Assembly (NCBI RefSeq): GCF_018919395.1 | Contig: NZ_JAHLME010000002.1 | Location: forward strand, 124,001 to 188,000 | Direction: 5' to 3' | DNA length: 64,000 nucleotides | From: Geomonas azotofigens | GTDB lineage: Bacteria > Desulfobacterota > Desulfuromonadia > Geobacterales > Geobacteraceae | Shown: positions 1 to 64,000 of the stretch, one piece after another | Numbering within the stretch: position 1 is the stretch's first letter | How the letters are laid out: each line of letters starts with the position of its first letter | The notes under the pieces: model-generated | Told to the model about the DNA's origin: nothing | The model's input: the letters and a program-made list of their open reading frames with translations, nothing else | The model's database searches: none | Made by a program: the position numbers and the translations under genes

Positions 1-891
1 CCCTCCTTCGAGGTGATCGCGCCGCTGTTGTCGCGCTGCAAGGTGCTGGTCTTGAACCCGCTCGCCGACGAGGACATCCGGCAGATCCTGGTGAACGCCC
101 TGACCGACTGGGAGCGTGGGCTCGGCGAGTTCGAGCTCACCGCGTCGGAGGACGCCCTCTCCTTCATGGCCGAGCAGGCCGGCGGCGACGCGCGCATCGC
201 GCTCAACACCCTGGAGACGGCCGCCCGCCTGGCGCGGGAAGGGGACATCTCCCTGGAAACCGCCCGCGAGGCGACCCAGAAGAAGCCCCTGCTCTACGAC
301 AAGGGTGGCGAGGAGCACTACAACGTCATCTCCGCCTTCATAAAGTCCATGCGGGGCTCCGACCCCGACGCGGCGCTCTATTGGCTCGCGCGCATGCTGG
401 AAGCGGGCGAGGACCCGATCTTCATCCTGCGCCGCATGGTCATCTTCGCCTCCGAGGACGTGGGCAACGCCGACCCGCGCGGGCTGCAGATGGCGGTCTC
501 CGCCCTGGAGGCCTTCCGCCTGGTCGGGATGCCGGAGGGAAGGATCATCCTGGGGCAGGCGGTCACCTACCTCGCCACCGCGCCCAAGTCCAACGCGAGC
601 TACATGGGGATCAACGACGCCATGGCCGAGGTGAGGAAGTCGGGAGGGCTCCCGGTGCCGATGCAGATCAGGAACGCTCCGACCAAGCTCATGAAGGGGC
701 TGGGCTACGGCAAGGGGTACCTCTACCCCCACGACTACAAGGACGGCATCGTGACACAGGGGTTCCTCCCCGAGCAGCTCTCGGGCCGGCGTTTCTACGC
801 CCCAAAAGAGAGCGGCTACGAAAAAAGTATCCGCGAGCGCATGGCCTGGATCCGTGGGCAGCGGGAAAAGGCGAATGATCCCGAGCGTTAA
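1..891 (+). CDS. rarA: RarA (MgsA) AAA+ recombination factor, C-terminal part
   Basis: The frame is open from base 1, so the 5' part of the gene (Walker A and B) lies outside the window; about 296 codons remain. The first residues, PSFEV followed by LLSRCKV, are the sensor-1/arginine-finger stretch of the RarA/MgsA/WRNIP1 clamp-loader-like ATPases. The rest is the AAA+ lid and the C-terminal tetramerisation domain, with the family hallmarks EDVGNADP, YLATAPKSN and GYLYPHDY. RarA acts in the cytoplasm at stalled replication forks with RecA, SSB and the clamp loader. It is followed by 99 bp containing a promoter for pfkA, so it probably ends its own transcript. The identification is firm; only the truncation limits it. 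Confidence 0.93.
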   Translation, partial: PSFEVIAPLLSRCKVLVLNPLADEDIRQILVNALTDWERGLGEFELTASEDALSFMAEQAGGDARIALNTLETAARLAREGDISLETAREATQKKPLLYDKGGEEHYNVISAFIKSMRGSDPDAALYWLARMLEAGEDPIFILRRMVIFASEDVGNADPRGLQMAVSALEAFRLVGMPEGRIILGQAVTYLATAPKSNASYMGINDAMAEVRKSGGLPVPMQIRNAPTKLMKGLGYGKGYLYPHDYKDGIVTQGFLPEQLSGRRFYAPKESGYEKSIRERMAWIRGQREKANDPER

Positions 892-898
892 GGCGTTG

Positions 899-926
899 TT
901 GAAAATGCAATACCCCATGATATATT
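899..926 (+). promoter_or_regulatory. Sigma-70-type promoter for pfkA
   Basis: TTGAAA at 899-904 and TATATT at 921-926 are separated by 16 bp and lie about 65 bp upstream of the pfkA start, in the only AT-rich patch of the spacer after rarA. Spacing and match are good; no experimental support is available. Confidence 0.5.
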
Positions 927-990
927 CAAGCTTGCCTTGCGCCAGGGGCGCGGGCGGCATGGGCGGTACAACCTCCAGCGGAGTCAGAGC

Positions 991-1950
991 ATGAAGAAGA
1001 TCGGGATTCTCACCAGCGGCGGAGACTGCTCCGGCATGAACGCGGCGATCAGGAGCGCGACCCGCACCGCGCTCGGGCATGGCGTGCAGGTGGTCGGTTT
1101 CAGGAAGGGGTACGCGGGGCTTTTGAAGGGGGACCTGCTGGAGATGACCACGAGGGAAGTGGCCGGTATCCTGCACCGCGGCGGCACCTTCCTGCAGTCG
1201 GCCAGGAGCGAGGAGTTCCGCACCGTGCTCGGCCGGGAGAAGGCGGTGCGGCACCTGCAGGACCTCGGGGTCGAGGGGCTTGTGGTGATCGGCGGGGACG
1301 GTTCCTTGAACGGCGCGCTCGCCCTGCACCGCATGGGAGTGCCGGTAATGGGGATTCCCGCCAGCATCGACAACGACATCGCCTACACCGACATGGCCCT
1401 CGGCGTCGACACCGCCTTGAACAACATCATCTATGCGGTCGACTGCATCAAGGACACGGCCAGCTCGCACGACCGCGCCTTCGTCATCGAGGTGATGGGA
1501 AGGAACTCGGGGTACCTGGCCAGCATGAGCGCCATCGCCACCGGCGCCGAGTACGCCATCATCCCCGAGGTTGAGTGCGACATAGCCGACCTCTGCAACC
1601 AGCTCAGGAAACGCTACGAGGAGGGGCGCAGCAACGCCATCATCATCCTGGCCGAAGGGGCCGGCCGCGCCCAGAACATCGCCGACAACATCAAGGACGC
1701 CATCGGCTTCGAGACCCGCGTGACCGTCCTCGGGCACTACCAGCGCGGCGGCGCGCCCTCGGTCTTCGACCGGCTGCTGGGGAGCCGCTTCGGCCATGCC
1801 GCCGTCGAGCAGCTGCTCGCCGGGGAAAAGGGCAAGATGGTCGGGCTTTGCTGCGGCGACATCTGCTCTACCCCGCTGGAGACGGTGGTGGTCAGCGAGA
1901 AGACGCAGCAGGACCAGCTGCACGACCTCTCCATGATTTTAGGGATCTAG
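991..1950 (+). CDS. pfkA: 6-phosphofructokinase
   Basis: This 319-aa protein has the full-length architecture of the group A phosphofructokinases and phosphorylates fructose 6-phosphate to fructose 1,6-bisphosphate in glycolysis. Visible motifs are the N-terminal nucleotide loop GILTSGGDCSGMNAA, GGDGS (the glycine after GGD is typical of ATP-dependent rather than pyrophosphate-dependent enzymes), SIDND holding the catalytic aspartate, and MGRNSGYLA for substrate binding. The start chosen is the ATG at 991, where homology begins (MKKIGILTSGGD); an upstream in-frame start at 937 would add 18 residues of no family character. It is monocistronic: a promoter lies upstream, and an inverted repeat and a convergent gene lie downstream. 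Confidence 0.93.
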   Translation: MKKIGILTSGGDCSGMNAAIRSATRTALGHGVQVVGFRKGYAGLLKGDLLEMTTREVAGILHRGGTFLQSARSEEFRTVLGREKAVRHLQDLGVEGLVVIGGDGSLNGALALHRMGVPVMGIPASIDNDIAYTDMALGVDTALNNIIYAVDCIKDTASSHDRAFVIEVMGRNSGYLASMSAIATGAEYAIIPEVECDIADLCNQLRKRYEEGRSNAIIILAEGAGRAQNIADNIKDAIGFETRVTVLGHYQRGGAPSVFDRLLGSRFGHAAVEQLLAGEKGKMVGLCCGDICSTPLETVVVSEKTQQDQLHDLSMILGI

Positions 1951-1980
1951 ACCAAGCGGGGTATCGGCCCGTGTCCATAC

Positions 1981-2080
1981 CCCCCTCCCCCCCTGGGGAG
2001 AGGGTCAGGGTGAGGGAAGCAGCCGGCCTAGACCATCCCTCACCAGCCCATCGGGCACCCTCTCCCAGGGGGAGAGGGGA
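1981..2080. repeat. REP-like inverted repeat, family A copy 1
   Basis: Two arms face each other: a left arm of CTCCCC-CTGGGGAGAGGG followed by a GGGTGAGGG box, and a right arm of CCCTCACC, then CACCCTCTCCC and GGGAGAGGGG. The same CCCTCTCCC / GGGAGAGGG / GGGTGAGGG pattern recurs as single arms at 21476-21510 and 24722-24779, always between genes. It can fold into a strong cruciform or RNA hairpin after pfkA and may also act as its 3' end. Confidence 0.7.
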
Positions 2081-2089
2081 CTGGCGGAA

Positions 2090-2134
2090 GATGAAAAAGA
2101 AAAGGCCGCGCACCGGAAATTCCGGGCGCGGCCT
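2090..2134 (-). terminator. Rho-independent terminator of the VOC-ending operon
   Basis: On the minus strand, a 9-bp stem AGGCCGCGC/GCGCGGCCT (2103-2111 with 2126-2134) encloses a smaller CCGG...CCGG stem and is followed by TTTTCTTTTT (complement of 2094-2103). It lies 23 bp past the stop of the VOC gene and closes the long minus-strand run that starts near 7620. Confidence 0.85.
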
Positions 2135-2156
2135 CTTATCTTCGTGGTGGTCGCCT

Positions 2157-2537
2157 TTACGGGCGGCAGTAGGTGATCGCGGTCAGCACGGCTCCCTGGG
2201 GATCCTGGAGCACGCAGAAACGACCGACACGCGGGATATCGGTGGGGGGAACCAGCACCTTGCCGCCCAGCTCCTCGGCCTTGGCGGCGGTCTGGTCCAC
2301 GTCGGTGACCGTCACGTACACTCCCCACCCCAACGGCTTGCGGTGCCCCGGTCCCGCAGGCGCCATCCCCGCGACCTCCTTGCCGCCGACCTTGATCAGG
2401 GTGTAGTCCCCTTCCCCGTCCCAGCGCTCCGTACTCCAGCCGAACAATCTGCCGTAGAAGGACTGTGCCGCGGCTACGTCTTCCGTGGTCAGTTCGAACC
2501 AGCTAAAAGCACCCTGCTCCCTGAATCGATCGGTCAT
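2157..2537 (-). CDS. VOC (glyoxalase/bleomycin-resistance) family protein
   Basis: This 126-aa single-module VOC protein resembles the CFP30B/glyoxalase-like group: GAFSWFELTTEDVAAAQSFYGRLFGW at the N-terminus is split over this entry's first 30 residues, and a second beta-alpha-beta module ends in LQDPQGAVLTAI. Such proteins bind a metal and act on small electrophiles or bind antibiotics; the substrate here cannot be told. The start at 2537 (MTDRF) is preferred because a strong GAGGGGGGG ribosome site sits just upstream; an earlier start would add 28 non-conserved residues. It is the last gene of the minus-strand operon, 70 bp after the TPR gene and just before a terminator. Confidence 0.8.
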   Translation of the reverse strand: MTDRFREQGAFSWFELTTEDVAAAQSFYGRLFGWSTERWDGEGDYTLIKVGGKEVAGMAPAGPGHRKPLGWGVYVTVTDVDQTAAKAEELGGKVLVPPTDIPRVGRFCVLQDPQGAVLTAITYCRP

Positions 2538-2607
2538 CTGGCACCCCCCCTCGCGCTTCGGATCGGCAAACGAGGAAAAGTATACTACCGATCGAAACTT
2601 TTGCGCC

Positions 2608-3060
2608 CTAGCGCAGGCCAAGGCGAGAGAGCCCGATGCCGAGCCACTTGTTCAGGAAGTGGTCGCGGGACAGGAAAGGGAGTGGCGGGGGCTTCCGGGT
2701 GCCGAGGACGGCCAGCAGGGCCACGATCTCTTCGCTGCCGCCGACCGCCATCCCCTTCCTGAGGACGTCCAGGGCCTGGCACTTGTCACGGGCGACCTGG
2801 TGCACCCGGGCCAGGTTCAGGTAATGCGCCGGGTTCTCCGGCTCGAGATCGAGGGAAGCCTGGCAGAGCTCGGCTCCCTTTTTCACCTGCCCCCGCTCCT
2901 TGGCGATGCACAAGCCGAGGTAGGAGTAGAGCAAAGGGTTGTCTTCCAGCTTCAGAGCCCGCTCCAGCTGGGCCAGGGCCGCCTGGTATTCACCGGCGGA
3001 AAAGGCGGCGAGGGCGCGGCTGAACAGCTTTTCTGCATCTTCCTGCGGCACAGGCTCCAT
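2608..3060 (-). CDS. Small TPR-repeat protein
   Basis: The 150-aa product contains about three tetratricopeptide-like helix pairs. Residues 5-38 (AEKLFSRALAAFSAGEY-QAALAQLERAL) and 44-112 (LGLCIAKERGQVKKGAELCQ; PENPAHYLNLARV) fit the TPR consensus of W/L-G-Y-A-F-A-P positions. There is no signal peptide or membrane segment, so it is probably a cytoplasmic scaffold protein. The C-terminal 30 residues are basic and unlike a TPR. The start is backed by a GGAGGG site. It lies 18 bp after the HAD phosphatase gene in the same operon. No specific partner can be named. Confidence 0.75.
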   Translation of the reverse strand: MEPVPQEDAEKLFSRALAAFSAGEYQAALAQLERALKLEDNPLLYSYLGLCIAKERGQVKKGAELCQASLDLEPENPAHYLNLARVHQVARDKCQALDVLRKGMAVGGSEEIVALLAVLGTRKPPPLPFLSRDHFLNKWLGIGLSRLGLR

Positions 3061-3078
3061 CGATCAACCCTCCGGTGT

Positions 3079-3699
3079 CTAAAGCAGTAACAGCAGATCC
3101 TGGTGTCTATCTATCCTCGCGGCGGCCTCGAGCTCGCCCCGGTAGGCCACGAAGGGGACGCCGGCCCCCTCGGCGGCGCGGCGGTCGACGTCCGAGTCCC
3201 CGACGAAGAGGGCCTCCTCGGGCGCGAGGCCATAGTGCTCCAGCACCTTGAAGAGCGGCTCGGGGTGCGGCTTGGGGTTCTTGACGCGCCCGGCGGTCAT
3301 GACGCAGCTGAAGTAGCCGTCCAGCCCGAAGGACTCGAGCAGGATATCCATCGAGCTCGCGCGGTTGGTGCAGACCGCCAGCTCCACCCGCCCCTTCAAG
3401 GCGTCCAGGGTCTCGCGCAGCCCCTGCTCCATGACCATGAGCGGAAAGAGCTTGCGGTAATCGATGCTGGCGGAAAAGGCGCGCACCTCGTCCATGCGGC
3501 TGTCGCCGGCGAACAGGTATTCGAGCACGTCCTTGTTGCAGTAGGTATGCAGGATGCGCATGGTATCGAGGTCGCCGCGATCGAGCGCGGGCTTGCCGAA
3601 GCGATCCAGCACCAGGTGATAAAAGGCGTAGTTCGCCTCGAAGGAATCGAACAGCACGCCGTCGCAGTCGTAAATGACCGCCTTGATTTTCTGGCTCAA
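3079..3699 (-). CDS. HAD-superfamily hydrolase, phosphoglycolate-phosphatase-like
   Basis: This 206-aa protein shows all four HAD motifs: DCDGVLFDS near residue 11 (nucleophile and acid/base aspartates), CTNRAS (motif II threonine), the lysine in KNPKPHPEPL (motif III) and FVGDSDVD (motif IV). The helical insertion between motifs I and II marks it as a class C1 cap enzyme of the Gph/beta-phosphoglucomutase type, so hydrolysis of a small phosphate ester is expected. The last residues are a run of leucines, which is unusual. It sits between the HNH gene (21 bp upstream) and the TPR gene. The true substrate is unknown. Confidence 0.85.
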   Translation of the reverse strand: MSQKIKAVIYDCDGVLFDSFEANYAFYHLVLDRFGKPALDRGDLDTMRILHTYCNKDVLEYLFAGDSRMDEVRAFSASIDYRKLFPLMVMEQGLRETLDALKGRVELAVCTNRASSMDILLESFGLDGYFSCVMTAGRVKNPKPHPEPLFKVLEHYGLAPEEALFVGDSDVDRRAAEGAGVPFVAYRGELEAAARIDRHQDLLLLL

Positions 3700-3720
3700 A
3701 ACTTTATCTCCGCGGCGGCC

Positions 3721-4035
3721 TCAGCTGGGCTCGGCGCCGCCGTCACGCCCCATGCCGTCCAGGTATTCCTGCCACTCGATGGGGAGCATGTGCTTCTTCT
3801 TGTTGTTGCATTCCTTGCAGCAGGGGACCACGTTCCCCTTGGCGGACTTGCCGCCGCGAATGACCGGAACGATGTGGTCCATGGAAAGCTCCCCGGGGGG
3901 GAATTTCCCCTGGCACCAGTGGCAGACCCCTTTGGCCACCCGGTTTTTCCACCACTGGCCGCGCCGCAGTTCGCGCGCCTTCTCACGCTCGCGCCTGACC
4001 TCCTCCTCGGAGACCTCGATGATAAAGTAATCCAC
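3721..4035 (-). CDS. HNH endonuclease domain protein
   Basis: The 104-aa product carries a complete HNH zinc module: CHWCQ, then the MDHIVPVIRGG core with the catalytic histidine, then NVVPCCKECNNKKK. A charged helix precedes it. Free-standing HNH proteins of this size are common and are rarely linked to a known restriction system; a DNA-processing or repair role is possible. The start chosen is GTG at 4035, 5 bp after a GAGGA ribosome site and 28 bp after rnhA; an upstream ATG would run deep into rnhA in another frame. Nothing nearby suggests a restriction or phage module. Confidence 0.75.
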   Translation of the reverse strand: MDYFIIEVSEEEVRREREKARELRRGQWWKNRVAKGVCHWCQGKFPPGELSMDHIVPVIRGGKSAKGNVVPCCKECNNKKKHMLPIEWQEYLDGMGRDGGAEPS

Positions 4036-4063
4036 TACATCCTCGTATCGGGGACTGCCCCCC

Positions 4064-4510
4064 TCACCTGCCCGCGCCGGCACGGTAGCTGTCGATGGCA
4101 GCCCGCGCCAGTTCGTCGCAACGCTCGTTTTCCACATGGCCGTTGTGGCCGCGCACCCAGACCCAGGTGATCCGGTGCGTCTTGGCGAGGGCCAGGAGCT
4201 TCTCCCAGAGGTCGCGGTTCAGCACCGGCTCCTTCTTGGAGTTCACCCACCCTCTTTTGACCCAGCCGGGAAGCCACTCGGTCATCCCCTTGGCAAGGTA
4301 CTGTGAATCCGTGGTGACCACCACCTCGCAGGGACGGGTCAGAGCCTCCAGCGCCTGGATGGCGGCGCTCATCTCCATCCGGTTGTTGGTGGTCTCACCC
4401 TCGGCGCCGGAAAGTTCCTTCACCTTGTCGCCGTAGCGCAGGATGCTCCCCCAGCCGCCGACCCCCGGGTTGCCGCTGCAGGCGCCGTCGCAGAAGATCT
4501 CAACCCGCAT
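4064..4510 (-). CDS. rnhA: Ribonuclease HI
   Basis: The 148-aa protein is full length for bacterial RNase HI, which cleaves the RNA strand of RNA:DNA hybrids. The catalytic carboxylates D8 ([12 protein letters not shown]), E46 (TNNRMEM), D68 (TTDSQY) and D132 are present, as are H122 in the VRGHNGH loop and the basic handle around [10 protein letters not shown]. The ATG at 4510 follows a GGGAGGT ribosome site. The gene overlaps the end of plsC by 11 bp, so the two are translationally coupled. Confidence 0.95.
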
Positions 4511-5147
4511 GCGGACCTCCCCCCTGCTGCAAGAGCGAGGCGATGGCATCCATGACACGATCGACGATCAACTGGTGGGTCTCCTTGCAGTCCTCGAGTT
4601 GGTACAGGTCGCTGAAATCGAGGGGAGCTCCGAAAACCACCCCCCCCTCGAGCCCCACGCCGGGAAATTTCCAGCGGTTGATGCCGATCAGCGCCGTCGG
4701 GATCACGTGCGGCCGCGTGTCGTAGATGATCTTGCCCACGCCGCGGTTCCCCTTGCCGAGCACGCCGTCCTTGTGCCGGGTCCCCTCCGGAAAAAGCATC
4801 ACCTTCTGGTCGGCCAAAAGGGCGTTGATCTGCTTCCCAGCGCGCACGTCGCGGCCGCGCCGGACCGGGAAGGCCCCCCAGGAGCGGTAGACGAGCCCCA
4901 TGAACCCGGCGAAGAGCTCCTCCTTGGCGGGAGCCCAGAGCATCTGCAGCGGATGTTCGCGGATGACGGCCCAGGGGAGAAAAACCGTGTCGTAGGCGGA
5001 GATGTGGTTGGAGGCGATCAGGACCCCCCCGTTGGCGGGGATGTGCTGGGCTCCCTCGACGCGGAACCGGTTCAGTAAGGAGGCGTAGCTGCCGATTACC
5101 CAGATGGAGAACGTAACCCAGAAGCGACGTAGCAGTGAAACCTTCAA
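4500..5147 (-). CDS. plsC: 1-acyl-sn-glycerol-3-phosphate acyltransferase
   Basis: The 215-aa protein has the acyltransferase motif NHISAYD (N47, catalytic H48, D53) and the phosphate-binding FPEGTR at 119-124, with the further GAFPVRR and VIPTALIG blocks of the PlsC/LPLAT family. It transfers an acyl chain to lysophosphatidic acid, forming phosphatidic acid at the inner membrane face; a hydrophobic N-terminal stretch (residues 9-25) may anchor it. The last codons overlap rnhA. Whether it is the main PlsC or an accessory LPLAT cannot be decided from the window. Confidence 0.88.
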
Positions 5148-5233
5148 GAAGAAAACCTCTTCATTACGTGGATTTTACTGGAAGAAAGCTGATGTATAGC
5201 ATGAATGGCGATCCCGGGGCAACCGTTTCCGCG

Positions 5234-6616
5234 TCACCCGGGCAGCATGACGTAGAAGGTCGCCCCGCGCCCGGGCACTCCTTCACCCCACACCCGCCCG
5301 TTGTGACGGCGCACGATGCGGCGCACGGTGGCAAGCCCAAGGCCGGTGCCGGGGAAGTCACGATAGGTGTGCAGTCTCTTGAAGGGCTGGAAAAGCTGGC
5401 CGGCGCGGGCACTGTCGAAGCCGGCCCCGTTGTCCCGGATGAAGAAGGTGCCCTCCCCCTGCCCGGTGGCGACCGAACCGAGTTCCACCACCGGAGCTTC
5501 GACCTTGTTGCTGTATTTCCAGGCGTTGGAGAGAAGGTTCTCCAGCACCACGCGCAACAGCTGGGGGTCGCCGTGCACCATGAGCCGCTCGGGCGTGAGG
5601 AAGGAAACGTGGTGGCCGGGCTGATCCTGGCGCAGTTGCGCGGCTATCTCGCAGGCGACGGGGACCAGGTCGAAGGTGGCACAGGCAAGTTCAACCTCGG
5701 TGACCCGGCAGAGCACCATGAGCGAGTCGAGCAGCGCCTCCATCTGGATGCAGCCGTCGTGGACCAGGTCGACGAAGAAACGGCCGTTATCGTCCAGTTG
5801 CCCGCGGTACCCGCGCAGTTCCTGCGCCGAGCTGTACACCCGGGTGAGCGGCGCGCGCATGTCGTGGGAAATGGCGTGACAGAACGCTTCAAGCTCCTGG
5901 TTGGCCTGCTGCAGTTCAGCGGCCTGGTGGGTCAGGGCGGCGTTGAGGGCGGCGGTTTCCTCCTCGGCGAGCTTGCGCGCGGTGATGTCGCGCACGATCT
6001 CGATGCCGTAATGCGGCTTGCCGTCGCTCCCCTTGAGGGACGACCCGATCAACTCGACGTAGCCGCCGGTGGCGGAGACTTCAGGCCCCAGCTCGGCGCG
6101 GTGCACCTTGCCGTCCTGGAAGGAGGCCAGGAGGTGGCACCCGGCGCAGGGGACGCTCTCCTTGCGGTACGCCTCGTAGCAGTAACGGCCGACGTAGGGG
6201 CCGGTCATGCGCTGGTGTGCCGGGTTCTGATAGAGGACCTTGAGATCGGGGTCCTGGATGGATACCGCCTCGCCCAGCGCTTCGAAAATCCCCTCCATCT
6301 TGGCCCGCTCTCGCTCGGCCTCCTCCAGCGCAGCCTGCAGCGCTTGTTCCAAAGCGGCTTCATTGCGGTGCGCGCGGCGGCTGTAGAGCAGCAGGCCGCA
6401 AACAAGGAAGAGGACCAGGGCGAAATCCTCGTGGCTGTCCGAGGCCAGCAGGAAATCCGCCAGGGGCCTTCCGCCAAAGAGCAGGTAATCGAGCAGCCCG
6501 TCGACCACCCAGAAGACCAGAACGAGCAGCGCCCCAAGGAGTATCTGAAAAAGAAAAGAGATGAGCCCCGGTTCGGAGAGCTTGGCCCATCGGGCCATCC
6601 GCCGCGTTACGTCCAT
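5234..6616 (-). CDS. Membrane PAS-domain sensor histidine kinase
   Basis: The 460-aa kinase has two membrane segments (about 18-47 and 64-80) with a short loop, a coiled linker, a PAS domain (105-215), and a phytochrome-type kinase core. H251 in SHDMRAPLTRV is the phosphoacceptor; ENLLSNAWKYS, DNGAGFD and GTGLGLATV are the N, G1 and G2 ATP-binding boxes. The PAS domain contains C146 and C157-x-x-C160-H161, a cysteine cluster seen in some PAS domains and more likely metal or redox related than heme c, since it should be cytoplasmic. It overlaps amrS by 10 bp and has no adjacent response regulator gene. Confidence 0.88.
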   Translation of the reverse strand: MDVTRRMARWAKLSEPGLISFLFQILLGALLVLVFWVVDGLLDYLLFGGRPLADFLLASDSHEDFALVLFLVCGLLLYSRRAHRNEAALEQALQAALEEAERERAKMEGIFEALGEAVSIQDPDLKVLYQNPAHQRMTGPYVGRYCYEAYRKESVPCAGCHLLASFQDGKVHRAELGPEVSATGGYVELIGSSLKGSDGKPHYGIEIVRDITARKLAEEETAALNAALTHQAAELQQANQELEAFCHAISHDMRAPLTRVYSSAQELRGYRGQLDDNGRFFVDLVHDGCIQMEALLDSLMVLCRVTEVELACATFDLVPVACEIAAQLRQDQPGHHVSFLTPERLMVHGDPQLLRVVLENLLSNAWKYSNKVEAPVVELGSVATGQGEGTFFIRDNGAGFDSARAGQLFQPFKRLHTYRDFPGTGLGLATVRRIVRRHNGRVWGEGVPGRGATFYVMLPG

Positions 6617-7620
6617 ACACCCTCGATGACAGCCCCGCAGCCGGGACAGGTTCCATTGCAGAGAAGATTCTTTTCCACCAGGTAGCCGAGCCTCTTAATT
6701 AGCAGGGCGCCACAGAAAGAGCAATAACTGTTTTCTCCCCCCTCGCCCGGCACGTTCCCCTCGTACACGTAGCGTAGCCCCGCCTCCTGACCGATGCGCC
6801 TGGCGGCGCGCAGGGTCTCCACCGGCGTGCGCGGCTGGTCGGTGAGGCGGTGGGTCGGGTAGAACTGGGTCACGTGCCACGGCGTCTCCGCTCCCACCTC
6901 GGTCACGATGAAGCGGGCGAGGTCGCGCAGCTCGGTTTCGGAGTCGTTGCGGTTGGGTATCACCAGGGTGGTGAGCTCGACCCAGATACCGTGCCGCTTG
7001 TAGTCCCGGACACAGTCCAGGACCTCGCCGAGGGAGGCCCCCACCACCTCGCGATAGAACGATTCGGTGAAGCCCTTGAGGTCGATGTTGGCGGCGTCGA
7101 GGTAGGGGGCGATGGCGGCCAGGGCGTCGCTGGTTATGTAGCCGTTGGTGACGAATATGTTCTTGAGCCCGGCCGCCTTGGCCAACCGCGCGGTCTCGTA
7201 GGCGTACTCGAAGAAGATGGTGGGCTCGGTGTAGGTGTAGGCGATGGAGCGGCACCCCGTGGCGAGGGCGCGCTCCACCACGGTCGCAGGTTCCACGAAA
7301 GTGCCGGAGCGCTCGACGGCCACCTGGTCAGGCTGGGCGATGGTGTAGTTCTGGCAGTGCAGGCATCTGAAATTGCAGCCGACGGTCGCCACGGAGTAGG
7401 AGCGGCTCCCCGGCAGGAGATGGAAAAGCGGCTTCTTTTCGATGGGATCGACGTGCTCGGCGACCAGGTTGCCGTAGACCAGGGTGTACAGCACGCCGTC
7501 ACGGTTCTCCCGCACCCGGCAGCGGCCGCGCTGACCTGAACCGATCAGGCAGCCGAAACGGCACAGCCCGCAGCGTACGCGCTCCCCATCGAGCTTTTGG
7601 TAGAACATGGCCTCTTTCAT
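6607..7620 (-). CDS. amrS: AmmeMemoRadiSam-system radical SAM enzyme AmrS
   Basis: The 337-aa protein contains the radical SAM triad C82-x3-C86-x2-C89 (GCNFRCLHCQNY) and an N-terminal cysteine segment (CGLCRFGC...GRCRVRENRDG) characteristic of the AmrS/PflA-like group. At the C-terminus a second cysteine-rich ribbon (YCSFCGALL...CPGCGA) is visible. Members of this family usually go with AmrA and AmrB (AMMECR1 and MEMO homologues), which are not in this window; the reaction is unknown. The start at 7620 has a strong GGAGGT site and drops a 42-residue non-conserved extension. As the first gene of the minus-strand operon it follows a 450-bp AT-rich spacer. Confidence 0.88.
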   Translation of the reverse strand: MKEAMFYQKLDGERVRCGLCRFGCLIGSGQRGRCRVRENRDGVLYTLVYGNLVAEHVDPIEKKPLFHLLPGSRSYSVATVGCNFRCLHCQNYTIAQPDQVAVERSGTFVEPATVVERALATGCRSIAYTYTEPTIFFEYAYETARLAKAAGLKNIFVTNGYITSDALAAIAPYLDAANIDLKGFTESFYREVVGASLGEVLDCVRDYKRHGIWVELTTLVIPNRNDSETELRDLARFIVTEVGAETPWHVTQFYPTHRLTDQPRTPVETLRAARRIGQEAGLRYVYEGNVPGEGGENSYCSFCGALLIKRLGYLVEKNLLCNGTCPGCGAVIEGVWT

Positions 7621-7804
7621 GCCGCACCTCCGATTGAGCCTGGGGGGTAAATTAGCGGGCGCAAATATAGCATTTGCCGAAAAAAAATTCCAGCGGAAAT
7701 TTAGGGAGATGCGCTGCGGACGCAAATGCCGTATACATTCCGGCAAACCGTCGTTCCACGAATTCGAGTGCGATTTTTTTTTTCGGGAACCCTATCATTT
7801 TACG

Positions 7805-7843
7805 CAAAGGTAAACCCAAAACCGAGACAAGAGCATACCTTTG
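7805..7843. repeat. Inverted repeat CAAAGGTA / TACCTTTG
   Basis: A perfect 8-bp inverted repeat (7805-7812 and 7836-7843) with a 23-bp spacer lies in the AT-rich spacer upstream of amrS and the zinc-ribbon gene. It could be an operator with two half sites or an RNA hairpin; nothing in the sequence decides between them. Confidence 0.45.
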
Positions 7844-8004
7844 TTTGATAGTGGGAAATGTATTCTAAAACCGACAACTTACAACGAAGAATCCGTGACG
7901 ATACGGCGGGAAAAAATGAAATGTTTTAAAATGAAGGCTCAAGATCCAGGTGTGGCACAAAAGCTAAACTACTGTTTTAGGTGACTTTTTCGAAAAATTA
8001 GTAC

Positions 8005-8032
8005 TTGACCAACACGAGGCGTTCTATATATT
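8005..8032 (+). promoter_or_regulatory. Sigma-70-type promoter of the zinc-ribbon gene
   Basis: TTGACC (8005-8010) and TATATT (8027-8032) are 16 bp apart and end 39 bp before the ATG at 8072, with GGGGAG as ribosome site in between. This is one of the best promoter matches in the window. Confidence 0.65.
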
Positions 8033-8071
8033 GTCAAAATCATAAATTACCGCCTTGGGGAGAAACAAAAC

Positions 8072-8224
8072 ATGAAATGCCCGCATTGTGACAACAAAGT
8101 AGGAATCGAGATCGACATGCATTCCGACGGTTACGCGAAAGACCTCCTGGAATGCAACTCCTGCGGTACCGTCTGGCTCGAGAAATCCTCCCAGATCATC
8201 ACCGTCAGCAAGCAAGCCGCCTAA
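8072..8224 (+). CDS. 50-aa zinc-ribbon protein
   Basis: A short frame of 50 codons begins MKCPHCDNKVG and continues to ECNSCGTVW. The two CxxC knuckles (C3/C6 and C29/C32 approximately) form a classical zinc ribbon. It has a good GGGGAG ribosome site, a strong promoter and a GC-rich hairpin directly after the stop, so it looks like an independent, well expressed gene. The family is not recognised; small proteins of this kind can be RNA-binding, adaptor or regulatory factors. The codon pattern (GC at third positions) supports coding. Confidence 0.75.
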   Translation: MKCPHCDNKVGIEIDMHSDGYAKDLLECNSCGTVWLEKSSQIITVSKQAA

Positions 8225-8232
8225 ACGGGAAC

Positions 8233-8253
8233 GGGGGCGCCTTCGGCGCCCCC
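8233..8253. terminator. GC hairpin between convergent genes
   Basis: A 9-bp stem GGGGGCGCC/GGCGCCCCC with a 3-base TTC loop follows the zinc-ribbon stop by 8 bp and precedes the 3' end of the convergent glycosyltransferase gene. There is no T-tract on either side, so it is a weak or factor-assisted terminator at best. Confidence 0.45.
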
Positions 8254-8272
8254 CCTCCGCAATCCCACCCCG

Positions 8273-9415
8273 CTAGCCGAGAGCGACCTCCGGCACCACT
8301 CCATCCGCACCTTCAACCAAATCTGAAAAGAAGTCATCGTAGACCCGGGCCATTGTCGCCCAATCGTAGCGCGCCACGTGTTCGCCCAGGTTCACTGACG
8401 ATGTGCCGGCTCCGGTCAGCAGCGCCCTCAGCCGATCCACCAGCGGCTCCTGGTCGCCATAGAGCACCTCCCTCACGCTGCGGTGAGGCACGTGCTCGGG
8501 ATAGGCGAGCCGGTCCGGCAGCAGCGCATGGCAGCCGCAGTAGAGCGCCTGCACCACGCTCGCGCCGAAGAACTCCTGCCGCGAGGTCACCGGCAGGATG
8601 TCCGCGCGCCACAGCCACTGGGCGTAGTCGGCGAAGCTCTTCTGATAGCCCCACGCAACGACGCGCGCGCCGAGCCGTTCCCTCGCCTGCTTGAAGACGG
8701 CGGGAACCCGCCCGAACGACTCCCCAAGCACCGCCACCCGAAACGCCACCCCCTCCTCGGCGAGCCGGTACAGGGCCTCGAAAAACTCCTCCGGCGCCTT
8801 GTCGTATTCCCAGCGATGGTTCCAAAGCAGAAGCGGTATCTCGCGGTCTGGCCGCTCGTGGGGACGGAAGCGCTCGAGCCTGCCGAGGTCCAGCCCCAGG
8901 GGGAGCACACGGCTCTTGCGCCGGATCCGGTCGACGGTCGAGAGGTCCACAGCGTCGGGGAAGCGTTTCAAGAAGTTGGGGAGCTCCCCGAGGAAGGAGT
9001 CCATGTGGTAGCGGGAGTTGAAGAGGACCGCGTCGGCGGCCAGCGCGCTCACGTAATTGATGAAGGCGTAGTGCAGGTCGCGCTGCTCCCCCAGGTCCGG
9101 GTCGCCGGGGGACCAGGGATAGGTGAGCTGGTTCTCGTGGAAGTAGATGGCGCACGGGCAGCGGTCGCTAAGCGGCCTGGTCAGCGCCAGGAAGGTGGTC
9201 AGGTCGAGCATGTCCGTGGCGAGGATGAGGTCGGGTTTTTTCCCCGCGGCGAGAAAGCGGCCGGCGAGGGAGACCGCGCCGCCGTGCATGCGCCACTTCC
9301 AGTTGCGGCCAGCCAGGGTGAGGAGATCCACCTGGTGGCTGGAATGGGCAGCATACTCGGTGGCCCAGGCGGCGTGGGAGCCGGTGCAGTAGGGCTCGAC
9401 GAGGGCGATGTGCAT
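8273..9415 (-). CDS. QTMAN/DUF3524-type glycosyltransferase (tRNA-queuosine alpha-mannosyltransferase-like)
   Basis: The 380-aa product starts MHIALVEPYCTGSHAAWA, continues with a GRNWKWRMHGGA block and has IYFHENQLTYPW at about residue 95. These are the signatures of the DUF3524/GTDC1 family, whose animal member mannosylates queuosine in tRNA-Asp. The C-terminal half is a GT-B nucleotide-sugar domain (LLWNHRWEYDKAPEEF, VTSRQEFFGASVVQALYCGC) like GT4 enzymes. ATG 9415 is the start where family similarity begins. It lies 35 bp after rodA and is likely the last gene of the mre operon. The acceptor in bacteria is inferred, not shown; a cell-envelope acceptor cannot be excluded. Confidence 0.8.
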   Translation of the reverse strand: MHIALVEPYCTGSHAAWATEYAAHSSHQVDLLTLAGRNWKWRMHGGAVSLAGRFLAAGKKPDLILATDMLDLTTFLALTRPLSDRCPCAIYFHENQLTYPWSPGDPDLGEQRDLHYAFINYVSALAADAVLFNSRYHMDSFLGELPNFLKRFPDAVDLSTVDRIRRKSRVLPLGLDLGRLERFRPHERPDREIPLLLWNHRWEYDKAPEEFFEALYRLAEEGVAFRVAVLGESFGRVPAVFKQARERLGARVVAWGYQKSFADYAQWLWRADILPVTSRQEFFGASVVQALYCGCHALLPDRLAYPEHVPHRSVREVLYGDQEPLVDRLRALLTGAGTSSVNLGEHVARYDWATMARVYDDFFSDLVEGADGVVPEVALG

Positions 9416-9450
9416 GGCGCTCCTATTGGGGCCGGGAAAGGGCCGGGGGG

Positions 9451-10551
9451 TTAGAACATGAAGCGCCGCATGCTGATGTTGAGCAGGATCCCCACCCCGA
9501 CCATCGAGGTGACCATGGAGGTCCCCCCGTAGGAGAAGAAGGGAAGCGGCACCCCGACCACCGGCATCAGCCCGATCACCATCCCCATGTTGATGGCGAT
9601 GTGCCAGAAGAGCATGGCGGTCACCCCGACGGCGAGCAGCGACCCGAAACGGTCGTTGCAGCGCTTGGCGATACCGAGCCCCCAAAGGATCAGGAACAGG
9701 TACAGGGTGAGCATCAGCAGGCAGCCCAGAAAGCCCCATTCCTCGGCGAAGACCGAGAAGGCGAAGTCGGTGTGCTGCTCGGGCAGGAAGCGGAGCTGGG
9801 ACTGGGTCCCCTGCATGAACCCCTTGCCGAAGGTGGCGCCGGAGCCGACGGCGATCTTGCTCTGGATGATGTGGTAGCCGCTCCCCAGCGGGTCGAGGTC
9901 GGGGTTGAGGAAGTTGTAGATGCGCTTTTTCTGGTAGTCGTGGAGCAGGAACTGCCAGGCGATCACCACGGTGGGAACGGCGGCGGCGAAGATGGTGGCG
10001 AGGGCGGACCAACGCACCCCGACGAAGAGAAGCATGGTGCCGGCGATGAGGGAGACCAGGATGGCGGTCCCGAGGTCCGGCTGTTTCATGATCAGCACGG
10101 CGGGAATGCCCAACAGCAAGAGCGGCTGAAAAAGCTCCTTCAAGGTCAGCCCCTTGAAAACGGGGTAGCGGCTGAAAAAGCGGGCGAAGGTCATGATGAT
10201 GACGATCTTCATCGGCTCGGAGGGCTGCATGTTGAAAAAGCCGAGGTTGATCCAGCGGGTCGCCCCCATGGAGGTCTTCCCCGCCACCAGCACCAGCACC
10301 AGCAGGACCAGCACGCCGCCGTAGAGCCAGTAGGCGAAGTCCTCGAGCATGTGGTAGTCGAGGCTGCAGACGGTGAGGCACAACCCCAGTCCCGCCACGA
10401 TCCAGTAGAGCTGCTTCAGGTAGTAGGGCGTGCCGACGTCCCGGTATGAGGACGAGGCACTGTATATGTTGATCACCCCGAAGGCGGTGATGAGGAGCAC
10501 CACCCCCAAAAGGGTCCAGTCGAAGTTGGTGAATAGCCGTCTATCGAACAT
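9451..10551 (-). CDS. rodA: Rod-shape peptidoglycan glycosyltransferase RodA
   Basis: This 366-aa SEDS protein has about ten membrane segments and the family signatures SDYHMLEDFAYW-type loop, GATRWINLGFFNMQPSEPMKI (the conserved motif with W and QPSE) and the catalytic region LPEQHTDFAFSVFAEEWGFLG. RodA polymerises lipid II into glycan strands during elongation, together with PBP2. The ATG at 10551 overlaps the end of mrdA by 11 bp, which implies coupled translation. The last residues lie in the conserved PFFSYGGTSM segment and its following helix. Confidence 0.95.
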   Translation of the reverse strand: MFDRRLFTNFDWTLLGVVLLITAFGVINIYSASSSYRDVGTPYYLKQLYWIVAGLGLCLTVCSLDYHMLEDFAYWLYGGVLVLLVLVLVAGKTSMGATRWINLGFFNMQPSEPMKIVIIMTFARFFSRYPVFKGLTLKELFQPLLLLGIPAVLIMKQPDLGTAILVSLIAGTMLLFVGVRWSALATIFAAAVPTVVIAWQFLLHDYQKKRIYNFLNPDLDPLGSGYHIIQSKIAVGSGATFGKGFMQGTQSQLRFLPEQHTDFAFSVFAEEWGFLGCLLMLTLYLFLILWGLGIAKRCNDRFGSLLAVGVTAMLFWHIAINMGMVIGLMPVVGVPLPFFSYGGTSMVTSMVGVGILLNISMRRFMF

Positions 10552-12508
10552 CTCTGCCTCGTTTGTCGGTACCCGCGGCGTTCCCTGCGGCCGGGGCGGG
10601 TTTGGTCGTTGCTTGGCCGGGGTCATCGGGTTCGGCCACCCCTAGCCCCCCCTCTTCTTCCTTGGGGACGGCCTTGGGAACCGGCTTCTTGATGACGCCC
10701 TTCCCTTCGAAGTAGGAGCGCAGGATTTTGCCGGCCACCGGCGCAGCCGCCGAACCGCCGTGCTCGCCGTGCTCGACGATGACGGCGACCCCGATTTCCG
10801 GTTTCTCAAAGGGGGCAAAGGAGACGAACAGCGCATGATCGCGGAAGCGATACGGCACCCCCCCTTTGCTGTCGCGCAACTTGACCACCTGGGACGAACC
10901 GGTCTTGCCCGCCACCTTGACCTCCCACAGCCTAGCACTGCCGCCGGTGCCGTGCGGCTCGTTGACGACGGCGAGGAGCCCCTCCTTGACGAGGCGGTAG
11001 GTGGCGGGTTTCAGGCCCGGCCGGGACAGGATCTGCGGCGCGAAGTCCTGCAACACCTTGCCGTCGGCATCAACCACCCGCTTCACCAGGTGGGGACGGT
11101 AGATGATCCCCTCGTTGGCCACGGTGGCGATCATGGAGGCGAGCTGCACCGGCGTGGTGAGCACGTACCCCTGGCCGATGCCGACCGGAAGGGTCTCGCC
11201 GGAATACCACTTCTTGCCGAAGCGCTTGAGCTTCCATTCCTGGGTCGGGATCACCCCGGCCTTTTCGCTCTCAAGGCCGATGCCGAGCGGCGCCCCGAGC
11301 CCGAGAAGCTTGGCGTACTTGGCGATGCGGTCCACGCCGAGGCGCTCGGCGAGCTTGTAGTAGTAGACGTCGCAGGATTCCCGCAACGACCGTTTCAGAT
11401 CGACGGTGCCGTGCCCCTTGTGCTCCCAGCAGCGGAAGGTGGAGTTGCCGAACTTGTAGGAGCCTGAGCACTGGACCGTGGTGTGCTCGTCGATCAGCCC
11501 CTCTTCCAGCCCGGCGATGGCGGTGACGATCTTGAAGGTGGAGCCGGGGGGGTACATCCCCTTGAGGGCCTTGTTCTCCAGGGGGTGGCGCTCGTCGTCG
11601 AGGTATTTCTTCCAGACGTCGGGAGGCATGCGGCCGGTGAAGAGGGCCGGGTCGAAATCGGGGCTGGAGACGAAGGCGAGGATCTCGCCGGTGTTCACGT
11701 CCATGGCCACGGCGGCGCCCGCCTGGTCTCCCAGGGCCTGCTCGGCGGCCTTCTGCATCTCCAGGTCGATGGTCAGCATGACCGTGTTGCCGACACTCGA
11801 ACCGGTCTCGGCGACGGTACGCAGGAAGCGGCCGCGCGCGTCCACCTCGATCTGGCGGCCGCCGTCGGTGCCGTGCAGGTACGACTCCCAGCTCCGCTCG
11901 ATGCCGCTTTTGCCGATGTAGTCCCCCGCGTTGTAGTCGCGGTAGCGTTCCGAGTTGAGCTCGTCCTCGGAAACCTCCCCCAGGTAGCCCAAAAGGTGCG
12001 AGGCCAGCGAGCCGTTGGCGTAGGCCCGGATCGGCTTCATCTCGATGTTGACCCCGGAGAGGGCGAGGCGGTTCTCCTCGAGGAATTCCATCTGGTCGCG
12101 GGTGATCCCGGAGGCGACCACCAGGGGATAGTACTTCGCCCTCCCCTGCCCCTTGTTCCACTTGGTCTCGATCTCCTTGCGATCCAGGTTCAGGTAGTGG
12201 GCCAGGTTGTCGATCAGCTGGTCCTTGTTCTTCACGTCCTGCGGGATGACCGCGACCGAGAAGGAAGGGGTGTTGGAAACCAGCACCTTACCGTTACGGT
12301 CCAGGATCGCGCCGCGCGGGGCCGCCACCGGGACGAAGCGGAGCCGGTTGTTCTCGGACTGGTCGATCAGGTCTTCGGCGCTGATCACCTGCAGGTACCA
12401 GAGCCTGGCCAACAGCAGGAAGAACATGGCGCAGGCACCAAGGGACAGGCCGATGATGCGGCGGCCGCCCCCGTCGTCGTCGGGAAGGATGTTGTTGAGC
12501 GTCTTCAT
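10541..12508 (-). CDS. mrdA: Penicillin-binding protein 2 (elongasome transpeptidase)
   Basis: The 655-aa protein has a single N-terminal membrane anchor (about 18-38), a PBP dimerisation domain with PRGAILDRNG near residue 64-73, and a transpeptidase domain. The catalytic serine is S323 in PPGSTFK, the second motif is S378-C-D, and the third is K535-T-G in AGKTGSS. It cross-links peptidoglycan during side-wall growth and partners with RodA. After the catalytic domain there is a proline/alanine/glutamate-rich tail of about 60 residues, which is likely disordered. Its ATG overlaps the mreD stop by 4 bp (ATGA). Confidence 0.95.
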   Translation of the reverse strand: MKTLNNILPDDDGGGRRIIGLSLGACAMFFLLLARLWYLQVISAEDLIDQSENNRLRFVPVAAPRGAILDRNGKVLVSNTPSFSVAVIPQDVKNKDQLIDNLAHYLNLDRKEIETKWNKGQGRAKYYPLVVASGITRDQMEFLEENRLALSGVNIEMKPIRAYANGSLASHLLGYLGEVSEDELNSERYRDYNAGDYIGKSGIERSWESYLHGTDGGRQIEVDARGRFLRTVAETGSSVGNTVMLTIDLEMQKAAEQALGDQAGAAVAMDVNTGEILAFVSSPDFDPALFTGRMPPDVWKKYLDDERHPLENKALKGMYPPGSTFKIVTAIAGLEEGLIDEHTTVQCSGSYKFGNSTFRCWEHKGHGTVDLKRSLRESCDVYYYKLAERLGVDRIAKYAKLLGLGAPLGIGLESEKAGVIPTQEWKLKRFGKKWYSGETLPVGIGQGYVLTTPVQLASMIATVANEGIIYRPHLVKRVVDADGKVLQDFAPQILSRPGLKPATYRLVKEGLLAVVNEPHGTGGSARLWEVKVAGKTGSSQVVKLRDSKGGVPYRFRDHALFVSFAPFEKPEIGVAVIVEHGEHGGSAAAPVAGKILRSYFEGKGVIKKPVPKAVPKEEEGGLGVAEPDDPGQATTKPAPAAGNAAGTDKRGRDVR

Positions 12509-12993
12509 CGGACCTCCTCGACCGGGAGCCTCATCCCGGAAACCACGGAGGCGATCAGCGCGTTGATGAGGGCCTGCGGCAAGAGCGCGGGCAAGAGCGA
12601 GGCGTACAGGCCGTTACCGACCGAGAAGACCAGAAGCAGCAAGAGGTTCAAAAGTGCACTCATGATGGTAGCGATAAAAACGACCAGGACGAACAGGGCA
12701 CGGTTATCCGTGTAGAGCCGGTCGGCGAGTTCGGACAAAAGGGTGTAGATGCAGAGATAGGAGAAGGCGTGCAGCCCCAGGTAGATGCCGCTGAAGCTGT
12801 CCTGGAGAAGCCCCAGGGCGAAGACGGCGACGCCGGCGAACCGGTGCGGCAGCTTGAGTCCCAGGTAGACCACCAGGATGATGATGAGGTTGGGCTGGAA
12901 AGGGTCCAGCAGGTACCTGGGGAGGAGCGTCATCTGCAGCAAAAGCGCGGCGATGACCACCGCCGCTATTTTAAGATAGGCGATCACTGACAT
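12505..12993 (-). CDS. mreD: Rod-shape-determining membrane protein MreD
   Basis: The 162-aa protein has about five membrane segments and the MreD-type pattern PNLIIILVVYLGL followed by GLLQDSFSGIYLGLHAFSYL. It belongs to the elongasome and links MreC to MreB and the synthases. It starts 18 bp after mreC and shares ATGA with mrdA. Length and position in the cluster leave little doubt. Confidence 0.92.
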   Translation of the reverse strand: MSVIAYLKIAAVVIAALLLQMTLLPRYLLDPFQPNLIIILVVYLGLKLPHRFAGVAVFALGLLQDSFSGIYLGLHAFSYLCIYTLLSELADRLYTDNRALFVLVVFIATIMSALLNLLLLLVFSVGNGLYASLLPALLPQALINALIASVVSGMRLPVEEVR

Positions 12994-13011
12994 GACCCCT
13001 GTTGAAGAACC

Positions 13012-13836
13012 CTATTCATCGCGCTGCCTGACCAGCACCAGCGCCTCTTCCAGCTTCCCGATGTTGACCAGCGGGCGCACCTCGATGGTCTGGAACACGC
13101 CGTACTCCCCCTTTTTCACCATGGTGACCTCCCCGATGGGAAGCCCCTTGGGGAAGACCCCGCCGATGCCGGAGCTGATCACGGTGTCGCCGACCTTGAC
13201 GTCCTCGTCCTTGACGGTGAACTCCAGGGAGCAGCGCCCACCACCGGCGCCGCGCACGACACCGCGGGCGCGGGAGCGCTGCACGATTGCCGCGATGGCG
13301 CTGGCGTGGTCGGTCAACAGCAGCACCCGGGACGAGTGCGGCGCCACCTTTACCAGGCGTCCCACCACCCCGCCTATGGCCACCACCGGCATCCCCTCCA
13401 GCAGTCCGTCGGCGCTGCCGCGGTCGACCACGAGGGTCTTGAACCAGGCCGAGCTGTCCTCGCCGATGACCGAAACGGCCAGTGAGGGGACGGCGACGCT
13501 CTCCTTGAGATCAAGGAGCTGCTTCAGCCGCATGGTGGCGGCGACCGCCTCGTTGTCGGCGATGATGCGGGCGTTGAGCCGTTTCACGCTCTTTCTGAGC
13601 TCGATGTTCTCGCGCCGCACGTCGATCAGGTCGATGTAGTTGTTCCAGATGTCGCTCAGAAAACCGGTCGCGCTGGCGGCCGATCCAGCGACCGGCGCGG
13701 TGATGCCCATCACGGTGCGCTCCACGGGATTGGCGTGTTCCCGGTTTCTAAGGTTCAGGGCGTACGTCAGGAAGGCCGCCAGCAGTAGCAGGGCGGTCAT
13801 CAGGAAGCGCCGGTAGCGAATCAGAAGGTTTTTCAT
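13012..13836 (-). CDS. mreC: Rod-shape-determining protein MreC
   Basis: The 274-aa protein has one N-terminal membrane helix (about 12-28), a coiled-coil stretch (ENIELRKSVKRLNARI) and the beta-rich periplasmic domain with DRGSADGLLEGMPVV and SSGIGGVFPKGLPIG, both MreC hallmarks. It organises the elongasome in the periplasm and activates PBP2. The ATG at 13836 is taken as start; a TTG three codons earlier is possible because the SD-like TGAGG is only 3 bp from the ATG. mreB, which usually precedes mreC, is absent here. A GC hairpin with a T-tract sits directly upstream. Confidence 0.92.
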   Translation of the reverse strand: MKNLLIRYRRFLMTALLLLAAFLTYALNLRNREHANPVERTVMGITAPVAGSAASATGFLSDIWNNYIDLIDVRRENIELRKSVKRLNARIIADNEAVAATMRLKQLLDLKESVAVPSLAVSVIGEDSSAWFKTLVVDRGSADGLLEGMPVVAIGGVVGRLVKVAPHSSRVLLLTDHASAIAAIVQRSRARGVVRGAGGGRCSLEFTVKDEDVKVGDTVISSGIGGVFPKGLPIGEVTMVKKGEYGVFQTIEVRPLVNIGKLEEALVLVRQRDE

Positions 13837-13842
13837 CGGCCT

Positions 13843-13873
13843 CAAAAATGGTTAGGGGGCTCTGTGCCCCCTA
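13843..13873 (-). terminator. Terminator/attenuator between the rfb genes and mreC
   Basis: On the minus strand, an 8-bp perfect stem TAGGGGGC/GCCCCCTA with a 5-base loop (13853-13873) is followed by ACCATTTTTG. The T-tract ends only a few bases before the mreC start and abuts its ribosome site, so the hairpin could both end the rfb transcript and control read-through into the mre genes. Confidence 0.7.
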
Positions 13874-13922
13874 GTGAAAATAAAATGATTGCAACAAGTT
13901 GTCCGGGGTGTGACCAGCCGCG

Positions 13923-14411
13923 TCAGTCCAGCAGGAAGGGGGAGTCCACCAATTCCTCGTGCCGTATCTCGTCCACCTTCTCGCTCTTGCCGGGACCGGC
14001 GAACAGGCGGTTGGGCGCGTTGAAGACGATACCGTTCTCGGTGCCGATGTTGCGATAGGCATGCACCACGCCCGGGGGGACCATCACCATGCTCGGGGCG
14101 TCCACACCGGCGTACAACACCTGCTTCACCCCGAAGCTGGGGGAATCGGGGCGCGTGTCCCAGAGGTAGACCTTGAAGTTCGAGGGGCCCAGGAAGCAGA
14201 AGTAGTCCGTCTGATCGACATGCTCGTGCGGCCCGCGGGCCACTCCCGGCTGCGTCATCGAGATGTAGGACATGACCGGCATGACCTCCGGATCGAGTTC
14301 GTCGGAGCGGAACAGCTCGGTGAGCCATCCCCTCTCGTCCAGAAATTTCTTGAGGGGCTTGCAGGTTACATCGTGGATGCGTCCCTTGTTGAATTGCTGC
14401 ACCGCGCTCAC
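13923..14411 (-). CDS. dTDP-4-dehydrorhamnose 3,5-epimerase-family cupin
   Basis: The 162-aa protein is a cupin of the RfbC/sugar-isomerase type: [17 protein letters not shown] is the conserved barrel segment with paired histidines, followed by [11 protein letters not shown] and [11 protein letters not shown]. It should act on a dTDP-4-keto sugar as epimerase or ketoisomerase. The GTG at 14411 is chosen because it overlaps the rfbA stop as GTGA and has a GGAGG site 9 bp upstream. It is shorter than classical RfbC (about 180 aa) and lacks neighbouring rfbB and rfbD, so a variant reaction is possible. Confidence 0.78.
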
Positions 14412-15313
14412 TGGTTGGTACCTCCGCCGCAAAGTTCCGTCTCGCTGTAAACCCGCAGCAGATAGTCGCGGTACGAGGATTTCGGTGTTTCGTCTATGAC
14501 CCGGGCCATCGCCTTGCAGTCGAGGTACCCCATGCGCAGGGCGATTTCCTCCAGGCAGGCGATCTTCAGCCCCTGCCTGGCCTCGAGCGTGCCGATGAAG
14601 TGCGAGGCCTCCAGAAGGCTTTGGTGCGTTCCGGTGTCGAGCCAGGCGATGCCGCGCCCCAGACGCTCGACCATCAACTCGCCGCGCCCCAGGTAGACCT
14701 TGTTGATGTCGGTGATCTCCAGCTCCCCGCGCGGCGACGGCTTGAGCGCCTTGGCGATCTCGACCACGCGCGCGTCGTAGAGGTAGAGGCCGGGAACGGC
14801 GTAGTTCGACTTCGGGGCGGTCGGTTTCTCAACGATATCGAGCACCCGCCCACTCTTGTCGAACTCGACCACCCCATAGCGCTCGGGGTCCTGCACGTAG
14901 TAGCCGAAGATCTTCGCGCCGGTGCTGAACTCGGCCACCAGGCGGTCCAACTCCATCTTGCCGTAGAAGATGTTGTCGCCAAGGATCAGGCAGACCGGGT
15001 CACCGGCGATGAATTCCTCGCCGATCAGGAAGGCCTGCGCGATCCCCTTGGGCTCGGGCTGCACCGCGTAGCTCAGGCGGATGCCCCAGCGCGAGCCGTC
15101 TCCCAAGAGCGCCTCGAATCGGGGGGTGTCCTGCGGGGTGGAGATGATCAGGATGTCCGAGATACCCGCCATCATGAGCGTGGCCAGCGGGTAATAGATC
15201 ATCGGCTTGTCGTACACCGGCTGCAACTGCTTGCTGGCCACCATGGTCAGCGGGTAGAGCCTGCTCCCGGCGCCGCCGGCCAGCAAGATTCCCTTCTTTA
15301 TCCCTTGTGACAT
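14408..15313 (-). CDS. rfbA: Glucose-1-phosphate thymidylyltransferase
   Basis: The 301-aa enzyme has the nucleotidyltransferase signature [16 protein letters not shown] at residues 8-23, the metal-binding GDNIFYG, and the sugar-binding [14 protein letters not shown] and [10 protein letters not shown] blocks of RmlA. It makes dTDP-glucose from dTTP and glucose 1-phosphate, the first step to dTDP-deoxysugars for O-antigen or other glycans. It is coupled to the downstream cupin gene by a 4-bp overlap. The remaining rml genes must be elsewhere. Confidence 0.94.
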
Positions 15314-15428
15314 AACACCCTTTCCACAGCAAAAAATAACATTAACAAAGGATTTTTACTACCACACCGTCGTGCCCTGCGTCAAACAGATTATCCCCTG
15401 CGGGCGGGCCCCGGCGGGTGAAGTCACC

Positions 15429-15803
15429 CTACAGCAAACGATCCTTGAGCCCCTGGTCGATGAAGCTCTCCTCGATCGCCTCCCTGACCCAGGGTTCCTT
15501 GCAGCGGGCCAGCACGACGGCCACCCCCTCGGCGACGGCCGGAATCTGGCTCCAGAGCGCGTTCCTGAGCGAGCGCAGCCGCCGGGGATCGGGGTTCTTG
15601 AGGCCAACCAGCTCGCGGCACGAATGGCACAGGAGCGCGAGGTTCTCCTCGCTTGGTTCCTGGTCGGGCTGGTACTCCCAGAGGCGCAATTCCTGGTCCC
15701 CTTCGCACCATTCGCAACGAAAGCCGGCTCTTTTGCTGATGGTCTTGCCCAAGAGCTGCACCGCCGCCAGATGCTCGCGGTTTTGCTGCGCCCCTTTCGC
15801 CAT
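15429..15803 (-). CDS. PhnA-like zinc-ribbon protein
   Basis: The 124-aa product has a treble-type zinc site (CEWCEG near residue 31 and CHSCREL near residue 60) followed by a helical part with LWSQIPAVAEGVAVVLARCKEPWVREAI. This order, CxxC-about 26-CxxC then W..PAV....L, resembles the N-terminal domain of proteobacterial PhnA-type proteins. Despite the name, these are not proven phosphonate enzymes. ATG 15803 is chosen for its GGAGG site at 6 bp spacing. No operon partner: rfbA starts upstream in the downstream direction, and sfsA is divergent. Confidence 0.6.
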   Translation of the reverse strand: MAKGAQQNREHLAAVQLLGKTISKRAGFRCEWCEGDQELRLWEYQPDQEPSEENLALLCHSCRELVGLKNPDPRRLRSLRNALWSQIPAVAEGVAVVLARCKEPWVREAIEESFIDQGLKDRLL

Positions 15804-16001
15804 GGTCATCCTCCCTGCCCCGCCGTGTTCGGGCCGCGGGCGATCCAGCACCTGAGTTTAGCAGAATGGCTAACCAGATCAATAGTTTTCTCCAGCGCCC
15901 GTCACCGGCCGCAACCAATTCTAACTGGACAGCGGCAGGCTCTTCCGGGTACAGTCGGGCGCCTGCCATAAAGGCCAAACCGCCGTCCCAAAGGATGCAC
16001 C

Positions 16002-16697
16002 ATGAAACTGCCGCAGCCGCTCTACCAAGGCACCCTGATCCGCCGTTACCAACGCTTTCTCGCCGACGTCGAACTCGATGACGGCACCGTGGTCACCGCG
16101 CACACCCCCAACACCGGGAGCATGATGGGGTGCGCCCTCCCCGGCAACCGCGTCCTCCTCTCGGTGAGCGGCAACCCGGGCCGGAAGTACCCCCACAGCT
16201 GGGAACTGGTGCGGGCCGACGGGGTCTGGGTCGGGATCAATACCATGCTCCCCAACCTCCTGGCCCGGGAGGCGATCCTCGACGGCACCATCACCGAGCT
16301 TTCCGGCTATGAGAGGATCAAGCTGGAGGTCCCGTACGGCACCGGGAGCAGGATCGACCTGCTGCTCTCCGGGGAGCGCGGCCTGTGCTACGTGGAGACA
16401 AAGAACGTGACCCTGGTGCGGGAGCGCTGCGCCCTCTTCCCGGACGCGGTGAGCACGCGGGGGCAGAAGCACCTGCGCGAGCTGATGGAGATGGTGCGCC
16501 AGGGACACCGCGCCGTGAACCTGTTCGTGGTGCAGCGTGGCGACGGCGACGCCCTTTCTCCCGCCGACGCCATCGATCCGGCCTACGGCGCACTGTTGCG
16601 GGAGGCGTCGCGTGCCGGGGTGGAACTGCTCGCCTACCAGGCGAGTGTCACCGAAAGCGAGGTGCGCCTAAGCCACTCGGTGCCGGTACTCCTGTAG
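16002..16697 (+). CDS. sfsA: DNA/RNA nuclease SfsA
   Basis: The 231-aa protein matches SfsA over its full length: an N-terminal OB-like part (RRYQRFLADVELDDGTVVTAHTPNTGSM) and a C-terminal PD-(D/E)XK-like nuclease core in which RIDLLL and YVETKNVTL hold the metal-binding D, E and K. SfsA was first described as a regulator of maltose genes and is now regarded as a nuclease; its cellular role is unclear. A clear AAGGA site precedes the ATG. It is followed by a promoter for the next gene. Confidence 0.93.
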   Translation: MKLPQPLYQGTLIRRYQRFLADVELDDGTVVTAHTPNTGSMMGCALPGNRVLLSVSGNPGRKYPHSWELVRADGVWVGINTMLPNLLAREAILDGTITELSGYERIKLEVPYGTGSRIDLLLSGERGLCYVETKNVTLVRERCALFPDAVSTRGQKHLRELMEMVRQGHRAVNLFVVQRGDGDALSPADAIDPAYGALLREASRAGVELLAYQASVTESEVRLSHSVPVLL

Positions 16698-16701
16698 ATT
16701 A

Positions 16702-16729
16702 TTGACATCCTTGGGAAGGACGCTAAAGT
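16702..16729 (+). promoter_or_regulatory. Sigma-70-type promoter before the gene at 16754
   Basis: TTGACA at 16702-16707 is a perfect -35 box; TAAAGT at 16724-16729 is a 4/6 match to -10 with a 16-bp spacer. It starts 4 bp after the sfsA stop and ends 24 bp before the next ATG. Confidence 0.45.
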
Positions 16730-16753
16730 TATAACCGCTGTCCCGGGGGACCA

Positions 16754-17209
16754 ATGAGAACACCTAAACTAACCATCTTCGCCAAGCAGACCGGCGTCGA
16801 AATAGCTCCCAGCGAAAAGAGGCAAAACGGCAAGCCCGAGGAGGGGCGCGTCGCGTTCCGGTTCTTCCGGTTGGCCACCGGCCAGCCCCACATCCGGTTC
16901 GTGGCCGAGCCGTGCGAGGCCTTCGAGGTCTCCAGAAAGATCGCGGAGCTACAGGGGACGGGAGGCAAGGCGACCTTCACCCACCGCTTCGAAACGCCCC
17001 AGGGCGAGACCGTGACCAAGCTGAACGTGGAGAGCTATCAGCGTAACGGCAAGAAAGGGTACGCCTTCTCCATCCAGCGCGGCGAGGAGAGCATCAACGT
17101 GCCGGCGCCGGAGGGGGAGTTCCTCTTCGCCGCCGAATTCCTGAAACAGCTTTCCGTGTCGCAGTCATGGGTGGCCTGGACGGAACCGGAAGGACCCAGC
17201 CACGAGTAG
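16754..17209 (+). CDS. Conserved hypothetical protein, 151 aa
   Basis: The product is a soluble, beta-strand-rich protein without signal peptide, membrane segment or cysteine pair. It opens with RTPKLTIFAKQTGVEIAPSEK, has alternating charged/hydrophobic strands (RVAFRFFRLATG, AYSFSIQ-like) and ends in a short helix and acidic tail. I do not recognise the family. The codon usage equals that of its neighbours, and GGGGGA lies upstream of the ATG, so it is likely a real gene. The next gene follows after 96 bp on the same strand and may be cotranscribed. Confidence 0.65.
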   Translation: MRTPKLTIFAKQTGVEIAPSEKRQNGKPEEGRVAFRFFRLATGQPHIRFVAEPCEAFEVSRKIAELQGTGGKATFTHRFETPQGETVTKLNVESYQRNGKKGYAFSIQRGEESINVPAPEGEFLFAAEFLKQLSVSQSWVAWTEPEGPSHE

Positions 17210-17305
17210 AAGAGACGCCCGGAAACCGACGAAACTGCCGGCCTCCATAGCGGGCGCGGCAACGCAGCAGCCGAAACACCGGACAACCGGCGAAAGCGGG
17301 ACAGC

Positions 17306-17749
17306 GTGATCAATAAACCAAGCAAGACCCTCTATCTCAGCATCGAAAGCAGGCTCTGCGATGTGGCCCTGGTCGGACACGCGGTGCGTGGCGTCTGCGC
17401 CTGCTCGCCCCTCAAGGAGGAAGCTTACGGCGAGATGGAAGTCTGCGTGGTGGAGGCTCTCAACAACGCCATCACCCATGCCTACCGGCGCCAGGAAGGG
17501 TATCGGGTCGACACCGCCATCACCCTGCACCACGACCGCATCTCCTTCGAGGTTTCCGACGAGGGGAAGGCCATCGAGGAGTTCGCCCCGAGAAGCCTTG
17601 AGTTCGATCCGGAGGTGATCGGCTCCATCCCCGAGAACGGCATGGGGCTTTTCATCATCGAGACCCTGATGGACGAGGTCAGCTACAGTTCCAAAAACGG
17701 CAGGAACACCCTCTACTTCTGCCGTTACTTCACCCAGCCCCAGGCCTAA
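17306..17749 (+). CDS. Anti-sigma-factor-type ATP-binding protein (RsbW-like)
   Basis: The 147-aa protein is a stand-alone GHKL ATPase domain of the RsbW/SpoIIAB class: EALNNAITHA is the N box with the Mg-binding asparagine, SDEGKAIEEF replaces the usual D-x-G-x-G G1 box, and ENGMGLFII is the G2 box. Such proteins are serine kinases that bind a sigma factor or an antagonist. No anti-sigma antagonist (STAS), PP2C phosphatase or sigma gene is next to it, so its partners are elsewhere. The start is GTG (17306). The stop codon at 17747 forms the first copy of a 9-bp tandem repeat. Confidence 0.82.
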   Translation: MINKPSKTLYLSIESRLCDVALVGHAVRGVCACSPLKEEAYGEMEVCVVEALNNAITHAYRRQEGYRVDTAITLHHDRISFEVSDEGKAIEEFAPRSLEFDPEVIGSIPENGMGLFIIETLMDEVSYSSKNGRNTLYFCRYFTQPQA

Positions 17750-17806
17750 CCCGCCTAACCCGCCTAACCCGCCTAACCCGCCTAACCCGCCTAACCCGCC
17801 TAACCC
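17744..17806. repeat. Seven perfect tandem copies of GCCTAACCC
   Basis: Seven identical 9-bp units run without interruption from 17744 to 17806. The first unit is the last sense codon and stop codon of the upstream gene (GCC TAA), so each unit adds another in-frame TAA. Degenerate CCCGCATAG units follow to about 17825. Copy number should vary between strains through slippage. Confidence 0.95.
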
Positions 17807-17868
17807 GCATAGCCCCGCATAGCTCAGCCCCGCAAGCAGCTCAGCACCCCAGCCCTAGCCCCTAAGCC

Positions 17869-20800
17869 TCACCCCTGCCCCAGCAAGAACTCGAAGTCCT
17901 CGCGCCCGATCGCCACGGCTCCTTCGTTTTCCGCGTCCTCGAGGAGCGCGCGGTACAGCTTCAGCTTGCGCTTCTTGAGCTCCATCATCTTCTCCTCGAT
18001 GGAGTGCCGCATCAGGAGCCTGGTGATGGTGACCTGCCGCTTCTGGCCGATTCTGTGGGCGCGGTCGGAGGCCTGGCTCTCCACCGCCGGGTTCCACCAC
18101 GGGTCGAGGTGGAAGACGTAGGAGGCGCGGGTGAGGTTGAGCCCCCTCCCCCCGGCCTTCAGGCTCAGCAGAAACACGCCCGGCTCAGCCGAGTCCTGGA
18201 AGTTCTGCACCAGCTCCTTTCTCCGTGACACCGGGGTGGAGCCGTCCAGGCGCGAGGAGACGATGCCGCGCTGGGCCAGTCCCTGCTGCACGATATCCAA
18301 AAACGAGGTGAACTGCGAGAACACCAGCACGCTGTGCCCTTCAGCGAAAAGCTCGTGCAACTGGTCGACCAGGAATTCCACCTTGGGGGAGCGATCGGCG
18401 GCATCCGGGAGGACGAGACGGGAGCAGAGGCAGATCTGGCGCAGCTTGAGGATGGCGGTGAGGGCGATGATGCGCGCCTGGCCGGCCGAGTTGGAGCTGT
18501 AGGCACGGGCCACCGTCTCGCGGACCTCGGTCACCGTGCGGGCGTAGAGCGCCTTCTGCCTCGGGCTCATCTCCAGGTAGATGTCGGTCTCCACCTTGGG
18601 GGGGAGCTCGGCGGCGATCATGTCCTTGGAGCGCCTTAGGATGAACGGGTGCGTGCGCCTGATCAGCGTTTCGAGGAACTCGCCCCCCTCGCGCCCCATC
18701 TGCCGGCGGAACTGTTCGTAGGGACCCAGGAGACCGGGCAGGGCCAGGTCCATCACCGAGAAGTACTCGCCCAGGTGGTTTTCCACCGGCGTGCCGGTCA
18801 GGGTCACCTTGAACCGCCCCTTGAGCCTGCGCACCGCGCCGGTGGTCTCGGCGTGGATGTTCTTCACCGCCTGCGCCTCGTCGAAAACGATGACGTGGAA
18901 GGGAATCTCGCTCAAGAGCTCGATGTCGCGCTGGATGACGCCGTAGCTGGTCAGCACCAGGTCGAACCCGGCGAACTCGGCGCGGCGCCCCTGGCCGCGG
19001 TAGACCCCCACCTTGAGCGCCGGGTAGAACCGGGCCAGTTCGCTCTCCCAGTTGAAGATAAGGGTCGGGGGGACCACCACGAGGTGCGGCACCTCGGGCG
19101 GAAGCTGCGAGGCGATGCCCCCTTCCTTCAGTCCGGCCAGGAGCGCGATGGCCTGTATAGTCTTGCCGAGCCCCATGTCGTCGGCCAGGCAGGCGCCGAA
19201 ACGGTGCTCGTACAAAAAGGCGAGCCAGCTGTATCCCTCGAGCTGGTAGTTGCGCAGGGTCGCCTTCAGCTCTGCCGGCGGCGGGCGCCGCGGGATGCTC
19301 TCGAACCGGGTCAGGCTGTCGTAAATCTGTTCGTCCTCGGGGGAAAGGAGCACCCGGACGCCGTTTCTCCTGAGCGTGATCCAGTCGAGAATCTGCAGGC
19401 GCGGCACCCGCACCACCTCGCGCTTGGCGTGAGGCGCGAAGAGCGCCAGGGTGTTGCAGGTCAAAGGGTCCAGCACGAACAGGGAGTTGCCCCTGCGGAA
19501 GACGCCCCCCCCTTGCAAGGCGTCCAGCAGCTCCGCCTCGTCGACCAGTTCCCCGTCGGCCCGGATCTCGGGGCGCAGCTCGAACCAGTCGATGCTGGAA
19601 CGGGTGGCGTCCAGGGTAAAGGTCCAGGAGGCGGTCTGCAGTTCCTCCCCGGCCAGCGCCAGGGCGAAGCCTTCCGCCGCCAGCGCGCTCTTCAGGTCCG
19701 AGAGATGCCGCATGAGGACCTTTCGTTCCAGCTGGAAGCGCCCCGCCCCTTCCGCCTGCCAGAAGATATCGAAGCCGAAATGCTCGGCCAGAAGTTCGAG
19801 CAGCCGTCCCTGGCGCTCGACGGCAACGGTCACCGCGAGCCAATCCCCAGCCTCGGAGATCTGCAGCATGGTGGTCGGTTGCAGCGCCTGCTGACAGAAA
19901 TCGTTGATGACCGTGCGTGCATCGGACCGGACTCCGCGTTTGTAGAACTCCGCGCCTTCCAGCGCCTGGCGCACCAGCCGGTCGCGCTCGGCGAGGTTCG
20001 CGGCACCCAGCGCGGCGAAACAGGCCCTGATGATGGCGGCGACCCGTTTCTTCGCCTTGAGCGGTTGGGGGGAGACCGCCCGCCCGGTCGCGTTGAAAAA
20101 GCGGAAAGCCGCGGAAGAAAGTGAGAACGTTATGCCGTCGGTGACCCCTTCCGCCGCCAGCGAGGAGGTTTCGGCCAGTTCCACGATGTTGAGCCGATAT
20201 CGCGGCTCGAGCGGCTTGGGTGCCACCGTGAGGCCGGACCGGGAGAAGACGACTCGCCGGGCCAGTTCTTCACCGCTGGCGCCGAGATCGAAGTGGACGG
20301 CGTTGAAGCCGGCGGCGGGAAAGCGGAGGGTGCCGTCATCCTCGGGCACGGCCTGGTCCGGCTGTGCCTGCGCCAGTCGCTGCGCGAGCTCAGCGTAGAG
20401 GCGGGAGGCGGTATCGTCAACCTTATGGATGACCCTGCGCCTGAGGTCGAAATGATACCCCTGGTGTATGAAGGCGTCCTCTCCCTCGACGGCTGCGCCG
20501 TCCTCGAGGGAGAGCCTGGCAACGATCTGTTCCTGGTGCAGGTCGAGGTGCAGCAAAACGGTGCGCTGCAGCGACGGATCGAAAAACAGCGGCAGCGGGC
20601 CATCCGGGGCGTGGTAGAGAATGGGGAACCTGCCGCGGAACCGGGACAGGAACTCTTCGACGGCGCGCCCCCGCAGCGCCGAGGACTGCAACAGCCGCAG
20701 GAACTCGCGGATCGAGGCGGGGAGCGCGGCGTCGTAGAGGGCGACCGGGACCTGGTCCAGCATGAGGCGCATGCGCAACGCCCCCTGCTCCCGGTCGAGC

Positions 20801-21252
20801 ACCAGGGCGTAGCCGCTCTCGGTTATCGGCGCCCCCTCGTCACTTTCCACACCCTGTACCGGCGCCGTGGAGAGGGCGGCGCGGATCTCCTGCAGGTAGT
20901 CGCTGGGAAGTTGCAGCATGGGAAAGGACGCGGGCGCGAGGGCTTTTTTGAGGGTAGCCAGGGCGGCGACCAGGTGGGGACAGCGACCGTGGGGGCTCCA
21001 GGCGCCGCAGTCGCAGGCGCTGGAGAACTCGCCCGCCGCCAGGGACAACGAGACGCGGCACGAGACCTCGGCGTCGCGCAGCTCGACCTCGAGGACGCTG
21101 CCGTCCTTGTGCCAGCTCAGCCCGCGGACCGGCTTCCTCTTGCACAGCTCGAAGCCGTTGAAGAGGTGCACCTTGTCCGCCAGTGCGTATATGCCCGCCG
21201 CCGGCATCTGGAAAAGGTGCCGCAGCAGGGGGATGGCCGTGATGTCGATCAA
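17869..21252 (-). CDS. SWIM zinc-finger SNF2-family helicase
   Basis: This 1127-aa protein has an N-terminal SWIM zinc finger (CDCGAWSPHGRCPH near residue 80), a long middle region, and a C-terminal SNF2 ATPase: DDMGLGKTIQA (motif I), DEAQAVKN (motif II), TGTPVENHLGE (III), then VLVFSQFTSFLD, SLKAGGRGLNLT and DRAHRIGQ (motifs IV-VI). It likely moves on duplex DNA and remodels protein-DNA or RNAP complexes. The start is TTG at 21252 with GGGAGAG 6 bp upstream; no in-frame ATG fits better. It converges with the tandem-repeat region. A second SNF2 gene lies 3.5 kb away. Confidence 0.88.
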   Translation of the reverse strand: MIDITAIPLLRHLFQMPAAGIYALADKVHLFNGFELCKRKPVRGLSWHKDGSVLEVELRDAEVSCRVSLSLAAGEFSSACDCGAWSPHGRCPHLVAALATLKKALAPASFPMLQLPSDYLQEIRAALSTAPVQGVESDEGAPITESGYALVLDREQGALRMRLMLDQVPVALYDAALPASIREFLRLLQSSALRGRAVEEFLSRFRGRFPILYHAPDGPLPLFFDPSLQRTVLLHLDLHQEQIVARLSLEDGAAVEGEDAFIHQGYHFDLRRRVIHKVDDTASRLYAELAQRLAQAQPDQAVPEDDGTLRFPAAGFNAVHFDLGASGEELARRVVFSRSGLTVAPKPLEPRYRLNIVELAETSSLAAEGVTDGITFSLSSAAFRFFNATGRAVSPQPLKAKKRVAAIIRACFAALGAANLAERDRLVRQALEGAEFYKRGVRSDARTVINDFCQQALQPTTMLQISEAGDWLAVTVAVERQGRLLELLAEHFGFDIFWQAEGAGRFQLERKVLMRHLSDLKSALAAEGFALALAGEELQTASWTFTLDATRSSIDWFELRPEIRADGELVDEAELLDALQGGGVFRRGNSLFVLDPLTCNTLALFAPHAKREVVRVPRLQILDWITLRRNGVRVLLSPEDEQIYDSLTRFESIPRRPPPAELKATLRNYQLEGYSWLAFLYEHRFGACLADDMGLGKTIQAIALLAGLKEGGIASQLPPEVPHLVVVPPTLIFNWESELARFYPALKVGVYRGQGRRAEFAGFDLVLTSYGVIQRDIELLSEIPFHVIVFDEAQAVKNIHAETTGAVRRLKGRFKVTLTGTPVENHLGEYFSVMDLALPGLLGPYEQFRRQMGREGGEFLETLIRRTHPFILRRSKDMIAAELPPKVETDIYLEMSPRQKALYARTVTEVRETVARAYSSNSAGQARIIALTAILKLRQICLCSRLVLPDAADRSPKVEFLVDQLHELFAEGHSVLVFSQFTSFLDIVQQGLAQRGIVSSRLDGSTPVSRRKELVQNFQDSAEPGVFLLSLKAGGRGLNLTRASYVFHLDPWWNPAVESQASDRAHRIGQKRQVTITRLLMRHSIEEKMMELKKRKLKLYRALLEDAENEGAVAIGREDFEFLLGQG

Positions 21253-21475
21253 GTCGTCTCTCCCAGCAAGGGTCAGCGAATAACGGATCGTTCAAGTTAG
21301 CAGAAAGAGACGCTAAACACAACAGCACCATGCGCAGGAATCGATTAAAACCCGGCAGCGGACCGTGGAATCAGCGGGGAGAAGGGATAACGGGGGCGGG
21401 CGGAAGGGCAAAGGGGGGAACGGGGTGAGGGTGCCAGAGAACGAAACAATCGTGATTTTCACAGAGGCTTCACAA

Positions 21476-21510
21476 TCCCCTCTCCCCCTGGGAGAGGGCT
21501 AGGGTGAGGG
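21476..21510. repeat. REP-like element, family A copy 2
   Basis: CCCTCTCCCC, CTGGGAGAGGG and then AGGGTGAGGG repeat the arm pattern seen at 1981-2080. The stem CCCTCTCCC/GGGAGAGGG has a very short loop. Confidence 0.75.
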
Positions 21511-21527
21511 AATCGTGCACACTTGGC

Positions 21528-21560
21528 AAAAAAATGGGGGGCGGTCTCGATCCGCCCCCC
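21528..21560 (-). terminator. Terminator of nudC
   Basis: On the minus strand a 9-bp stem GGGGGGCGG/CCGCCCCCC (21535-21560) is followed by a run of seven T (complement of 21528-21534). It lies about 80 bp past the nudC stop. Confidence 0.85.
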
Positions 21561-21639
21561 TAAAAAGGAGACCCAGGAGTGTGTTCCGGGGTGTTAATAA
21601 TCACTATCGGCCCCACATCCCAGGACTTTAATTATTTTT

Positions 21640-22491
21640 TTATCCGGCCGGATCTTTCAGCGCGAAGTTGTCAATGATATAACGGGCGATGCTGCGCTTG
21701 GGCGGAAGCGCGGGCGGCATGCGCTCCCTGGTGAACCACTGGGCGTCCTCGAGCTCGTCCGCCTCGACCGCGATCTCGCCCGACTCGTAGCTCGCAACGA
21801 ACCCGGCCATGAGCTGGCTCGGGAAGGGCCAGTTCTGGCTCCCGACGTAACGGATGTCGGTGACCTTCAGCCCGGTCTCCTCGAACACCTCGCGCACCAC
21901 GCACTCCTCCAGCGACTCGCCGAAATCGACGAAACCGGCCACCAGGCTGTAGCGCCCGGCCGCCCACTCCGGCTTGCGGGCCAACAGGAATTCGTCGCCG
22001 CGCCTGATCAGCACGATGACGCAGGGGTGGATGTGCGGGTAGTGTTCGTGGCCGCAGCCGCCGCAGCGCTTGCCCCAGGTGGGGGCGATGCGCATCATGT
22101 CGCCGCTGCCGCATCGCGAACAGTGGCGGCTCAACTTCTCCCAGTAGAGGATCTGTCTCGCGACACCGTACAGGGTGGCGAGCTGGTCGGGAAGCTCGGT
22201 CCACGGGACGGCCTGCAGCCCCCGCGGCACCTCGTCTCCCTTGGCAAGGGTGAAAAGCCGCACCGGGGCGCCATCCCACTCGCCGAAGCGCAGCGCCTGC
22301 CCGCCGTCGGCCAGCGGCTCGGGAAGTTCGCCGCGATGCAAGTCGCCGTCGCGCAGCAAAAGCGCGTCCCCCTGCAGCAAAACCCAGTAACCGGGGCCGT
22401 CCGCGCTGGAGGCGTCCGGCTTCAGCTGGGTGAACCTGGTCCTGATGATCTCGCCGTTGAACGGGAGGTTGACGGTTTCGGGATATGCCAT
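21640..22491 (-). CDS. nudC: NAD(+) diphosphatase / NADH pyrophosphatase NudC
   Basis: The 283-aa protein has the NudC arrangement: an N-terminal domain, a four-cysteine zinc ribbon (CSRCG ... CGGCGHEHYPH), and a Nudix domain whose box GFVDFGESLEECVVREVFEETGL-type residues (G, E, RE, EE, G) are all in place, followed by the NudC-specific SQNWPFPSQLM motif. It hydrolyses NAD(H) to NMN(H) and AMP and removes NAD caps from RNA. The start at 22491 (MAYPE) has an AGGAG site; upstream codons are not family-like. It is divergent from the agmatine genes. Confidence 0.93.
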   Translation of the reverse strand: MAYPETVNLPFNGEIIRTRFTQLKPDASSADGPGYWVLLQGDALLLRDGDLHRGELPEPLADGGQALRFGEWDGAPVRLFTLAKGDEVPRGLQAVPWTELPDQLATLYGVARQILYWEKLSRHCSRCGSGDMMRIAPTWGKRCGGCGHEHYPHIHPCVIVLIRRGDEFLLARKPEWAAGRYSLVAGFVDFGESLEECVVREVFEETGLKVTDIRYVGSQNWPFPSQLMAGFVASYESGEIAVEADELEDAQWFTRERMPPALPPKRSIARYIIDNFALKDPAG

Positions 22492-22663
22492 GCTTCGACT
22501 CCTGTAGCGGGGTGGTTGCCGTGCTGGCGTGCATAATACAGGAACCGACCGAGGAAGCAATCCCCCTTTTCTTTCAAACCATTTAACTTGATTGGCTTCG
22601 CACGCTATGTTACTTTTTTCGTTCGCCAATACCGGCCGCGGCGCGGCCGAAGCAGGAGATACA

Positions 22664-23692
22664 GTGACTCGAAACAGAAGATTACCCGCGGAGTGGGAAC
22701 TCCAGGACGGCGTGCTGATGGCATGGCCGCACGAAAAGAGCGACTGGCTCCCCTACCTGGACCAGGTCCGGCCCGTGTTCGCCGCGATCGTGAGCGCCAT
22801 CAGCCAGTTCGAGCAGGTGGTGGTCGCCGCCGACGATCCCGACATGGTGCGCGAGGAGTTGCAGTCAGCGGGCGCCGACCTGGAGCAAGTCCGCATCCTC
22901 CCGATCGAGAGCAACGACACCTGGGCTCGCGACTTCGGGCCGATCACGGTGCTGGAGGACGGCGCGCCGAGGCTCCTTAACTTCGGCTTCAACGGCTGGG
23001 GGCTCAAGTTCCCCTCCGACCTGGACAACCGCATCAACAAGACGCTGCAGGCGCAGGGCGTCTGGCACGCGCCCCTCGAGACCGTCGGCCTGATCCTCGA
23101 AGGGGGCAGCATCGAGAGCGACGGCAAAGGGACCATCCTCACCACCGAGGAATGCCTGATGAACGACAACCGCAACCCGCACCTGACCCGCGAGGAGCTG
23201 GAGGAGGAGTTGCATGGCCTGTTCGGCAGCGACCGCTTCCTGTGGTTGTCCAATGGCTACCTGGCCGGCGACGACACCGACTCCCACGTCGACACCCTGG
23301 CGCGCATCTGCCCGGACGACACCATCGCCTACGTGCGCTGCGACGACCCGGAGGACGAGCACTACCCGGCGCTGAAGGCCATGGAGGAGGAAATCCTCGC
23401 CTTCCGTACCCGTGGCGGCCGCCCGTACCGCGCCATCCCCCTCCCCTGGCCGAGCGCGGTCTACGACGAGGAGGGACAGAGGCTTCCGGCCACCTACGCC
23501 AACTTCCTGGTGATCAACGGGGCGGTGCTGGTGCCGACCTACCAGGACAAGCACGACGCCGCGGCGCTGGTCGCCGTCGGAGAGGCGTTTCCCGGCTACG
23601 AGATCATCGGGATCGACTGCCTCCCGCTCATCCTGCAGCACGGCTCGCTGCATTGCGTGACCATGCAGCTTCCCAAGGGGACGCTCAAATAG
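22664..23692 (+). CDS. aguA: Agmatine deiminase
   Basis: The 342-aa protein belongs to the peptidyl-arginine-deiminase-like guanidine-modifying family. NDTWARDFGPI, EGGSIESDGKGTILTTEEC, the substrate loop with GDDTDSHVDT and the catalytic cysteine in HGSLHCVTMQLPKG near the C-terminus mark AguA. It converts agmatine to N-carbamoylputrescine plus ammonia. The start is GTG 22664, 5 bp after AGGAGA, where the family's RLPAEWELQDGVLMAWP begins. The next gene encodes the enzyme for the following step, so the two form a putrescine pathway despite a 133-bp repeat-bearing spacer. Confidence 0.92.
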   Translation: MTRNRRLPAEWELQDGVLMAWPHEKSDWLPYLDQVRPVFAAIVSAISQFEQVVVAADDPDMVREELQSAGADLEQVRILPIESNDTWARDFGPITVLEDGAPRLLNFGFNGWGLKFPSDLDNRINKTLQAQGVWHAPLETVGLILEGGSIESDGKGTILTTEECLMNDNRNPHLTREELEEELHGLFGSDRFLWLSNGYLAGDDTDSHVDTLARICPDDTIAYVRCDDPEDEHYPALKAMEEEILAFRTRGGRPYRAIPLPWPSAVYDEEGQRLPATYANFLVINGAVLVPTYQDKHDAAALVAVGEAFPGYEIIGIDCLPLILQHGSLHCVTMQLPKGTLK

Positions 23693-23764
23693 GGCGAGAA
23701 GCTGGGCGAATGATTCGGACGCGTGAATTGTGGGATCCGCCCCTGGTAGTTACGAAATACTGTA

Positions 23765-23786
23765 GGGGCGAATGATCATTCGCCCC
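23765..23786. repeat. 22-bp perfect palindrome within the agu operon
   Basis: The half site GGGGCGAATGA is followed immediately by its exact reverse complement. A degraded half copy (GGGCGAATGATTCGG) is found 60 bp earlier, and TGTAG precedes the palindrome, so this looks like a small dispersed palindromic element inserted between aguA and aguB. As RNA it forms an 11-bp stem and may stabilise or attenuate the transcript. Confidence 0.85.
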
Positions 23787-23825
23787 CCTCAACAGCACCA
23801 CCGGTACAGATCGACGGAGAAGAAC

Positions 23826-24707
23826 ATGACCAAACTCAAAGTAGCCCTTGTGCAGCAGGCGCTGAAGGCGGGGCGCGACGAGATGGTGGCCGCCACCACC
23901 GCGAGGATCCGCGAGGCCGCCGCCCAGGGAGCGCAACTCGTGCTGCTCCAGGAACTGCACACCGGCAGCTACTTCTGCCAGACCGAAGACACCGCCTGTT
24001 TCGACCTCGCCGAGACCATCCCCGGTCCCTCCACCGCCCACTTCGGCGCGCTGGCCCGCGAACTGGGCGTCGTCATCGTGACCTCGCTTTTCGAGCGCCG
24101 CGCACCGGGTCTGTACCACAATACCGCGGTGGTGCTGGAGAAGGACGGCTCCATCGCCGGCACGTACCGCAAGATGCACATCCCGGACGACCCGGCTTTC
24201 TACGAGAAGTTCTATTTCACCCCGGGCGACCTCGGCTTCGAGCCGATCCAGACCTCGGTCGGCAAGCTGGGCGTCCTGGTCTGCTGGGACCAGTGGTACC
24301 CAGAAGCGGCGCGCCTGATGGCGCTTGCCGGCGCCGACCTCCTCATCTACCCGACCGCCATCGGTTGGGACCCGCGCGACGAAGCGGCCGAGCAGCAGCG
24401 TCAGCTCGACGCCTGGGTCACCGTGCAGCGCGCCCATGCGGTAGCCAATGGCATCCCGGTGGTCAGCGTGAACCGGGTCGGTTTCGAGGCCGACCCGAGC
24501 GGCGCCGGCGCCGGCATCAAGTTCTGGGGTTCCAGTTTCGCGGCGGGGCCGCAGGGGGAGTTCCTGGTTCGCGCCGGCGAGGAAGAGGAACTCCTGGTGG
24601 TTGATCTCGACATGCGCCGCAGCGAGGATGTGCGCCGCATCTGGCCCTTCCTGCGCGACCGCCGCATCGACGCCTACGGCGATCTCGTCAAGCGCTACCG
24701 CGACTAG
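23826..24707 (+). CDS. aguB: N-carbamoylputrescine amidase
   Basis: The 293-aa protein is a nitrilase-superfamily amidase with the E-K-C triad: E in LLQELHTGSYFCQ, K in YRKMHIPDDPAFYEKFYF and C in VCWDQWYPEAAR. The extended block after the lysine and QTSVGKLGVLVCWDQ are typical of AguB. It releases ammonia and CO2 from N-carbamoylputrescine to give putrescine. The start is ATG 23826, in front of MTKLKVALVQQ; an upstream alternative would lie in the palindrome region. It directly follows aguA. Confidence 0.93.
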   Translation: MTKLKVALVQQALKAGRDEMVAATTARIREAAAQGAQLVLLQELHTGSYFCQTEDTACFDLAETIPGPSTAHFGALARELGVVIVTSLFERRAPGLYHNTAVVLEKDGSIAGTYRKMHIPDDPAFYEKFYFTPGDLGFEPIQTSVGKLGVLVCWDQWYPEAARLMALAGADLLIYPTAIGWDPRDEAAEQQRQLDAWVTVQRAHAVANGIPVVSVNRVGFEADPSGAGAGIKFWGSSFAAGPQGEFLVRAGEEEELLVVDLDMRRSEDVRRIWPFLRDRRIDAYGDLVKRYRD

Positions 24708-24721
24708 CAGCGTACCCCCCC

Positions 24722-24779
24722 CTTGCCCTCCCCCCCTCGCCCACCGGGAGAGGGGCGGGGGTGAGGGTGCCGCTCACCC
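24722..24779. repeat. REP-like element, family A copy 3
   Basis: CCTCCCCCCCTCGCCCACCGG leads into GGGAGAGGGG, then GGGGGTGAGGGTG and CCGCTCACCCTC. The last part pairs with the preceding GTGAGGGTG, giving a GAGGGTG/CACCCTC hairpin. It lies between aguB and the second SNF2 gene. Confidence 0.7.
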
Positions 24780-24805
24780 TCATAACGCTACGAGAGGTCC
24801 ATCAG

Positions 24806-27800
24806 GTGGCCCATCCCAGCACACCACACCCCCAGCCGCATGACCTCCTGGCCCGCTGCACGCCCGAACAGTCGGCGCTCGTCCAGCTTCTCTCCGTCAT
24901 CCACGCACCGCTCTCCAAGCACGTACTGCTCAACATCGTCAAGAAGACGGGGCTGCCCGCCCCTCCGGGCCGCAGCTACACCGGCCTGGTCCTCGCCGAT
25001 CTGCTGGAAGAACTGAAGAACCAGGGCCTGATTCGTCACAGCGGCGAAGGCATTTCCTGCTCCACGGACGTCGCGCACGCCGCCACGCTCATGGCCATCG
25101 ACGAGGGAAGGTTCGAGACCATGGTCCGCACCATCCTCGCCGAGATCCCCATGGTTTCCAACTGGGGGAGCAACTTCTATCGGCTCTCGACCCACGCCAT
25201 GCGCGACGTGCGCATCGGCGTCTACCGGAAAGACGCCCGCGCCGCCCTGGAAGCGGCGGAACGCTACCTGCGCCAGTTCCCCTACGAGGCCCAGCGCTGC
25301 CACCCGTTGGACGCGGTCTGCTTCCACCCCTTCGACGAGAACTGGTTCCGTTCCCTCCCCGTCATTCTGCAGGGGGCGGCACTGGTGGCGCACCTCTCCT
25401 TCGCCCGGGAATCCCTTACCGCTGCTGACGCACCGTTTCGCGTGCTCGCCGAATTGAGCGCCCGCCCCGACTCTCCACCGTTTTTGCTCGACGTCTACTG
25501 CCTTGAGCTGTTGTCGCGGGATCGCGCCGCCGAGGCCGAAGCCGCCGCAGCCGAGCGCTGCAGTTCGATCCAGATCGCGGTGCTCGCCTGCTGCGCGCTG
25601 CAGCGCGGCCTTTACGGCCGCTCCGTGGAGTTGTTCCGAGCCGCCCTGGCCGCCCTGCGCAAGGAGACGGGGAAGAGAAAGGCCTATCTCGATAACGGCA
25701 CCGGCCCCTTTTTCATCCTGGCCCTCCTCGCCACGCAGGAGACGAAACAGCTCGAGGAAGCGGCGGAACTGTGCAGCTTCATCACCGCCAAGAGGGAGTG
25801 GCCGGACCAGGAGGTGTACCACGTCCTGCACGGGGTGATCGCGGAACGTCAGGGAGGGCGCAGCAGCAAGGAGTATCTGGAGGCGTCCCTGCAGCGCCCC
25901 GCCCAAAGCCCGCTGCATGCGCTGTTCCGGCTGATGGCGCTCTACTGGTGCGCCAGCGATCAGCGCCCCGCCGAGGCACGCAAGCAGGCAACCCTGGTGC
26001 AGCGCTTAAAGGATTCGGGACACAGCTGGTTCGCCCGCGAGATCGAGCAGGCGGGTGCGGCTACTGCTGAGGACCCCGCGCCCGAAAAGGCGCCGATCCC
26101 CCTGTACCGCGCCCTCGCCCCGGTCGAGTCCTGGCAAAGCGCCATCTCGGCCCTGCTGCGACTAAACGGCGAAGAGGCGGTCGACGCGGACGTGCCGCAG
26201 TCGCGCCTGATCTGGCACTTCGAGGAAATGCGCGGCTTCTTCCAGATCAGTCCGAGGGAACAGAAGCAGGCGCCCAGCGGCAAGTGGAGCGCCGGGCGCA
26301 ACGTCTCGCTCAAGCGGCTTGTGGAAGACGCGGAGAGCCTCGATTATCTCAGCGCCCAGGACCGCCTCATCTGCGGCTGCATCAAGAAGGAGCGCGGCAC
26401 CGGCTTCTATAACCGGGAGAGCTACGTGCTCGATCAGGACCAGGCGGTGCCGCTCATGATCGGCCACCCGCACGTCTACCTCGATGCCGGCGCCTCGGTC
26501 CGGCTGGAACTGGTGCACGGCGAACCTGAAATCCAGCTGACCTCCGAGGGAGCGTTCCTGCAGCTGCAGTTCTTCCCCCCCTTCCAGCAGGACCAGAAGC
26601 TCTACCTCCAAAAAGAGACACCGACCCGGATCAAGGTGTTCCAGGCCAAGAGCGAGTACAAGAAGATCGCCGCCATCATCGGTGCCGGCCTCAAGGTCCC
26701 CACCCGGGCCAAGAACCAGGCGCTCGCGGCCATCAATTCGCTGGCAGCGGTGCTCACCGTGCACTCCGACATCGACGTCGCTTCCGCCGGGCAGCTCGAC
26801 GGCGACGCCACGCCGCATTTCCACCTGCTCCCGTACCAGGCCGGGCTGCGGCTGCAGGTCCTGGTGCGCCCCTTCTCCGATGCCGGTCCCTACTTCCGCC
26901 CGGGTGCGGGCGGCGAGACCGTGCTCGCCGAGGTCAACGGGAAACGGCTGCAGTGCAGGCGCGACCTGAAGCTCGAGGAGGAGCGCGCCGCCGCTGCCCT
27001 CGCCCAGCTCACCGCGCTGGCCGAGAGCGACGAGAACGAGGGGGAGTGGCTGGTGCCGGCAACGGAGAGCGCGCTGGAGCTTTTGATCCAGTTGCAGTCG
27101 CTGGGCGAATCGGCCCGGGTCTCCTGGCCGCAGGGGGCGCGCTTCAAGATAAAACAGACGGTTACCCCCGGACAGTGCAAGCTTTCCGTGAGGCAGGCGA
27201 AGGACTACTTCGAGCTCGCCGGCGAAGTGAACGTCAACGAGGAACTGGCGCTCGACCTGCGCCAACTGGTGGACCTTGCCCGCAACGCGCAGGGGCGCTT
27301 CGTGGAGTTGGGTGACGGCGAGTTCATCGCCCTCTCCTCGCAACTGCGGCGCTACTTGGACGACCTCGCCGCCTGCGCCGACCCAAGCGGCGCCGCCTTC
27401 CGCTTCCATCCCCTCGCCGCTTCCCTGTTCGAGGACTTCGCCGCGGCAGCGGGAGAATTCCAGGCTGACCGGTACTGGCGCGACCAGGTGCAAAGGCTGC
27501 GCGAGGCGGAATCGTTCCGGCCGCAGTTGCCGGCCACGTTGCAGGCGGAGCTGCGCGGCTACCAGGTGGAGGGGTTCAACTGGCTGAACCGGCTCGCCTA
27601 CTGGGGGGTGGGCGCCTGCCTCGCCGACGACATGGGGCTTGGGAAGACGGTCCAGGCGCTGGCCCAGATTCTCAGCATGGCGCCGCAAGGGCCGTCCCTG
27701 GTGGTCGCCCCCACCTCGGTCTGCCTGAACTGGGACAGCGAGACCGCCCGCTTCGCGCCGACCCTGAACCGCATCGTCTACGGCGGGCCGAAGCGGTCCG

Positions 27801-28930
27801 ACCTGCTGCGTGCGCTCAAGCCGCTCGACCTGGTCATCTGCAGCTACGGACTCTTGCAGCAGGACGCGGAACTCTTGGAGGCGGTCTCCTGGCAGGCCAT
27901 CGTGCTGGACGAGGCGCAGGCCATCAAGAACATGGCGACCAAGAGGAGCCAGGCCGCCATGAAGCTGCAGGGGAAATTCAAGATGGTCGCCACCGGCACC
28001 CCCATCGAAAACCACCTGGGCGAGCTCTGGAACGTGTTCCGCTTCATCAATCCCGGGCTTCTCGGTTCGCTGAAGCAGTTCAACGTGAGGTACGCCTCCC
28101 CCATCGAGAAAAGCGAGGACAAGAAGGCGCGCCAGCGGCTCAAGCGTCTGATCCAGCCCTTCATCCTGCGCCGCACCAAGAACCAGGTGCTCGAGGAACT
28201 CCCGCCCCGGACCGAGATCACCATCCCGGTCGAACTGGGGATGGAGGAGGCCGCGCTCTACGAGGCGATCAGGAAGAGCGCCCTGGACAACCTGGCGGGC
28301 GTCGACAAGGTGGAGGGTAAGGCCGAGTTGCACCTGAAGATCCTGGCCGAGATCATGAGGCTGCGCCGCGCCTGCTGCAACCCGCGCCTGGTGCTCCCCG
28401 ACAGCACCATCCCGAGCGCCAAGCTCGCCGCCTTCGCCGAGATCGTCGACGAATTGAGGGAGAACCGCCACAAGGCGCTGGTCTTCAGCCAGTTCGTGGG
28501 GCACCTGGAGATCATCCGCAACTACCTGGACGGCGCCGGCATATCCTACCAGTACCTGGACGGCAGCACCCCCGCGCCGGTGCGCAAAGAGCGCGTCGAC
28601 GCCTTCCAGGCGGGCTCGGGCGACCTCTTTTTGATCAGCCTCAAGGCCGGCGGCGTGGGGCTCAACCTGACCGCGGCGGACTATGTCATCCACATGGATC
28701 CCTGGTGGAACCCGGCGGTCGAGGACCAGGCCTCGGACCGGGCCCACCGCATCGGGCAGCAGCGCCCGGTCACCATCTACCGCCTGGTCGCCAAGGGGAC
28801 CATCGAGGAGCAGATCGTCGGCCTGCACCAGCAAAAACGCGGCCTCGCCGACAGCCTGCTCGACGAGAGCGACCTCTCCGGCAAGGTAACCGTCGAAGAG
28901 CTCCTGGCGCTGTTGCGCATCGGCTCGTAG
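24806..28930 (+). CDS. Large SNF2-family helicase with winged-helix-like N-terminus
   Basis: This 1374-aa protein ends in a complete SNF2 ATPase: DDMGLGKTVQA, DEAQAIKNMATK, TGTPIENHLGELWN, VFSQFVGHLEI, SLKAGGVGLNLT and DRAHRIGQ. Unlike its neighbour it has no SWIM cysteines; instead, about 900 residues precede the motor, starting with a short winged-helix-like segment (LLSVIHAPLSKHVLLNIV...LADLLEELKNQGLI) and helical, TPR-like repeats. It probably works on DNA. The GTG at 24806, with GAGAGGT upstream, is chosen because the in-frame start at 24761 lies inside a REP-like repeat. It is 98 bp after aguB, on the same strand. Confidence 0.87.
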   Translation: MAHPSTPHPQPHDLLARCTPEQSALVQLLSVIHAPLSKHVLLNIVKKTGLPAPPGRSYTGLVLADLLEELKNQGLIRHSGEGISCSTDVAHAATLMAIDEGRFETMVRTILAEIPMVSNWGSNFYRLSTHAMRDVRIGVYRKDARAALEAAERYLRQFPYEAQRCHPLDAVCFHPFDENWFRSLPVILQGAALVAHLSFARESLTAADAPFRVLAELSARPDSPPFLLDVYCLELLSRDRAAEAEAAAAERCSSIQIAVLACCALQRGLYGRSVELFRAALAALRKETGKRKAYLDNGTGPFFILALLATQETKQLEEAAELCSFITAKREWPDQEVYHVLHGVIAERQGGRSSKEYLEASLQRPAQSPLHALFRLMALYWCASDQRPAEARKQATLVQRLKDSGHSWFAREIEQAGAATAEDPAPEKAPIPLYRALAPVESWQSAISALLRLNGEEAVDADVPQSRLIWHFEEMRGFFQISPREQKQAPSGKWSAGRNVSLKRLVEDAESLDYLSAQDRLICGCIKKERGTGFYNRESYVLDQDQAVPLMIGHPHVYLDAGASVRLELVHGEPEIQLTSEGAFLQLQFFPPFQQDQKLYLQKETPTRIKVFQAKSEYKKIAAIIGAGLKVPTRAKNQALAAINSLAAVLTVHSDIDVASAGQLDGDATPHFHLLPYQAGLRLQVLVRPFSDAGPYFRPGAGGETVLAEVNGKRLQCRRDLKLEEERAAAALAQLTALAESDENEGEWLVPATESALELLIQLQSLGESARVSWPQGARFKIKQTVTPGQCKLSVRQAKDYFELAGEVNVNEELALDLRQLVDLARNAQGRFVELGDGEFIALSSQLRRYLDDLAACADPSGAAFRFHPLAASLFEDFAAAAGEFQADRYWRDQVQRLREAESFRPQLPATLQAELRGYQVEGFNWLNRLAYWGVGACLADDMGLGKTVQALAQILSMAPQGPSLVVAPTSVCLNWDSETARFAPTLNRIVYGGPKRSDLLRALKPLDLVICSYGLLQQDAELLEAVSWQAIVLDEAQAIKNMATKRSQAAMKLQGKFKMVATGTPIENHLGELWNVFRFINPGLLGSLKQFNVRYASPIEKSEDKKARQRLKRLIQPFILRRTKNQVLEELPPRTEITIPVELGMEEAALYEAIRKSALDNLAGVDKVEGKAELHLKILAEIMRLRRACCNPRLVLPDSTIPSAKLAAFAEIVDELRENRHKALVFSQFVGHLEIIRNYLDGAGISYQYLDGSTPAPVRKERVDAFQAGSGDLFLISLKAGGVGLNLTAADYVIHMDPWWNPAVEDQASDRAHRIGQQRPVTIYRLVAKGTIEEQIVGLHQQKRGLADSLLDESDLSGKVTVEELLALLRIGS

Positions 28931-29046
28931 TTCGGCGCGTGTGACACTCCGGGCCTGTCACCACATCATCCGATTCAAGACTTCCCATTCTCCCGCCTTC
29001 GCATATAATCAACCTGTTCCCTCATAACAGAGAAGAGGCAGGTTAC

Positions 29047-30735
29047 GTGAGCTACCTAAACCACGCCCACAACAGGATCAGAACCATCGACCTCACTTTT
29101 TCGGCGGCGTTACTGCTGCTGACCGTGATGCTTTTCCTCTCCTATTACATCAGGGATGAACTGACCCAGTCCAACAAGCTGACCGACCACACCTACGAAG
29201 TCATCATGTCCGTGGACACCCTCAGCAACTCGTTACTGCAGGCGGAAAGCAGCCGACGCGGATACATTCTGACCGGCAACGTGCAGCAGAAATCCCGCTG
29301 CGAATTTTTCGCCCAACAGGCGCAGGAAAACCTGAAGGAGGTCAAGGACCTCACGGTAGACAACCAAGGCCAGCAGCAGCGGCTGGCCAGGCTGGGCGAA
29401 CAGATCGACAGGAAGCTCGCCATCTTCAAGATTTCCATGGCCCAGTACGACCGGACCGGGTTCCGGGCCGCCCTCCAGGCGCAACTGACCGAAGAAGGCA
29501 CCGCCCTGATGACCTCGATACGGACCGGGATCGACGAGATCAAAAACCAGGAAAAGACGCTGCTGGGCGAGCGACGCAACAAGGAGCGCAGTACCCTCCT
29601 CGTCCTCACCGTTGTCTTTCTCTCGGGGATCTCCATAGCCATCATCCTGTTGAGCCTCAGCTACTACATCGCCCGCCACGAGTCGCGCAGCCACCTGATC
29701 GCCGCCGACGACCTTCAGGCCGCCAACAGGGACATCTCCGACCTGAGCAGCATGAGCCAGATGCTGCAATCCTGCTCCAATTTCGAGGAGGCGCGCGGCA
29801 TCCTCTCCTGCTACGGAGAGAAGTTCTTTCCCAAGGATTCGGGAGGGATTTTCCTGATCAACCCGTCGAGGACGCTGATGACCGACGCCGCGACCTGGGG
29901 AGCCGCCGACAGCGACCCCTTCACCCCGGACCAATGCTGGGCCATGAGGCTCGGCCAGGCCCACCTGAGCGCCGCTGCCTCCGACGTCAGATGCCAGCAC
30001 GTCGAGATGGAGAGCGCGACGTCGCACCTGTGCATCCCGCTGGCCGCGCATCACGAAACGCTGGGAACGCTCCACCTGAGCTTCTTGCAGAACGCCGATC
30101 CCGACTTCCTGTTAAGGAAGCGGCTCAAGGCTGCGGCTTTCGCGGAACAGGTCGCCCTCGCCGTCCGGAGCCTGCAACTGCGCGAACAGCTGCGCGAGCT
30201 CTCCATCCGCGACCCGTTGACCGGCCTTTTGAACCGGCGCCACATGGAAGAGTCGCTGCTGCGGGAGATCAGCCGAGCGACCAGGACCAACCAGCCGCTC
30301 AGCGTGGTCATGATGGACGTGGACCATTTCAAGACCTTCAACGATACCTTCGGCCACGAGGCGGGCGACCACGTCCTGAAGGAAGTCGGCCTGTTGCTGC
30401 AGAAAAACGTGCGCGACAGCGACATCGCCTGCCGCTTCGGAGGCGAGGAGTTCACGCTGATTCTTCCCGAGGCGGACTGTGACATCGCCCTGGAGATCTG
30501 CAACCGTATCAGGAACTCGGTAAAAGCGCTGCAGCTGGTCATGGGACGACAGCACCTGGGGCACGTCACCATCTCCGCCGGGATCTCCGTGTTCCCGTCG
30601 GACGGAGACACCATCCAGCAGTTGTTGGCCGCGGCCGACGAGGCGCTCTACGAAGCGAAGGAAAAGGGGCGCGACTGCGTCATCGGGAGCTGCACCCTCC
30701 TTGCAGGTCACACCGACCCCGATTCACAGGACTAG
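29047..30735 (+). CDS. CHASE3-GAF diguanylate cyclase
   Basis: The 562-aa protein has a membrane segment at 16-34, a periplasmic four-helix CHASE3 sensor (about 40-175), a second membrane segment at 184-206, a GAF-like domain (230-375) and a GGDEF domain. The active-site loop is GGEEF at 465-469 and an inhibitory site RDSD is at 456-459, so it should be an active, product-inhibited synthase of c-di-GMP (or, as in some Geobacter enzymes, cyclic AMP-GMP). The start is GTG with GAGGCAGG upstream, and TATAAT at 29004 may be its -10 box. It stands alone, with no adjacent effector. Confidence 0.9.
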   Translation: MSYLNHAHNRIRTIDLTFSAALLLLTVMLFLSYYIRDELTQSNKLTDHTYEVIMSVDTLSNSLLQAESSRRGYILTGNVQQKSRCEFFAQQAQENLKEVKDLTVDNQGQQQRLARLGEQIDRKLAIFKISMAQYDRTGFRAALQAQLTEEGTALMTSIRTGIDEIKNQEKTLLGERRNKERSTLLVLTVVFLSGISIAIILLSLSYYIARHESRSHLIAADDLQAANRDISDLSSMSQMLQSCSNFEEARGILSCYGEKFFPKDSGGIFLINPSRTLMTDAATWGAADSDPFTPDQCWAMRLGQAHLSAAASDVRCQHVEMESATSHLCIPLAAHHETLGTLHLSFLQNADPDFLLRKRLKAAAFAEQVALAVRSLQLREQLRELSIRDPLTGLLNRRHMEESLLREISRATRTNQPLSVVMMDVDHFKTFNDTFGHEAGDHVLKEVGLLLQKNVRDSDIACRFGGEEFTLILPEADCDIALEICNRIRNSVKALQLVMGRQHLGHVTISAGISVFPSDGDTIQQLLAAADEALYEAKEKGRDCVIGSCTLLAGHTDPDSQD

Positions 30736-30823
30736 CTCCTCCGCCGCCACCGCTCGTGTTGCCCACCGGCACCGCCCCACCGTACCGGCCGCACCTCCCA
30801 TCGTTTCCCAGCCTCTATTCTCA

Positions 30824-30853
30824 TTGACTTTGCAGCGGTGCCCGGTGTATTAA
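30824..30853 (+). promoter_or_regulatory. Sigma-70-type promoter of the lipoprotein gene
   Basis: TTGACT (30824-30829) and TATTAA (30848-30853) are 18 bp apart, 35 bp before the start at 30889. The -35 box is embedded in ATTCTCATTGACTT, which is repeated exactly at the promoter at 38207. Confidence 0.6.
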
Positions 30854-30888
30854 GAGCAAATTCTTAAGGGCATCCCATGGAGGATCTC

Positions 30889-31272
30889 ATGCACGTACAT
30901 CGCCGTGCGGAAGCAGGCCGGATCGTGTCCCTGCTCCTCGCCTGCACGCTGCTCGCGGGGTGCAGGTGCCGCCTCAAGGACCCGCCCCCCTCCGGCACCA
31001 GGTACTACGTGCCGCTCGGCTCCCTGCAATGTACCGGCGGCGGCAAGAGTGTCGCCGAACTCGAACAGCAGCTGCGCAAGGCTGGCATCACCGTCAACCG
31101 AACCGCCTGCGGCGTGGACGGCAGGATGTACCCGGCGGTCTGCGGCGCTCCCGACGGACGCATCGGCATCTTCGAGATTCCCGCGGACCAGGCGGGCTCC
31201 GCGGCGGCCCTGGCTCTGCAACCGCTCTCCACCCTCCCCGACGCCGCCGAGACCTCCTGCCACGAGCGTTAA
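30889..31272 (+). CDS. Small lipoprotein of unknown function
   Basis: The 127-aa product begins with a lipoprotein signal: basic n-region (HVHRRAEAGR), hydrophobic core LLLACTLLAGC, and lipobox LAGC with C25 as lipidated cysteine. The mature part has six further cysteines or so (CRCRL, LQCTGG, TACGVDG, AVCGAP, TSC), which suggests disulphides, and a compact alpha/beta pattern. I do not recognise the family. The ATG at 30889 has GGAGG 5 bp upstream, which decides against the ATG four codons earlier. It is followed after 21 bp by an MFS transporter gene. Confidence 0.72.
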   Translation: MHVHRRAEAGRIVSLLLACTLLAGCRCRLKDPPPSGTRYYVPLGSLQCTGGGKSVAELEQQLRKAGITVNRTACGVDGRMYPAVCGAPDGRIGIFEIPADQAGSAAALALQPLSTLPDAAETSCHER

Positions 31273-31293
31273 TACACACCATTGGAGATCAGC

Positions 31294-32541
31294 ATGACTT
31301 CAACGAGCCAACAACCCGCGACCACGCTGCGGCAGGTACTGGGCCTCCCCGTGATCGTGGCCGCCCTGGGCTACTTCGTCGACATCTACGACCTGGTTCT
31401 TTTCAGCATCGTGAGGGTGCCGAGCCTGAAGGGGATCGGGCTGGCGGGACAGGAACTGATCGACCAGGGGGTCTTCCTGCTCAACATGCAGATGGCCGGC
31501 ATGCTGCTCGGCGGCATCCTCTGGGGGATCCTCGGGGACCGCAAGGGGCGCCTGAAGATCATGTTCGGCTCGATCTTCATCTATTCGCTGGCGAACCTTG
31601 CCAACGCCACGGTGCACTCGATCGAGGCCTACGCCCTGCTCCGCTTCCTGGCAGGCGTGGGTCTGGCCGGTGAGCTCGGCGCCGGCATCACGCTGGTCTC
31701 CGAGGTGCTGCACCGCTCCATCAGGGGGTACGGCACCATGATCGTCGCCACGGTCGGCGTCTCCGGCGCGATACTCGCGAACTTCGTCGCCAAGCAGTTC
31801 GACTGGCGCACCGCCTTCGTCATCGGCGGGGTGCTCGGCCTCATGCTCCTCGTGCTCAGGCTCAGCGTGGCGGAATCGGGCATGTTCAAGGGGATGGAGT
31901 CACGTGAGATGTCCAAGGGGAACTTCCTGGCCCTCTTCACCTCCCGGGACCGGTTCGGGCGCTTCCTGCATTCGATCCTGATCGGCCTCCCCTCCTGGTT
32001 CGTGGTCGGGGTACTGATCACCTTCTCGCCGGAATTCGCCAAGGTGCTCAGCGTGCAGGGGGCGGTGAGCGCGGGGAACGCGGTCATGTACTGCTACCTG
32101 GGCCTGGTCGGCGGAGACCTGGCCAGCGGTGTGCTGAGCCAGCTGCTTAAGAGCCGCAAGAAGGTGGTGCTCCTGTTCCTGCTCATCACCGTCGCCGCGG
32201 TCGCGGTCTACTTCTCCGCGGGCGGCGTAAGCGCCGGCTCCTTTTACGCGATCTGCTGCCTGCTCGGCTTCGGCATCGGCTACTGGGCCATCTTCGTCAC
32301 CGTCGCCGCCGAGCAGTTCGGCACCAACCTGCGCGCAACCGTCGCCACCTCGGTCCCCAACTTCGTGCGCGGCATGACCATTCCCATCACCATGCTGTTC
32401 CAGGTCGCCCGCAGGAGCCTCGGCATCGAGACCGGCGCCATCGTGGTCGGCGTCCTCACCCTGGCCATCGCGCTCTTCTCGCTGTCGCGGCTGCAGGAGA
32501 CCTTCCACAAGGATCTCGACTACTTCGAGGAGTTCATCTGA
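31294..32541 (+). CDS. MFS transporter (metabolite:H+ symporter-like)
   Basis: The 415-aa inner-membrane protein shows twelve hydrophobic segments and MFS motif A (GILGDRKGRLKI) after helix 2. The beginning, ALGYFVDIYDLVLFSIVR, with its acidic pair in helix 1, and RFLAGVGLAGELGAGITLV resemble the sugar/carboxylate and aromatic-acid symporter groups. The substrate is unknown. The ATG at 31294 with GGAG nearby is chosen over a TTG 12 bp upstream. Its stop codon overlaps the start of the following MFS gene, so the two carriers and the EamA gene form one transcript. Confidence 0.85.
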   Translation: MTSTSQQPATTLRQVLGLPVIVAALGYFVDIYDLVLFSIVRVPSLKGIGLAGQELIDQGVFLLNMQMAGMLLGGILWGILGDRKGRLKIMFGSIFIYSLANLANATVHSIEAYALLRFLAGVGLAGELGAGITLVSEVLHRSIRGYGTMIVATVGVSGAILANFVAKQFDWRTAFVIGGVLGLMLLVLRLSVAESGMFKGMESREMSKGNFLALFTSRDRFGRFLHSILIGLPSWFVVGVLITFSPEFAKVLSVQGAVSAGNAVMYCYLGLVGGDLASGVLSQLLKSRKKVVLLFLLITVAAVAVYFSAGGVSAGSFYAICCLLGFGIGYWAIFVTVAAEQFGTNLRATVATSVPNFVRGMTIPITMLFQVARRSLGIETGAIVVGVLTLAIALFSLSRLQETFHKDLDYFEEFI

Positions 32542-33767
32542 CCGGGTCGCCAGGGCGCATACATTACGGCTGGATCATCGTCGCCACGGCGGCGCTCGGC
32601 CTTTTCTCCTGCTTCGGACTGGCGCGTTACGCCTATTCCGTGATGCTTCCCGGGATGCAGGCAGGCCTCGGGCTTACCTACGACCGCATGGGCTTCATCG
32701 GCACCGGCAACTTCGTGGGCTACCTCCTCTCGGTGCTGGCCGCGCCGCGGCTGATGAAACGCCTCAAGCCACGCCGCATGGCCGCCCTCGGCCTCCTCAT
32801 CATCGCGGCCGGCATGATGGCGATCGGCGCTTGCTCCTCCCTTGTCCCCATCATCGCCCTCTACGCCCTGGTCGGCCTGGGGAGCGGCTTCACCAACATC
32901 CCGCTCATGGCGCTGGTGACCTACTGGTTCCGCAGCGAGCAGCGCGGCAAGGCGGCGGGGCTGGTCATCGCCGGCAACGGCATCGGCATCATCCTGGCCG
33001 GGTTCCTGATCCCCTTTTTGAACCGCACCTACGGCGCCCTGGGGTGGCGCAGCGGCTGGATCGTGCTGGGCGTCATCTGCCTGGTCGCCTCCGGTGTCGC
33101 GGCGCTTTTCTTGCGCAACCACCCCGCCGACCTCGGCTTGGAGCCGGTGGGGCGCAAGGTGGAGCCATCGCCCGAGCAGTTCCTGCACCACGAGCACAAG
33201 GGGGACGGCAGGGTGCTCTGCCACCTCGGCATGCTCTACCTTGTTTTCGGCGTCACCTTCATGGTGTACGGCACCTTCATCGTGACCACCATGGTCAAGG
33301 AGTATGGCCTCTCGCAAGCGCGGGCGGGGCTCTACTGGTCCTGGGTCGGCTTCTTCAGCTTCTTCTCCGGCATCGGCTTCGGCACCCTTTCCGACAAGAT
33401 CGGCAGAAAGCGCGGCCTCGCGCTGGTCTTCGCCGTGCAGAGCGTTGCCTACCTGCTGGCGGGCGGGAAAGCGGGCACGGCGGGGCTCATCGTGTCGCTG
33501 ATCCTCTACGGCTCCGCCGTCTTCGCCATCCCCGCCATCATGGCGGCGGCCGTCGGGGAGTACCTGGGGCTGAGCCGCGCCTCGGCCGCCTTCGCCACCA
33601 TCACCATCTTCTTCGGCGTGGGCCAGGTGATCGGCCCCGCCGGCGCCGGCATCATCGCCAAGGCCTCCGGGGCGTTCACCACCCCCTACCTCATCTGTGG
33701 CCTTTTGACCACCGTGGCCACGGTTTCCGCGCTGCTCCTGCCGCCGCCCCGGGAAAGGGTGGAGTGA
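32538..33767 (+). CDS. Second MFS transporter, probable CTG start
   Basis: The 409-aa MFS carrier begins HYGWIIVATAALGLFSCFGLARYAYSVML-like (first helix, encoded from about 32562), but no ATG, GTG or TTG precedes this helix in frame. CTG at 32538 has GAGGAG 6 bp upstream and shares CTGA with the stop of the first MFS gene, the classical coupling geometry. A start at ATG 32640 would cut off helix 1. Further features are the conserved RGKAAGLVIAGNGIG in helix 5 and FGTLSDKIGRKRGL (central motif A). Substrate unknown. Gene identity is sure; the start is inferred. Confidence 0.8.
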   Translation: MTGSPGRIHYGWIIVATAALGLFSCFGLARYAYSVMLPGMQAGLGLTYDRMGFIGTGNFVGYLLSVLAAPRLMKRLKPRRMAALGLLIIAAGMMAIGACSSLVPIIALYALVGLGSGFTNIPLMALVTYWFRSEQRGKAAGLVIAGNGIGIILAGFLIPFLNRTYGALGWRSGWIVLGVICLVASGVAALFLRNHPADLGLEPVGRKVEPSPEQFLHHEHKGDGRVLCHLGMLYLVFGVTFMVYGTFIVTTMVKEYGLSQARAGLYWSWVGFFSFFSGIGFGTLSDKIGRKRGLALVFAVQSVAYLLAGGKAGTAGLIVSLILYGSAVFAIPAIMAAAVGEYLGLSRASAAFATITIFFGVGQVIGPAGAGIIAKASGAFTTPYLICGLLTTVATVSALLLPPPRERVE

Positions 33768-33769
33768 CC

Positions 33770-34645
33770 ATGGCAACCGACCAGAACCGGCACCTTTTGC
33801 GGACCTCCCTCGTCACGGCGATCGCCCCCTGCATCTGGGGGAGCACCTACATCGTGACCACCCAGCTGCTTCCCCCCAACCACCCGCTCACCGCGGCACT
33901 GTTGCGGGTGCTCCCCATCGGCCTGGTCATGATCGCCCTGCAGCGCCGGGCGCCCATGGGAGCGTGGTGGGGGCGGCTGTTGTTCCTGGGCCTTTTGAAC
34001 ATCGGCGTGTTCCAGGCGCTGCTCTTCATCGCCGCCTACCGCCTTCCCGGCGGGGTTGCCGCCACCGTGATCGCTACCCAGCCGCTGGCGGTCATCGTGC
34101 TCTCCCGACCCCTTCTGGGCAGCACGCCCGCGCGCCTGGCCTGGCTCGCGGCGGGCACCGGCCTGGTCGGCGTGGCCCTCCTGGTCCTCACCCCGGCCGC
34201 GCGGTTGGACGCGATCGGCATCACGGCGGCGTTTGCTGGCGCGGCCTGCATGGCCCTCGGCACGGTCCTCACCAAGCGCTGGGCTGCGACGCCCCTGCCC
34301 ATCGCCGCCTTCACCGGGTGGCAACTGGTCTTTGGCGGATTGTTCCTGCTCCCCTTCGCGATTCTCTTCGAGGAGCCGCTCGCGGGCCTGACCGTCAAGA
34401 ACGTCATCGGCTACGCCTACCTTGGCATCCTGGGCACCGGCATCACGTACATGATCTTTTTCTGGGGGATACGGCGGCTGCAGCCGTCGGCGGTCTCCCT
34501 GCTGGGGTTGTTGAGCCCGGTGATGGCGACGGCGCTGGGATTCCTGGTGCTGGGGCAGAGCCTCACGCCCCTGCAGATTGTGGGTGGGATGCTGGTCTTG
34601 TGGAGTATCTGGGCGGGACAGCGGCCGGCGCCAACAAGGCGCTAG
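33770..34645 (+). CDS. EamA/DMT-family transporter
   Basis: The 291-aa protein has ten hydrophobic segments in two EamA repeats (APCIWGSTYIVTTQLLP at the first; GAACMALGTVLTKRW starting the second), typical of drug/metabolite exporters such as RhaT- or YdcZ-like and amino-acid exporters. It follows the second MFS gene with 2 bp spacing and a GGAG ribosome site that overlaps that gene's stop. Its TAG stop is part of a CTAG shared with the stop of the convergent kinase gene. The cargo is unknown. Confidence 0.87.
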   Translation: MATDQNRHLLRTSLVTAIAPCIWGSTYIVTTQLLPPNHPLTAALLRVLPIGLVMIALQRRAPMGAWWGRLLFLGLLNIGVFQALLFIAAYRLPGGVAATVIATQPLAVIVLSRPLLGSTPARLAWLAAGTGLVGVALLVLTPAARLDAIGITAAFAGAACMALGTVLTKRWAATPLPIAAFTGWQLVFGGLFLLPFAILFEEPLAGLTVKNVIGYAYLGILGTGITYMIFFWGIRRLQPSAVSLLGLLSPVMATALGFLVLGQSLTPLQIVGGMLVLWSIWAGQRPAPTRR

Positions 34646-35556
34646 CCGCGATGGTCGAGGAATTCATCGAGTTGAGACAGGGCGGGCAGAGCGGCACGGC
34701 CGCCCAGGGCCCGCGTGTTCAGGGCGCCCACGGCCGAGGCGTAGCGGGCCGATTCTTTCAGGGAGAGCCCCCGGGCGAGGCCGAAGAGAAAGCCGCCATG
34801 GTAGGCGTCCCCGGCGCCGGTGGTGTCGACCACCCGGTCCACCGGACAGGCGGGCTGGTGAAAGGACTCCCCGTCAGCCGAGACGACATGGCTCCCCCGT
34901 GTCCCGCTGGTGACGGCGACCACCTTGGGGCCGTACCGTAACAGCGCCTCCGCGCCCCGTTCCGGTGCAGATGCCCCGGTGCAGCTCGCGGCGTACTCCT
35001 CGGCGACGATGCAGACATCGACCAGCGGCAACAGCTCGAGGTGCTCGGCTCGATAGCGGTGGGAGCCCCCGTCGAAGGAGACCACCACGCCGGCTTCCCT
35101 GGCGATCTGGGCCGCCCGGAGGCACGCCTGCCAGTGCCGCCCATTCAGGTGCAGGATCTTCGCGGCGCGGATCATCTCTTCGTTCAGTTGCCCCGGTGGG
35201 AGTTCGCCCGAGGTTCCCGGCGCGAAGGTGATGGCGCGGGCCCCGTCCCTTTTCCGGACCAGGACCGCCGCCTGTGAGGAGGTACTGCCGGCGTCTATCG
35301 CCATGGCCGAGGTATCGACCCCCGCCGCGTCCAATTCCGCCACGATCATGCGGCCGATGAGGTCGCCGCCGACCAGGTCCAGCATCGCCGTGCGCGCGCC
35401 CAGCCGTGCCAGGGTGACCAGCGCGGTGGCCACCGGTCCTCCTCCCGCCAGCGCCGAGTCGTGCGCCCGCTGCACCAGTTCCCCTCCCGGCAGTTCATCC
35501 ACCACCATGAGCAGGTCCATGGTGCAAACGCCAAGTCCGACCACGTCGTAGTTCAT
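34642..35556 (-). CDS. PfkB/ribokinase-family sugar kinase
   Basis: The 304-aa protein is full length for the ribokinase family. Near the N-terminus GGGPVATALVTLARLG is the PfkB signature 1; near the C-terminus VVDTTGAGDAYHGGFLFGLARG is signature 2 with the catalytic aspartate in TGAGD. It phosphorylates a sugar or nucleoside, substrate not identifiable. The ATG at 35556 begins MNYDVVGLGVCTMDLLM, as usual for the family. Together with the carrier gene upstream (107 bp) and the gene at 37164 it may form a small uptake and catabolic unit. It converges with the EamA gene, sharing CTAG. Confidence 0.87.
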   Translation of the reverse strand: MNYDVVGLGVCTMDLLMVVDELPGGELVQRAHDSALAGGGPVATALVTLARLGARTAMLDLVGGDLIGRMIVAELDAAGVDTSAMAIDAGSTSSQAAVLVRKRDGARAITFAPGTSGELPPGQLNEEMIRAAKILHLNGRHWQACLRAAQIAREAGVVVSFDGGSHRYRAEHLELLPLVDVCIVAEEYAASCTGASAPERGAEALLRYGPKVVAVTSGTRGSHVVSADGESFHQPACPVDRVVDTTGAGDAYHGGFLFGLARGLSLKESARYASAVGALNTRALGGRAALPALSQLDEFLDHRG

Positions 35557-35663
35557 AACGCCGCCTTTTGCAGGTGAATGCCCTGCCCCCTTTGCGGGGA
35601 TGTGCTGTGCCGGAATTCCCTGCCGAGGCCGTATTTGGTTTTCTTGGATATCATCCTTTCCTC

Positions 35664-37115
35664 TTAGATCTTCAGCCCGAGCATGGGCCAGACGAACACG
35701 ACCGATCCCATGAACAGCAGCCACGAGATGGCCATCACCACGGCGCCCGCCACGATGATGTCGCGGCTTTTGAGATACCCGGAGGCGTAGGCGATGGCCG
35801 TGGCCGGGGTGCCCATGGGGAGGCAGTAGGCAAGCCCAGCCGGGAGCGCGATGGAGAGCGTCATCACCTTGGGGTCCATGCCCGTGGTCTGGCACAACCC
35901 CATCCCCACCGGCATCAGGATCGCCACGACGGCGGCGTGGCTGATGCACTCGGTGACCAGGATGGCCACGAGGGAGATGACCGCGATCACCGCGAGCGGC
36001 GCGTGCGCGTGGTCCCCCATCCCCTTTTTCACGACCCAGACCGCGGCGCCGGTCTTCTCCAGGGCGGAGGCGAGCGCGATGGTGCCGCCGTACATGAGGA
36101 TGATGCCCCAGTTGACGTACTCCTCGATCATCTGCCAGGAGACCACCTTGAAGGTGAAGAGGGCCGCAGCCCCAAGGATGGCGATGGCGGCGAGACCGGT
36201 CTTTTCCCCGAGGAACATCCAGCAGCCGACCGTGATCACCATGACCAGCGCGGTGAGCATCTCGTCATAGCTGATCTTCCCCATTTCCAGGCGCTTGCGG
36301 TTGAGGAATTTGAGTCCCACTGCAACGTCCTCAAGGTCGGGCGGAAAGAACTTGAGCAGGATGACGAACCCCAGGACCAATAGCGGCAGCACGATCATGC
36401 AGGCGGCGGTGGACCACTCGATGAAGGAGAAATGAAGCCCGGTCGCCTCCTTGAGCAGCCCGGCCGCGAGCGGCGCGCGGGCCCCGCCCAGGAAGGTGGC
36501 GATGCCGCCGATGATGCACCCCCAGGCCATGGACATGAACAGCAGGCGCCCGAAGCTGCTCTTGCCCTTCTCGAGCCTCAAGGCGGTCGCCAGTTCGGTC
36601 ACCACCGGGAAAAGCATGGCCGCGACGGCGTGCTCGCTCATGATGAAGGAGAGAAAGGCGGACAGCAAAAAGACGGTCAGGGCGAGCCGGGCCGGCGTCT
36701 TGCCGAACCTGGCCAGCATGGCCCGCGCGATCCGGGCTGAGATGCCGGTCCCGGTCAGCGCGGCGGCGAGGATGAAGGCGCCCAGGATGAAGAACACCGA
36801 CTCGTTGCCGAACATGGAGTAGGTTTTCTTGGCGTCCATGATGCCCAGAAGCGGCAGCATCACCATGGAGAGGAGCGCGGTCACCGCGATGGGAAGCAGC
36901 CCCGAGATCCAGAAGAAGACGGTCGCGCCGAAGAGCACCAGCGAGCGGTACCCCTCGACGGAGAGCCCTTCCGGCGGCGCCAGGCGGATCAGGACCCCGA
37001 TCACGAGGGCGACCGCGGCCATGACCTGGTAGCGCGCGGTGCGGTCGAGCACGATGAGCCAAAGGGGGCGGTTGTCGATTTTGAGCGGTTTTTCCAGGAA
37101 GTGCTTTGGTTCCAT
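35664..37115 (-). CDS. DASS/SLC13-type anion transporter with altered SNT motifs
   Basis: The 483-aa membrane protein has the DASS fold: about eleven segments, two inverted repeats, and the conserved LPMGTPATAIAYASGYL near the C-terminus. Normal Na+-coupled members have Ser-Asn-Thr triplets at two hairpin tips. Here the first tip reads SFIMSEHAVAAM (SEH) and the second VTECISHAAVVAI (TEC-ISH). Cation coupling or substrate may therefore differ from dicarboxylate/sulfate symporters. It sits between the PfkB gene and the cysteine-free protein gene on one strand and is probably cotranscribed with both. Confidence 0.83.
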   Translation of the reverse strand: MEPKHFLEKPLKIDNRPLWLIVLDRTARYQVMAAVALVIGVLIRLAPPEGLSVEGYRSLVLFGATVFFWISGLLPIAVTALLSMVMLPLLGIMDAKKTYSMFGNESVFFILGAFILAAALTGTGISARIARAMLARFGKTPARLALTVFLLSAFLSFIMSEHAVAAMLFPVVTELATALRLEKGKSSFGRLLFMSMAWGCIIGGIATFLGGARAPLAAGLLKEATGLHFSFIEWSTAACMIVLPLLVLGFVILLKFFPPDLEDVAVGLKFLNRKRLEMGKISYDEMLTALVMVITVGCWMFLGEKTGLAAIAILGAAALFTFKVVSWQMIEEYVNWGIILMYGGTIALASALEKTGAAVWVVKKGMGDHAHAPLAVIAVISLVAILVTECISHAAVVAILMPVGMGLCQTTGMDPKVMTLSIALPAGLAYCLPMGTPATAIAYASGYLKSRDIIVAGAVVMAISWLLFMGSVVFVWPMLGLKI

Positions 37116-37163
37116 CTGTTGCGGGGTGCCCTCTTGGTTATAGTGCAGTGGCCCGGTTCCTAA

Positions 37164-37967
37164 TTAGAGCCCGGAGGATTCGTAAGATTCTGCCACTTCT
37201 TTCACGCGCAGCAAGCGCCTGAGATCGGAACTCGCCAGGAGCCTGCGGTCCTCGATGCTGTCGATGAAGCCGCGCAGCATCCCCTTGGGCGCGGCCGGCA
37301 CAAAGGGGGAGGTGAGAAAGATGAGCGGCAAAAGGGGCTTGAGCAGCACGCGCTTTTGCTGCCAGCCACGCTGCAGGTGGTTGAAGACCCGGGTCAGATG
37401 CTCGGGCGGCAGCGACGCCGACTCCTCGCTTAGCTGCACCAGCGGCACGATTTCCCGCTCCAGCAGGGCATCGATACCGGCGACCGTGTCCCCGGCCGGT
37501 TCGATCCCTGCGGTCAGCGACGCCACCACCGACCAGCGCGGGAAGACGGCGCGGGCGTGCTCGAGGGAGCGCAAACGCTCCTCGGGTTGCCGGCCATGCT
37601 GGGCGGAGCGGGCATGGTCATAGGCGTGCAGCGGGATGTCGAGAATGTCCACGCCGGCGGCGTAGGCGCGCTCGATGAGCACCGGCGAGGGGCTGAAATC
37701 GATCCTCCCCACCAGGTGCGCCGAGAAATTCTTCTTGATCATGCGGGCGAGGCTTTCGGCGTTGGCGAAGTGCTCCTCGTCGCCGAAGCTGAGGTGGAAC
37801 AGCGCCGCGTTACTCTGGTAGTGGCTGTCGTACAGCGTCTCGATGGTCTGTCGCTCCGGCAGGTTCCCCCCCACGTAGAAGACGTTCTCTTCCCGCCGCA
37901 ATTGGTCGGCGGAATACGGGGAGGTGCGCGCCACAAGCTCCCGTATTTTTTTCTGGTCTATCCTCAT
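37164..37967 (-). CDS. Cysteine-free protein with radical-SAM-like barrel outline
   Basis: The 267-aa product has no cysteine at all, yet its middle looks like the second half of a radical SAM TIM barrel: YAAGVDILDIPLHAYD, then SVVASLTAGIEPAGDTVAG and a LLEREIVPLVQLS strand resemble BioB-like barrels (gloss: GLE-P and Pvl strands). The Cx3Cx2C loop is missing, and NVFYVGGNLPERQT stands in its place. There is a C-terminal hydrophobic stretch (LLPLIFLTSPFVP). It is therefore either a degenerate non-enzymatic relative or a different barrel. A GGAGGG site precedes the ATG. It is 49 bp upstream of the DASS gene. Confidence 0.6.
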   Translation of the reverse strand: MRIDQKKIRELVARTSPYSADQLRREENVFYVGGNLPERQTIETLYDSHYQSNAALFHLSFGDEEHFANAESLARMIKKNFSAHLVGRIDFSPSPVLIERAYAAGVDILDIPLHAYDHARSAQHGRQPEERLRSLEHARAVFPRWSVVASLTAGIEPAGDTVAGIDALLEREIVPLVQLSEESASLPPEHLTRVFNHLQRGWQQKRVLLKPLLPLIFLTSPFVPAAPKGMLRGFIDSIEDRRLLASSDLRRLLRVKEVAESYESSGL

Positions 37968-38369
37968 GGGTGATCACTCCCTCCGGCAACAAAAAAATAC
38001 AACACGACCCGGTGCGATTTTAGCCACCATACGTAAATTAACCAAAACAGTCAACAAAATTAATCCTATTACCCATCATCATACTAGAGTATTACAAGCT
38101 ACTGGATTTATTTGTAATTAGCCTGACACACGGGGGGTGGCGGGTCGACGTTACCCCTCTGCATCGACGCGGGAAGATGGGTACGGTGAAGTTGAATCCA
38201 TTCTCATTGACTTGCCGTCACGGACGCGCTATAGAAAGTGTGCCCGTGAACGGAGAGCGCCCCGACCTAAGCCGGTGGAACCACTACGTTGCGCGTCGCT
38301 GAAAGCTTGCTATCCTCATTAACTATCCACTCACCCGCTGCCGCACCTGCGGCGGCCGACAAGGCTCTC
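37968..38369. other. Intergenic region with AT-rich half and promoter-leader half
   Basis: The first 150 bp are very AT-rich and contain ATTACAA/TTGTAAT (38091-38118); they should carry the promoter of the minus-strand gene at 37967. The second half is GC-rich and contains a strong plus-strand promoter (38207-38235) with a leader of about 130 bp before the VOC gene. No gene is seen. Confidence 0.6.
38207..38235 (+). promoter_or_regulatory. Strong sigma-70-type promoter before the VOC/DAC-like genes
   Basis: TTGACT (38207-38212) and TATAGA (38230-38235) are separated by 17 bp. The -35 box lies in ATTCTCATTGACTT, identical to the one at 30820. Transcription from about 38242 would give a leader of roughly 128 nt before the VOC start. 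Confidence 0.7.
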
Positions 38370-38807
38370 ATGATTTCTCGCATCGATCATCTCAACATCG
38401 TGGTACGCGACCTGGAAGCCGCCACCGCCTTCTTCGCGCTCCTCGGCTTCACCCCCGGCATCAGTTCCGGCCTCGACACCGACTTCCTCGAGAAGCTGAC
38501 CGGCGTGCGCTGCGCGGGAGGAAAGTTCACCGCCCTGCACCACGCGGGATCCGACCTCTCCATCGAACTACTGCAGTTCGACGCCGGCGGCGAACCCGAT
38601 GCCGGGACCGGCATCGCCAACCGCATCGGCCTGCGCCACCTTGCCTTCGCCGTCACCGACATAGAAGCCGAGGTGGTGCGGCTGCGCGATCATGGCGTGC
38701 AGTTCATCGGCGAGGTGCAGGTCTGGCAAAAGACCGGGAAAAAACTGATCTACTTCCACGGGCCTGAAGGGATACTGCTGGAACTCGCCCAGTACCCGAC
38801 GCCGTAA
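38370..38807 (+). CDS. VOC-family protein (methylmalonyl-CoA-epimerase-like)
   Basis: The 145-aa protein has two VOC modules with the usual metal ligands: H7 in RIDHLNIVVRDL, E in LSIELLQF, H in GLRHLAFAV and the final E in GILLELAQYP. The spacing is like that of methylmalonyl-CoA epimerases and glyoxalase-like dioxygenases; the substrate is open. The start at 38370 (MISRIDHLN) is chosen because conservation begins there; upstream residues are alanine/proline-rich leader. The DAC-like gene follows after 30 bp, so both share one transcript. Confidence 0.8.
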   Translation: MISRIDHLNIVVRDLEAATAFFALLGFTPGISSGLDTDFLEKLTGVRCAGGKFTALHHAGSDLSIELLQFDAGGEPDAGTGIANRIGLRHLAFAVTDIEAEVVRLRDHGVQFIGEVQVWQKTGKKLIYFHGPEGILLELAQYPTP

Positions 38808-38837
38808 CGATACCAACCACGAGGGCACCCGCCGGCC

Positions 38838-40157
38838 ATGTCCATCAAGAACAAGACCCCGCGCCACCTGGCCGAATTCGTCTGCACCGAACTGCGCAAG
38901 CGCAAGGCCGCGGTACCGGATGACCAGGTCATCACCGAGCTGATGGAGACCATGTACTACTCCAGCCTCCGCACCGAGGAGTCGGAGCCGGTACTGTTCC
39001 ACATGGTCTTTCTCGATCCGAGCCAGCCCGACCCGAAGCCTCCGCGCAACCCGGCGCGCGACCGCTGGAGCTACATCCCCTTCGCCGACCCGATCCCCTT
39101 CACCGTCTCCAACGTGGTCAAGATCGCCAAGTCCACCGACCTGCGCACCTCCTCGTTCGTGATCTGGCCCGACCAACTGGACCAGCTCTACATCTGGGGG
39201 CTCGTCGACCAGCAAAACCGCTTCCACAAGTTCCTGAACCGCTCCGCCGAGGTCGAGGTGGAACGACCGGGGGTGTTCCAGGCCAGCGTCGAGGGGATCG
39301 GCATCATCGCGGTCTACATGCGCTACGAGAAAGTGGCGGAACTGAGGGTAAACGAGGTGATCCGCCATTCGCTCGACGTGTTCCGCGAGGGGCCGGTGCG
39401 CGAGCTGCTGACGCCGGGGATCCACCGGTTCCTGGCGGGGGTGCGCAGCCACATCCCCGACGACATCTACCAGACGCCCGGTGCCGGCGACGAGCTGCAC
39501 GCCCAACAGTGGATCTCGGTGCTGTGCCGTATCCTGCTCCGGATCCAGAAAATCAAGAACGGCGGCGCCATCCTGATCACGCCGCGGACCACGCCGGACG
39601 ACCTCAACGTAAAGTACGGCATCAACTACGACCGCCTGCCCACCTCGCTGCAGTCCAATGCCGTCACCAAGATAAAGTCGGACTACCTGGAGCGGCACCT
39701 GCTCGGCCACGGCGAAACCCGGCCCAAAGAACTCGCAACGGACCAGTTTCAGCAGTTGCGGCGCCTGGAGAAGGAGTTGCGGGCCAACAAGAACGAGATC
39801 GACGGCGTGATCTGGTTCATCGCCCTGCTGACGCGGGTGGACGGACTGGTGGTGATGGACCCCAACCTGGTGGTGCGCGGCTACGGCGTCGAGATCAAGA
39901 ACTGGCAGGAGCCGGACCAGGTCTTCGTCGCCACCGACCGCTTCGGCAGTGAGGCGAAGCTGCGCCCGGTCAACTACAACCACTTCGGGACCAGGCACCG
40001 CTCCATGATGCGCTACTGCTGCCAGAACCCCGGCAGTCTCGGCTTCGTGATCTCGCAGGACGGCGAGGTCCGCGTCATGACCCTGCTGGGCGAGCGGCTG
40101 GTGATGTGGGAGAACATCAAGCTGAAGTACTACAGCTACGCGTCCAAGAAGAAATGA
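38838..40157 (+). CDS. DisA_N-like (diadenylate-cyclase-fold) protein, putative DACNV-type
   Basis: The 439-aa soluble protein has at its C-terminus the outline of a DisA_N/CdaA nucleotide domain: GGAILITPR (242-250), VDGLVVMDPNLVVRGYGVEI (334-353) where DisA has DGA, and GTRHRSM (384-390) where DisA has the ATP-binding RHR, followed by LGFVISQDGEVRVM. The N-terminal half (WSYIPFADPIPFTVSNVVKIA...LYIWGLVD) looks like a related sensor module. Asp and RHR are kept, while DGA reads DGL. It may synthesise or bind a nucleotide such as c-di-AMP. There is no HhH or membrane part. It follows the VOC gene by 30 bp. Confidence 0.7.
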   Translation: MSIKNKTPRHLAEFVCTELRKRKAAVPDDQVITELMETMYYSSLRTEESEPVLFHMVFLDPSQPDPKPPRNPARDRWSYIPFADPIPFTVSNVVKIAKSTDLRTSSFVIWPDQLDQLYIWGLVDQQNRFHKFLNRSAEVEVERPGVFQASVEGIGIIAVYMRYEKVAELRVNEVIRHSLDVFREGPVRELLTPGIHRFLAGVRSHIPDDIYQTPGAGDELHAQQWISVLCRILLRIQKIKNGGAILITPRTTPDDLNVKYGINYDRLPTSLQSNAVTKIKSDYLERHLLGHGETRPKELATDQFQQLRRLEKELRANKNEIDGVIWFIALLTRVDGLVVMDPNLVVRGYGVEIKNWQEPDQVFVATDRFGSEAKLRPVNYNHFGTRHRSMMRYCCQNPGSLGFVISQDGEVRVMTLLGERLVMWENIKLKYYSYASKKK

Positions 40158-40261
40158 CCTTAAACAACGATCGTTGCCGCCCCCTGCTTGTACACTGCTC
40201 CTCACAGAATGCAGGGGAAGCTAGGCGATGTTGACTGCCAACCGCCGCCTGTGAACCTGCG

Positions 40262-40348
40262 TCCCCCCTTTGCGAAGGGGGGACAGGGGGGATTTGCCTC
40301 TCCAAAATCAAAAGCAAATCCCCCTAAATCCCCCTTCGCAAAGGGGGA
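40262..40348. repeat. Long inverted repeat, family B
   Basis: Left arm TCCCCCCTTTGCGAAGGGGG followed by GGGGGGATTTGC (40262-40297) faces GCAAATCCCCC followed by CCCCCTTCGCAAAGGGGGA (40314-40348). Each arm is itself palindromic (CCCTTTGCGAAGGG). The 16-bp centre is AT-rich. It resembles the dispersed BIME/REP-type elements found in many genomes. It lies between the DAC-like gene and the MuiA-like gene. Confidence 0.85.
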
Positions 40349-40383
40349 CTTAAACAATGCTTGAAAGAACACCCGAGGTTCCT

Positions 40384-42048
40384 ATGAAAATGAGGATGCT
40401 CCCCTTCTCCCTGTTGCTGCTCCTTGGCTCGTCCCTCGCCCTCGCGGCGCCGAACGCCACCCTGACGGCACCCTCCCGGATCACTGCCGTGACCGTCTTC
40501 TCCGACAGCGCCCAGGTGACCCGCCAGGCCGGCGTCGCGCTCAAGGCCGGTACCAACCTCATCACCCTGGAAAACCTGCCCCGCCTCATGGCGCAGGAAT
40601 CGCTCAGGGCCGAGGGGAGAGGAACCGGACCCGCGCGCATCGTCGGGATCACCGTGAAGAACGTCTTCCTCGACCGGAGCAAGGACCAGCGGGTGCGCGA
40701 ACTCGAGGACGAGATCACCAGGCTCAACCGGAAGGTGGAAGCGATCGAGGCCCGGCGCAAGGCGCTCGCCGCCCAGCGGGCCTTCGTTGACTCCATCCGG
40801 GTCGGCTGGGGGGAGCGGATCTCCAGGGAACTCTCCGCCGGCAAGCCCACCGCGACGGAACTCTCCGAAGCGGTCCGTTTCGTGGGTGACAACACCGGCA
40901 AGATCGAGGAGGAACTCTACGACGCCGAGGCCGCGAAGAAGCCGCTCCTGGAGCAGATCGCGGCATTGAGGAAGGAACTGGAGCAGTACCGGGCGGAGCC
41001 CACGACGGAGGTGCGCTCGGTCCAGGTAGCCATCGAGGCGGAGCGCGACATGAGGTTCGATCTCGACCTCAGCTACCTGGTCGCCCAGGCCAGCTGGGTC
41101 CCCGCCTACGACGTGCGGCTCGCCGCCGACGGGAAGGATGCCCTCCTCACCTACCGCGCCCAGGTCTGGCAGAAAACCGGCGAGAACTGGCCGCAGGTGA
41201 AGCTGACCCTCTCCACCGCGAGTCCCGCCGCCGGCGGTGGCGCCCCCGAACTGACGCCGTGGCACATCTCGTTTTACGAACCCCCGCGTCCCATGCCGTA
41301 CCTGGCGCGCGGCAAGATGGAACTCGGCGCGGCGGCCCCTGCCCCGGCGCCCATGCGCGAGAGCACCTTCGCCGGCGCCCCGGCGGAGGACCGCATGGAA
41401 CCGGCGGGCTTCGTGCCGGCGGAGGCCGCCCAGGGACAGACCTCGGTCCAGTTCCAGGTGGCGCAGCCGGTGGACGTCCCCGCAGACGGCACCCGCGCGA
41501 CCAGCGTGATCGCCGCGCAGGCCGTCCCCGTCGCCGCCGAATACGTGACCGTGCCCAAGCTCTCCCCCCGGGTCTACCTGAAATCCACCGTGGTCAACCG
41601 CACCCCCTACCCGCTTTTGGCCGGTGAGGCGAGCATCTTCAACGACGCCACTTTTGTCGGCAAAAGCAACCTGAAGACGGTCGCTTCCGGTGAAGAGTTC
41701 GACCTTTACTTCGGAAGCGACGACCAGGTGAAGGTGAAACGCGAGGTGGCGCGGGTCAAGAAGAAAGGCGGCATCCTGGGCGGCAGCGGCGTCACCTACC
41801 ACGTGACCATGGAGCTTGAGAACTTCAAACAGCGCCCGGTCACCGTGTCCCTCAGGGACCAGCAGCCGCTGCCGGGCAACGCCGAGATCAAGGTCGCCGT
41901 CGAGGATGCCTCGCCCAAACCGGCGGAGACCAAGGAAGACGGGACCATCGTGTGGAAGGTCGAGCTGGCACCGTCGGAGAAGAAGAGGGTCTCTTACGAG
42001 CTCGTGATCGAATATCCCAAGGGGCGGGAACTCGTCGGGCTCGAGTAG
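40384..42048 (+). CDS. MuiA-like (DUF4139/DUF4140) secreted protein
   Basis: The 554-aa protein has a Sec signal (MKMRMLPFSLLLLLGSSLALA), then a DUF4140-type beta domain (RITAVTVFSDSAQVTRQA), a coiled coil (RVRELEDEITRLNRKVEAIEARR), and a DUF4139-type domain starting LDLSYLVAQASWVPAYDVRL and ending VELAPSEKKRVSYELVIEYP. These are the marks of the mucoidy-inhibitor-like A family, of unknown mechanism. A 100-residue Ala/Pro-rich insertion interrupts the last domain. The ATG at 40384 has GAGGT; it is 43 bp before the peptidase gene, suggesting an operon. Confidence 0.85.
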   Translation: MKMRMLPFSLLLLLGSSLALAAPNATLTAPSRITAVTVFSDSAQVTRQAGVALKAGTNLITLENLPRLMAQESLRAEGRGTGPARIVGITVKNVFLDRSKDQRVRELEDEITRLNRKVEAIEARRKALAAQRAFVDSIRVGWGERISRELSAGKPTATELSEAVRFVGDNTGKIEEELYDAEAAKKPLLEQIAALRKELEQYRAEPTTEVRSVQVAIEAERDMRFDLDLSYLVAQASWVPAYDVRLAADGKDALLTYRAQVWQKTGENWPQVKLTLSTASPAAGGGAPELTPWHISFYEPPRPMPYLARGKMELGAAAPAPAPMRESTFAGAPAEDRMEPAGFVPAEAAQGQTSVQFQVAQPVDVPADGTRATSVIAAQAVPVAAEYVTVPKLSPRVYLKSTVVNRTPYPLLAGEASIFNDATFVGKSNLKTVASGEEFDLYFGSDDQVKVKREVARVKKKGGILGGSGVTYHVTMELENFKQRPVTVSLRDQQPLPGNAEIKVAVEDASPKPAETKEDGTIVWKVELAPSEKKRVSYELVIEYPKGRELVGLE

Positions 42049-42091
42049 CCCCCGCCGCCCTGCAACTACCAGCTTTTTGCAAAGGAACTGC

Positions 42092-45088
42092 ATGAAATCG
42101 CTCTGTCTTGCCGTCGTCGCGCTGCTATGCCTGGTATCCGTCTCTCATGCCGCGAAATTCGATACCTCGTTCCGGTACTCCACCGTTAGAACCGAGCACT
42201 TCGCCATCCACTACCACCAGGGGCTCGAAGGGGTGGCGCGTAAGGCGGCCGGGATGGCCGAGGAGATCCACGCCAAGCTGACCCGGGAGTTCCAGTGGCA
42301 GCCGGCCGAAAAGACCCAGGTGGTGCTGATCGACGACAGCGACTTCACCAACGGCCTGGCCATCACCGTCCCCTACAACACCATCTATCTCCAGGTGGTC
42401 CCCCCCACCCTCTCCTCGACGCTCGGGGAGTACGACGATTGGCTCAAGATGCTGTTCACCCACGAGTACGCGCACATCGTTTCCGCAGACCCGGCGCGGG
42501 GCTACTCCAAGGTGACCCGCTCCATCTTCGGCAAGCCGCTCCCCTGGATGGACCCGCTCTCCGCCGTGCTGTTCCTGGCGACCGCCCCTCCCAACACCTT
42601 CCTGCCGCGCTGGTGGCACGAAGGGATGGCGACCTGGGCGGAGACCAAGTACACCGGCCAGGGGCGCGGCAAGAGCAGTTACTACGACATGATCTTCCGG
42701 ACCGCCGTCGCCGAGGAGAACCTTCCCACGGTGGACCAGATCAACGGGGACATGCCCAACTGGCCCTCCGGACACCTCCCCTACATCTACGGCTACCGCC
42801 TGCAGCGCTACCTCGCCGAAACTTACGGCGACGACGTCGCCGGCAAGCTCGCCCTGGCCCACGCCGGGCGCTTCCCCTACACCATCACCAGGCCGGCCAA
42901 GACCAACTTCGAGGGGAAGAGCTACCGCGAGGTGTACCAGGACATGATCGCGTCGCTCAAGGGCGAGCAGTCCCGACGCATCGCCGTCCTGTCCAAGCAG
43001 TCCTTCACCCCGCTGACCACCATCTACGACGACGGGGAGAACCTGGTATCGCCGCGCTTCTCGCCCGACGGCAGCCGTATCGCCTTCACCCGGCGCGACC
43101 CGCATGACCACACCTCCGTGGTCGTCACCGACGCCTCCGGCCAGAAAGTGGCGGCGTTTAGGCGCCAGCTGTCCGACGGCAGCCTGAGCTGGTCGCCCGA
43201 CGGCAGGAGCGTCTATTTCACCCAGGCCGAGGTGAACCGGGGCTTCAACCTGTACCAGGATCTCTACGTCTACGACCTCGCCAGTAACCGCAGCACCCGT
43301 CTCACCGACGGGCAGCGCCTTGGGGAGGTCCAGGTTTCGCCCGACGGCAAGCTCTTCGCCGCCGTTGCGAGCAACCGCGGCAGCCAGAACCTGGTGTTGC
43401 TCTCTGCCGATGCCCGGGGAGACAAAGTCGCGCCGCAGGCGCTGACCGCCTACCCCGAGGGACGCGTCTCGGGCCCGCGCTTCTCGCCCGATGGTCGTGC
43501 CATCTGCTACGTCCTCACCGACAACGCCGGGACCAGCAGCCTCAGGATGTACGATCTCGTCGACAAGTCGGACCGTCCCCTTTTCAGCGCAGGGAACACC
43601 ATTGCCTATCCCGCCTGGGCCGCCGACAATTCCGTCATCTATTACGTCTCCGACGAGACCGGCGTGTTCAACGTCTTCGCCTACGATCTGCGCGAGCGGA
43701 AGAGTTACCAGGTGACCCACCTTTTGACCGGCGCGCTGCAGCCCGAGCCCGCTCCCGACGGAAGCCGGCTGCTCGTTGCCAAGTACACCTCCCGTGGTTT
43801 CAAGATCGCCCAACTCCGGATCGACCGCAGTCAGTGGAGTGAACAGCGTGGCCCCGCCCTCCCCCTGACCCGCGCCCTTCCCGCCGCCGCCCCGCAGCTG
43901 GCCAGCGCCTCGCAGTCGGACAGCGCCTCGCAGTCGGCCGCGTCGAAACCGGCCGCAGCCGCCGCTGCCCCTTCGCCTGTTGAGCCTTCCCAGTCCTCCC
44001 AGGCTTCAGCAGTCGACTACACCCCCCTCCCCACCCTCGCCCCACGCTTCTGGCTCCCCCGCCTCTACGCCGACGGCCCTGACGGCGTCGCGGTAGGCGC
44101 CTTCACCGCCGGGGCCGACGTCCTGGGCTACCACAGCTACGCCGTGAGCGCCGCCTACAGCGGCGAGCGCAAGAGGGGGTACTACAGCCTGCTCTACAGC
44201 AACGACGTCTTCTACCCCACCCTGACCCTTCGGGCGCATGCCGAGCCTTTCCTGTACGCGGACCTGTACCAAAACGGCAACGACTACTGGGAGCTGAACC
44301 AGGGCGTCTCGCTTGAGGCCTCCATCCCGATCAACCGGCTCGAGTCCCACTACCGCCTGCTGGCCGGTTACGAAATCGTGGACCAGAAGGCGCTCAGCAC
44401 CCTCCAGCCCAACGGCACCCTCTACGGCGTCCCCGTTTTCCAGGGGCGCCGGGACAACGTCTTCGCCGGCATCGATTTCGACAACGTGCTCAAGTACCCC
44501 TACTCGGTCAGTTCCGAGGAAGGAAGGCGCGTCTCGCTGCTGTATCGCCACTACTCGCGCGACCTCGGCAGCGACATCAACCTCTCCGAGTACAGCGCCA
44601 CCTACCAGGAGTACCTGCGCCTTCCGATCAAGTCGCCCCGGCACCAGGTGATCTACCTGCGCCTGGCCGGCGCCTTCGCAGATGGCGACCTCCAGTACGG
44701 CCAGCAGGCGTTCCAGTTGGGAGGTCCCCCTTCCGACCTGAACAAGTTCCCGCTGCGCGGCTACCCCTTGCGCTCCATGGCGGGGAAATACGTCGCCACC
44801 GGCACCGTCGAGTACCGCGCTCCCATCATGTACCCGCTGCACGGGGTCGGCACCGTCCCGGCCTTCGCGGAGAAACTCCACTGCGCCCTCTTTGCCGACG
44901 CCGGCCAGGTCTGGGACGACCGGAGATCATTTCACGCCGACGAGACCCGGGTGGGCGCCGGGGTGGAGCTGCGCGCCGACCTTACCCTGGGATACTGGGC
45001 CAAGGTGACCCCGGCGCTCGGATTCGCCCACGGCTTCAACAAAGGCGGAGAAGATCAGATATACTTCACGCTGTACCTCGGCCTCTAG
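42092..45088 (+). CDS. Metallopeptidase / TolB-propeller / outer-membrane-barrel fusion protein
   Basis: The 998-aa protein combines three parts. After a signal peptide (1-20) comes a zinc peptidase: H124-E-x-x-H128 in LFTHEYAHIVS and H176-E177 in WWHEGMATWAE. From about 320 to 590 there are PD40/TolB-type propeller blades with repeated SPDG(S/R/K) boxes (FSPDGSRIAF, WSPDGRSVYF, VSPDGKLFAA, FSPDGRAICY). After a Ser/Ala/Pro linker (630-665) the C-terminal 330 residues are alternating strands ending YFTLYLGL, like a BamA/Omp85-type or surface-antigen barrel. It may be an outer-membrane protease or assembly factor. ATG 42092 has AAGGA. Confidence 0.82.
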   Translation: MKSLCLAVVALLCLVSVSHAAKFDTSFRYSTVRTEHFAIHYHQGLEGVARKAAGMAEEIHAKLTREFQWQPAEKTQVVLIDDSDFTNGLAITVPYNTIYLQVVPPTLSSTLGEYDDWLKMLFTHEYAHIVSADPARGYSKVTRSIFGKPLPWMDPLSAVLFLATAPPNTFLPRWWHEGMATWAETKYTGQGRGKSSYYDMIFRTAVAEENLPTVDQINGDMPNWPSGHLPYIYGYRLQRYLAETYGDDVAGKLALAHAGRFPYTITRPAKTNFEGKSYREVYQDMIASLKGEQSRRIAVLSKQSFTPLTTIYDDGENLVSPRFSPDGSRIAFTRRDPHDHTSVVVTDASGQKVAAFRRQLSDGSLSWSPDGRSVYFTQAEVNRGFNLYQDLYVYDLASNRSTRLTDGQRLGEVQVSPDGKLFAAVASNRGSQNLVLLSADARGDKVAPQALTAYPEGRVSGPRFSPDGRAICYVLTDNAGTSSLRMYDLVDKSDRPLFSAGNTIAYPAWAADNSVIYYVSDETGVFNVFAYDLRERKSYQVTHLLTGALQPEPAPDGSRLLVAKYTSRGFKIAQLRIDRSQWSEQRGPALPLTRALPAAAPQLASASQSDSASQSAASKPAAAAAAPSPVEPSQSSQASAVDYTPLPTLAPRFWLPRLYADGPDGVAVGAFTAGADVLGYHSYAVSAAYSGERKRGYYSLLYSNDVFYPTLTLRAHAEPFLYADLYQNGNDYWELNQGVSLEASIPINRLESHYRLLAGYEIVDQKALSTLQPNGTLYGVPVFQGRRDNVFAGIDFDNVLKYPYSVSSEEGRRVSLLYRHYSRDLGSDINLSEYSATYQEYLRLPIKSPRHQVIYLRLAGAFADGDLQYGQQAFQLGGPPSDLNKFPLRGYPLRSMAGKYVATGTVEYRAPIMYPLHGVGTVPAFAEKLHCALFADAGQVWDDRRSFHADETRVGAGVELRADLTLGYWAKVTPALGFAHGFNKGGEDQIYFTLYLGL

Positions 45089-45146
45089 AGGGGCTTCGCC
45101 CGTCGAGTCCGGGGACGCCATAGCGCCAATACGGGAGGACAGGCTT

Positions 45147-45749
45147 ATGAGGATCATAGTGGTGGGAGCGACGGGGACCATCGGCAAGGCGGTGGCGAAG
45201 CTTCTGGCGACCGAACACGAAGTGATCAAGGTCGCATCCAAAAGCGGCGATCATCTGGTCGACATGTCCAGGAAGGATTCCATAGAGAACATGTTCCGGG
45301 AGGTGGGGCCGTTCGACGCCCTGGCTTGCGCGGCCGGGGTCGCCCGCTTCGGTCCCCTGCAGGAACTATCCGACGAAGACTTCCAGACCGGCCTCTCGGG
45401 GAAACTGATGGGGCAGGTGAACCTGGTTCGCATCGGGATGAATTACATCAACGACAACGGCTCCTTCACCCTCACCAGCGGGGTGTTGAGCCACCAGCCC
45501 ATGCCCGGGAGCACCTCGATCAGCATGGTCAACGCAGGGTTGGAAGGTTTCGTGCGGGCCGCGGCGCTCGAGCTGCCGCGCGGCATCAGGATCAACGCGG
45601 TGAGCCCCCCGTGGGTGAAGGAGACCCTGGAGGCGCTGGGGATGGACAGCTCCGGGGGGATGCCTGCGCAGCAGGTGGCCCAGGCCTACTGGGCCAGCAT
45701 TCACGGGACCCGCAGCGGCCTCGTAATCAACGCCAAGGACTTCATGTAA
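45147..45749 (+). CDS. Atypical short-chain dehydrogenase (Lin1944-like)
   Basis: The 200-aa protein starts with an NAD(P)-binding GATGTIG loop (MRIIVVGATGTIGKAVAKLL) and keeps the AAGVARFGPL and TSGVLSHQPMPG blocks. The catalytic Y-x-x-x-K is replaced: the region reads SISMVNAGLEGFVRAAALELP. This pattern is typical of the small Lin1944/YpsC-like SDR subgroup, whose activity is uncertain. It ends with RINAVSPPWVKE. Strong GGGAGGAC ribosome site; a terminator 31 bp after the stop. It is monocistronic or the last gene after the barrel protein (58 bp). Confidence 0.82.
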   Translation: MRIIVVGATGTIGKAVAKLLATEHEVIKVASKSGDHLVDMSRKDSIENMFREVGPFDALACAAGVARFGPLQELSDEDFQTGLSGKLMGQVNLVRIGMNYINDNGSFTLTSGVLSHQPMPGSTSISMVNAGLEGFVRAAALELPRGIRINAVSPPWVKETLEALGMDSSGGMPAQQVAQAYWASIHGTRSGLVINAKDFM

Positions 45750-45780
45750 CTGGGCGTAGGCAAGAGGGGTAACAACAAAG

Positions 45781-45813
45781 ACGGCCGGTCCTGAAAAGGA
45801 TGCGGCCGTTTTT
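45781..45813 (+). terminator. Rho-independent terminator after the SDR gene
   Basis: ACGGCCG (45781-45787) and CGGCCGT (45803-45809) enclose GTCCTGAAAAGGAT, which extends the stem, followed by TTTTT (45809-45813). The convergent periplasmic gene begins its 3' end at 45836. Confidence 0.85.
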
Positions 45814-45835
45814 CATTCGCCTGTCCCGGGCCTCG

Positions 45836-46360
45836 CTACGAGGCCGGCTTCTCTTCCGGTTTGGGCTTGTTTTTCTCGTGCAGGTAGCGGTGCAGATCCT
45901 CCAGGGTGGTCGCCTTCCCCAATGCTGAGAGCATCTCCTGCTGATCGATGATGTTCAACTTCTTCACCAGGGCAGCCTCGATACTCCCTCCGACGTGAAT
46001 GGTGCTGTCGACCGCCTGCGGCGGTTTTTCACCCCGGTCCCCGACGATGTAGAAGAACTTCAGGTAGGGGTTGAACCGCATCGCCTCGGGGAGCACCGCG
46101 CGCAGCATCTCGAGCGGCACGTTCTTGCCGATCCAAACGGCGCAGTTGTTCTGCGGGTCGGTCACCCACATGTTCTTGGTCGGGACCACCGCGGTGTACC
46201 CCTTCCCTTTCAGGGTCGCCGCAAAATCGGCGCTCTTCCCCACGTCGGCTATTTCGACCGAGTAGCCATCCGGACCCGCAGCCCTGGCCGGGCCGGAAAC
46301 AGCGATGCAGAGGCTTGCCAACAGCAGGTACGACAACAGACGTGTAACGAAGTGATGCAT
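45836..46360 (-). CDS. Periplasmic protein of unknown function
   Basis: The 174-aa product has a Sec signal (MHHFVTRLLSYLLLASLCIAVSGPARA) with cleavage near residue 27, then a compact alpha/beta domain (GYSVEIADVGKSADFAATLKGKGYTAVVPTKN..) and an acidic/basic C-terminal tail (EKNKPKPEEKPAS). There is a single cysteine in the mature part (NNCAVWIGKNVP). The family is not recognised. The start at 46360 with GGGGG upstream is preferred to one 27 codons earlier. It is the downstream neighbour of the cytochrome gene on the same strand (151 bp) and could belong to its function. Confidence 0.7.
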   Translation of the reverse strand: MHHFVTRLLSYLLLASLCIAVSGPARAAGPDGYSVEIADVGKSADFAATLKGKGYTAVVPTKNMWVTDPQNNCAVWIGKNVPLEMLRAVLPEAMRFNPYLKFFYIVGDRGEKPPQAVDSTIHVGGSIEAALVKKLNIIDQQEMLSALGKATTLEDLHRYLHEKNKPKPEEKPAS

Positions 46361-46511
46361 CGTGAGCCCCCTTATGGAAAAACTGGGATCGCAGCCCCCT
46401 CTCCGGGCACTGCTGGAAGGCGGAGTCGAGTGCCGCCGCAAATGAACAGGTAAAAAGGGAAGCCATGGGAAGGGGCGGCCTTTCGGCCGCCCCGGAAATA
46501 CTGCAAGGATG

Positions 46512-48329
46512 CTACATGACGCCTATTTTCAGGTTACGCTCGGTGGCGCGGGAGAAGTTGTGGCACATGGAGCAGTCGATCATCCTGGAGCCTACGTGGC
46601 CGCTATGGATGGAGGACCACCCTTTGTTGCTTCTCAGCGCATGGCACTGCACGCAGACCGTGGTTTCGGCAGCCTTGAGGGCGTAGCCGAGGGCCGGAAG
46701 GTTGACGCGGGTGGTCGTGCCGTGGCAATCAGCGCAGGCAAGGACGTTGCCGGTCGCAGGCGGAATCTGGTGGTTCAAGAGCTGCAGTTCGTCGGTGGTG
46801 ACGGTGGTGTAAGGGGTGGTGCTCGGCAGGCCAATGTAGACCAAGCCGTCTTTCACAGCCTGATCGTAGTTGCCGGTGGCGAAGAAGGTGGCGGTGGAAA
46901 TGGGCACGATCTTGCCATTGGCCAGGGCCTGGTTGGCGGTCTTGTACTTGAAGGGGAACAGCTTGGTGCCGACGGGGTCGTTGATAGCGCCGTTCGGACG
47001 GGAGATCTTGTATGCGCTGGTCGCGGTGTCGAGGACGGCAGCGTTGAAGGCGTTGTTGCCCCAGCTGGTGCCGTTCCAGAAGGCGTACTTGGGCAGCAGG
47101 TCGTTGGCCTTGGTCGGCATCGGCTCGTAGCGGCTGAGCGTTGCGTTCCACTCCGCCACCTGCCAGTTGCGGTTGGTCTCGGTGGCCTCGGTGTTGGCGG
47201 TGTCGTTGGCGTTTTTGGCATATTTGGGGAGGTGGCAGGCCTGGCAGGCTACACGACCGACATGGTGGCTGGTGTCATAGGTGGTGTGGCTGGTGGTCAG
47301 GCTGGTTTTGGTCGAGTGGCAAAGGCTGGTGGCGCAGGACATTTCCACGGTGCTGTCCTCGGGGCGCAGGTCGGTGCCACGGCCGGCGACACGGTGGCTG
47401 GTGTAGGTGTGGCAGCCCTGGCACTGGATGTTGCCGCCGTTGCCCATAGCCATGTGGGTGTCGTACAGCACATCGGAGGTGGTGCCGGAGGCAAGGGCAA
47501 TGTCGCCGCGCTTCACGGCGTCGCCGCCGCCCGCCTTGGCGTGGCAACCGAGGCAGTTTTTGCGGGTCGGCTTGCCGGCCTTCTGCACTACGAGGTTCAT
47601 GTCGAGGCCGGCAGCCGGCTCGAAGAGGCCGGTGGTGGCGTTACGCACGCGGCTGTAGGGAGCGTTGGTGGCATCGGCGTGGCACATGAGGCAGTCGATG
47701 GAAGCGAGTTGGGCAGTGGTCGGGTTGCTGGTCGCCACCGGCTTGGCGCCGGTACCGGCGTGGCAGGCGCCGCAGGGGCCCCAGTTGCCCTGGATGTTGA
47801 TGCAGTAGGCGTTCAGCGCGGAGGAACCGTCAACGGCGTCCATCTTGCCCTGGGTGGCCGGGCCGGTGGTCATCTCGGCCGCGGAGCCTTTCCACTGATA
47901 GTGTACGCTCTGGTACATGGCCTGCGCCTGGCTGGAGTGACAGGAGCTGCACATGCTGTAGCCGCTCCAGGTCAGGGTAGCGTGGGTGGTGGTGGCAACG
48001 GTGATGGTGTAGACCTGGGTCTTCACGGTCTCGGTGTTGCCGGCGGTGTCCTTGGAGAAATACTTCAAGGTCGTGGTAGCGGTGAAGTTCAGCGGTGCAC
48101 TGTAGATGGGTGAAGCGGTGGTCGGGGTGGTGCCGTTGGTGGTGTAGTAGGTGGTGCCAGCCTCGTTGCGGGTCAGCGTGACGGCAACGGAACCGCTGTA
48201 GGTCCCGCCCAGGGGCGACGCTGTTGTAACCGGCGGCGTCGTGTCAGCCGGTTTACCGGCGAAAGCCGCCGGTACGGCCATCACCAAAACCAATGCGATA
48301 CAGGTGAGTGCAGCGAATAGTTTTCTCAT
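46512..48329 (-). CDS. Secreted deca-heme c-type cytochrome with N-terminal chitobiase-like domain
   Basis: The 605-aa protein has a signal peptide (RKLFAALTCIALVLVMAVPAAFA), then an Ig/FN3-like domain (TTPPVTTASPLGGTYSGSVAV...YYTTNGTTPTT) of the CHB_HEX_C type. Nine CxxCH heme sites (CSSCH, CGACH, CLMCH, CLGCH, CQGCH, CQACH, CADCH, CVQCH, CSMCH) and one CX4CH (CATSLCH) follow, so ten hemes are expected. Such cytochromes carry electrons in periplasm or at the cell surface in Geobacteraceae. AAGGAGGT ribosome site. A long leader with a hairpin precedes it. Confidence 0.92.
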   Translation of the reverse strand: MRKLFAALTCIALVLVMAVPAAFAGKPADTTPPVTTASPLGGTYSGSVAVTLTRNEAGTTYYTTNGTTPTTASPIYSAPLNFTATTTLKYFSKDTAGNTETVKTQVYTITVATTTHATLTWSGYSMCSSCHSSQAQAMYQSVHYQWKGSAAEMTTGPATQGKMDAVDGSSALNAYCINIQGNWGPCGACHAGTGAKPVATSNPTTAQLASIDCLMCHADATNAPYSRVRNATTGLFEPAAGLDMNLVVQKAGKPTRKNCLGCHAKAGGGDAVKRGDIALASGTTSDVLYDTHMAMGNGGNIQCQGCHTYTSHRVAGRGTDLRPEDSTVEMSCATSLCHSTKTSLTTSHTTYDTSHHVGRVACQACHLPKYAKNANDTANTEATETNRNWQVAEWNATLSRYEPMPTKANDLLPKYAFWNGTSWGNNAFNAAVLDTATSAYKISRPNGAINDPVGTKLFPFKYKTANQALANGKIVPISTATFFATGNYDQAVKDGLVYIGLPSTTPYTTVTTDELQLLNHQIPPATGNVLACADCHGTTTRVNLPALGYALKAAETTVCVQCHALRSNKGWSSIHSGHVGSRMIDCSMCHNFSRATERNLKIGVM

Positions 48330-48758
48330 CTTTGTACTACCTCCTTTTGGGTGATGCTGAGGGATTTATCCCACCCATTGGGGTAAACCACTCAGCTTTC
48401 AAAACGGTATGAAGTCGTCGACGCCAGGGCCCGGCAGATTTTTGTAACACTAAATTGCATAGATATCAGTGCTTTACCTGTCTCGCCGCTGCCTTTGCAA
48501 TTGGGAGTTTCACCCATCCAATGAGCAGTTAACCCCAATGAGAGCATCATCCGTTCCACTCAAAAATCGCATTATTCGCATACAAAACAAAAAATCCACC
48601 CCCGGTCGTGAGGATGGATTTAGCAAAAACAACTCAATGTCACACTGTTAGCCGGGCAAACTACAGCAGATCACCCGGCCATATTTCCGCACAATTCATG
48701 CGAAAATAAATAAGAATAGATTATTCTAATGTCAGCAACGCTTATCGCGGTGGGGCAT
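48330..48758. other. Leader/promoter region of the cytochrome gene
   Basis: This 429-bp region separates the kinase gene (3' end) from the cytochrome (5' end). It is relatively AT-rich, holds a hairpin next to the cytochrome (48356-48396) and a small AAATCCA/TGGATTT repeat (48592-48621). The promoter of the cytochrome gene must lie here on the minus strand. The short open frame at 48469-48651 has no ribosome site or protein-like composition and is not called. Confidence 0.6.
48356..48396 (-). promoter_or_regulatory. Hairpin in the cytochrome 5' leader
   Basis: In the minus-strand leader, GCTGAG and CTCAGC (ends at 48396 and 48356) enclose GGTTTACCC-CAAT-GGG and TAAATCC segments that can extend the stem. 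The hairpin ends about 20 nt before the ATG and close to the AAGGAGGT ribosome site. It could regulate translation or mRNA stability. It does not match the GEMM riboswitch core. Confidence 0.5.
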
Positions 48759-50747
48759 TTAACGCTCCAGCACCTCCCTCACCCTGCGCAGCAGTTCCAT
48801 CGGCTGCACCGGCTTCATGATCAGCTCGACCCCCTCTTCCATGCCGCGGCTCTGGATGAAGTCGGCGGTGTACCCCGAGGTGAACAGGACCTTCGCCTCA
48901 GGTTGGATCTTCTTGATTTCCGCGTAGGCCTCGATGCCGTTCTTCCTAGGCATGATGATATCCATCAGCACCAGTTCGATCCCCTCCTGCTGCGCCGCGA
49001 AGCGGTGGATGACCTCCTCGCCGTCCTGCGCCAGAATCACCTGGTAGCCGTGCCTGGTCAGCACCATGTCCACCAGGCTGCGCACGTTGGGATCGTCCTC
49101 GGCGACCAGGATGGTCTCGGTGCCGTTGCGGGGCGAAGGCTGCGGGGCGAGCACCGATTGCAGCGCCGCCCCACCCTCCACCAGGGGGATCTCGATGGTG
49201 AACACGGTCCCCTCGCCCGGCTTGCTGCTGACCTTGATGTTCCCCTTGTGCTGCTGCACGATGCCGTACACGATGGCCATGCCCAGGCCGGTCCCCTTCC
49301 CAACCTCCTTGGTCGTGAAGAAGGGCTCGAAGATCCTCCGGCTGGTTTCGTCGTCCATCCCCTCGCCGCTGTCGGCCACGATGATGACCGCGTGCGGTCC
49401 GGCCGGGTCGCCGTAGCCGCGACCGTTGCCGTCGCGCAGCCCGGTGGCTATGGTGAAGACCCCGCCGCCGGGCATGGCGTCGCGCGCGTTCGCCGCCAGG
49501 TTGATCAGCACCTGCTCGATCTGGGCGAGATCGACCTGCACGGGCAGCGGCTCGGGCAGGATCTCCGTCCTCAGCTGTATGTCCTCCCCGATCACGCGCC
49601 CCAGGAACTGTTCGACCCGGAGCACGATCTCGCCCAGGTCGCAGCGTTGTGGCGCGATGGCCTGCTTGCGGCTGAAGGCGAGCAGCCCGCGGGTCAATTG
49701 CGCGGCGCGCTCGGCCGCCGCCGCGATCTGGTCGGCCAGGCCGTAGTTGGCGCTGTCGGCGGGGAGGTCCATCTTGAGGATATTGGCGTAGCCGGCGATG
49801 ACGGTGAGGACGTTGTTGAAATCGTGGGCGACCCCGCCGGCCAGCTGGCCAATCGCCTCCATCTTCTGGGCCTGGCGCAGCTGCTCCTCCATCAGCTGCC
49901 GCTCGGTCACGTCGGTTATCACCCCCGACATCCGCAGCGGATCCCCGGCGTCGTCCCACTCCGCCTGCCCGCGACAGCGTACCCTGAGGTACTCCCCCCC
50001 CCGGGTCCTCAGCCTCAGTTCCAGGTCGAAGGGCGACTGCCCCAGGAAGTGCGCGCACAGGGAGTCCTGGGCCGGGGCAAGGTCGTCGGGGTGCAGCCGG
50101 GTGAAGAAGGTCTCCGGGCGGTTTTCCAGCTCGTCGTCCGCGTACCCGAGCAGTTCCTTCCAGCGCGGGGAGTAGTAGTAGTCGTTGCTGACCAGGTCCC
50201 AGTCCCAAAGCCCGTCGCTGGTGCCGCGCACGGCGCGCGAATAACGTGCCTCGCTCTGCGCCAGCCGCTCCAGGTTCTCCTTGAGTTCGACGTTCGCCTG
50301 CGAAAGCTGCGCGGTTCGTCTTTGCACCAGCGCCTCGAGTGAGTCGCGCTCCTGGCGCAGGGCGTCCTCTGAGCGCTTGATCCTGACCATCGCCCTGATC
50401 TGGGCCACCAGTTCCGCCTCGTCGAAGGGCTTTGAGAGGAAGGCGTCGGCGCCGCACTCGAGACCCTGGACCCGGCAGGCGGAGTCGCTTCTGTGGGCGG
50501 TGACCAGGATGATCGGAATGTGCTGGGTGGCAGCGGATCCCTTCAGGCGCCGCGCGGCCTCGAAGCCGTCCATGCCCGGCATCTGGATGTCGAGCAGGAT
50601 CGCGTCCGGCGCCTCCATGCCGGCCCGGCGAATGCCGTCCTGCGCCGACTGCGACGTGATCAGCTGCGCCTCGGGCAGGAAGGCCTTCAGCAGCGCGCTC
50701 AGGGTGAGAAGGTTGTCCTGGTTGTCGTCGATGGCGAGAAGCTTCAT
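48759..50747 (-). CDS. REC-PAS-histidine kinase-REC hybrid sensor
   Basis: The 662-aa soluble kinase has an N-terminal receiver (D53 in [11 protein letters not shown]), a linker coiled coil, a PAS domain (about 165-285; [24 protein letters not shown]), a NtrB-type kinase with H308 in [12 protein letters not shown] boxes [25 protein letters not shown], and a C-terminal receiver (D596 in LVLMDIIMP). Input via the N-terminal receiver means another kinase, likely the one just upstream, drives it. Start at 50747 ([10 protein letters not shown]); the ribosome site is weak. It lies 39 bp downstream of the four-receiver kinase gene. Confidence 0.9.
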
Positions 50748-50786
50748 GCTCACTTGATCCTTTCGGGATATCCACAACAGCGCATT

Positions 50787-54889
<4,103 letters not shown>

Positions 54890-54893
<4 letters not shown>

Positions 54894-56020
54894 TGAGCAC
54901 CATCCGGTCGTTCAGAATCGCGGTAGTCGAATCGTTGCAGGGCGAGCCTGTCGCCCTCGGCCACGACCTGCCGCATCATTTCAATGTCAAAAGAGTCGCG
55001 CACCGTGGCCCAGGGTGTCGTCTCCGGAATCATGCCAATCCGCTTCAGGAAGGTGAATTTGTTGTAGAGGAGACCGTCCTCGCTCAGCAGCGCGGCGGGG
55101 ATGCGCGGCGCCCCGGGGACGTTGAGAAGGTCGTTGCGGATGATGGTGGTCATCGCCCGCCCGGTGACCTGGTAGGGCGCCCCCTGCAGCCTGCCGGCCG
55201 ATGCCGCGGTCCAGCCGGTGGTCCTTTCCAGCTCTTTGGGCGCGCGCATCCACGCGCAGGCACGGGCGACGGCGCCGGCGATTTCGCGGGCCTGGGCCGG
55301 GTGGCTGCGCACGAAGTCCCGGCGCAGGCAGAGAAAGCCGTAGCTGACCCCTTTGTGCACCAGGTGGAATTCAGGGTGGGCCGCGAAGGCCAGGGTCGGC
55401 GTGGGCTCCCAGGCGCTGAAGGCGTCGATTTTCCCCTCCGCCAGCGCCTGGGACATCTCGCTTACCTCCATCGGAACCAGCTCGATGTCTTTTTCAGTCA
55501 GCCCCTCGTTTTGCAGCGCGGTCAAAAGGGTGAAGTGGGCGGCCGAACCGAGGCCGGTCGCCACCCGCTTGCCCTTGAGGCCGCGCGCTAACATCGCCTT
55601 TCTCGAAACGATGCTTGCCGCACCCTGCTTCAGGAGCGCGACACTGACATAGTTGCCGGTGGCCGCGGCGGTCAGGGCGGGCATGTCGGCGAAAATGCCA
55701 CCCTGGAGTTGCCCCGAGGTGAGGTACTCCGAGATGTCCTTACCCTTGAAGAAGGGGTGCACCCGCACCGAAAAACCGTCGGCGGCCAGTTGGGAGGCGA
55801 GGACGGCGTCGCGGGAGATCAGTTCCGCCACGGCCCCCTCGGGGAGGGTCAAGGGCTGCGACCCAAGGTCGATGACCTGGTCGCCGCCGAAGGCATAGCC
55901 GGCGTACCTCTGCGCCGTTTTCTGCACGGTCCGGGCCTCGTCACTCTTCTTGCCGGAACAGCCGCACAGGAACGTGAGGAACAGAAGGGTTGCCGCCAGG
56001 CATCTCACCAGGGTGCGCAT
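54890..56020 (-). CDS. Periplasmic substrate-binding lipoprotein (NMT1/SsuA-like)
   Basis: The 376-aa protein has a lipoprotein signal (RTLVRCLAATLLFLTFLCGC, lipidated C21) and a type II periplasmic binding fold of the NMT1/SsuA/TauA family: LISRDAVLASQLAADGF, GGIFADMPALTAA, then GKRVATGLGSAAHFTLLTALQNEGL and FSAWEPTPTLA. No ABC permease or ATPase gene is nearby; the gene overlaps cheR by 1 bp (TGATG) and the giant kinase by 4 bp. It is thus likely a ligand sensor for that kinase rather than a transport protein. The ligand is unknown. Confidence 0.87.
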
Positions 56021-56892
56021 CAGTTCCTCCCGGCCTGCTGTTTGCGGTACAGGTTGCCGCATTCGAAGATCCGCACCAGGTGCTGGTGGTAGCGCTCGGG
56101 GACCGCTTCCGCCTTGCCCAGGAGCAGCACCCCGCCCGGATTGAGGGCGCGGAAGAGGTTGTCGAACACCCTCAGGTACGCCTGCGGGTCGAGGTACATG
56201 AGAAAGTTGCGGCAGGAGATGAGGTCGAAGCCGCCAAAGAGCGATTCGGGCGGGGCGAAGGTATGGGGGTCGAGCAGGTCGTGGCGGCAGTAGCTGATCA
56301 TGGACAGGATCTCGGGCGAGATCCGGTAGCCGTTGCCGTCGGGCGTGAAGTAGGTGTTCAGTTGCCGCAGGGTGACGCCGCCCAGGGTTCCCGCTGTGTA
56401 GTACCCGGCGCGCCCCTCCTCCAGTGCGTCCTCGGCAACGTCGGTGGCGAAGATCTGCACCTTGGGGCGCACGTCCATAAGTTGCAGGGTCTCGTCGATG
56501 ATGATGCCCAGCGAGCAGGCTTCCTCTCCGCCGGCGCAGGCCGCGGACCACGCCCGCAGGAACCCGCCCGGTGAGGCCGGTAGCAGGCTGGCCATGATCT
56601 GCGACCTTAACAGCTCGAACTGCAGCGTATCCCGGAAGAAGCTGCTGAACCTGATGCGCAGCATGCGGGACAGGTACGCCGGCTCGCCGGGGTCGCGCCG
56701 CAGGAGCTGGCGATACTCCTCCACCCCGGATAGTCGCAGCTGCTTCACCCGTTCCGCGATGCGTTTCTCGGCAAGGGACTGGGAATACGACTGGAAGTCT
56801 TCGCCGAAAAATTCGGTGAGAAAACTAAGTATATGGGCTACCGTCTCACCCAAACAGGCCCTCCAGGAAGAATGCTGAGCCTCAAACGTCAT
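56020..56892 (-). CDS. cheR: CheR-type methyltransferase
   Basis: The 290-aa protein matches CheR: an N-terminal helical part (LAEKRIAERVKQLRLSG), RFSSFFRDTLQFELL (the usual T-x-FFRD block), the SAM loop RAWSAACAGGEEACSLGI, then IFATDVAEDALEEGRAG, FDLISCRNFLMYLD and GGVLLLGKAE. It would methylate glutamates of a chemoreceptor. The ATG at 56892 is chosen because the earlier TTG (56949) falls in an AT-rich promoter-like patch; neither has a good ribosome site. It is the first gene of the operon with the binding lipoprotein; no receptor or CheB is present. Confidence 0.85.
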   Translation of the reverse strand: MTFEAQHSSWRACLGETVAHILSFLTEFFGEDFQSYSQSLAEKRIAERVKQLRLSGVEEYRQLLRRDPGEPAYLSRMLRIRFSSFFRDTLQFELLRSQIMASLLPASPGGFLRAWSAACAGGEEACSLGIIIDETLQLMDVRPKVQIFATDVAEDALEEGRAGYYTAGTLGGVTLRQLNTYFTPDGNGYRISPEILSMISYCRHDLLDPHTFAPPESLFGGFDLISCRNFLMYLDPQAYLRVFDNLFRALNPGGVLLLGKAEAVPERYHQHLVRIFECGNLYRKQQAGRN

Positions 56893-57221
56893 ATTGGACT
56901 GGTCGGCACAGTCTCTGAGAACTTGAGGTTTATAATAGGTAATTTCCAATTACACTTTTCACTATAATAAGTCAATTAGAATCAACTTGGCAAAAAAACA
57001 CTAAAGCGTTGCATTTGCATATACTCACAAAAGGGACAACCTGTGCCAGTGGTGGGAAGACAGGGAAAGGTCTATGACTGTCCCCGTGGGGGACAAAACA
57101 GGAGGGTTCAACAGTCCTGCTTGCGATTAAGTGCGGGGTGCTTACAGCGCCACTCCACGTGCGGGAGTGGGTCGGGTGGGGGAAGCCGCCATCACAGCCA
57201 AAACCGGCGGCTTCCCCATCT
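56893..57221. other. Intergenic region upstream of cheR
   Basis: These 329 bp lie between cheR (5' end) and the DUF1653 gene (3' end). An AT-rich patch at 56930-57010 with TATTAT-like boxes should hold the cheR promoter. The rest has short inverted repeats: TGTCCCC/GGGGACA (57079-57095), CCACTCC/GGAGTGG near 57151-57168, and a strong 12-bp hairpin at 57178-57217. No gene is seen. Confidence 0.55.
57178..57217 (-). terminator. Hairpin at the end of the slyX-hypD-DUF1653 operon
   Basis: GGGGAAGCCGCC (57179-57190) and GGCGGCTTCCCC (57206-57217) form a 12-bp stem, 5 bp past the DUF1653 stop. There is no T-tract, so termination is uncertain; it may protect the 3' end of the message. Confidence 0.55.
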
Positions 57222-57437
57222 TCAATCAGCGGGACAAGGGGTGAACCGGAGAACCGGCTCCCCATCGACCAGCACCGTCTCCAGGAACATCGCCTCGGGA
57301 CGCACCCACAGCCCCCCCTCGCCGTAGAGGGGACGGTACACGACCATGAGCTCGTCGGTCTCGCTGTGCCTGGCCGTGCCGATCACCTCGTAGAACTTCC
57401 CTTTGTAGTGACGGTAACGTCCCGGTGCTACGGCCAT
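57222..57437 (-). CDS. DUF1653-domain small protein
   Basis: The 71-aa protein fits DUF1653 along its whole length: GRYRHYKGKFYEVIGTARHSETDELMVVYRPLYGE, split here into its YRHYKGK and VVYRPLYG cores, and W-RP-xMFLE-V with VDGxPV-RF at the end. These compact beta proteins have no known activity. ATG has the strong GGGAGG site. It follows hypD by 19 bp and closes the operon. Its length and composition are normal for the family. Confidence 0.85.
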   Translation of the reverse strand: MAVAPGRYRHYKGKFYEVIGTARHSETDELMVVYRPLYGEGGLWVRPEAMFLETVLVDGEPVLRFTPCPAD

Positions 57438-57456
57438 GGCTTCCTCCCGTGGGCTT

Positions 57457-59817
57457 CTAGAACGAGCTGTGCTCGGTCCGGGTGATGATCTCGTTTTGCA
57501 GGTCGGCCGACAGGTCGCAGAAGTAATCGCTGTACCCGGCGACGCGCACGATGAGGTCGCGGTATTCCGAGGGGTTCGCCTGCGCCCTTTTCAGGGTTTC
57601 CACGTTGACCACGTTGAACTGGACGTGGTGCCCGTCCATCCGGAAGTAGCTCCGCACCAGGCTGGCCACGCCGTCCAGGCCGCTCGCGTCGGAGAGGAGC
57701 GTCGGGGAGAACTTCATGTTCAACAGGGTGCCGCCGCTTCTGATATGGTCCATCTTCCCGGCGGAGCGGATCACGGCGGTCGGGCCGCGGCGGTCCGCCC
57801 CCTGCACGGGTGAGATCCCCTCGGAGAGCGGGGTGCCGCGCCGGCGCCCGTCCGGGGTGGCACCGGTGACGGAACCGAAGTAGACGTGGCACGTCGTGGG
57901 GAGCATCTCGATCCGGTACACGCCGTTCTTGGTGTTGGGCCTGCCGTCCACCTCGTGGAAGAAGGCGTCGAAGACCAGTCGCATCAGGTCGTCGGCGTAA
58001 TCGTCGTCGTTGCCGTACTTGCGGGTCTTGTTCCAAAGGCGCTGCCGGAGCGGCTCGTCGCCCGCGAAATCCGCGTCCAGTTTCGCCACCAGTTCCGGCA
58101 GGGAGAGGGTTTCGCGCTCGAAAACGTGGTCCTTGATGGCGGAGAGCGCGTCGGTGATGCTGCCGATCCCCACCCCCTGGATGAAGCTGTTGTTGTAGCG
58201 GGCGCCCCCGGCGTTGTAATCGACGCCCCGGCTGATGCAGTCGTCGGTCAGGACCGACAGGAAGGGAGCCGGCATCTGCGAGGCGTAGATCATCTCGATG
58301 AGCCGGTTGCCGCGGATCTTTATGTCCAGGAAGTGGGAGAGCTGGGCGCGGAAGGCCTCGAAGAGCTCACCGAAGCTTTTGAAGCTCTCGGCGCTGCCGG
58401 TCTTCGGCCCCAGTTGCACCCCGGTCAGCGGGTCGACGCCGTCGTGCAGGGCGAGCTCCAGCATCTTCACCAGGTTGAAGTAACCGGTCAGGATGTAGGC
58501 CTCCTTGCCGAAGGCGCCCACCTCGACGCAGCCGCTGCAGCCGCCGGCGCGGGCGTCCACCAGGCTTTTCCCCTGGCGCAGCTGTTCCTCGACCACCGCG
58601 TCGGCGTTGAAGATGGAGGGAAAGCCATAGCCGCTGCGCACCACCTGCAGGGTGTGCTTCAGGAAGGCGTCCGGTGACTTGCGCGACAGCTGCACGTTAC
58701 TGGAAGGCTGCAGCAGGTGCATCTCGTCGATCACCTCGAGCAGCAGGTGCGACACCTCGTTTGAGCCGTCCGAACCGTCCGGGAGGAGTCCCCCCAGGTT
58801 GATGTTGGCGAAGTCGGTGTAGGTGCCGCTCTCCGCCGCCGTGACCCCGACCTTCGGTGGCGAGGGGTGGTTGTTGAACTTGACGAAGAAGCACTCCAAG
58901 AGCTCCCGGGCGCCCTCCCTGGTCAGCGTCCCCGTGCCGAGCTCGGCCTGGTAGAACGGGAGCAGGTGCTGGTCCAGATGTCCCGGGCTGAAGGCGTCCC
59001 AGCCATTCAGTTCGGTAATGACGGCCAGGTGGCAGAACCAGTAGGACTGCAGCGCCTCCCAGAAATCGCTCGGGGCGTGCGCCGGGACCCAGCGGCAGTT
59101 GGCGGCGATCTTCAAAAGCTCCTGCTTGCGGGCGGGATCGGTGCAGGCGGCCGCCATGCTCTCGGCGAGCTTGGCGTGGCGTTCCGCGAAGAGGATGACG
59201 GCGTCGCAGGAGATGTCCATGGCGACCAGCTGTTCCCGGCGGGCCCAGGCATCGGCGTCCGTGGCGAAGTCGAGCGCCTCGATCGCCTGCGCGATCTCCT
59301 TTTTGAAGTCGAGCAGCCCCTTGCGGTAGATCTTGTCGTCCAGCACGGTGTGCCCCGGGGCGCGCTGTTCCATGAACTCGGTGAAGATGCCGTAGCGGTA
59401 GGCCTGGTGCCATTCCTCGGGGAGCGCGTCGAAGATCTTGTCGCGCAGGCTGCGGGTGCCCCAGTACGGGATCACCGTCTCCTGGTAGGCCTTCAGGCAG
59501 GCGTCGTCGACCCGGTAGGAGGTCAGCTCGCGCGAGTTGAGGATGCGCAGGTCCTCGACGGAGTGGCAGGTCAGTTCCGGATAGGTCGACACCAGCTTCG
59601 GGGCCGGTCCCCTCTCCCCGACCACGAGTTCGCCCTCCCCGATGCAGATGGTCTTCTTCTCGCAGAGGTAGAGGAAGGACTTGGCGCGCATGACCGGCAC
59701 GGACCAGCGTCCCTCGTTGTCACGGTAAAACTCCGTGAGCAGCAGCGCGCGTTCCGCGGAAATGGCGGGCTCGGCGGCAAGGCTTTCCTGGCGCAGGCGT
59801 TTCGTTCTTCCGGTCAT
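57457..59817 (-). CDS. hypD: trans-4-Hydroxy-L-proline dehydratase (glycyl radical enzyme)
   Basis: The 786-aa glycyl radical enzyme has the thiyl cysteine C430 with E432 in SGCVEVGAFGKEAY and the radical G761 in VRVAGYSDYF. The residues known from Clostridioides difficile HypD appear at a constant offset of four: F148, H156, D274, S330, D335, F336, C430, E432 and G761. So it should dehydrate trans-4-hydroxy-L-proline to pyrroline-5-carboxylate (EC 4.2.1.172), anaerobically in the cytoplasm. The activase gene ends one base before this start codon. proC, often its partner, is not in the window. A different GRE substrate seems unlikely. Confidence 0.88.
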   Translation of the reverse strand: MTGRTKRLRQESLAAEPAISAERALLLTEFYRDNEGRWSVPVMRAKSFLYLCEKKTICIGEGELVVGERGPAPKLVSTYPELTCHSVEDLRILNSRELTSYRVDDACLKAYQETVIPYWGTRSLRDKIFDALPEEWHQAYRYGIFTEFMEQRAPGHTVLDDKIYRKGLLDFKKEIAQAIEALDFATDADAWARREQLVAMDISCDAVILFAERHAKLAESMAAACTDPARKQELLKIAANCRWVPAHAPSDFWEALQSYWFCHLAVITELNGWDAFSPGHLDQHLLPFYQAELGTGTLTREGARELLECFFVKFNNHPSPPKVGVTAAESGTYTDFANINLGGLLPDGSDGSNEVSHLLLEVIDEMHLLQPSSNVQLSRKSPDAFLKHTLQVVRSGYGFPSIFNADAVVEEQLRQGKSLVDARAGGCSGCVEVGAFGKEAYILTGYFNLVKMLELALHDGVDPLTGVQLGPKTGSAESFKSFGELFEAFRAQLSHFLDIKIRGNRLIEMIYASQMPAPFLSVLTDDCISRGVDYNAGGARYNNSFIQGVGIGSITDALSAIKDHVFERETLSLPELVAKLDADFAGDEPLRQRLWNKTRKYGNDDDYADDLMRLVFDAFFHEVDGRPNTKNGVYRIEMLPTTCHVYFGSVTGATPDGRRRGTPLSEGISPVQGADRRGPTAVIRSAGKMDHIRSGGTLLNMKFSPTLLSDASGLDGVASLVRSYFRMDGHHVQFNVVNVETLKRAQANPSEYRDLIVRVAGYSDYFCDLSADLQNEIITRTEHSSF

Positions 59818-60708
59818 CTAGGTTCCCCCTCCTATCTGCGTGTCCAATCCCCGGGTTTTGAAGAGCCGGGCGAAATCTGCCATGGTATCCGGTGCGGGCG
59901 TGTGCGTCGCCGCAGCCTCGGCGGACGGCTCCTGTCCCAGGCGGGCGGGTTTCGCGGCCCAGCTGCCGTGGTAGGGGAGCAGCCAGACCTGGCGCACCCC
60001 GGCGGCCCGTGCCGCGTGGTCGGCCAGCGCCTCCATTTCCCGGAGAGAGTCGTTGAAGCCCGGGATCACCGGGATCCGGATCCAGATGTTGTGGTGCACC
60101 CGTCCCAGTTGAGCCAGGTTGTCGAGGATGCGGCCGTTGCCGAGGCCAGTTCCCTTCAAGTGCAGCGCGTCGTCGGCGCACTTGAGGTCGAAGAGGAAGA
60201 GGTCCACCAGCGGGGCGATGTCGATGAGCGTCTCGGGCGGGCAGAGCGCCGCCGTATCGACGGCGGTATGGATGTCGTGGCCGCGGCAGGCGCTGAGGAG
60301 GGATTTCAGGAAGGCAGGCTGGCAGAGCGGTTCCCCCCCCGAGAAGGTGACCCCGCCTCGTGAATCCTCGAAGAACATGCGGTCCTTGAGGATGGTTTGC
60401 AGCACCTCGTCGACCGTCGTTTGTGAGCCGAGCAGTTCGCGAGCCCCGGTGGGGCAGGCCTCGGTGCAATCCCCGCAGGCCCGGCAGGCCTCGCGCGGTT
60501 GCAGCCCCTCGTGGCAGGCCAGCAGGCAAGCGTCGCAGGAGATGCAGCGGTTTTGGGACCAGGCCGTTTGAGGGGAAAAGCTTTGGCTTTCCGGGTTATG
60601 GCACCACCAGCAGCGCGCCGGGCACCCCTTGAGGAACACCGTCGTGCGGATGCCCGGTCCGTCGTGCAGCGAGTAGCGTTGCACGTTAAAAATGATGCCG
60701 CTCTTCAT
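59818..60708 (-). CDS. hypE: Glycyl radical enzyme activase for HypD
   Basis: The 296-aa radical SAM protein has C29-x3-C33-x2-C36 (GCPARCWWCHNPES), typical of PflA-like activases, with an inserted ferredoxin-type domain holding two clusters (CISCDACLLAC, CRACGDCTEACPTGA). GGVTFSGGEPL is the conserved radical SAM strand binding the SAM amino group. It abstracts hydrogen from the HypD glycine. Directly abutting hypD (0 bp) and coupled to a tiny upstream frame through ATGA. The C-terminal 35 residues are Ala/Thr/Pro-rich before FARLFKTRGL. Confidence 0.92.
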   Translation of the reverse strand: MKSGIIFNVQRYSLHDGPGIRTTVFLKGCPARCWWCHNPESQSFSPQTAWSQNRCISCDACLLACHEGLQPREACRACGDCTEACPTGARELLGSQTTVDEVLQTILKDRMFFEDSRGGVTFSGGEPLCQPAFLKSLLSACRGHDIHTAVDTAALCPPETLIDIAPLVDLFLFDLKCADDALHLKGTGLGNGRILDNLAQLGRVHHNIWIRIPVIPGFNDSLREMEALADHAARAAGVRQVWLLPYHGSWAAKPARLGQEPSAEAAATHTPAPDTMADFARLFKTRGLDTQIGGGT

Positions 60709-60743
60709 AATCCCATCATTCCCATGCTTCCCATCATTCCCAT
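60705..60743 (-). CDS. Possible 12-aa Met/Gly leader peptide upstream of hypE
   Basis: In the 52-bp gap between the AKR gene and hypE, an ATG at 60743 opens the frame MGMMGSMGMMGL, whose TGA overlaps the hypE ATG as ATGA. The DNA is a direct repeat of ATGGGAATGATGGGA with period 18 bp. The overlap is what one expects of a coupled leader peptide, but the frame is very short, has no good ribosome site of its own, and may be chance from the repeat. Confidence 0.3.
   Translation of the reverse strand: MGMMGSMGMMGL
60711..60743. repeat. 15-bp direct repeat before hypE
   Basis: TCCCATCATTCCCAT occurs at 60711-60725 and 60729-60743, separated by GCT. On the minus strand each copy carries GATGGGA, an SD-like stretch, so one copy also provides the ribosome site of hypE. 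Confidence 0.85.
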
Positions 60744-60760
60744 AGTGCCACCGCTGCCAG

Positions 60761-61711
60761 CTACACCACCCTAATCATGAATTCCGGGCACGCCGCCCCG
60801 CAGTACCCGCACAGGATGCAGGTCTCGTCGTCCACCTTCGCCTTCCCCTCCACCATGGCCAGGGCGTTGTTGGTGCAGGCCGGCACGCAGGCGCCGCACC
60901 CCTTGCAGAAGGCCTCCATGATGGTGAGCTTGCGGCGCCTCCCTTCCAGCGTGTTCCAAAGCGTATCGTCGGCGCGCCCCTCCTGGAAGAGCGCCAGGTT
61001 GCCGTCGACCTCGGCCTCCGACAGCATCCCCAGGGCGATGCCGTGCACCCCGGCGAGCCCCAGCACGAAGCGCAGGCTCTCGCGGGCGGTGGAAATGAGG
61101 TTCCCCCCGGCCAGCGCCTTCATGGCGTAGACCCCCTTCCCCGCCGCGGCGCAGGCCGCGATGGCAGCGGCCATCTCCTCTTGCGTCCCGTCGATGATCC
61201 CCATGCCGGTACGGTTGATGAGGGGATGCACCACCTCGATCTCCGGGTGCAGCACCGACTTCTCCATGGCGCTCACGAAGTGCGAGGAGAGTCCCACGTG
61301 GGCGATCTTCCCCTCCTCCTTCATCCTGATGAGCGTCTCGATCACCTCGGGGCGCTCGACGAACGGGTCCGCGACCCTGGCGCCGTGCAGGTGCACGATG
61401 TCCAGCCGCTCCACCCCCAGCTCGGTGAGCGCCCGCTCCACGTGGCCGCGCGCCGCCTGCGCCGTGTTGGCGTGCGTCTTGGAGGCGATGAGGCACTCGC
61501 CGGTGAAGCCCGTGAGCGCCGCGCGGATGTGCGGGTAGGTCTGGTACAGTTCGGCGGTGTCCAGGAGGTTCACGCCCCGTTCCAGGGCGTAGCGGATCAG
61601 GCGTCCCCCCTCTTCGGGAGAAAGCGAAGCCTGCAGGGGGCCAAGCGGAAGGGTGCCGAAAACGAGGGGATTGATGCTGAGACCGGTACTACCGAGACTG
61701 ACTTTCTTCAT
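60761..61711 (-). CDS. Aldo/keto reductase with C-terminal 2[4Fe-4S] ferredoxin domain
   Basis: The 316-aa protein is an AKR barrel with the catalytic D51, Y56, K78 and the histidine in IVHLHG near 107-109. Instead of the usual NADP tail it ends with two cluster motifs, CKGCGACVPAC and CILCGYCGAAC, so it should exchange electrons with ferredoxin or a flavin partner. This type is common in anaerobes. Position between slyX (18 bp) and hypE (52 bp) suggests a link to hydroxyproline or other carbonyl chemistry, but this is inference. Confidence 0.87.
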   Translation of the reverse strand: MKKVSLGSTGLSINPLVFGTLPLGPLQASLSPEEGGRLIRYALERGVNLLDTAELYQTYPHIRAALTGFTGECLIASKTHANTAQAARGHVERALTELGVERLDIVHLHGARVADPFVERPEVIETLIRMKEEGKIAHVGLSSHFVSAMEKSVLHPEIEVVHPLINRTGMGIIDGTQEEMAAAIAACAAAGKGVYAMKALAGGNLISTARESLRFVLGLAGVHGIALGMLSEAEVDGNLALFQEGRADDTLWNTLEGRRRKLTIMEAFCKGCGACVPACTNNALAMVEGKAKVDDETCILCGYCGAACPEFMIRVV

Positions 61712-61729
61712 GTGGTTCCTGTTCCGGGG

Positions 61730-61933
61730 TTAGTAATGGGGCGGCGGCTCTTCTTCGGAGGGAAGCCTGTTTTCGGAAGCGCTCATGCCGCGCAGGTGTT
61801 CCTTGATGATCTTCAATTCCTTGGTGAGCTGGTCGATGAGGGCCTGGTGTCCCGTGACCACCTCGTTCAGTTGGTCGATGATGTGACCCTGGTGCATGAT
61901 CAGCATCTCCATGTCAGTCAGACGCTGTTCCAT
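61730..61933 (-). CDS. slyX: SlyX-family coiled-coil protein
   Basis: The 67-aa protein matches SlyX: MEQRLTDMEMLIMHQGHIIDQLNEVV, read in two blocks, then DQLTKELKIIKEHLR and the typical C-terminal tail P-SEEEPPPHY. It is a single coiled coil with a proline-rich end. Its role is unknown (the name comes from proximity to SlyD in enterobacteria). It begins the operon to AKR, hypE, hypD and DUF1653. Divergent from the gene at 62087, with 153 bp between. Confidence 0.88.
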   Translation of the reverse strand: MEQRLTDMEMLIMHQGHIIDQLNEVVTGHQALIDQLTKELKIIKEHLRGMSASENRLPSEEEPPPHY

Positions 61934-62086
61934 AGTGCGCTCCTTGTTGTGCCTGGTTGTGAAGCAGGCAAAAGTTTAACCCGATTCAGTGTTATAGCCA
62001 AGATAAAAAACTTCAAAAACCGGACGGATTCTGATAATTTCGCTGACTGTTCCGGGCACGTGAAGTGTGGGGCAATGGAGGTAGCG

Positions 62087-62755
62087 ATGCAGGAAACACC
62101 GAAGTCGAGCAGCGAGCGTCACATCGAGTCGATCATGCAGCATCTGGAGCCGGGGAGCGACCGGTACGAGGTGTTGGACAAGGCGAAGCGGTTCAAGTCC
62201 TCGTGGGTGGAGTTGGGCGAGAAGCTGTTGGACGTCAGCAAGAGGGGTCGTTTTCGTGAGTGGGGTTACGGGACCTTTGAAGAGTACTGTGTGCAGGAGA
62301 TACGCATCAAGCGGGGCACCGCCGAGAAGTTGACCATGGCCTACCGGTTCATGGAGAAGGAAGAGCCGCAGTTATTGGATCGGCGCGAGGAGTTGCGTCC
62401 TCTTCCCGATTTCAGGTCCATAGATCTGTTGCGTCAGGCCAAGGAGGAAAAGGGTTTTTCCGCCGAAGAGTATGGCGATTTGAGGAAAAGGGTGGTGGAG
62501 GATGACAAGAGTCATCCGACCGTGTTGAAGAAGTTCAAGGAAGTGGCCGCGTTGCGTGAAGAGCCCAACCCCGTGGTCCCCTTGAAGGCCGCCGTTTCGG
62601 CCGCGAAGCGGTTGGACAACGCGTTGCGTCTTTTGGAGAGTGTGCCGCAGGAGTATGTGCGGCAAGTAGGAGAGTTGTTAGGTCATTTGGAGCAGGAGTT
62701 GAATGCCCGCGACCTGGGAGCCGAGACCGAAGCCGGCAACCTCCGCGAGATTTAG
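62087..62755 (+). CDS. Hypothetical soluble protein with unusual codon use
   Basis: The 222-aa product is highly charged and mostly helical: residues 1-100 contain SSWVELGEKLLDVSKRGRFREWGYGTFEEYCVQEIRIKRGTAEKL, here seen as a WVELGEKL / GYGTFEEYC pattern resembling small DNA-associated DUF3102-like or KilA-like helical domains, but no family is certain. ATG 62087 has a perfect GGAGGT ribosome site, four codons after another ATG. Leucine is mostly TTG and arginine CGT/CGG, unlike the CTG- and CGC-rich neighbours, and GC is lower. It could be acquired DNA. A repeat array follows its stop. Confidence 0.65.
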   Translation: MQETPKSSSERHIESIMQHLEPGSDRYEVLDKAKRFKSSWVELGEKLLDVSKRGRFREWGYGTFEEYCVQEIRIKRGTAEKLTMAYRFMEKEEPQLLDRREELRPLPDFRSIDLLRQAKEEKGFSAEEYGDLRKRVVEDDKSHPTVLKKFKEVAALREEPNPVVPLKAAVSAAKRLDNALRLLESVPQEYVRQVGELLGHLEQELNARDLGAETEAGNLREI

Positions 62756-63088
62756 CAGAAAAGCTGTCCCCGGCGGCAGCCGCACAGCTGTTTTTCCGCC
62801 GGTTTTATGAGTTCCCCGTCCACTTTTGTCCACTGGGTCCACCGGGTCCACGTCGTCCACCTGCGGCTGCCACGACCGGTTCTAGTGACGGCTGCGCCGG
62901 GTCCAGTCCACCTGCGGCTGCCACGACCGGTCCTAGTGACGGCTGCGCCGGTCCAGTCCACCTGCGGCTGCCACGACCGGTCCTAGTGACGGCTGCGCCG
63001 GTCCAGTCCACCTGCGGTTGCCACGACCGGTCCTAATGGCGGCTGCGCCGCCCCGTCCACCCGCCGTTGCCGCCCCCGCCCCCGAGCA
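62756..63088. other. Intergenic region dominated by a minisatellite
   Basis: This stretch of 333 bp is almost wholly repetitive: degenerate GTCCAC-CGG triplet-like units (62815-62855), then four 50-bp copies (62855-63054), then a CCGCC-rich end next to the TauE gene stop. Minus-strand frames through it show no stop codon for some length, but only because of the repeat; they have no family character. Confidence 0.7.
62855..63054. repeat. Four tandem copies of a 50-bp unit
   Basis: Copies begin with GTCCACCTGCGG at 62855, 62906, 62956 and 63006. Units 2 and 3 are almost identical; unit 1 has one extra G and unit 4 has a few changes (GGTTGCC, CCTAATGGC). Each contains CACGACCGGT and GACGGCTGCGCCGG. 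Period is not a multiple of three, so it is not a coding repeat. Confidence 0.92.
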
Positions 63089-63847
63089 TTACCGGTAGCT
63101 ATCCCAAAACAGCTTCGCCGTCACCGCCAGCACCGAGCAGATGAACACCGGCCTGACGAACCGGGTCCCCTTGTGGATGACCAGCCTGGCGCCGACGCGT
63201 GCGCCAAACGCCTGCCCCGCCCCCATCAAGAGCCCCGCCCCGAACAGCACGTGCCCCCCGGCCACGAAGACCACCAGCGAGACGATGTTGCTCACGAAGT
63301 TGAAGAGCTTGGTGTACCCGGTCCCCTTGCGCATGTCGAAGCCGAGCCCGAGCATGATGGCGATCACCCAGAAGGAGCCGGTTCCCGGACCGAGGAAGCC
63401 GTCGTAGAAGCCGAGCCCGAGCCCCGCCACCGCGTAGAAGAGCCTGCGCGGCAGACGCGGATGCACCTCCTCGGCGCCGAGTTTCGGGGTGAATACGGTG
63501 TAGCAGAGAATGGCGAGCAGCAGAAACGGGATGCACTTCTTCAGAAAGCCCGGGTCGATCTGCTGCACCGTGTAGGAGCCGAGGATGGCGCCGACGGTGG
63601 TCCAGATGACACCGGGGAGCGCGTCGCGCAGGTTGACCGTGCCGGCCTTGACGAAGTGCGCCATGGCGCTGCACGACCCGAAACTGGCCTGGAGCTTGTT
63701 GGTGCCCAGCGCCGCCTGGGGCGGCAGCCCGAGGCCGAGCAGGACCGGGATAGTGATGAGGCCGCCACCGCCGGCGATGGCGTCGATGCAACCGGCAACT
63801 GCGCCGGTAAGGAACAGGACGGGAAAAAGAACCGGTGAAATCTCCAT
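63089..63847 (-). CDS. TauE/SafE-family permease
   Basis: The 252-aa inner-membrane protein has seven to eight helices and the TauE/SafE duplicated pattern: GCIDAIAGGGGLITIPVLLGLGLPP in the first half, then LGTNKLQASFGS, and FYDGFLGPGTGSFWVI in the second. Such proteins export sulfite, sulfoacetate or other small anions. The ATG at 63847 lies 3 bp after the stop of another minus-strand gene that extends past the window, so the two are probably cotranscribed. It ends before a tandem repeat. The substrate is unknown. Confidence 0.88.
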   Translation of the reverse strand: MEISPVLFPVLFLTGAVAGCIDAIAGGGGLITIPVLLGLGLPPQAALGTNKLQASFGSCSAMAHFVKAGTVNLRDALPGVIWTTVGAILGSYTVQQIDPGFLKKCIPFLLLAILCYTVFTPKLGAEEVHPRLPRRLFYAVAGLGLGFYDGFLGPGTGSFWVIAIMLGLGFDMRKGTGYTKLFNFVSNIVSLVVFVAGGHVLFGAGLLMGAGQAFGARVGARLVIHKGTRFVRPVFICSVLAVTAKLFWDSYR

Positions 63848-63850
63848 AAA

Positions 63851-64000
63851 CTAACTGCCACTCCCCTGCCTGCTGTTGTCGTTGCGTTTGCGGTACGCCG
63901 TGTAACTTTGTCGTGCTATGGATACTGCCAATGGAATCTCCTTCAATGCTATGGTCGGGTCGGCTACCGCCCGCGCCACGTGATACATGTGCCGCCAGGG
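63851..64000 (-). CDS. C-terminal end of an unidentified gene
   Basis: Reading the minus strand from the window edge, one frame is open for 49 codons and stops with TAG at 63851-63853: WRHMYHVARAVADPTIALK and then an Ile/Ala-rich helix ending YRKRNDNSRQGSGS. The hydrophobic-basic helical composition and GC-rich third positions look coding, and it abuts the TauE start. The rest of the gene lies outside, so nothing can be said on function. Confidence 0.5.
   Translation of the reverse strand, partial: PWRHMYHVARAVADPTIALKEIPLAVSIARQSYTAYRKRNDNSRQGSGS

Follow-up and report, generated by a model that had tools for sequence, protein, structure and literature searches.

A DACNV protein with a divergent DAC domain of the DGL type in Geomonas azotofigens, a putative dinucleotide cyclase or nucleotide sensor

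The window, a stretch of 64,000 nucleotides from the Geomonas azotofigens genome (4.97 Mb in 18 contigs), carries an open reading frame for a protein of 439 amino acids, the features of which are collected in Table 1. The frame and its motifs VDGLVV, GTRHRSM and FVISQDG are found at the coordinates given by a first-pass annotation, which had described a stand-alone protein with neither an HhH domain nor a membrane anchor. Both absences are borne out. A Pfam scan of the protein gave no match to an HhH family, and hydropathy analysis revealed no convincing membrane span and none of the N-terminal transmembrane helices of the CdaA type. The best 19-residue mean, 1.7, falls at residues 321-339, where a helix and a strand of the DAC domain are expected. 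The protein stands alone only in lacking HhH and membrane parts, however, as it possesses a probable N-terminal sensor domain of its own in an architecture that recurs in an alignment of 69 proteins. The nucleotide-binding half, formerly placed at residues 320-415, actually starts near residue 225 and takes in the GGAILI strand.

Table 1. Features of the DACNV-DAC gene and its upstream neighbour, with positions in the window
Feature	Position	Strand	Evidence
DACNV-DAC protein, clade A (DGL type), 439 aa	38838..40157	+	ORF, Pfam, relatives
DACNV probable sensor domain, residues 23-123	38904..39206	+	PF21751, E 2e-19, 70 bits, cut-off 27
Middle region without known family, residues 124-224; common to clades A and B	39207..39509	+	Pfam scan, clade comparison
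Divergent DAC domain, residues 225-435	39510..40142	+	transitive homology, structure comparison, motif columns
GALI-like strand GGAILI, residues 242-247	39561..39578	+	alignment
DGL (canonical DGA), residues 335-337	39840..39848	+	69-protein alignment
GTRHRSM (canonical GxRHRxA), residues 384-390	39987..40007	+	69-protein alignment
SQD (canonical SEE), residues 406-408	40053..40061	+	S 69/69, D 67/69
VOC/glyoxalase-like neighbour, 30 bases upstream	38370..38807	+	PF13669 E 1.4e-11, PF00903 E 4.6e-11

The VOC neighbour had been singled out as an unreported pairing. The pairing is real at this locus but limited to part of one genus. Among genes of clade A, the group of window-type proteins, a full-length VOC homologue precedes 10 of the 15 in-genus loci, with a fragment at one more, and none of the four loci outside the genus. 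A link of such limited range says little about function. The VOC gene was set aside as local synteny and is probably not a functional part of the system. No gene partner shared beyond close synteny was found for clade A outside the genus or for clade B, the group of paralogue-type proteins. Two other features lie nearby. Between the gene and a downstream DUF4139 gene lies an imperfect inverted repeat with 34-base arms (40264-40347), which may be a dispersed palindromic element. On the minus strand, positions 37164-37967 encode a 267-residue protein with synteny conserved across Geomonas. It matches radical SAM only below the threshold (E 0.07), lacks a CxxxCxxC motif and is perhaps a cluster-less radical-SAM-fold protein.

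The N-terminal domain places the protein in the DACNV family well above the curated cut-off (Table 1), so the earlier guess of a DACNV-type protein was right. DACNV has its own Pfam entry, which calls it a probable sensor domain, and NCBI names proteins after it, so the DACNV-DAC kind is already known. The window protein has the arrangement of this kind, with DACNV followed by a DAC-like half containing D-G, GxRH and S(Q/E)D. In the Pfam scan, this half has no direct match to DAC/DisA_N (PF02457) at E up to 10. The genome encodes a paralogue (L003, contig C12, 449 aa) that matches DACNV at E 2.1e-29 and DAC at the cut-off, and is 25% identical to the window protein nearly end to end. Profiles of clades A and B align over their full length (hhalign E 2.6e-41), and clade B aligns with canonical DAC domains (E 8.6e-9). 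Clade A alone reaches P 6e-4 against DAC over just 14 columns, with a reversed-profile control of 0.15. The window protein is therefore assigned to DAC through the clade B profile chain, by a transitive but firm link. Among 30 family members, all 30 were matched by DACNV and 26 by PF02457 at E up to 1. In searches of solved structures, DACs were absent from the single-sequence and clade A profile results; a mixed profile ranked them at the top, yet with E values of 0.01-0.1.

Structure prediction and comparison with DisA, proposed as a check by the first-pass annotation, gave a divided answer. A de novo model of residues 216-439 was of low confidence (pLDDT 53, pTM 0.54), and a model of the whole protein, built with eight close relatives, was useless (pLDDT 40). 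Foldseek returned no match for the weak 216-439 model, but DAC enzymes occupied 11 of the 14 top rows when the same model was realigned with VIA-align. T. maritima DisA was the best row (Z 6.2, 3.8 Å over 110 residues), and the others included CdaM (Z 6.0, 2.5 Å over 63 residues), M. tuberculosis DisA and CdaA/DacA of several species. Since all Z scores are below 8, this comparison is supporting rather than decisive. The DAC-like fold is thus backed by transitive profile homology and, weakly, by the modelled structure. The lack of a DAC match in single-sequence searches would suit an accidental resemblance, with residues 320-415 drawn from an unrelated family, but the profile chain through clade B and the structure comparison render this hardly credible. 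The family and fold so assigned, a DACNV domain joined to a divergent DAC domain, are in our judgement very likely right.

The motifs follow one another in the DAC order, as first claimed, but their spacing is non-canonical. The D to R distance is 51 residues in every one of the 18 clade A members and 32 in all 32 canonical DACs of the order; across DACNV-DAC members it is mostly 50, so that the DGA-RHR segment is longer by about 18 residues. The distance from GALI to DGA, read from the sequence of the window protein, is 92 versus 42 in canonical enzymes (about 50 extra), and the R to S spacing is 20 versus 19 in the CdaA type. As had been noted, the aspartate and RHR are kept and the alanine is replaced by leucine (D335-G336-L337 and G384-T385-R386-H387-R388); the third motif is S406-Q407-D408. 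The protein accordingly shows DGL in place of DGA and (I/V)SQD in place of (V/I)SEE.

In L. monocytogenes CdaA, the ATP site comprises ten residues located in or near GALI, DGA, GxRHRxA and SEE (PMC7288161). Their equivalents were assigned by our own motif-based alignment. Across 69 aligned DACNV-DAC proteins, D335, G336, G384, H387 and S406 are invariant and R386 occurs in 68. D408, at the metal-ligand position, is found in 67, so the acid is retained though SEE has become SQD. Of 12 columns at least 95% conserved in the DAC-like region, six are equivalents of CdaA ATP-site residues (hypergeometric P 1.5e-6 with 69 relatives), and within clade A nine of the ten equivalents are invariant. The predicted ATP- and metal-contact positions are retained in the family. 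The last position of RHR is not one of these ten; elsewhere in the family it drifts to N, Q, H or C, but RHR is intact in all 18 clade A proteins. Two substitutions mark clade A throughout. The third residue of DGA is Leu in 18 of 18 members, compared with Ala in 49 and Cys in 2 of the 51 others, and the Ala of RHRxA is Met (RHRSM), also in 18 of 18. The closest published test found concerns M. tuberculosis DacA, in which RHR is essential, the G73A change in DGA keeps activity, and conversion of DGA to AAL yields insoluble protein (PMC3328451). The DGL clade is new within the known DACNV kind.

Clade A is set apart by a stem branch of 2.88 changes per column (SH-aLRT 100). Full-length copies are present in 15 Geomonas genomes, and a second family of the order adds four genomes with members at 37-40% identity. 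Among named relatives, the closest to the window protein belong to Geomonas species (92-95% identity). Values of dN/dS against relatives are low (0.06-0.34, Nei-Gojobori), which indicates that the gene is maintained by purifying selection. Three Geomonas genomes have clade B without A, and in second-family genomes A was found and B was not; the two clades therefore seem not to depend on each other. Of 395 genomes sampled from the phylum, 23 contain DACNV, which is also present on Bacteroidota plasmids, where the matches are two Hymenobacter records only. On the Hymenobacter volaticus plasmid (L130:7908-9150), two annotated ORFs apparently make up one interrupted DACNV gene, which may be a pseudogene or reflect a sequencing frameshift. 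No relatives were found in collections of phages and viral contigs. The G. azotofigens genome also holds two CdaA-type DACs (L001 and L002) and one PF07698 (PgpH-type) phosphodiesterase candidate; a search of the genome for a c-di-AMP riboswitch (RF00379) found none. The clade B paralogue (L003:469-1815 in G000:C12) has canonical DGA and RHR and, as read from the sequence, sits between UDP-sugar-dehydrogenase-like and glycosyltransferase-like genes.

Other proteins share parts of this design. DACNV proteins such as the clade B paralogue and Hymenobacter WP_243520307.1 resemble the window protein in their N-terminal domain, length, DAC-like half, D-G, GxRH and SQD motifs, and enlarged loops. 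However, they are only about 19-26% identical to it and mostly have DGA and RHRAA or RHRSA instead of DGL and RHRSM. The CdaA/DacA proteins L001 and L002 present the DAC motifs in the same order with a nearly equal R-S distance (19 versus 20), but they have DGA, SEE, a GALI-DGA distance of 42, a D-R distance of 32 and no DACNV. In structure, the weak model comes closest to DisA (T. maritima, M. tuberculosis), but the DAC domain of DisA is N-terminal and followed by HhH, and its DGA is canonical. DACNH-DAC proteins (PF21750) also combine a putative sensor with a divergent DAC half, yet their N-terminal family is another; one such protein from the same bacterial order (L147:1244-2413, genome G256) has RYN for RHR and SED for SQD. 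A 424-residue divergent DAC (L145:605-1879 in G098, with a like match, L146, in G320) scores below the cut-off (E 1e-4) and has no recognised sensor domain. It carries RTT for RHR with SQDG kept, and is likely a degenerate, non-catalytic DAC.

Selection has preserved RHR, which is essential in M. tuberculosis DacA (PMC3328451), together with the remaining contact positions; a cyclase is therefore favoured, with the scales about level. A genome that also encodes two CdaA-type cyclases and a PgpH-type candidate fits this reading. The mechanism as a whole, a soluble ligand-gated dinucleotide cyclase with a sensor and a divergent DAC domain, is evenly poised between right and wrong. DACNV and the middle region would form the N-terminal sensor, joined to the divergent DAC domain. 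Two DAC domains would meet head to head, each binding ATP and a divalent metal via Thr385, Arg386, His387, Ser406 and Asp408, with Asp335 acting at the ribose or at the partner's ATP. A ligand on the N-terminal part would switch the making of c-di-AMP or of a closely related molecule. The Ala to Leu change in DGA, the Ala to Met change in RHRxA and the enlarged DGA-RHR loop may adjust the rate or the choice of nucleotide without abolishing activity. Several points speak against a cyclase. DGL and RHRSM are fixed on a long stem branch, which fits a change of function too, SEE has become SQD, the clade A sequence misses DAC models, the structure model is weak, and two ordinary cyclases are present in the genome. 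No enzymatic data on DACNV proteins were found in the open-access literature. Catalysis by the window protein has roughly the chance of a coin toss.

Because of the two fixed motif changes, a non-catalytic sensor is nearly as likely as a cyclase, though we place it somewhat short of an even chance. The DAC-like half would bind ATP or c-di-AMP without synthesis, and its occupancy would report to, or be modulated by, the DACNV half. The changes from DGA to DGL and from RHRxA to RHRxM are fixed on one stem branch, two canonical cyclases are present in the genome, and RHR has been lost elsewhere, with RHN and RHQ in distant DACNV members, RYN in DACNH and RTT in another divergent DAC. However, pseudoenzymes usually lose some active-site contact residues, whereas every clade A member, even at 36-38% identity, retains Asp335, Thr385, Arg386, His387, Ser406 and Asp408.

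A cyclase might also make another product, for example a dinucleotide that is mixed or contains guanine, since the stretch from DGA to RHR that contacts the base has been replaced here and has grown (D-R of 50-51 versus 32). In our hand alignment, the segment holding CdaA Leu88 appears to correspond to GYGVEI here. The adenine contact of Leu88 is made by its main chain, however (PMC7288161), and specificity could therefore survive a change of sequence. A different product is unlikely.

The five known classes of c-di-AMP synthase, as listed in a 2024 paper, are CdaA, DisA, CdaS, CdaM and CdaZ (PMC11066881), and DACNV-DAC proteins are not among them. In the open-access literature searched, no paper named DACNV or its sister domains. 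It is rather unlikely that DACNV-DAC proteins, and the DGL clade especially, constitute a soluble ligand-gated cyclase class apart from the five described, in which the base-binding loop has been rebuilt and the product may differ from c-di-AMP. Since the ATP and metal positions are kept, the family may represent either a putative dinucleotide synthase class or synthase-derived nucleotide sensors. The occurrence of DGA and DGL versions side by side in genomes such as that of Geomonas azotofigens would make a clean comparative assay possible.
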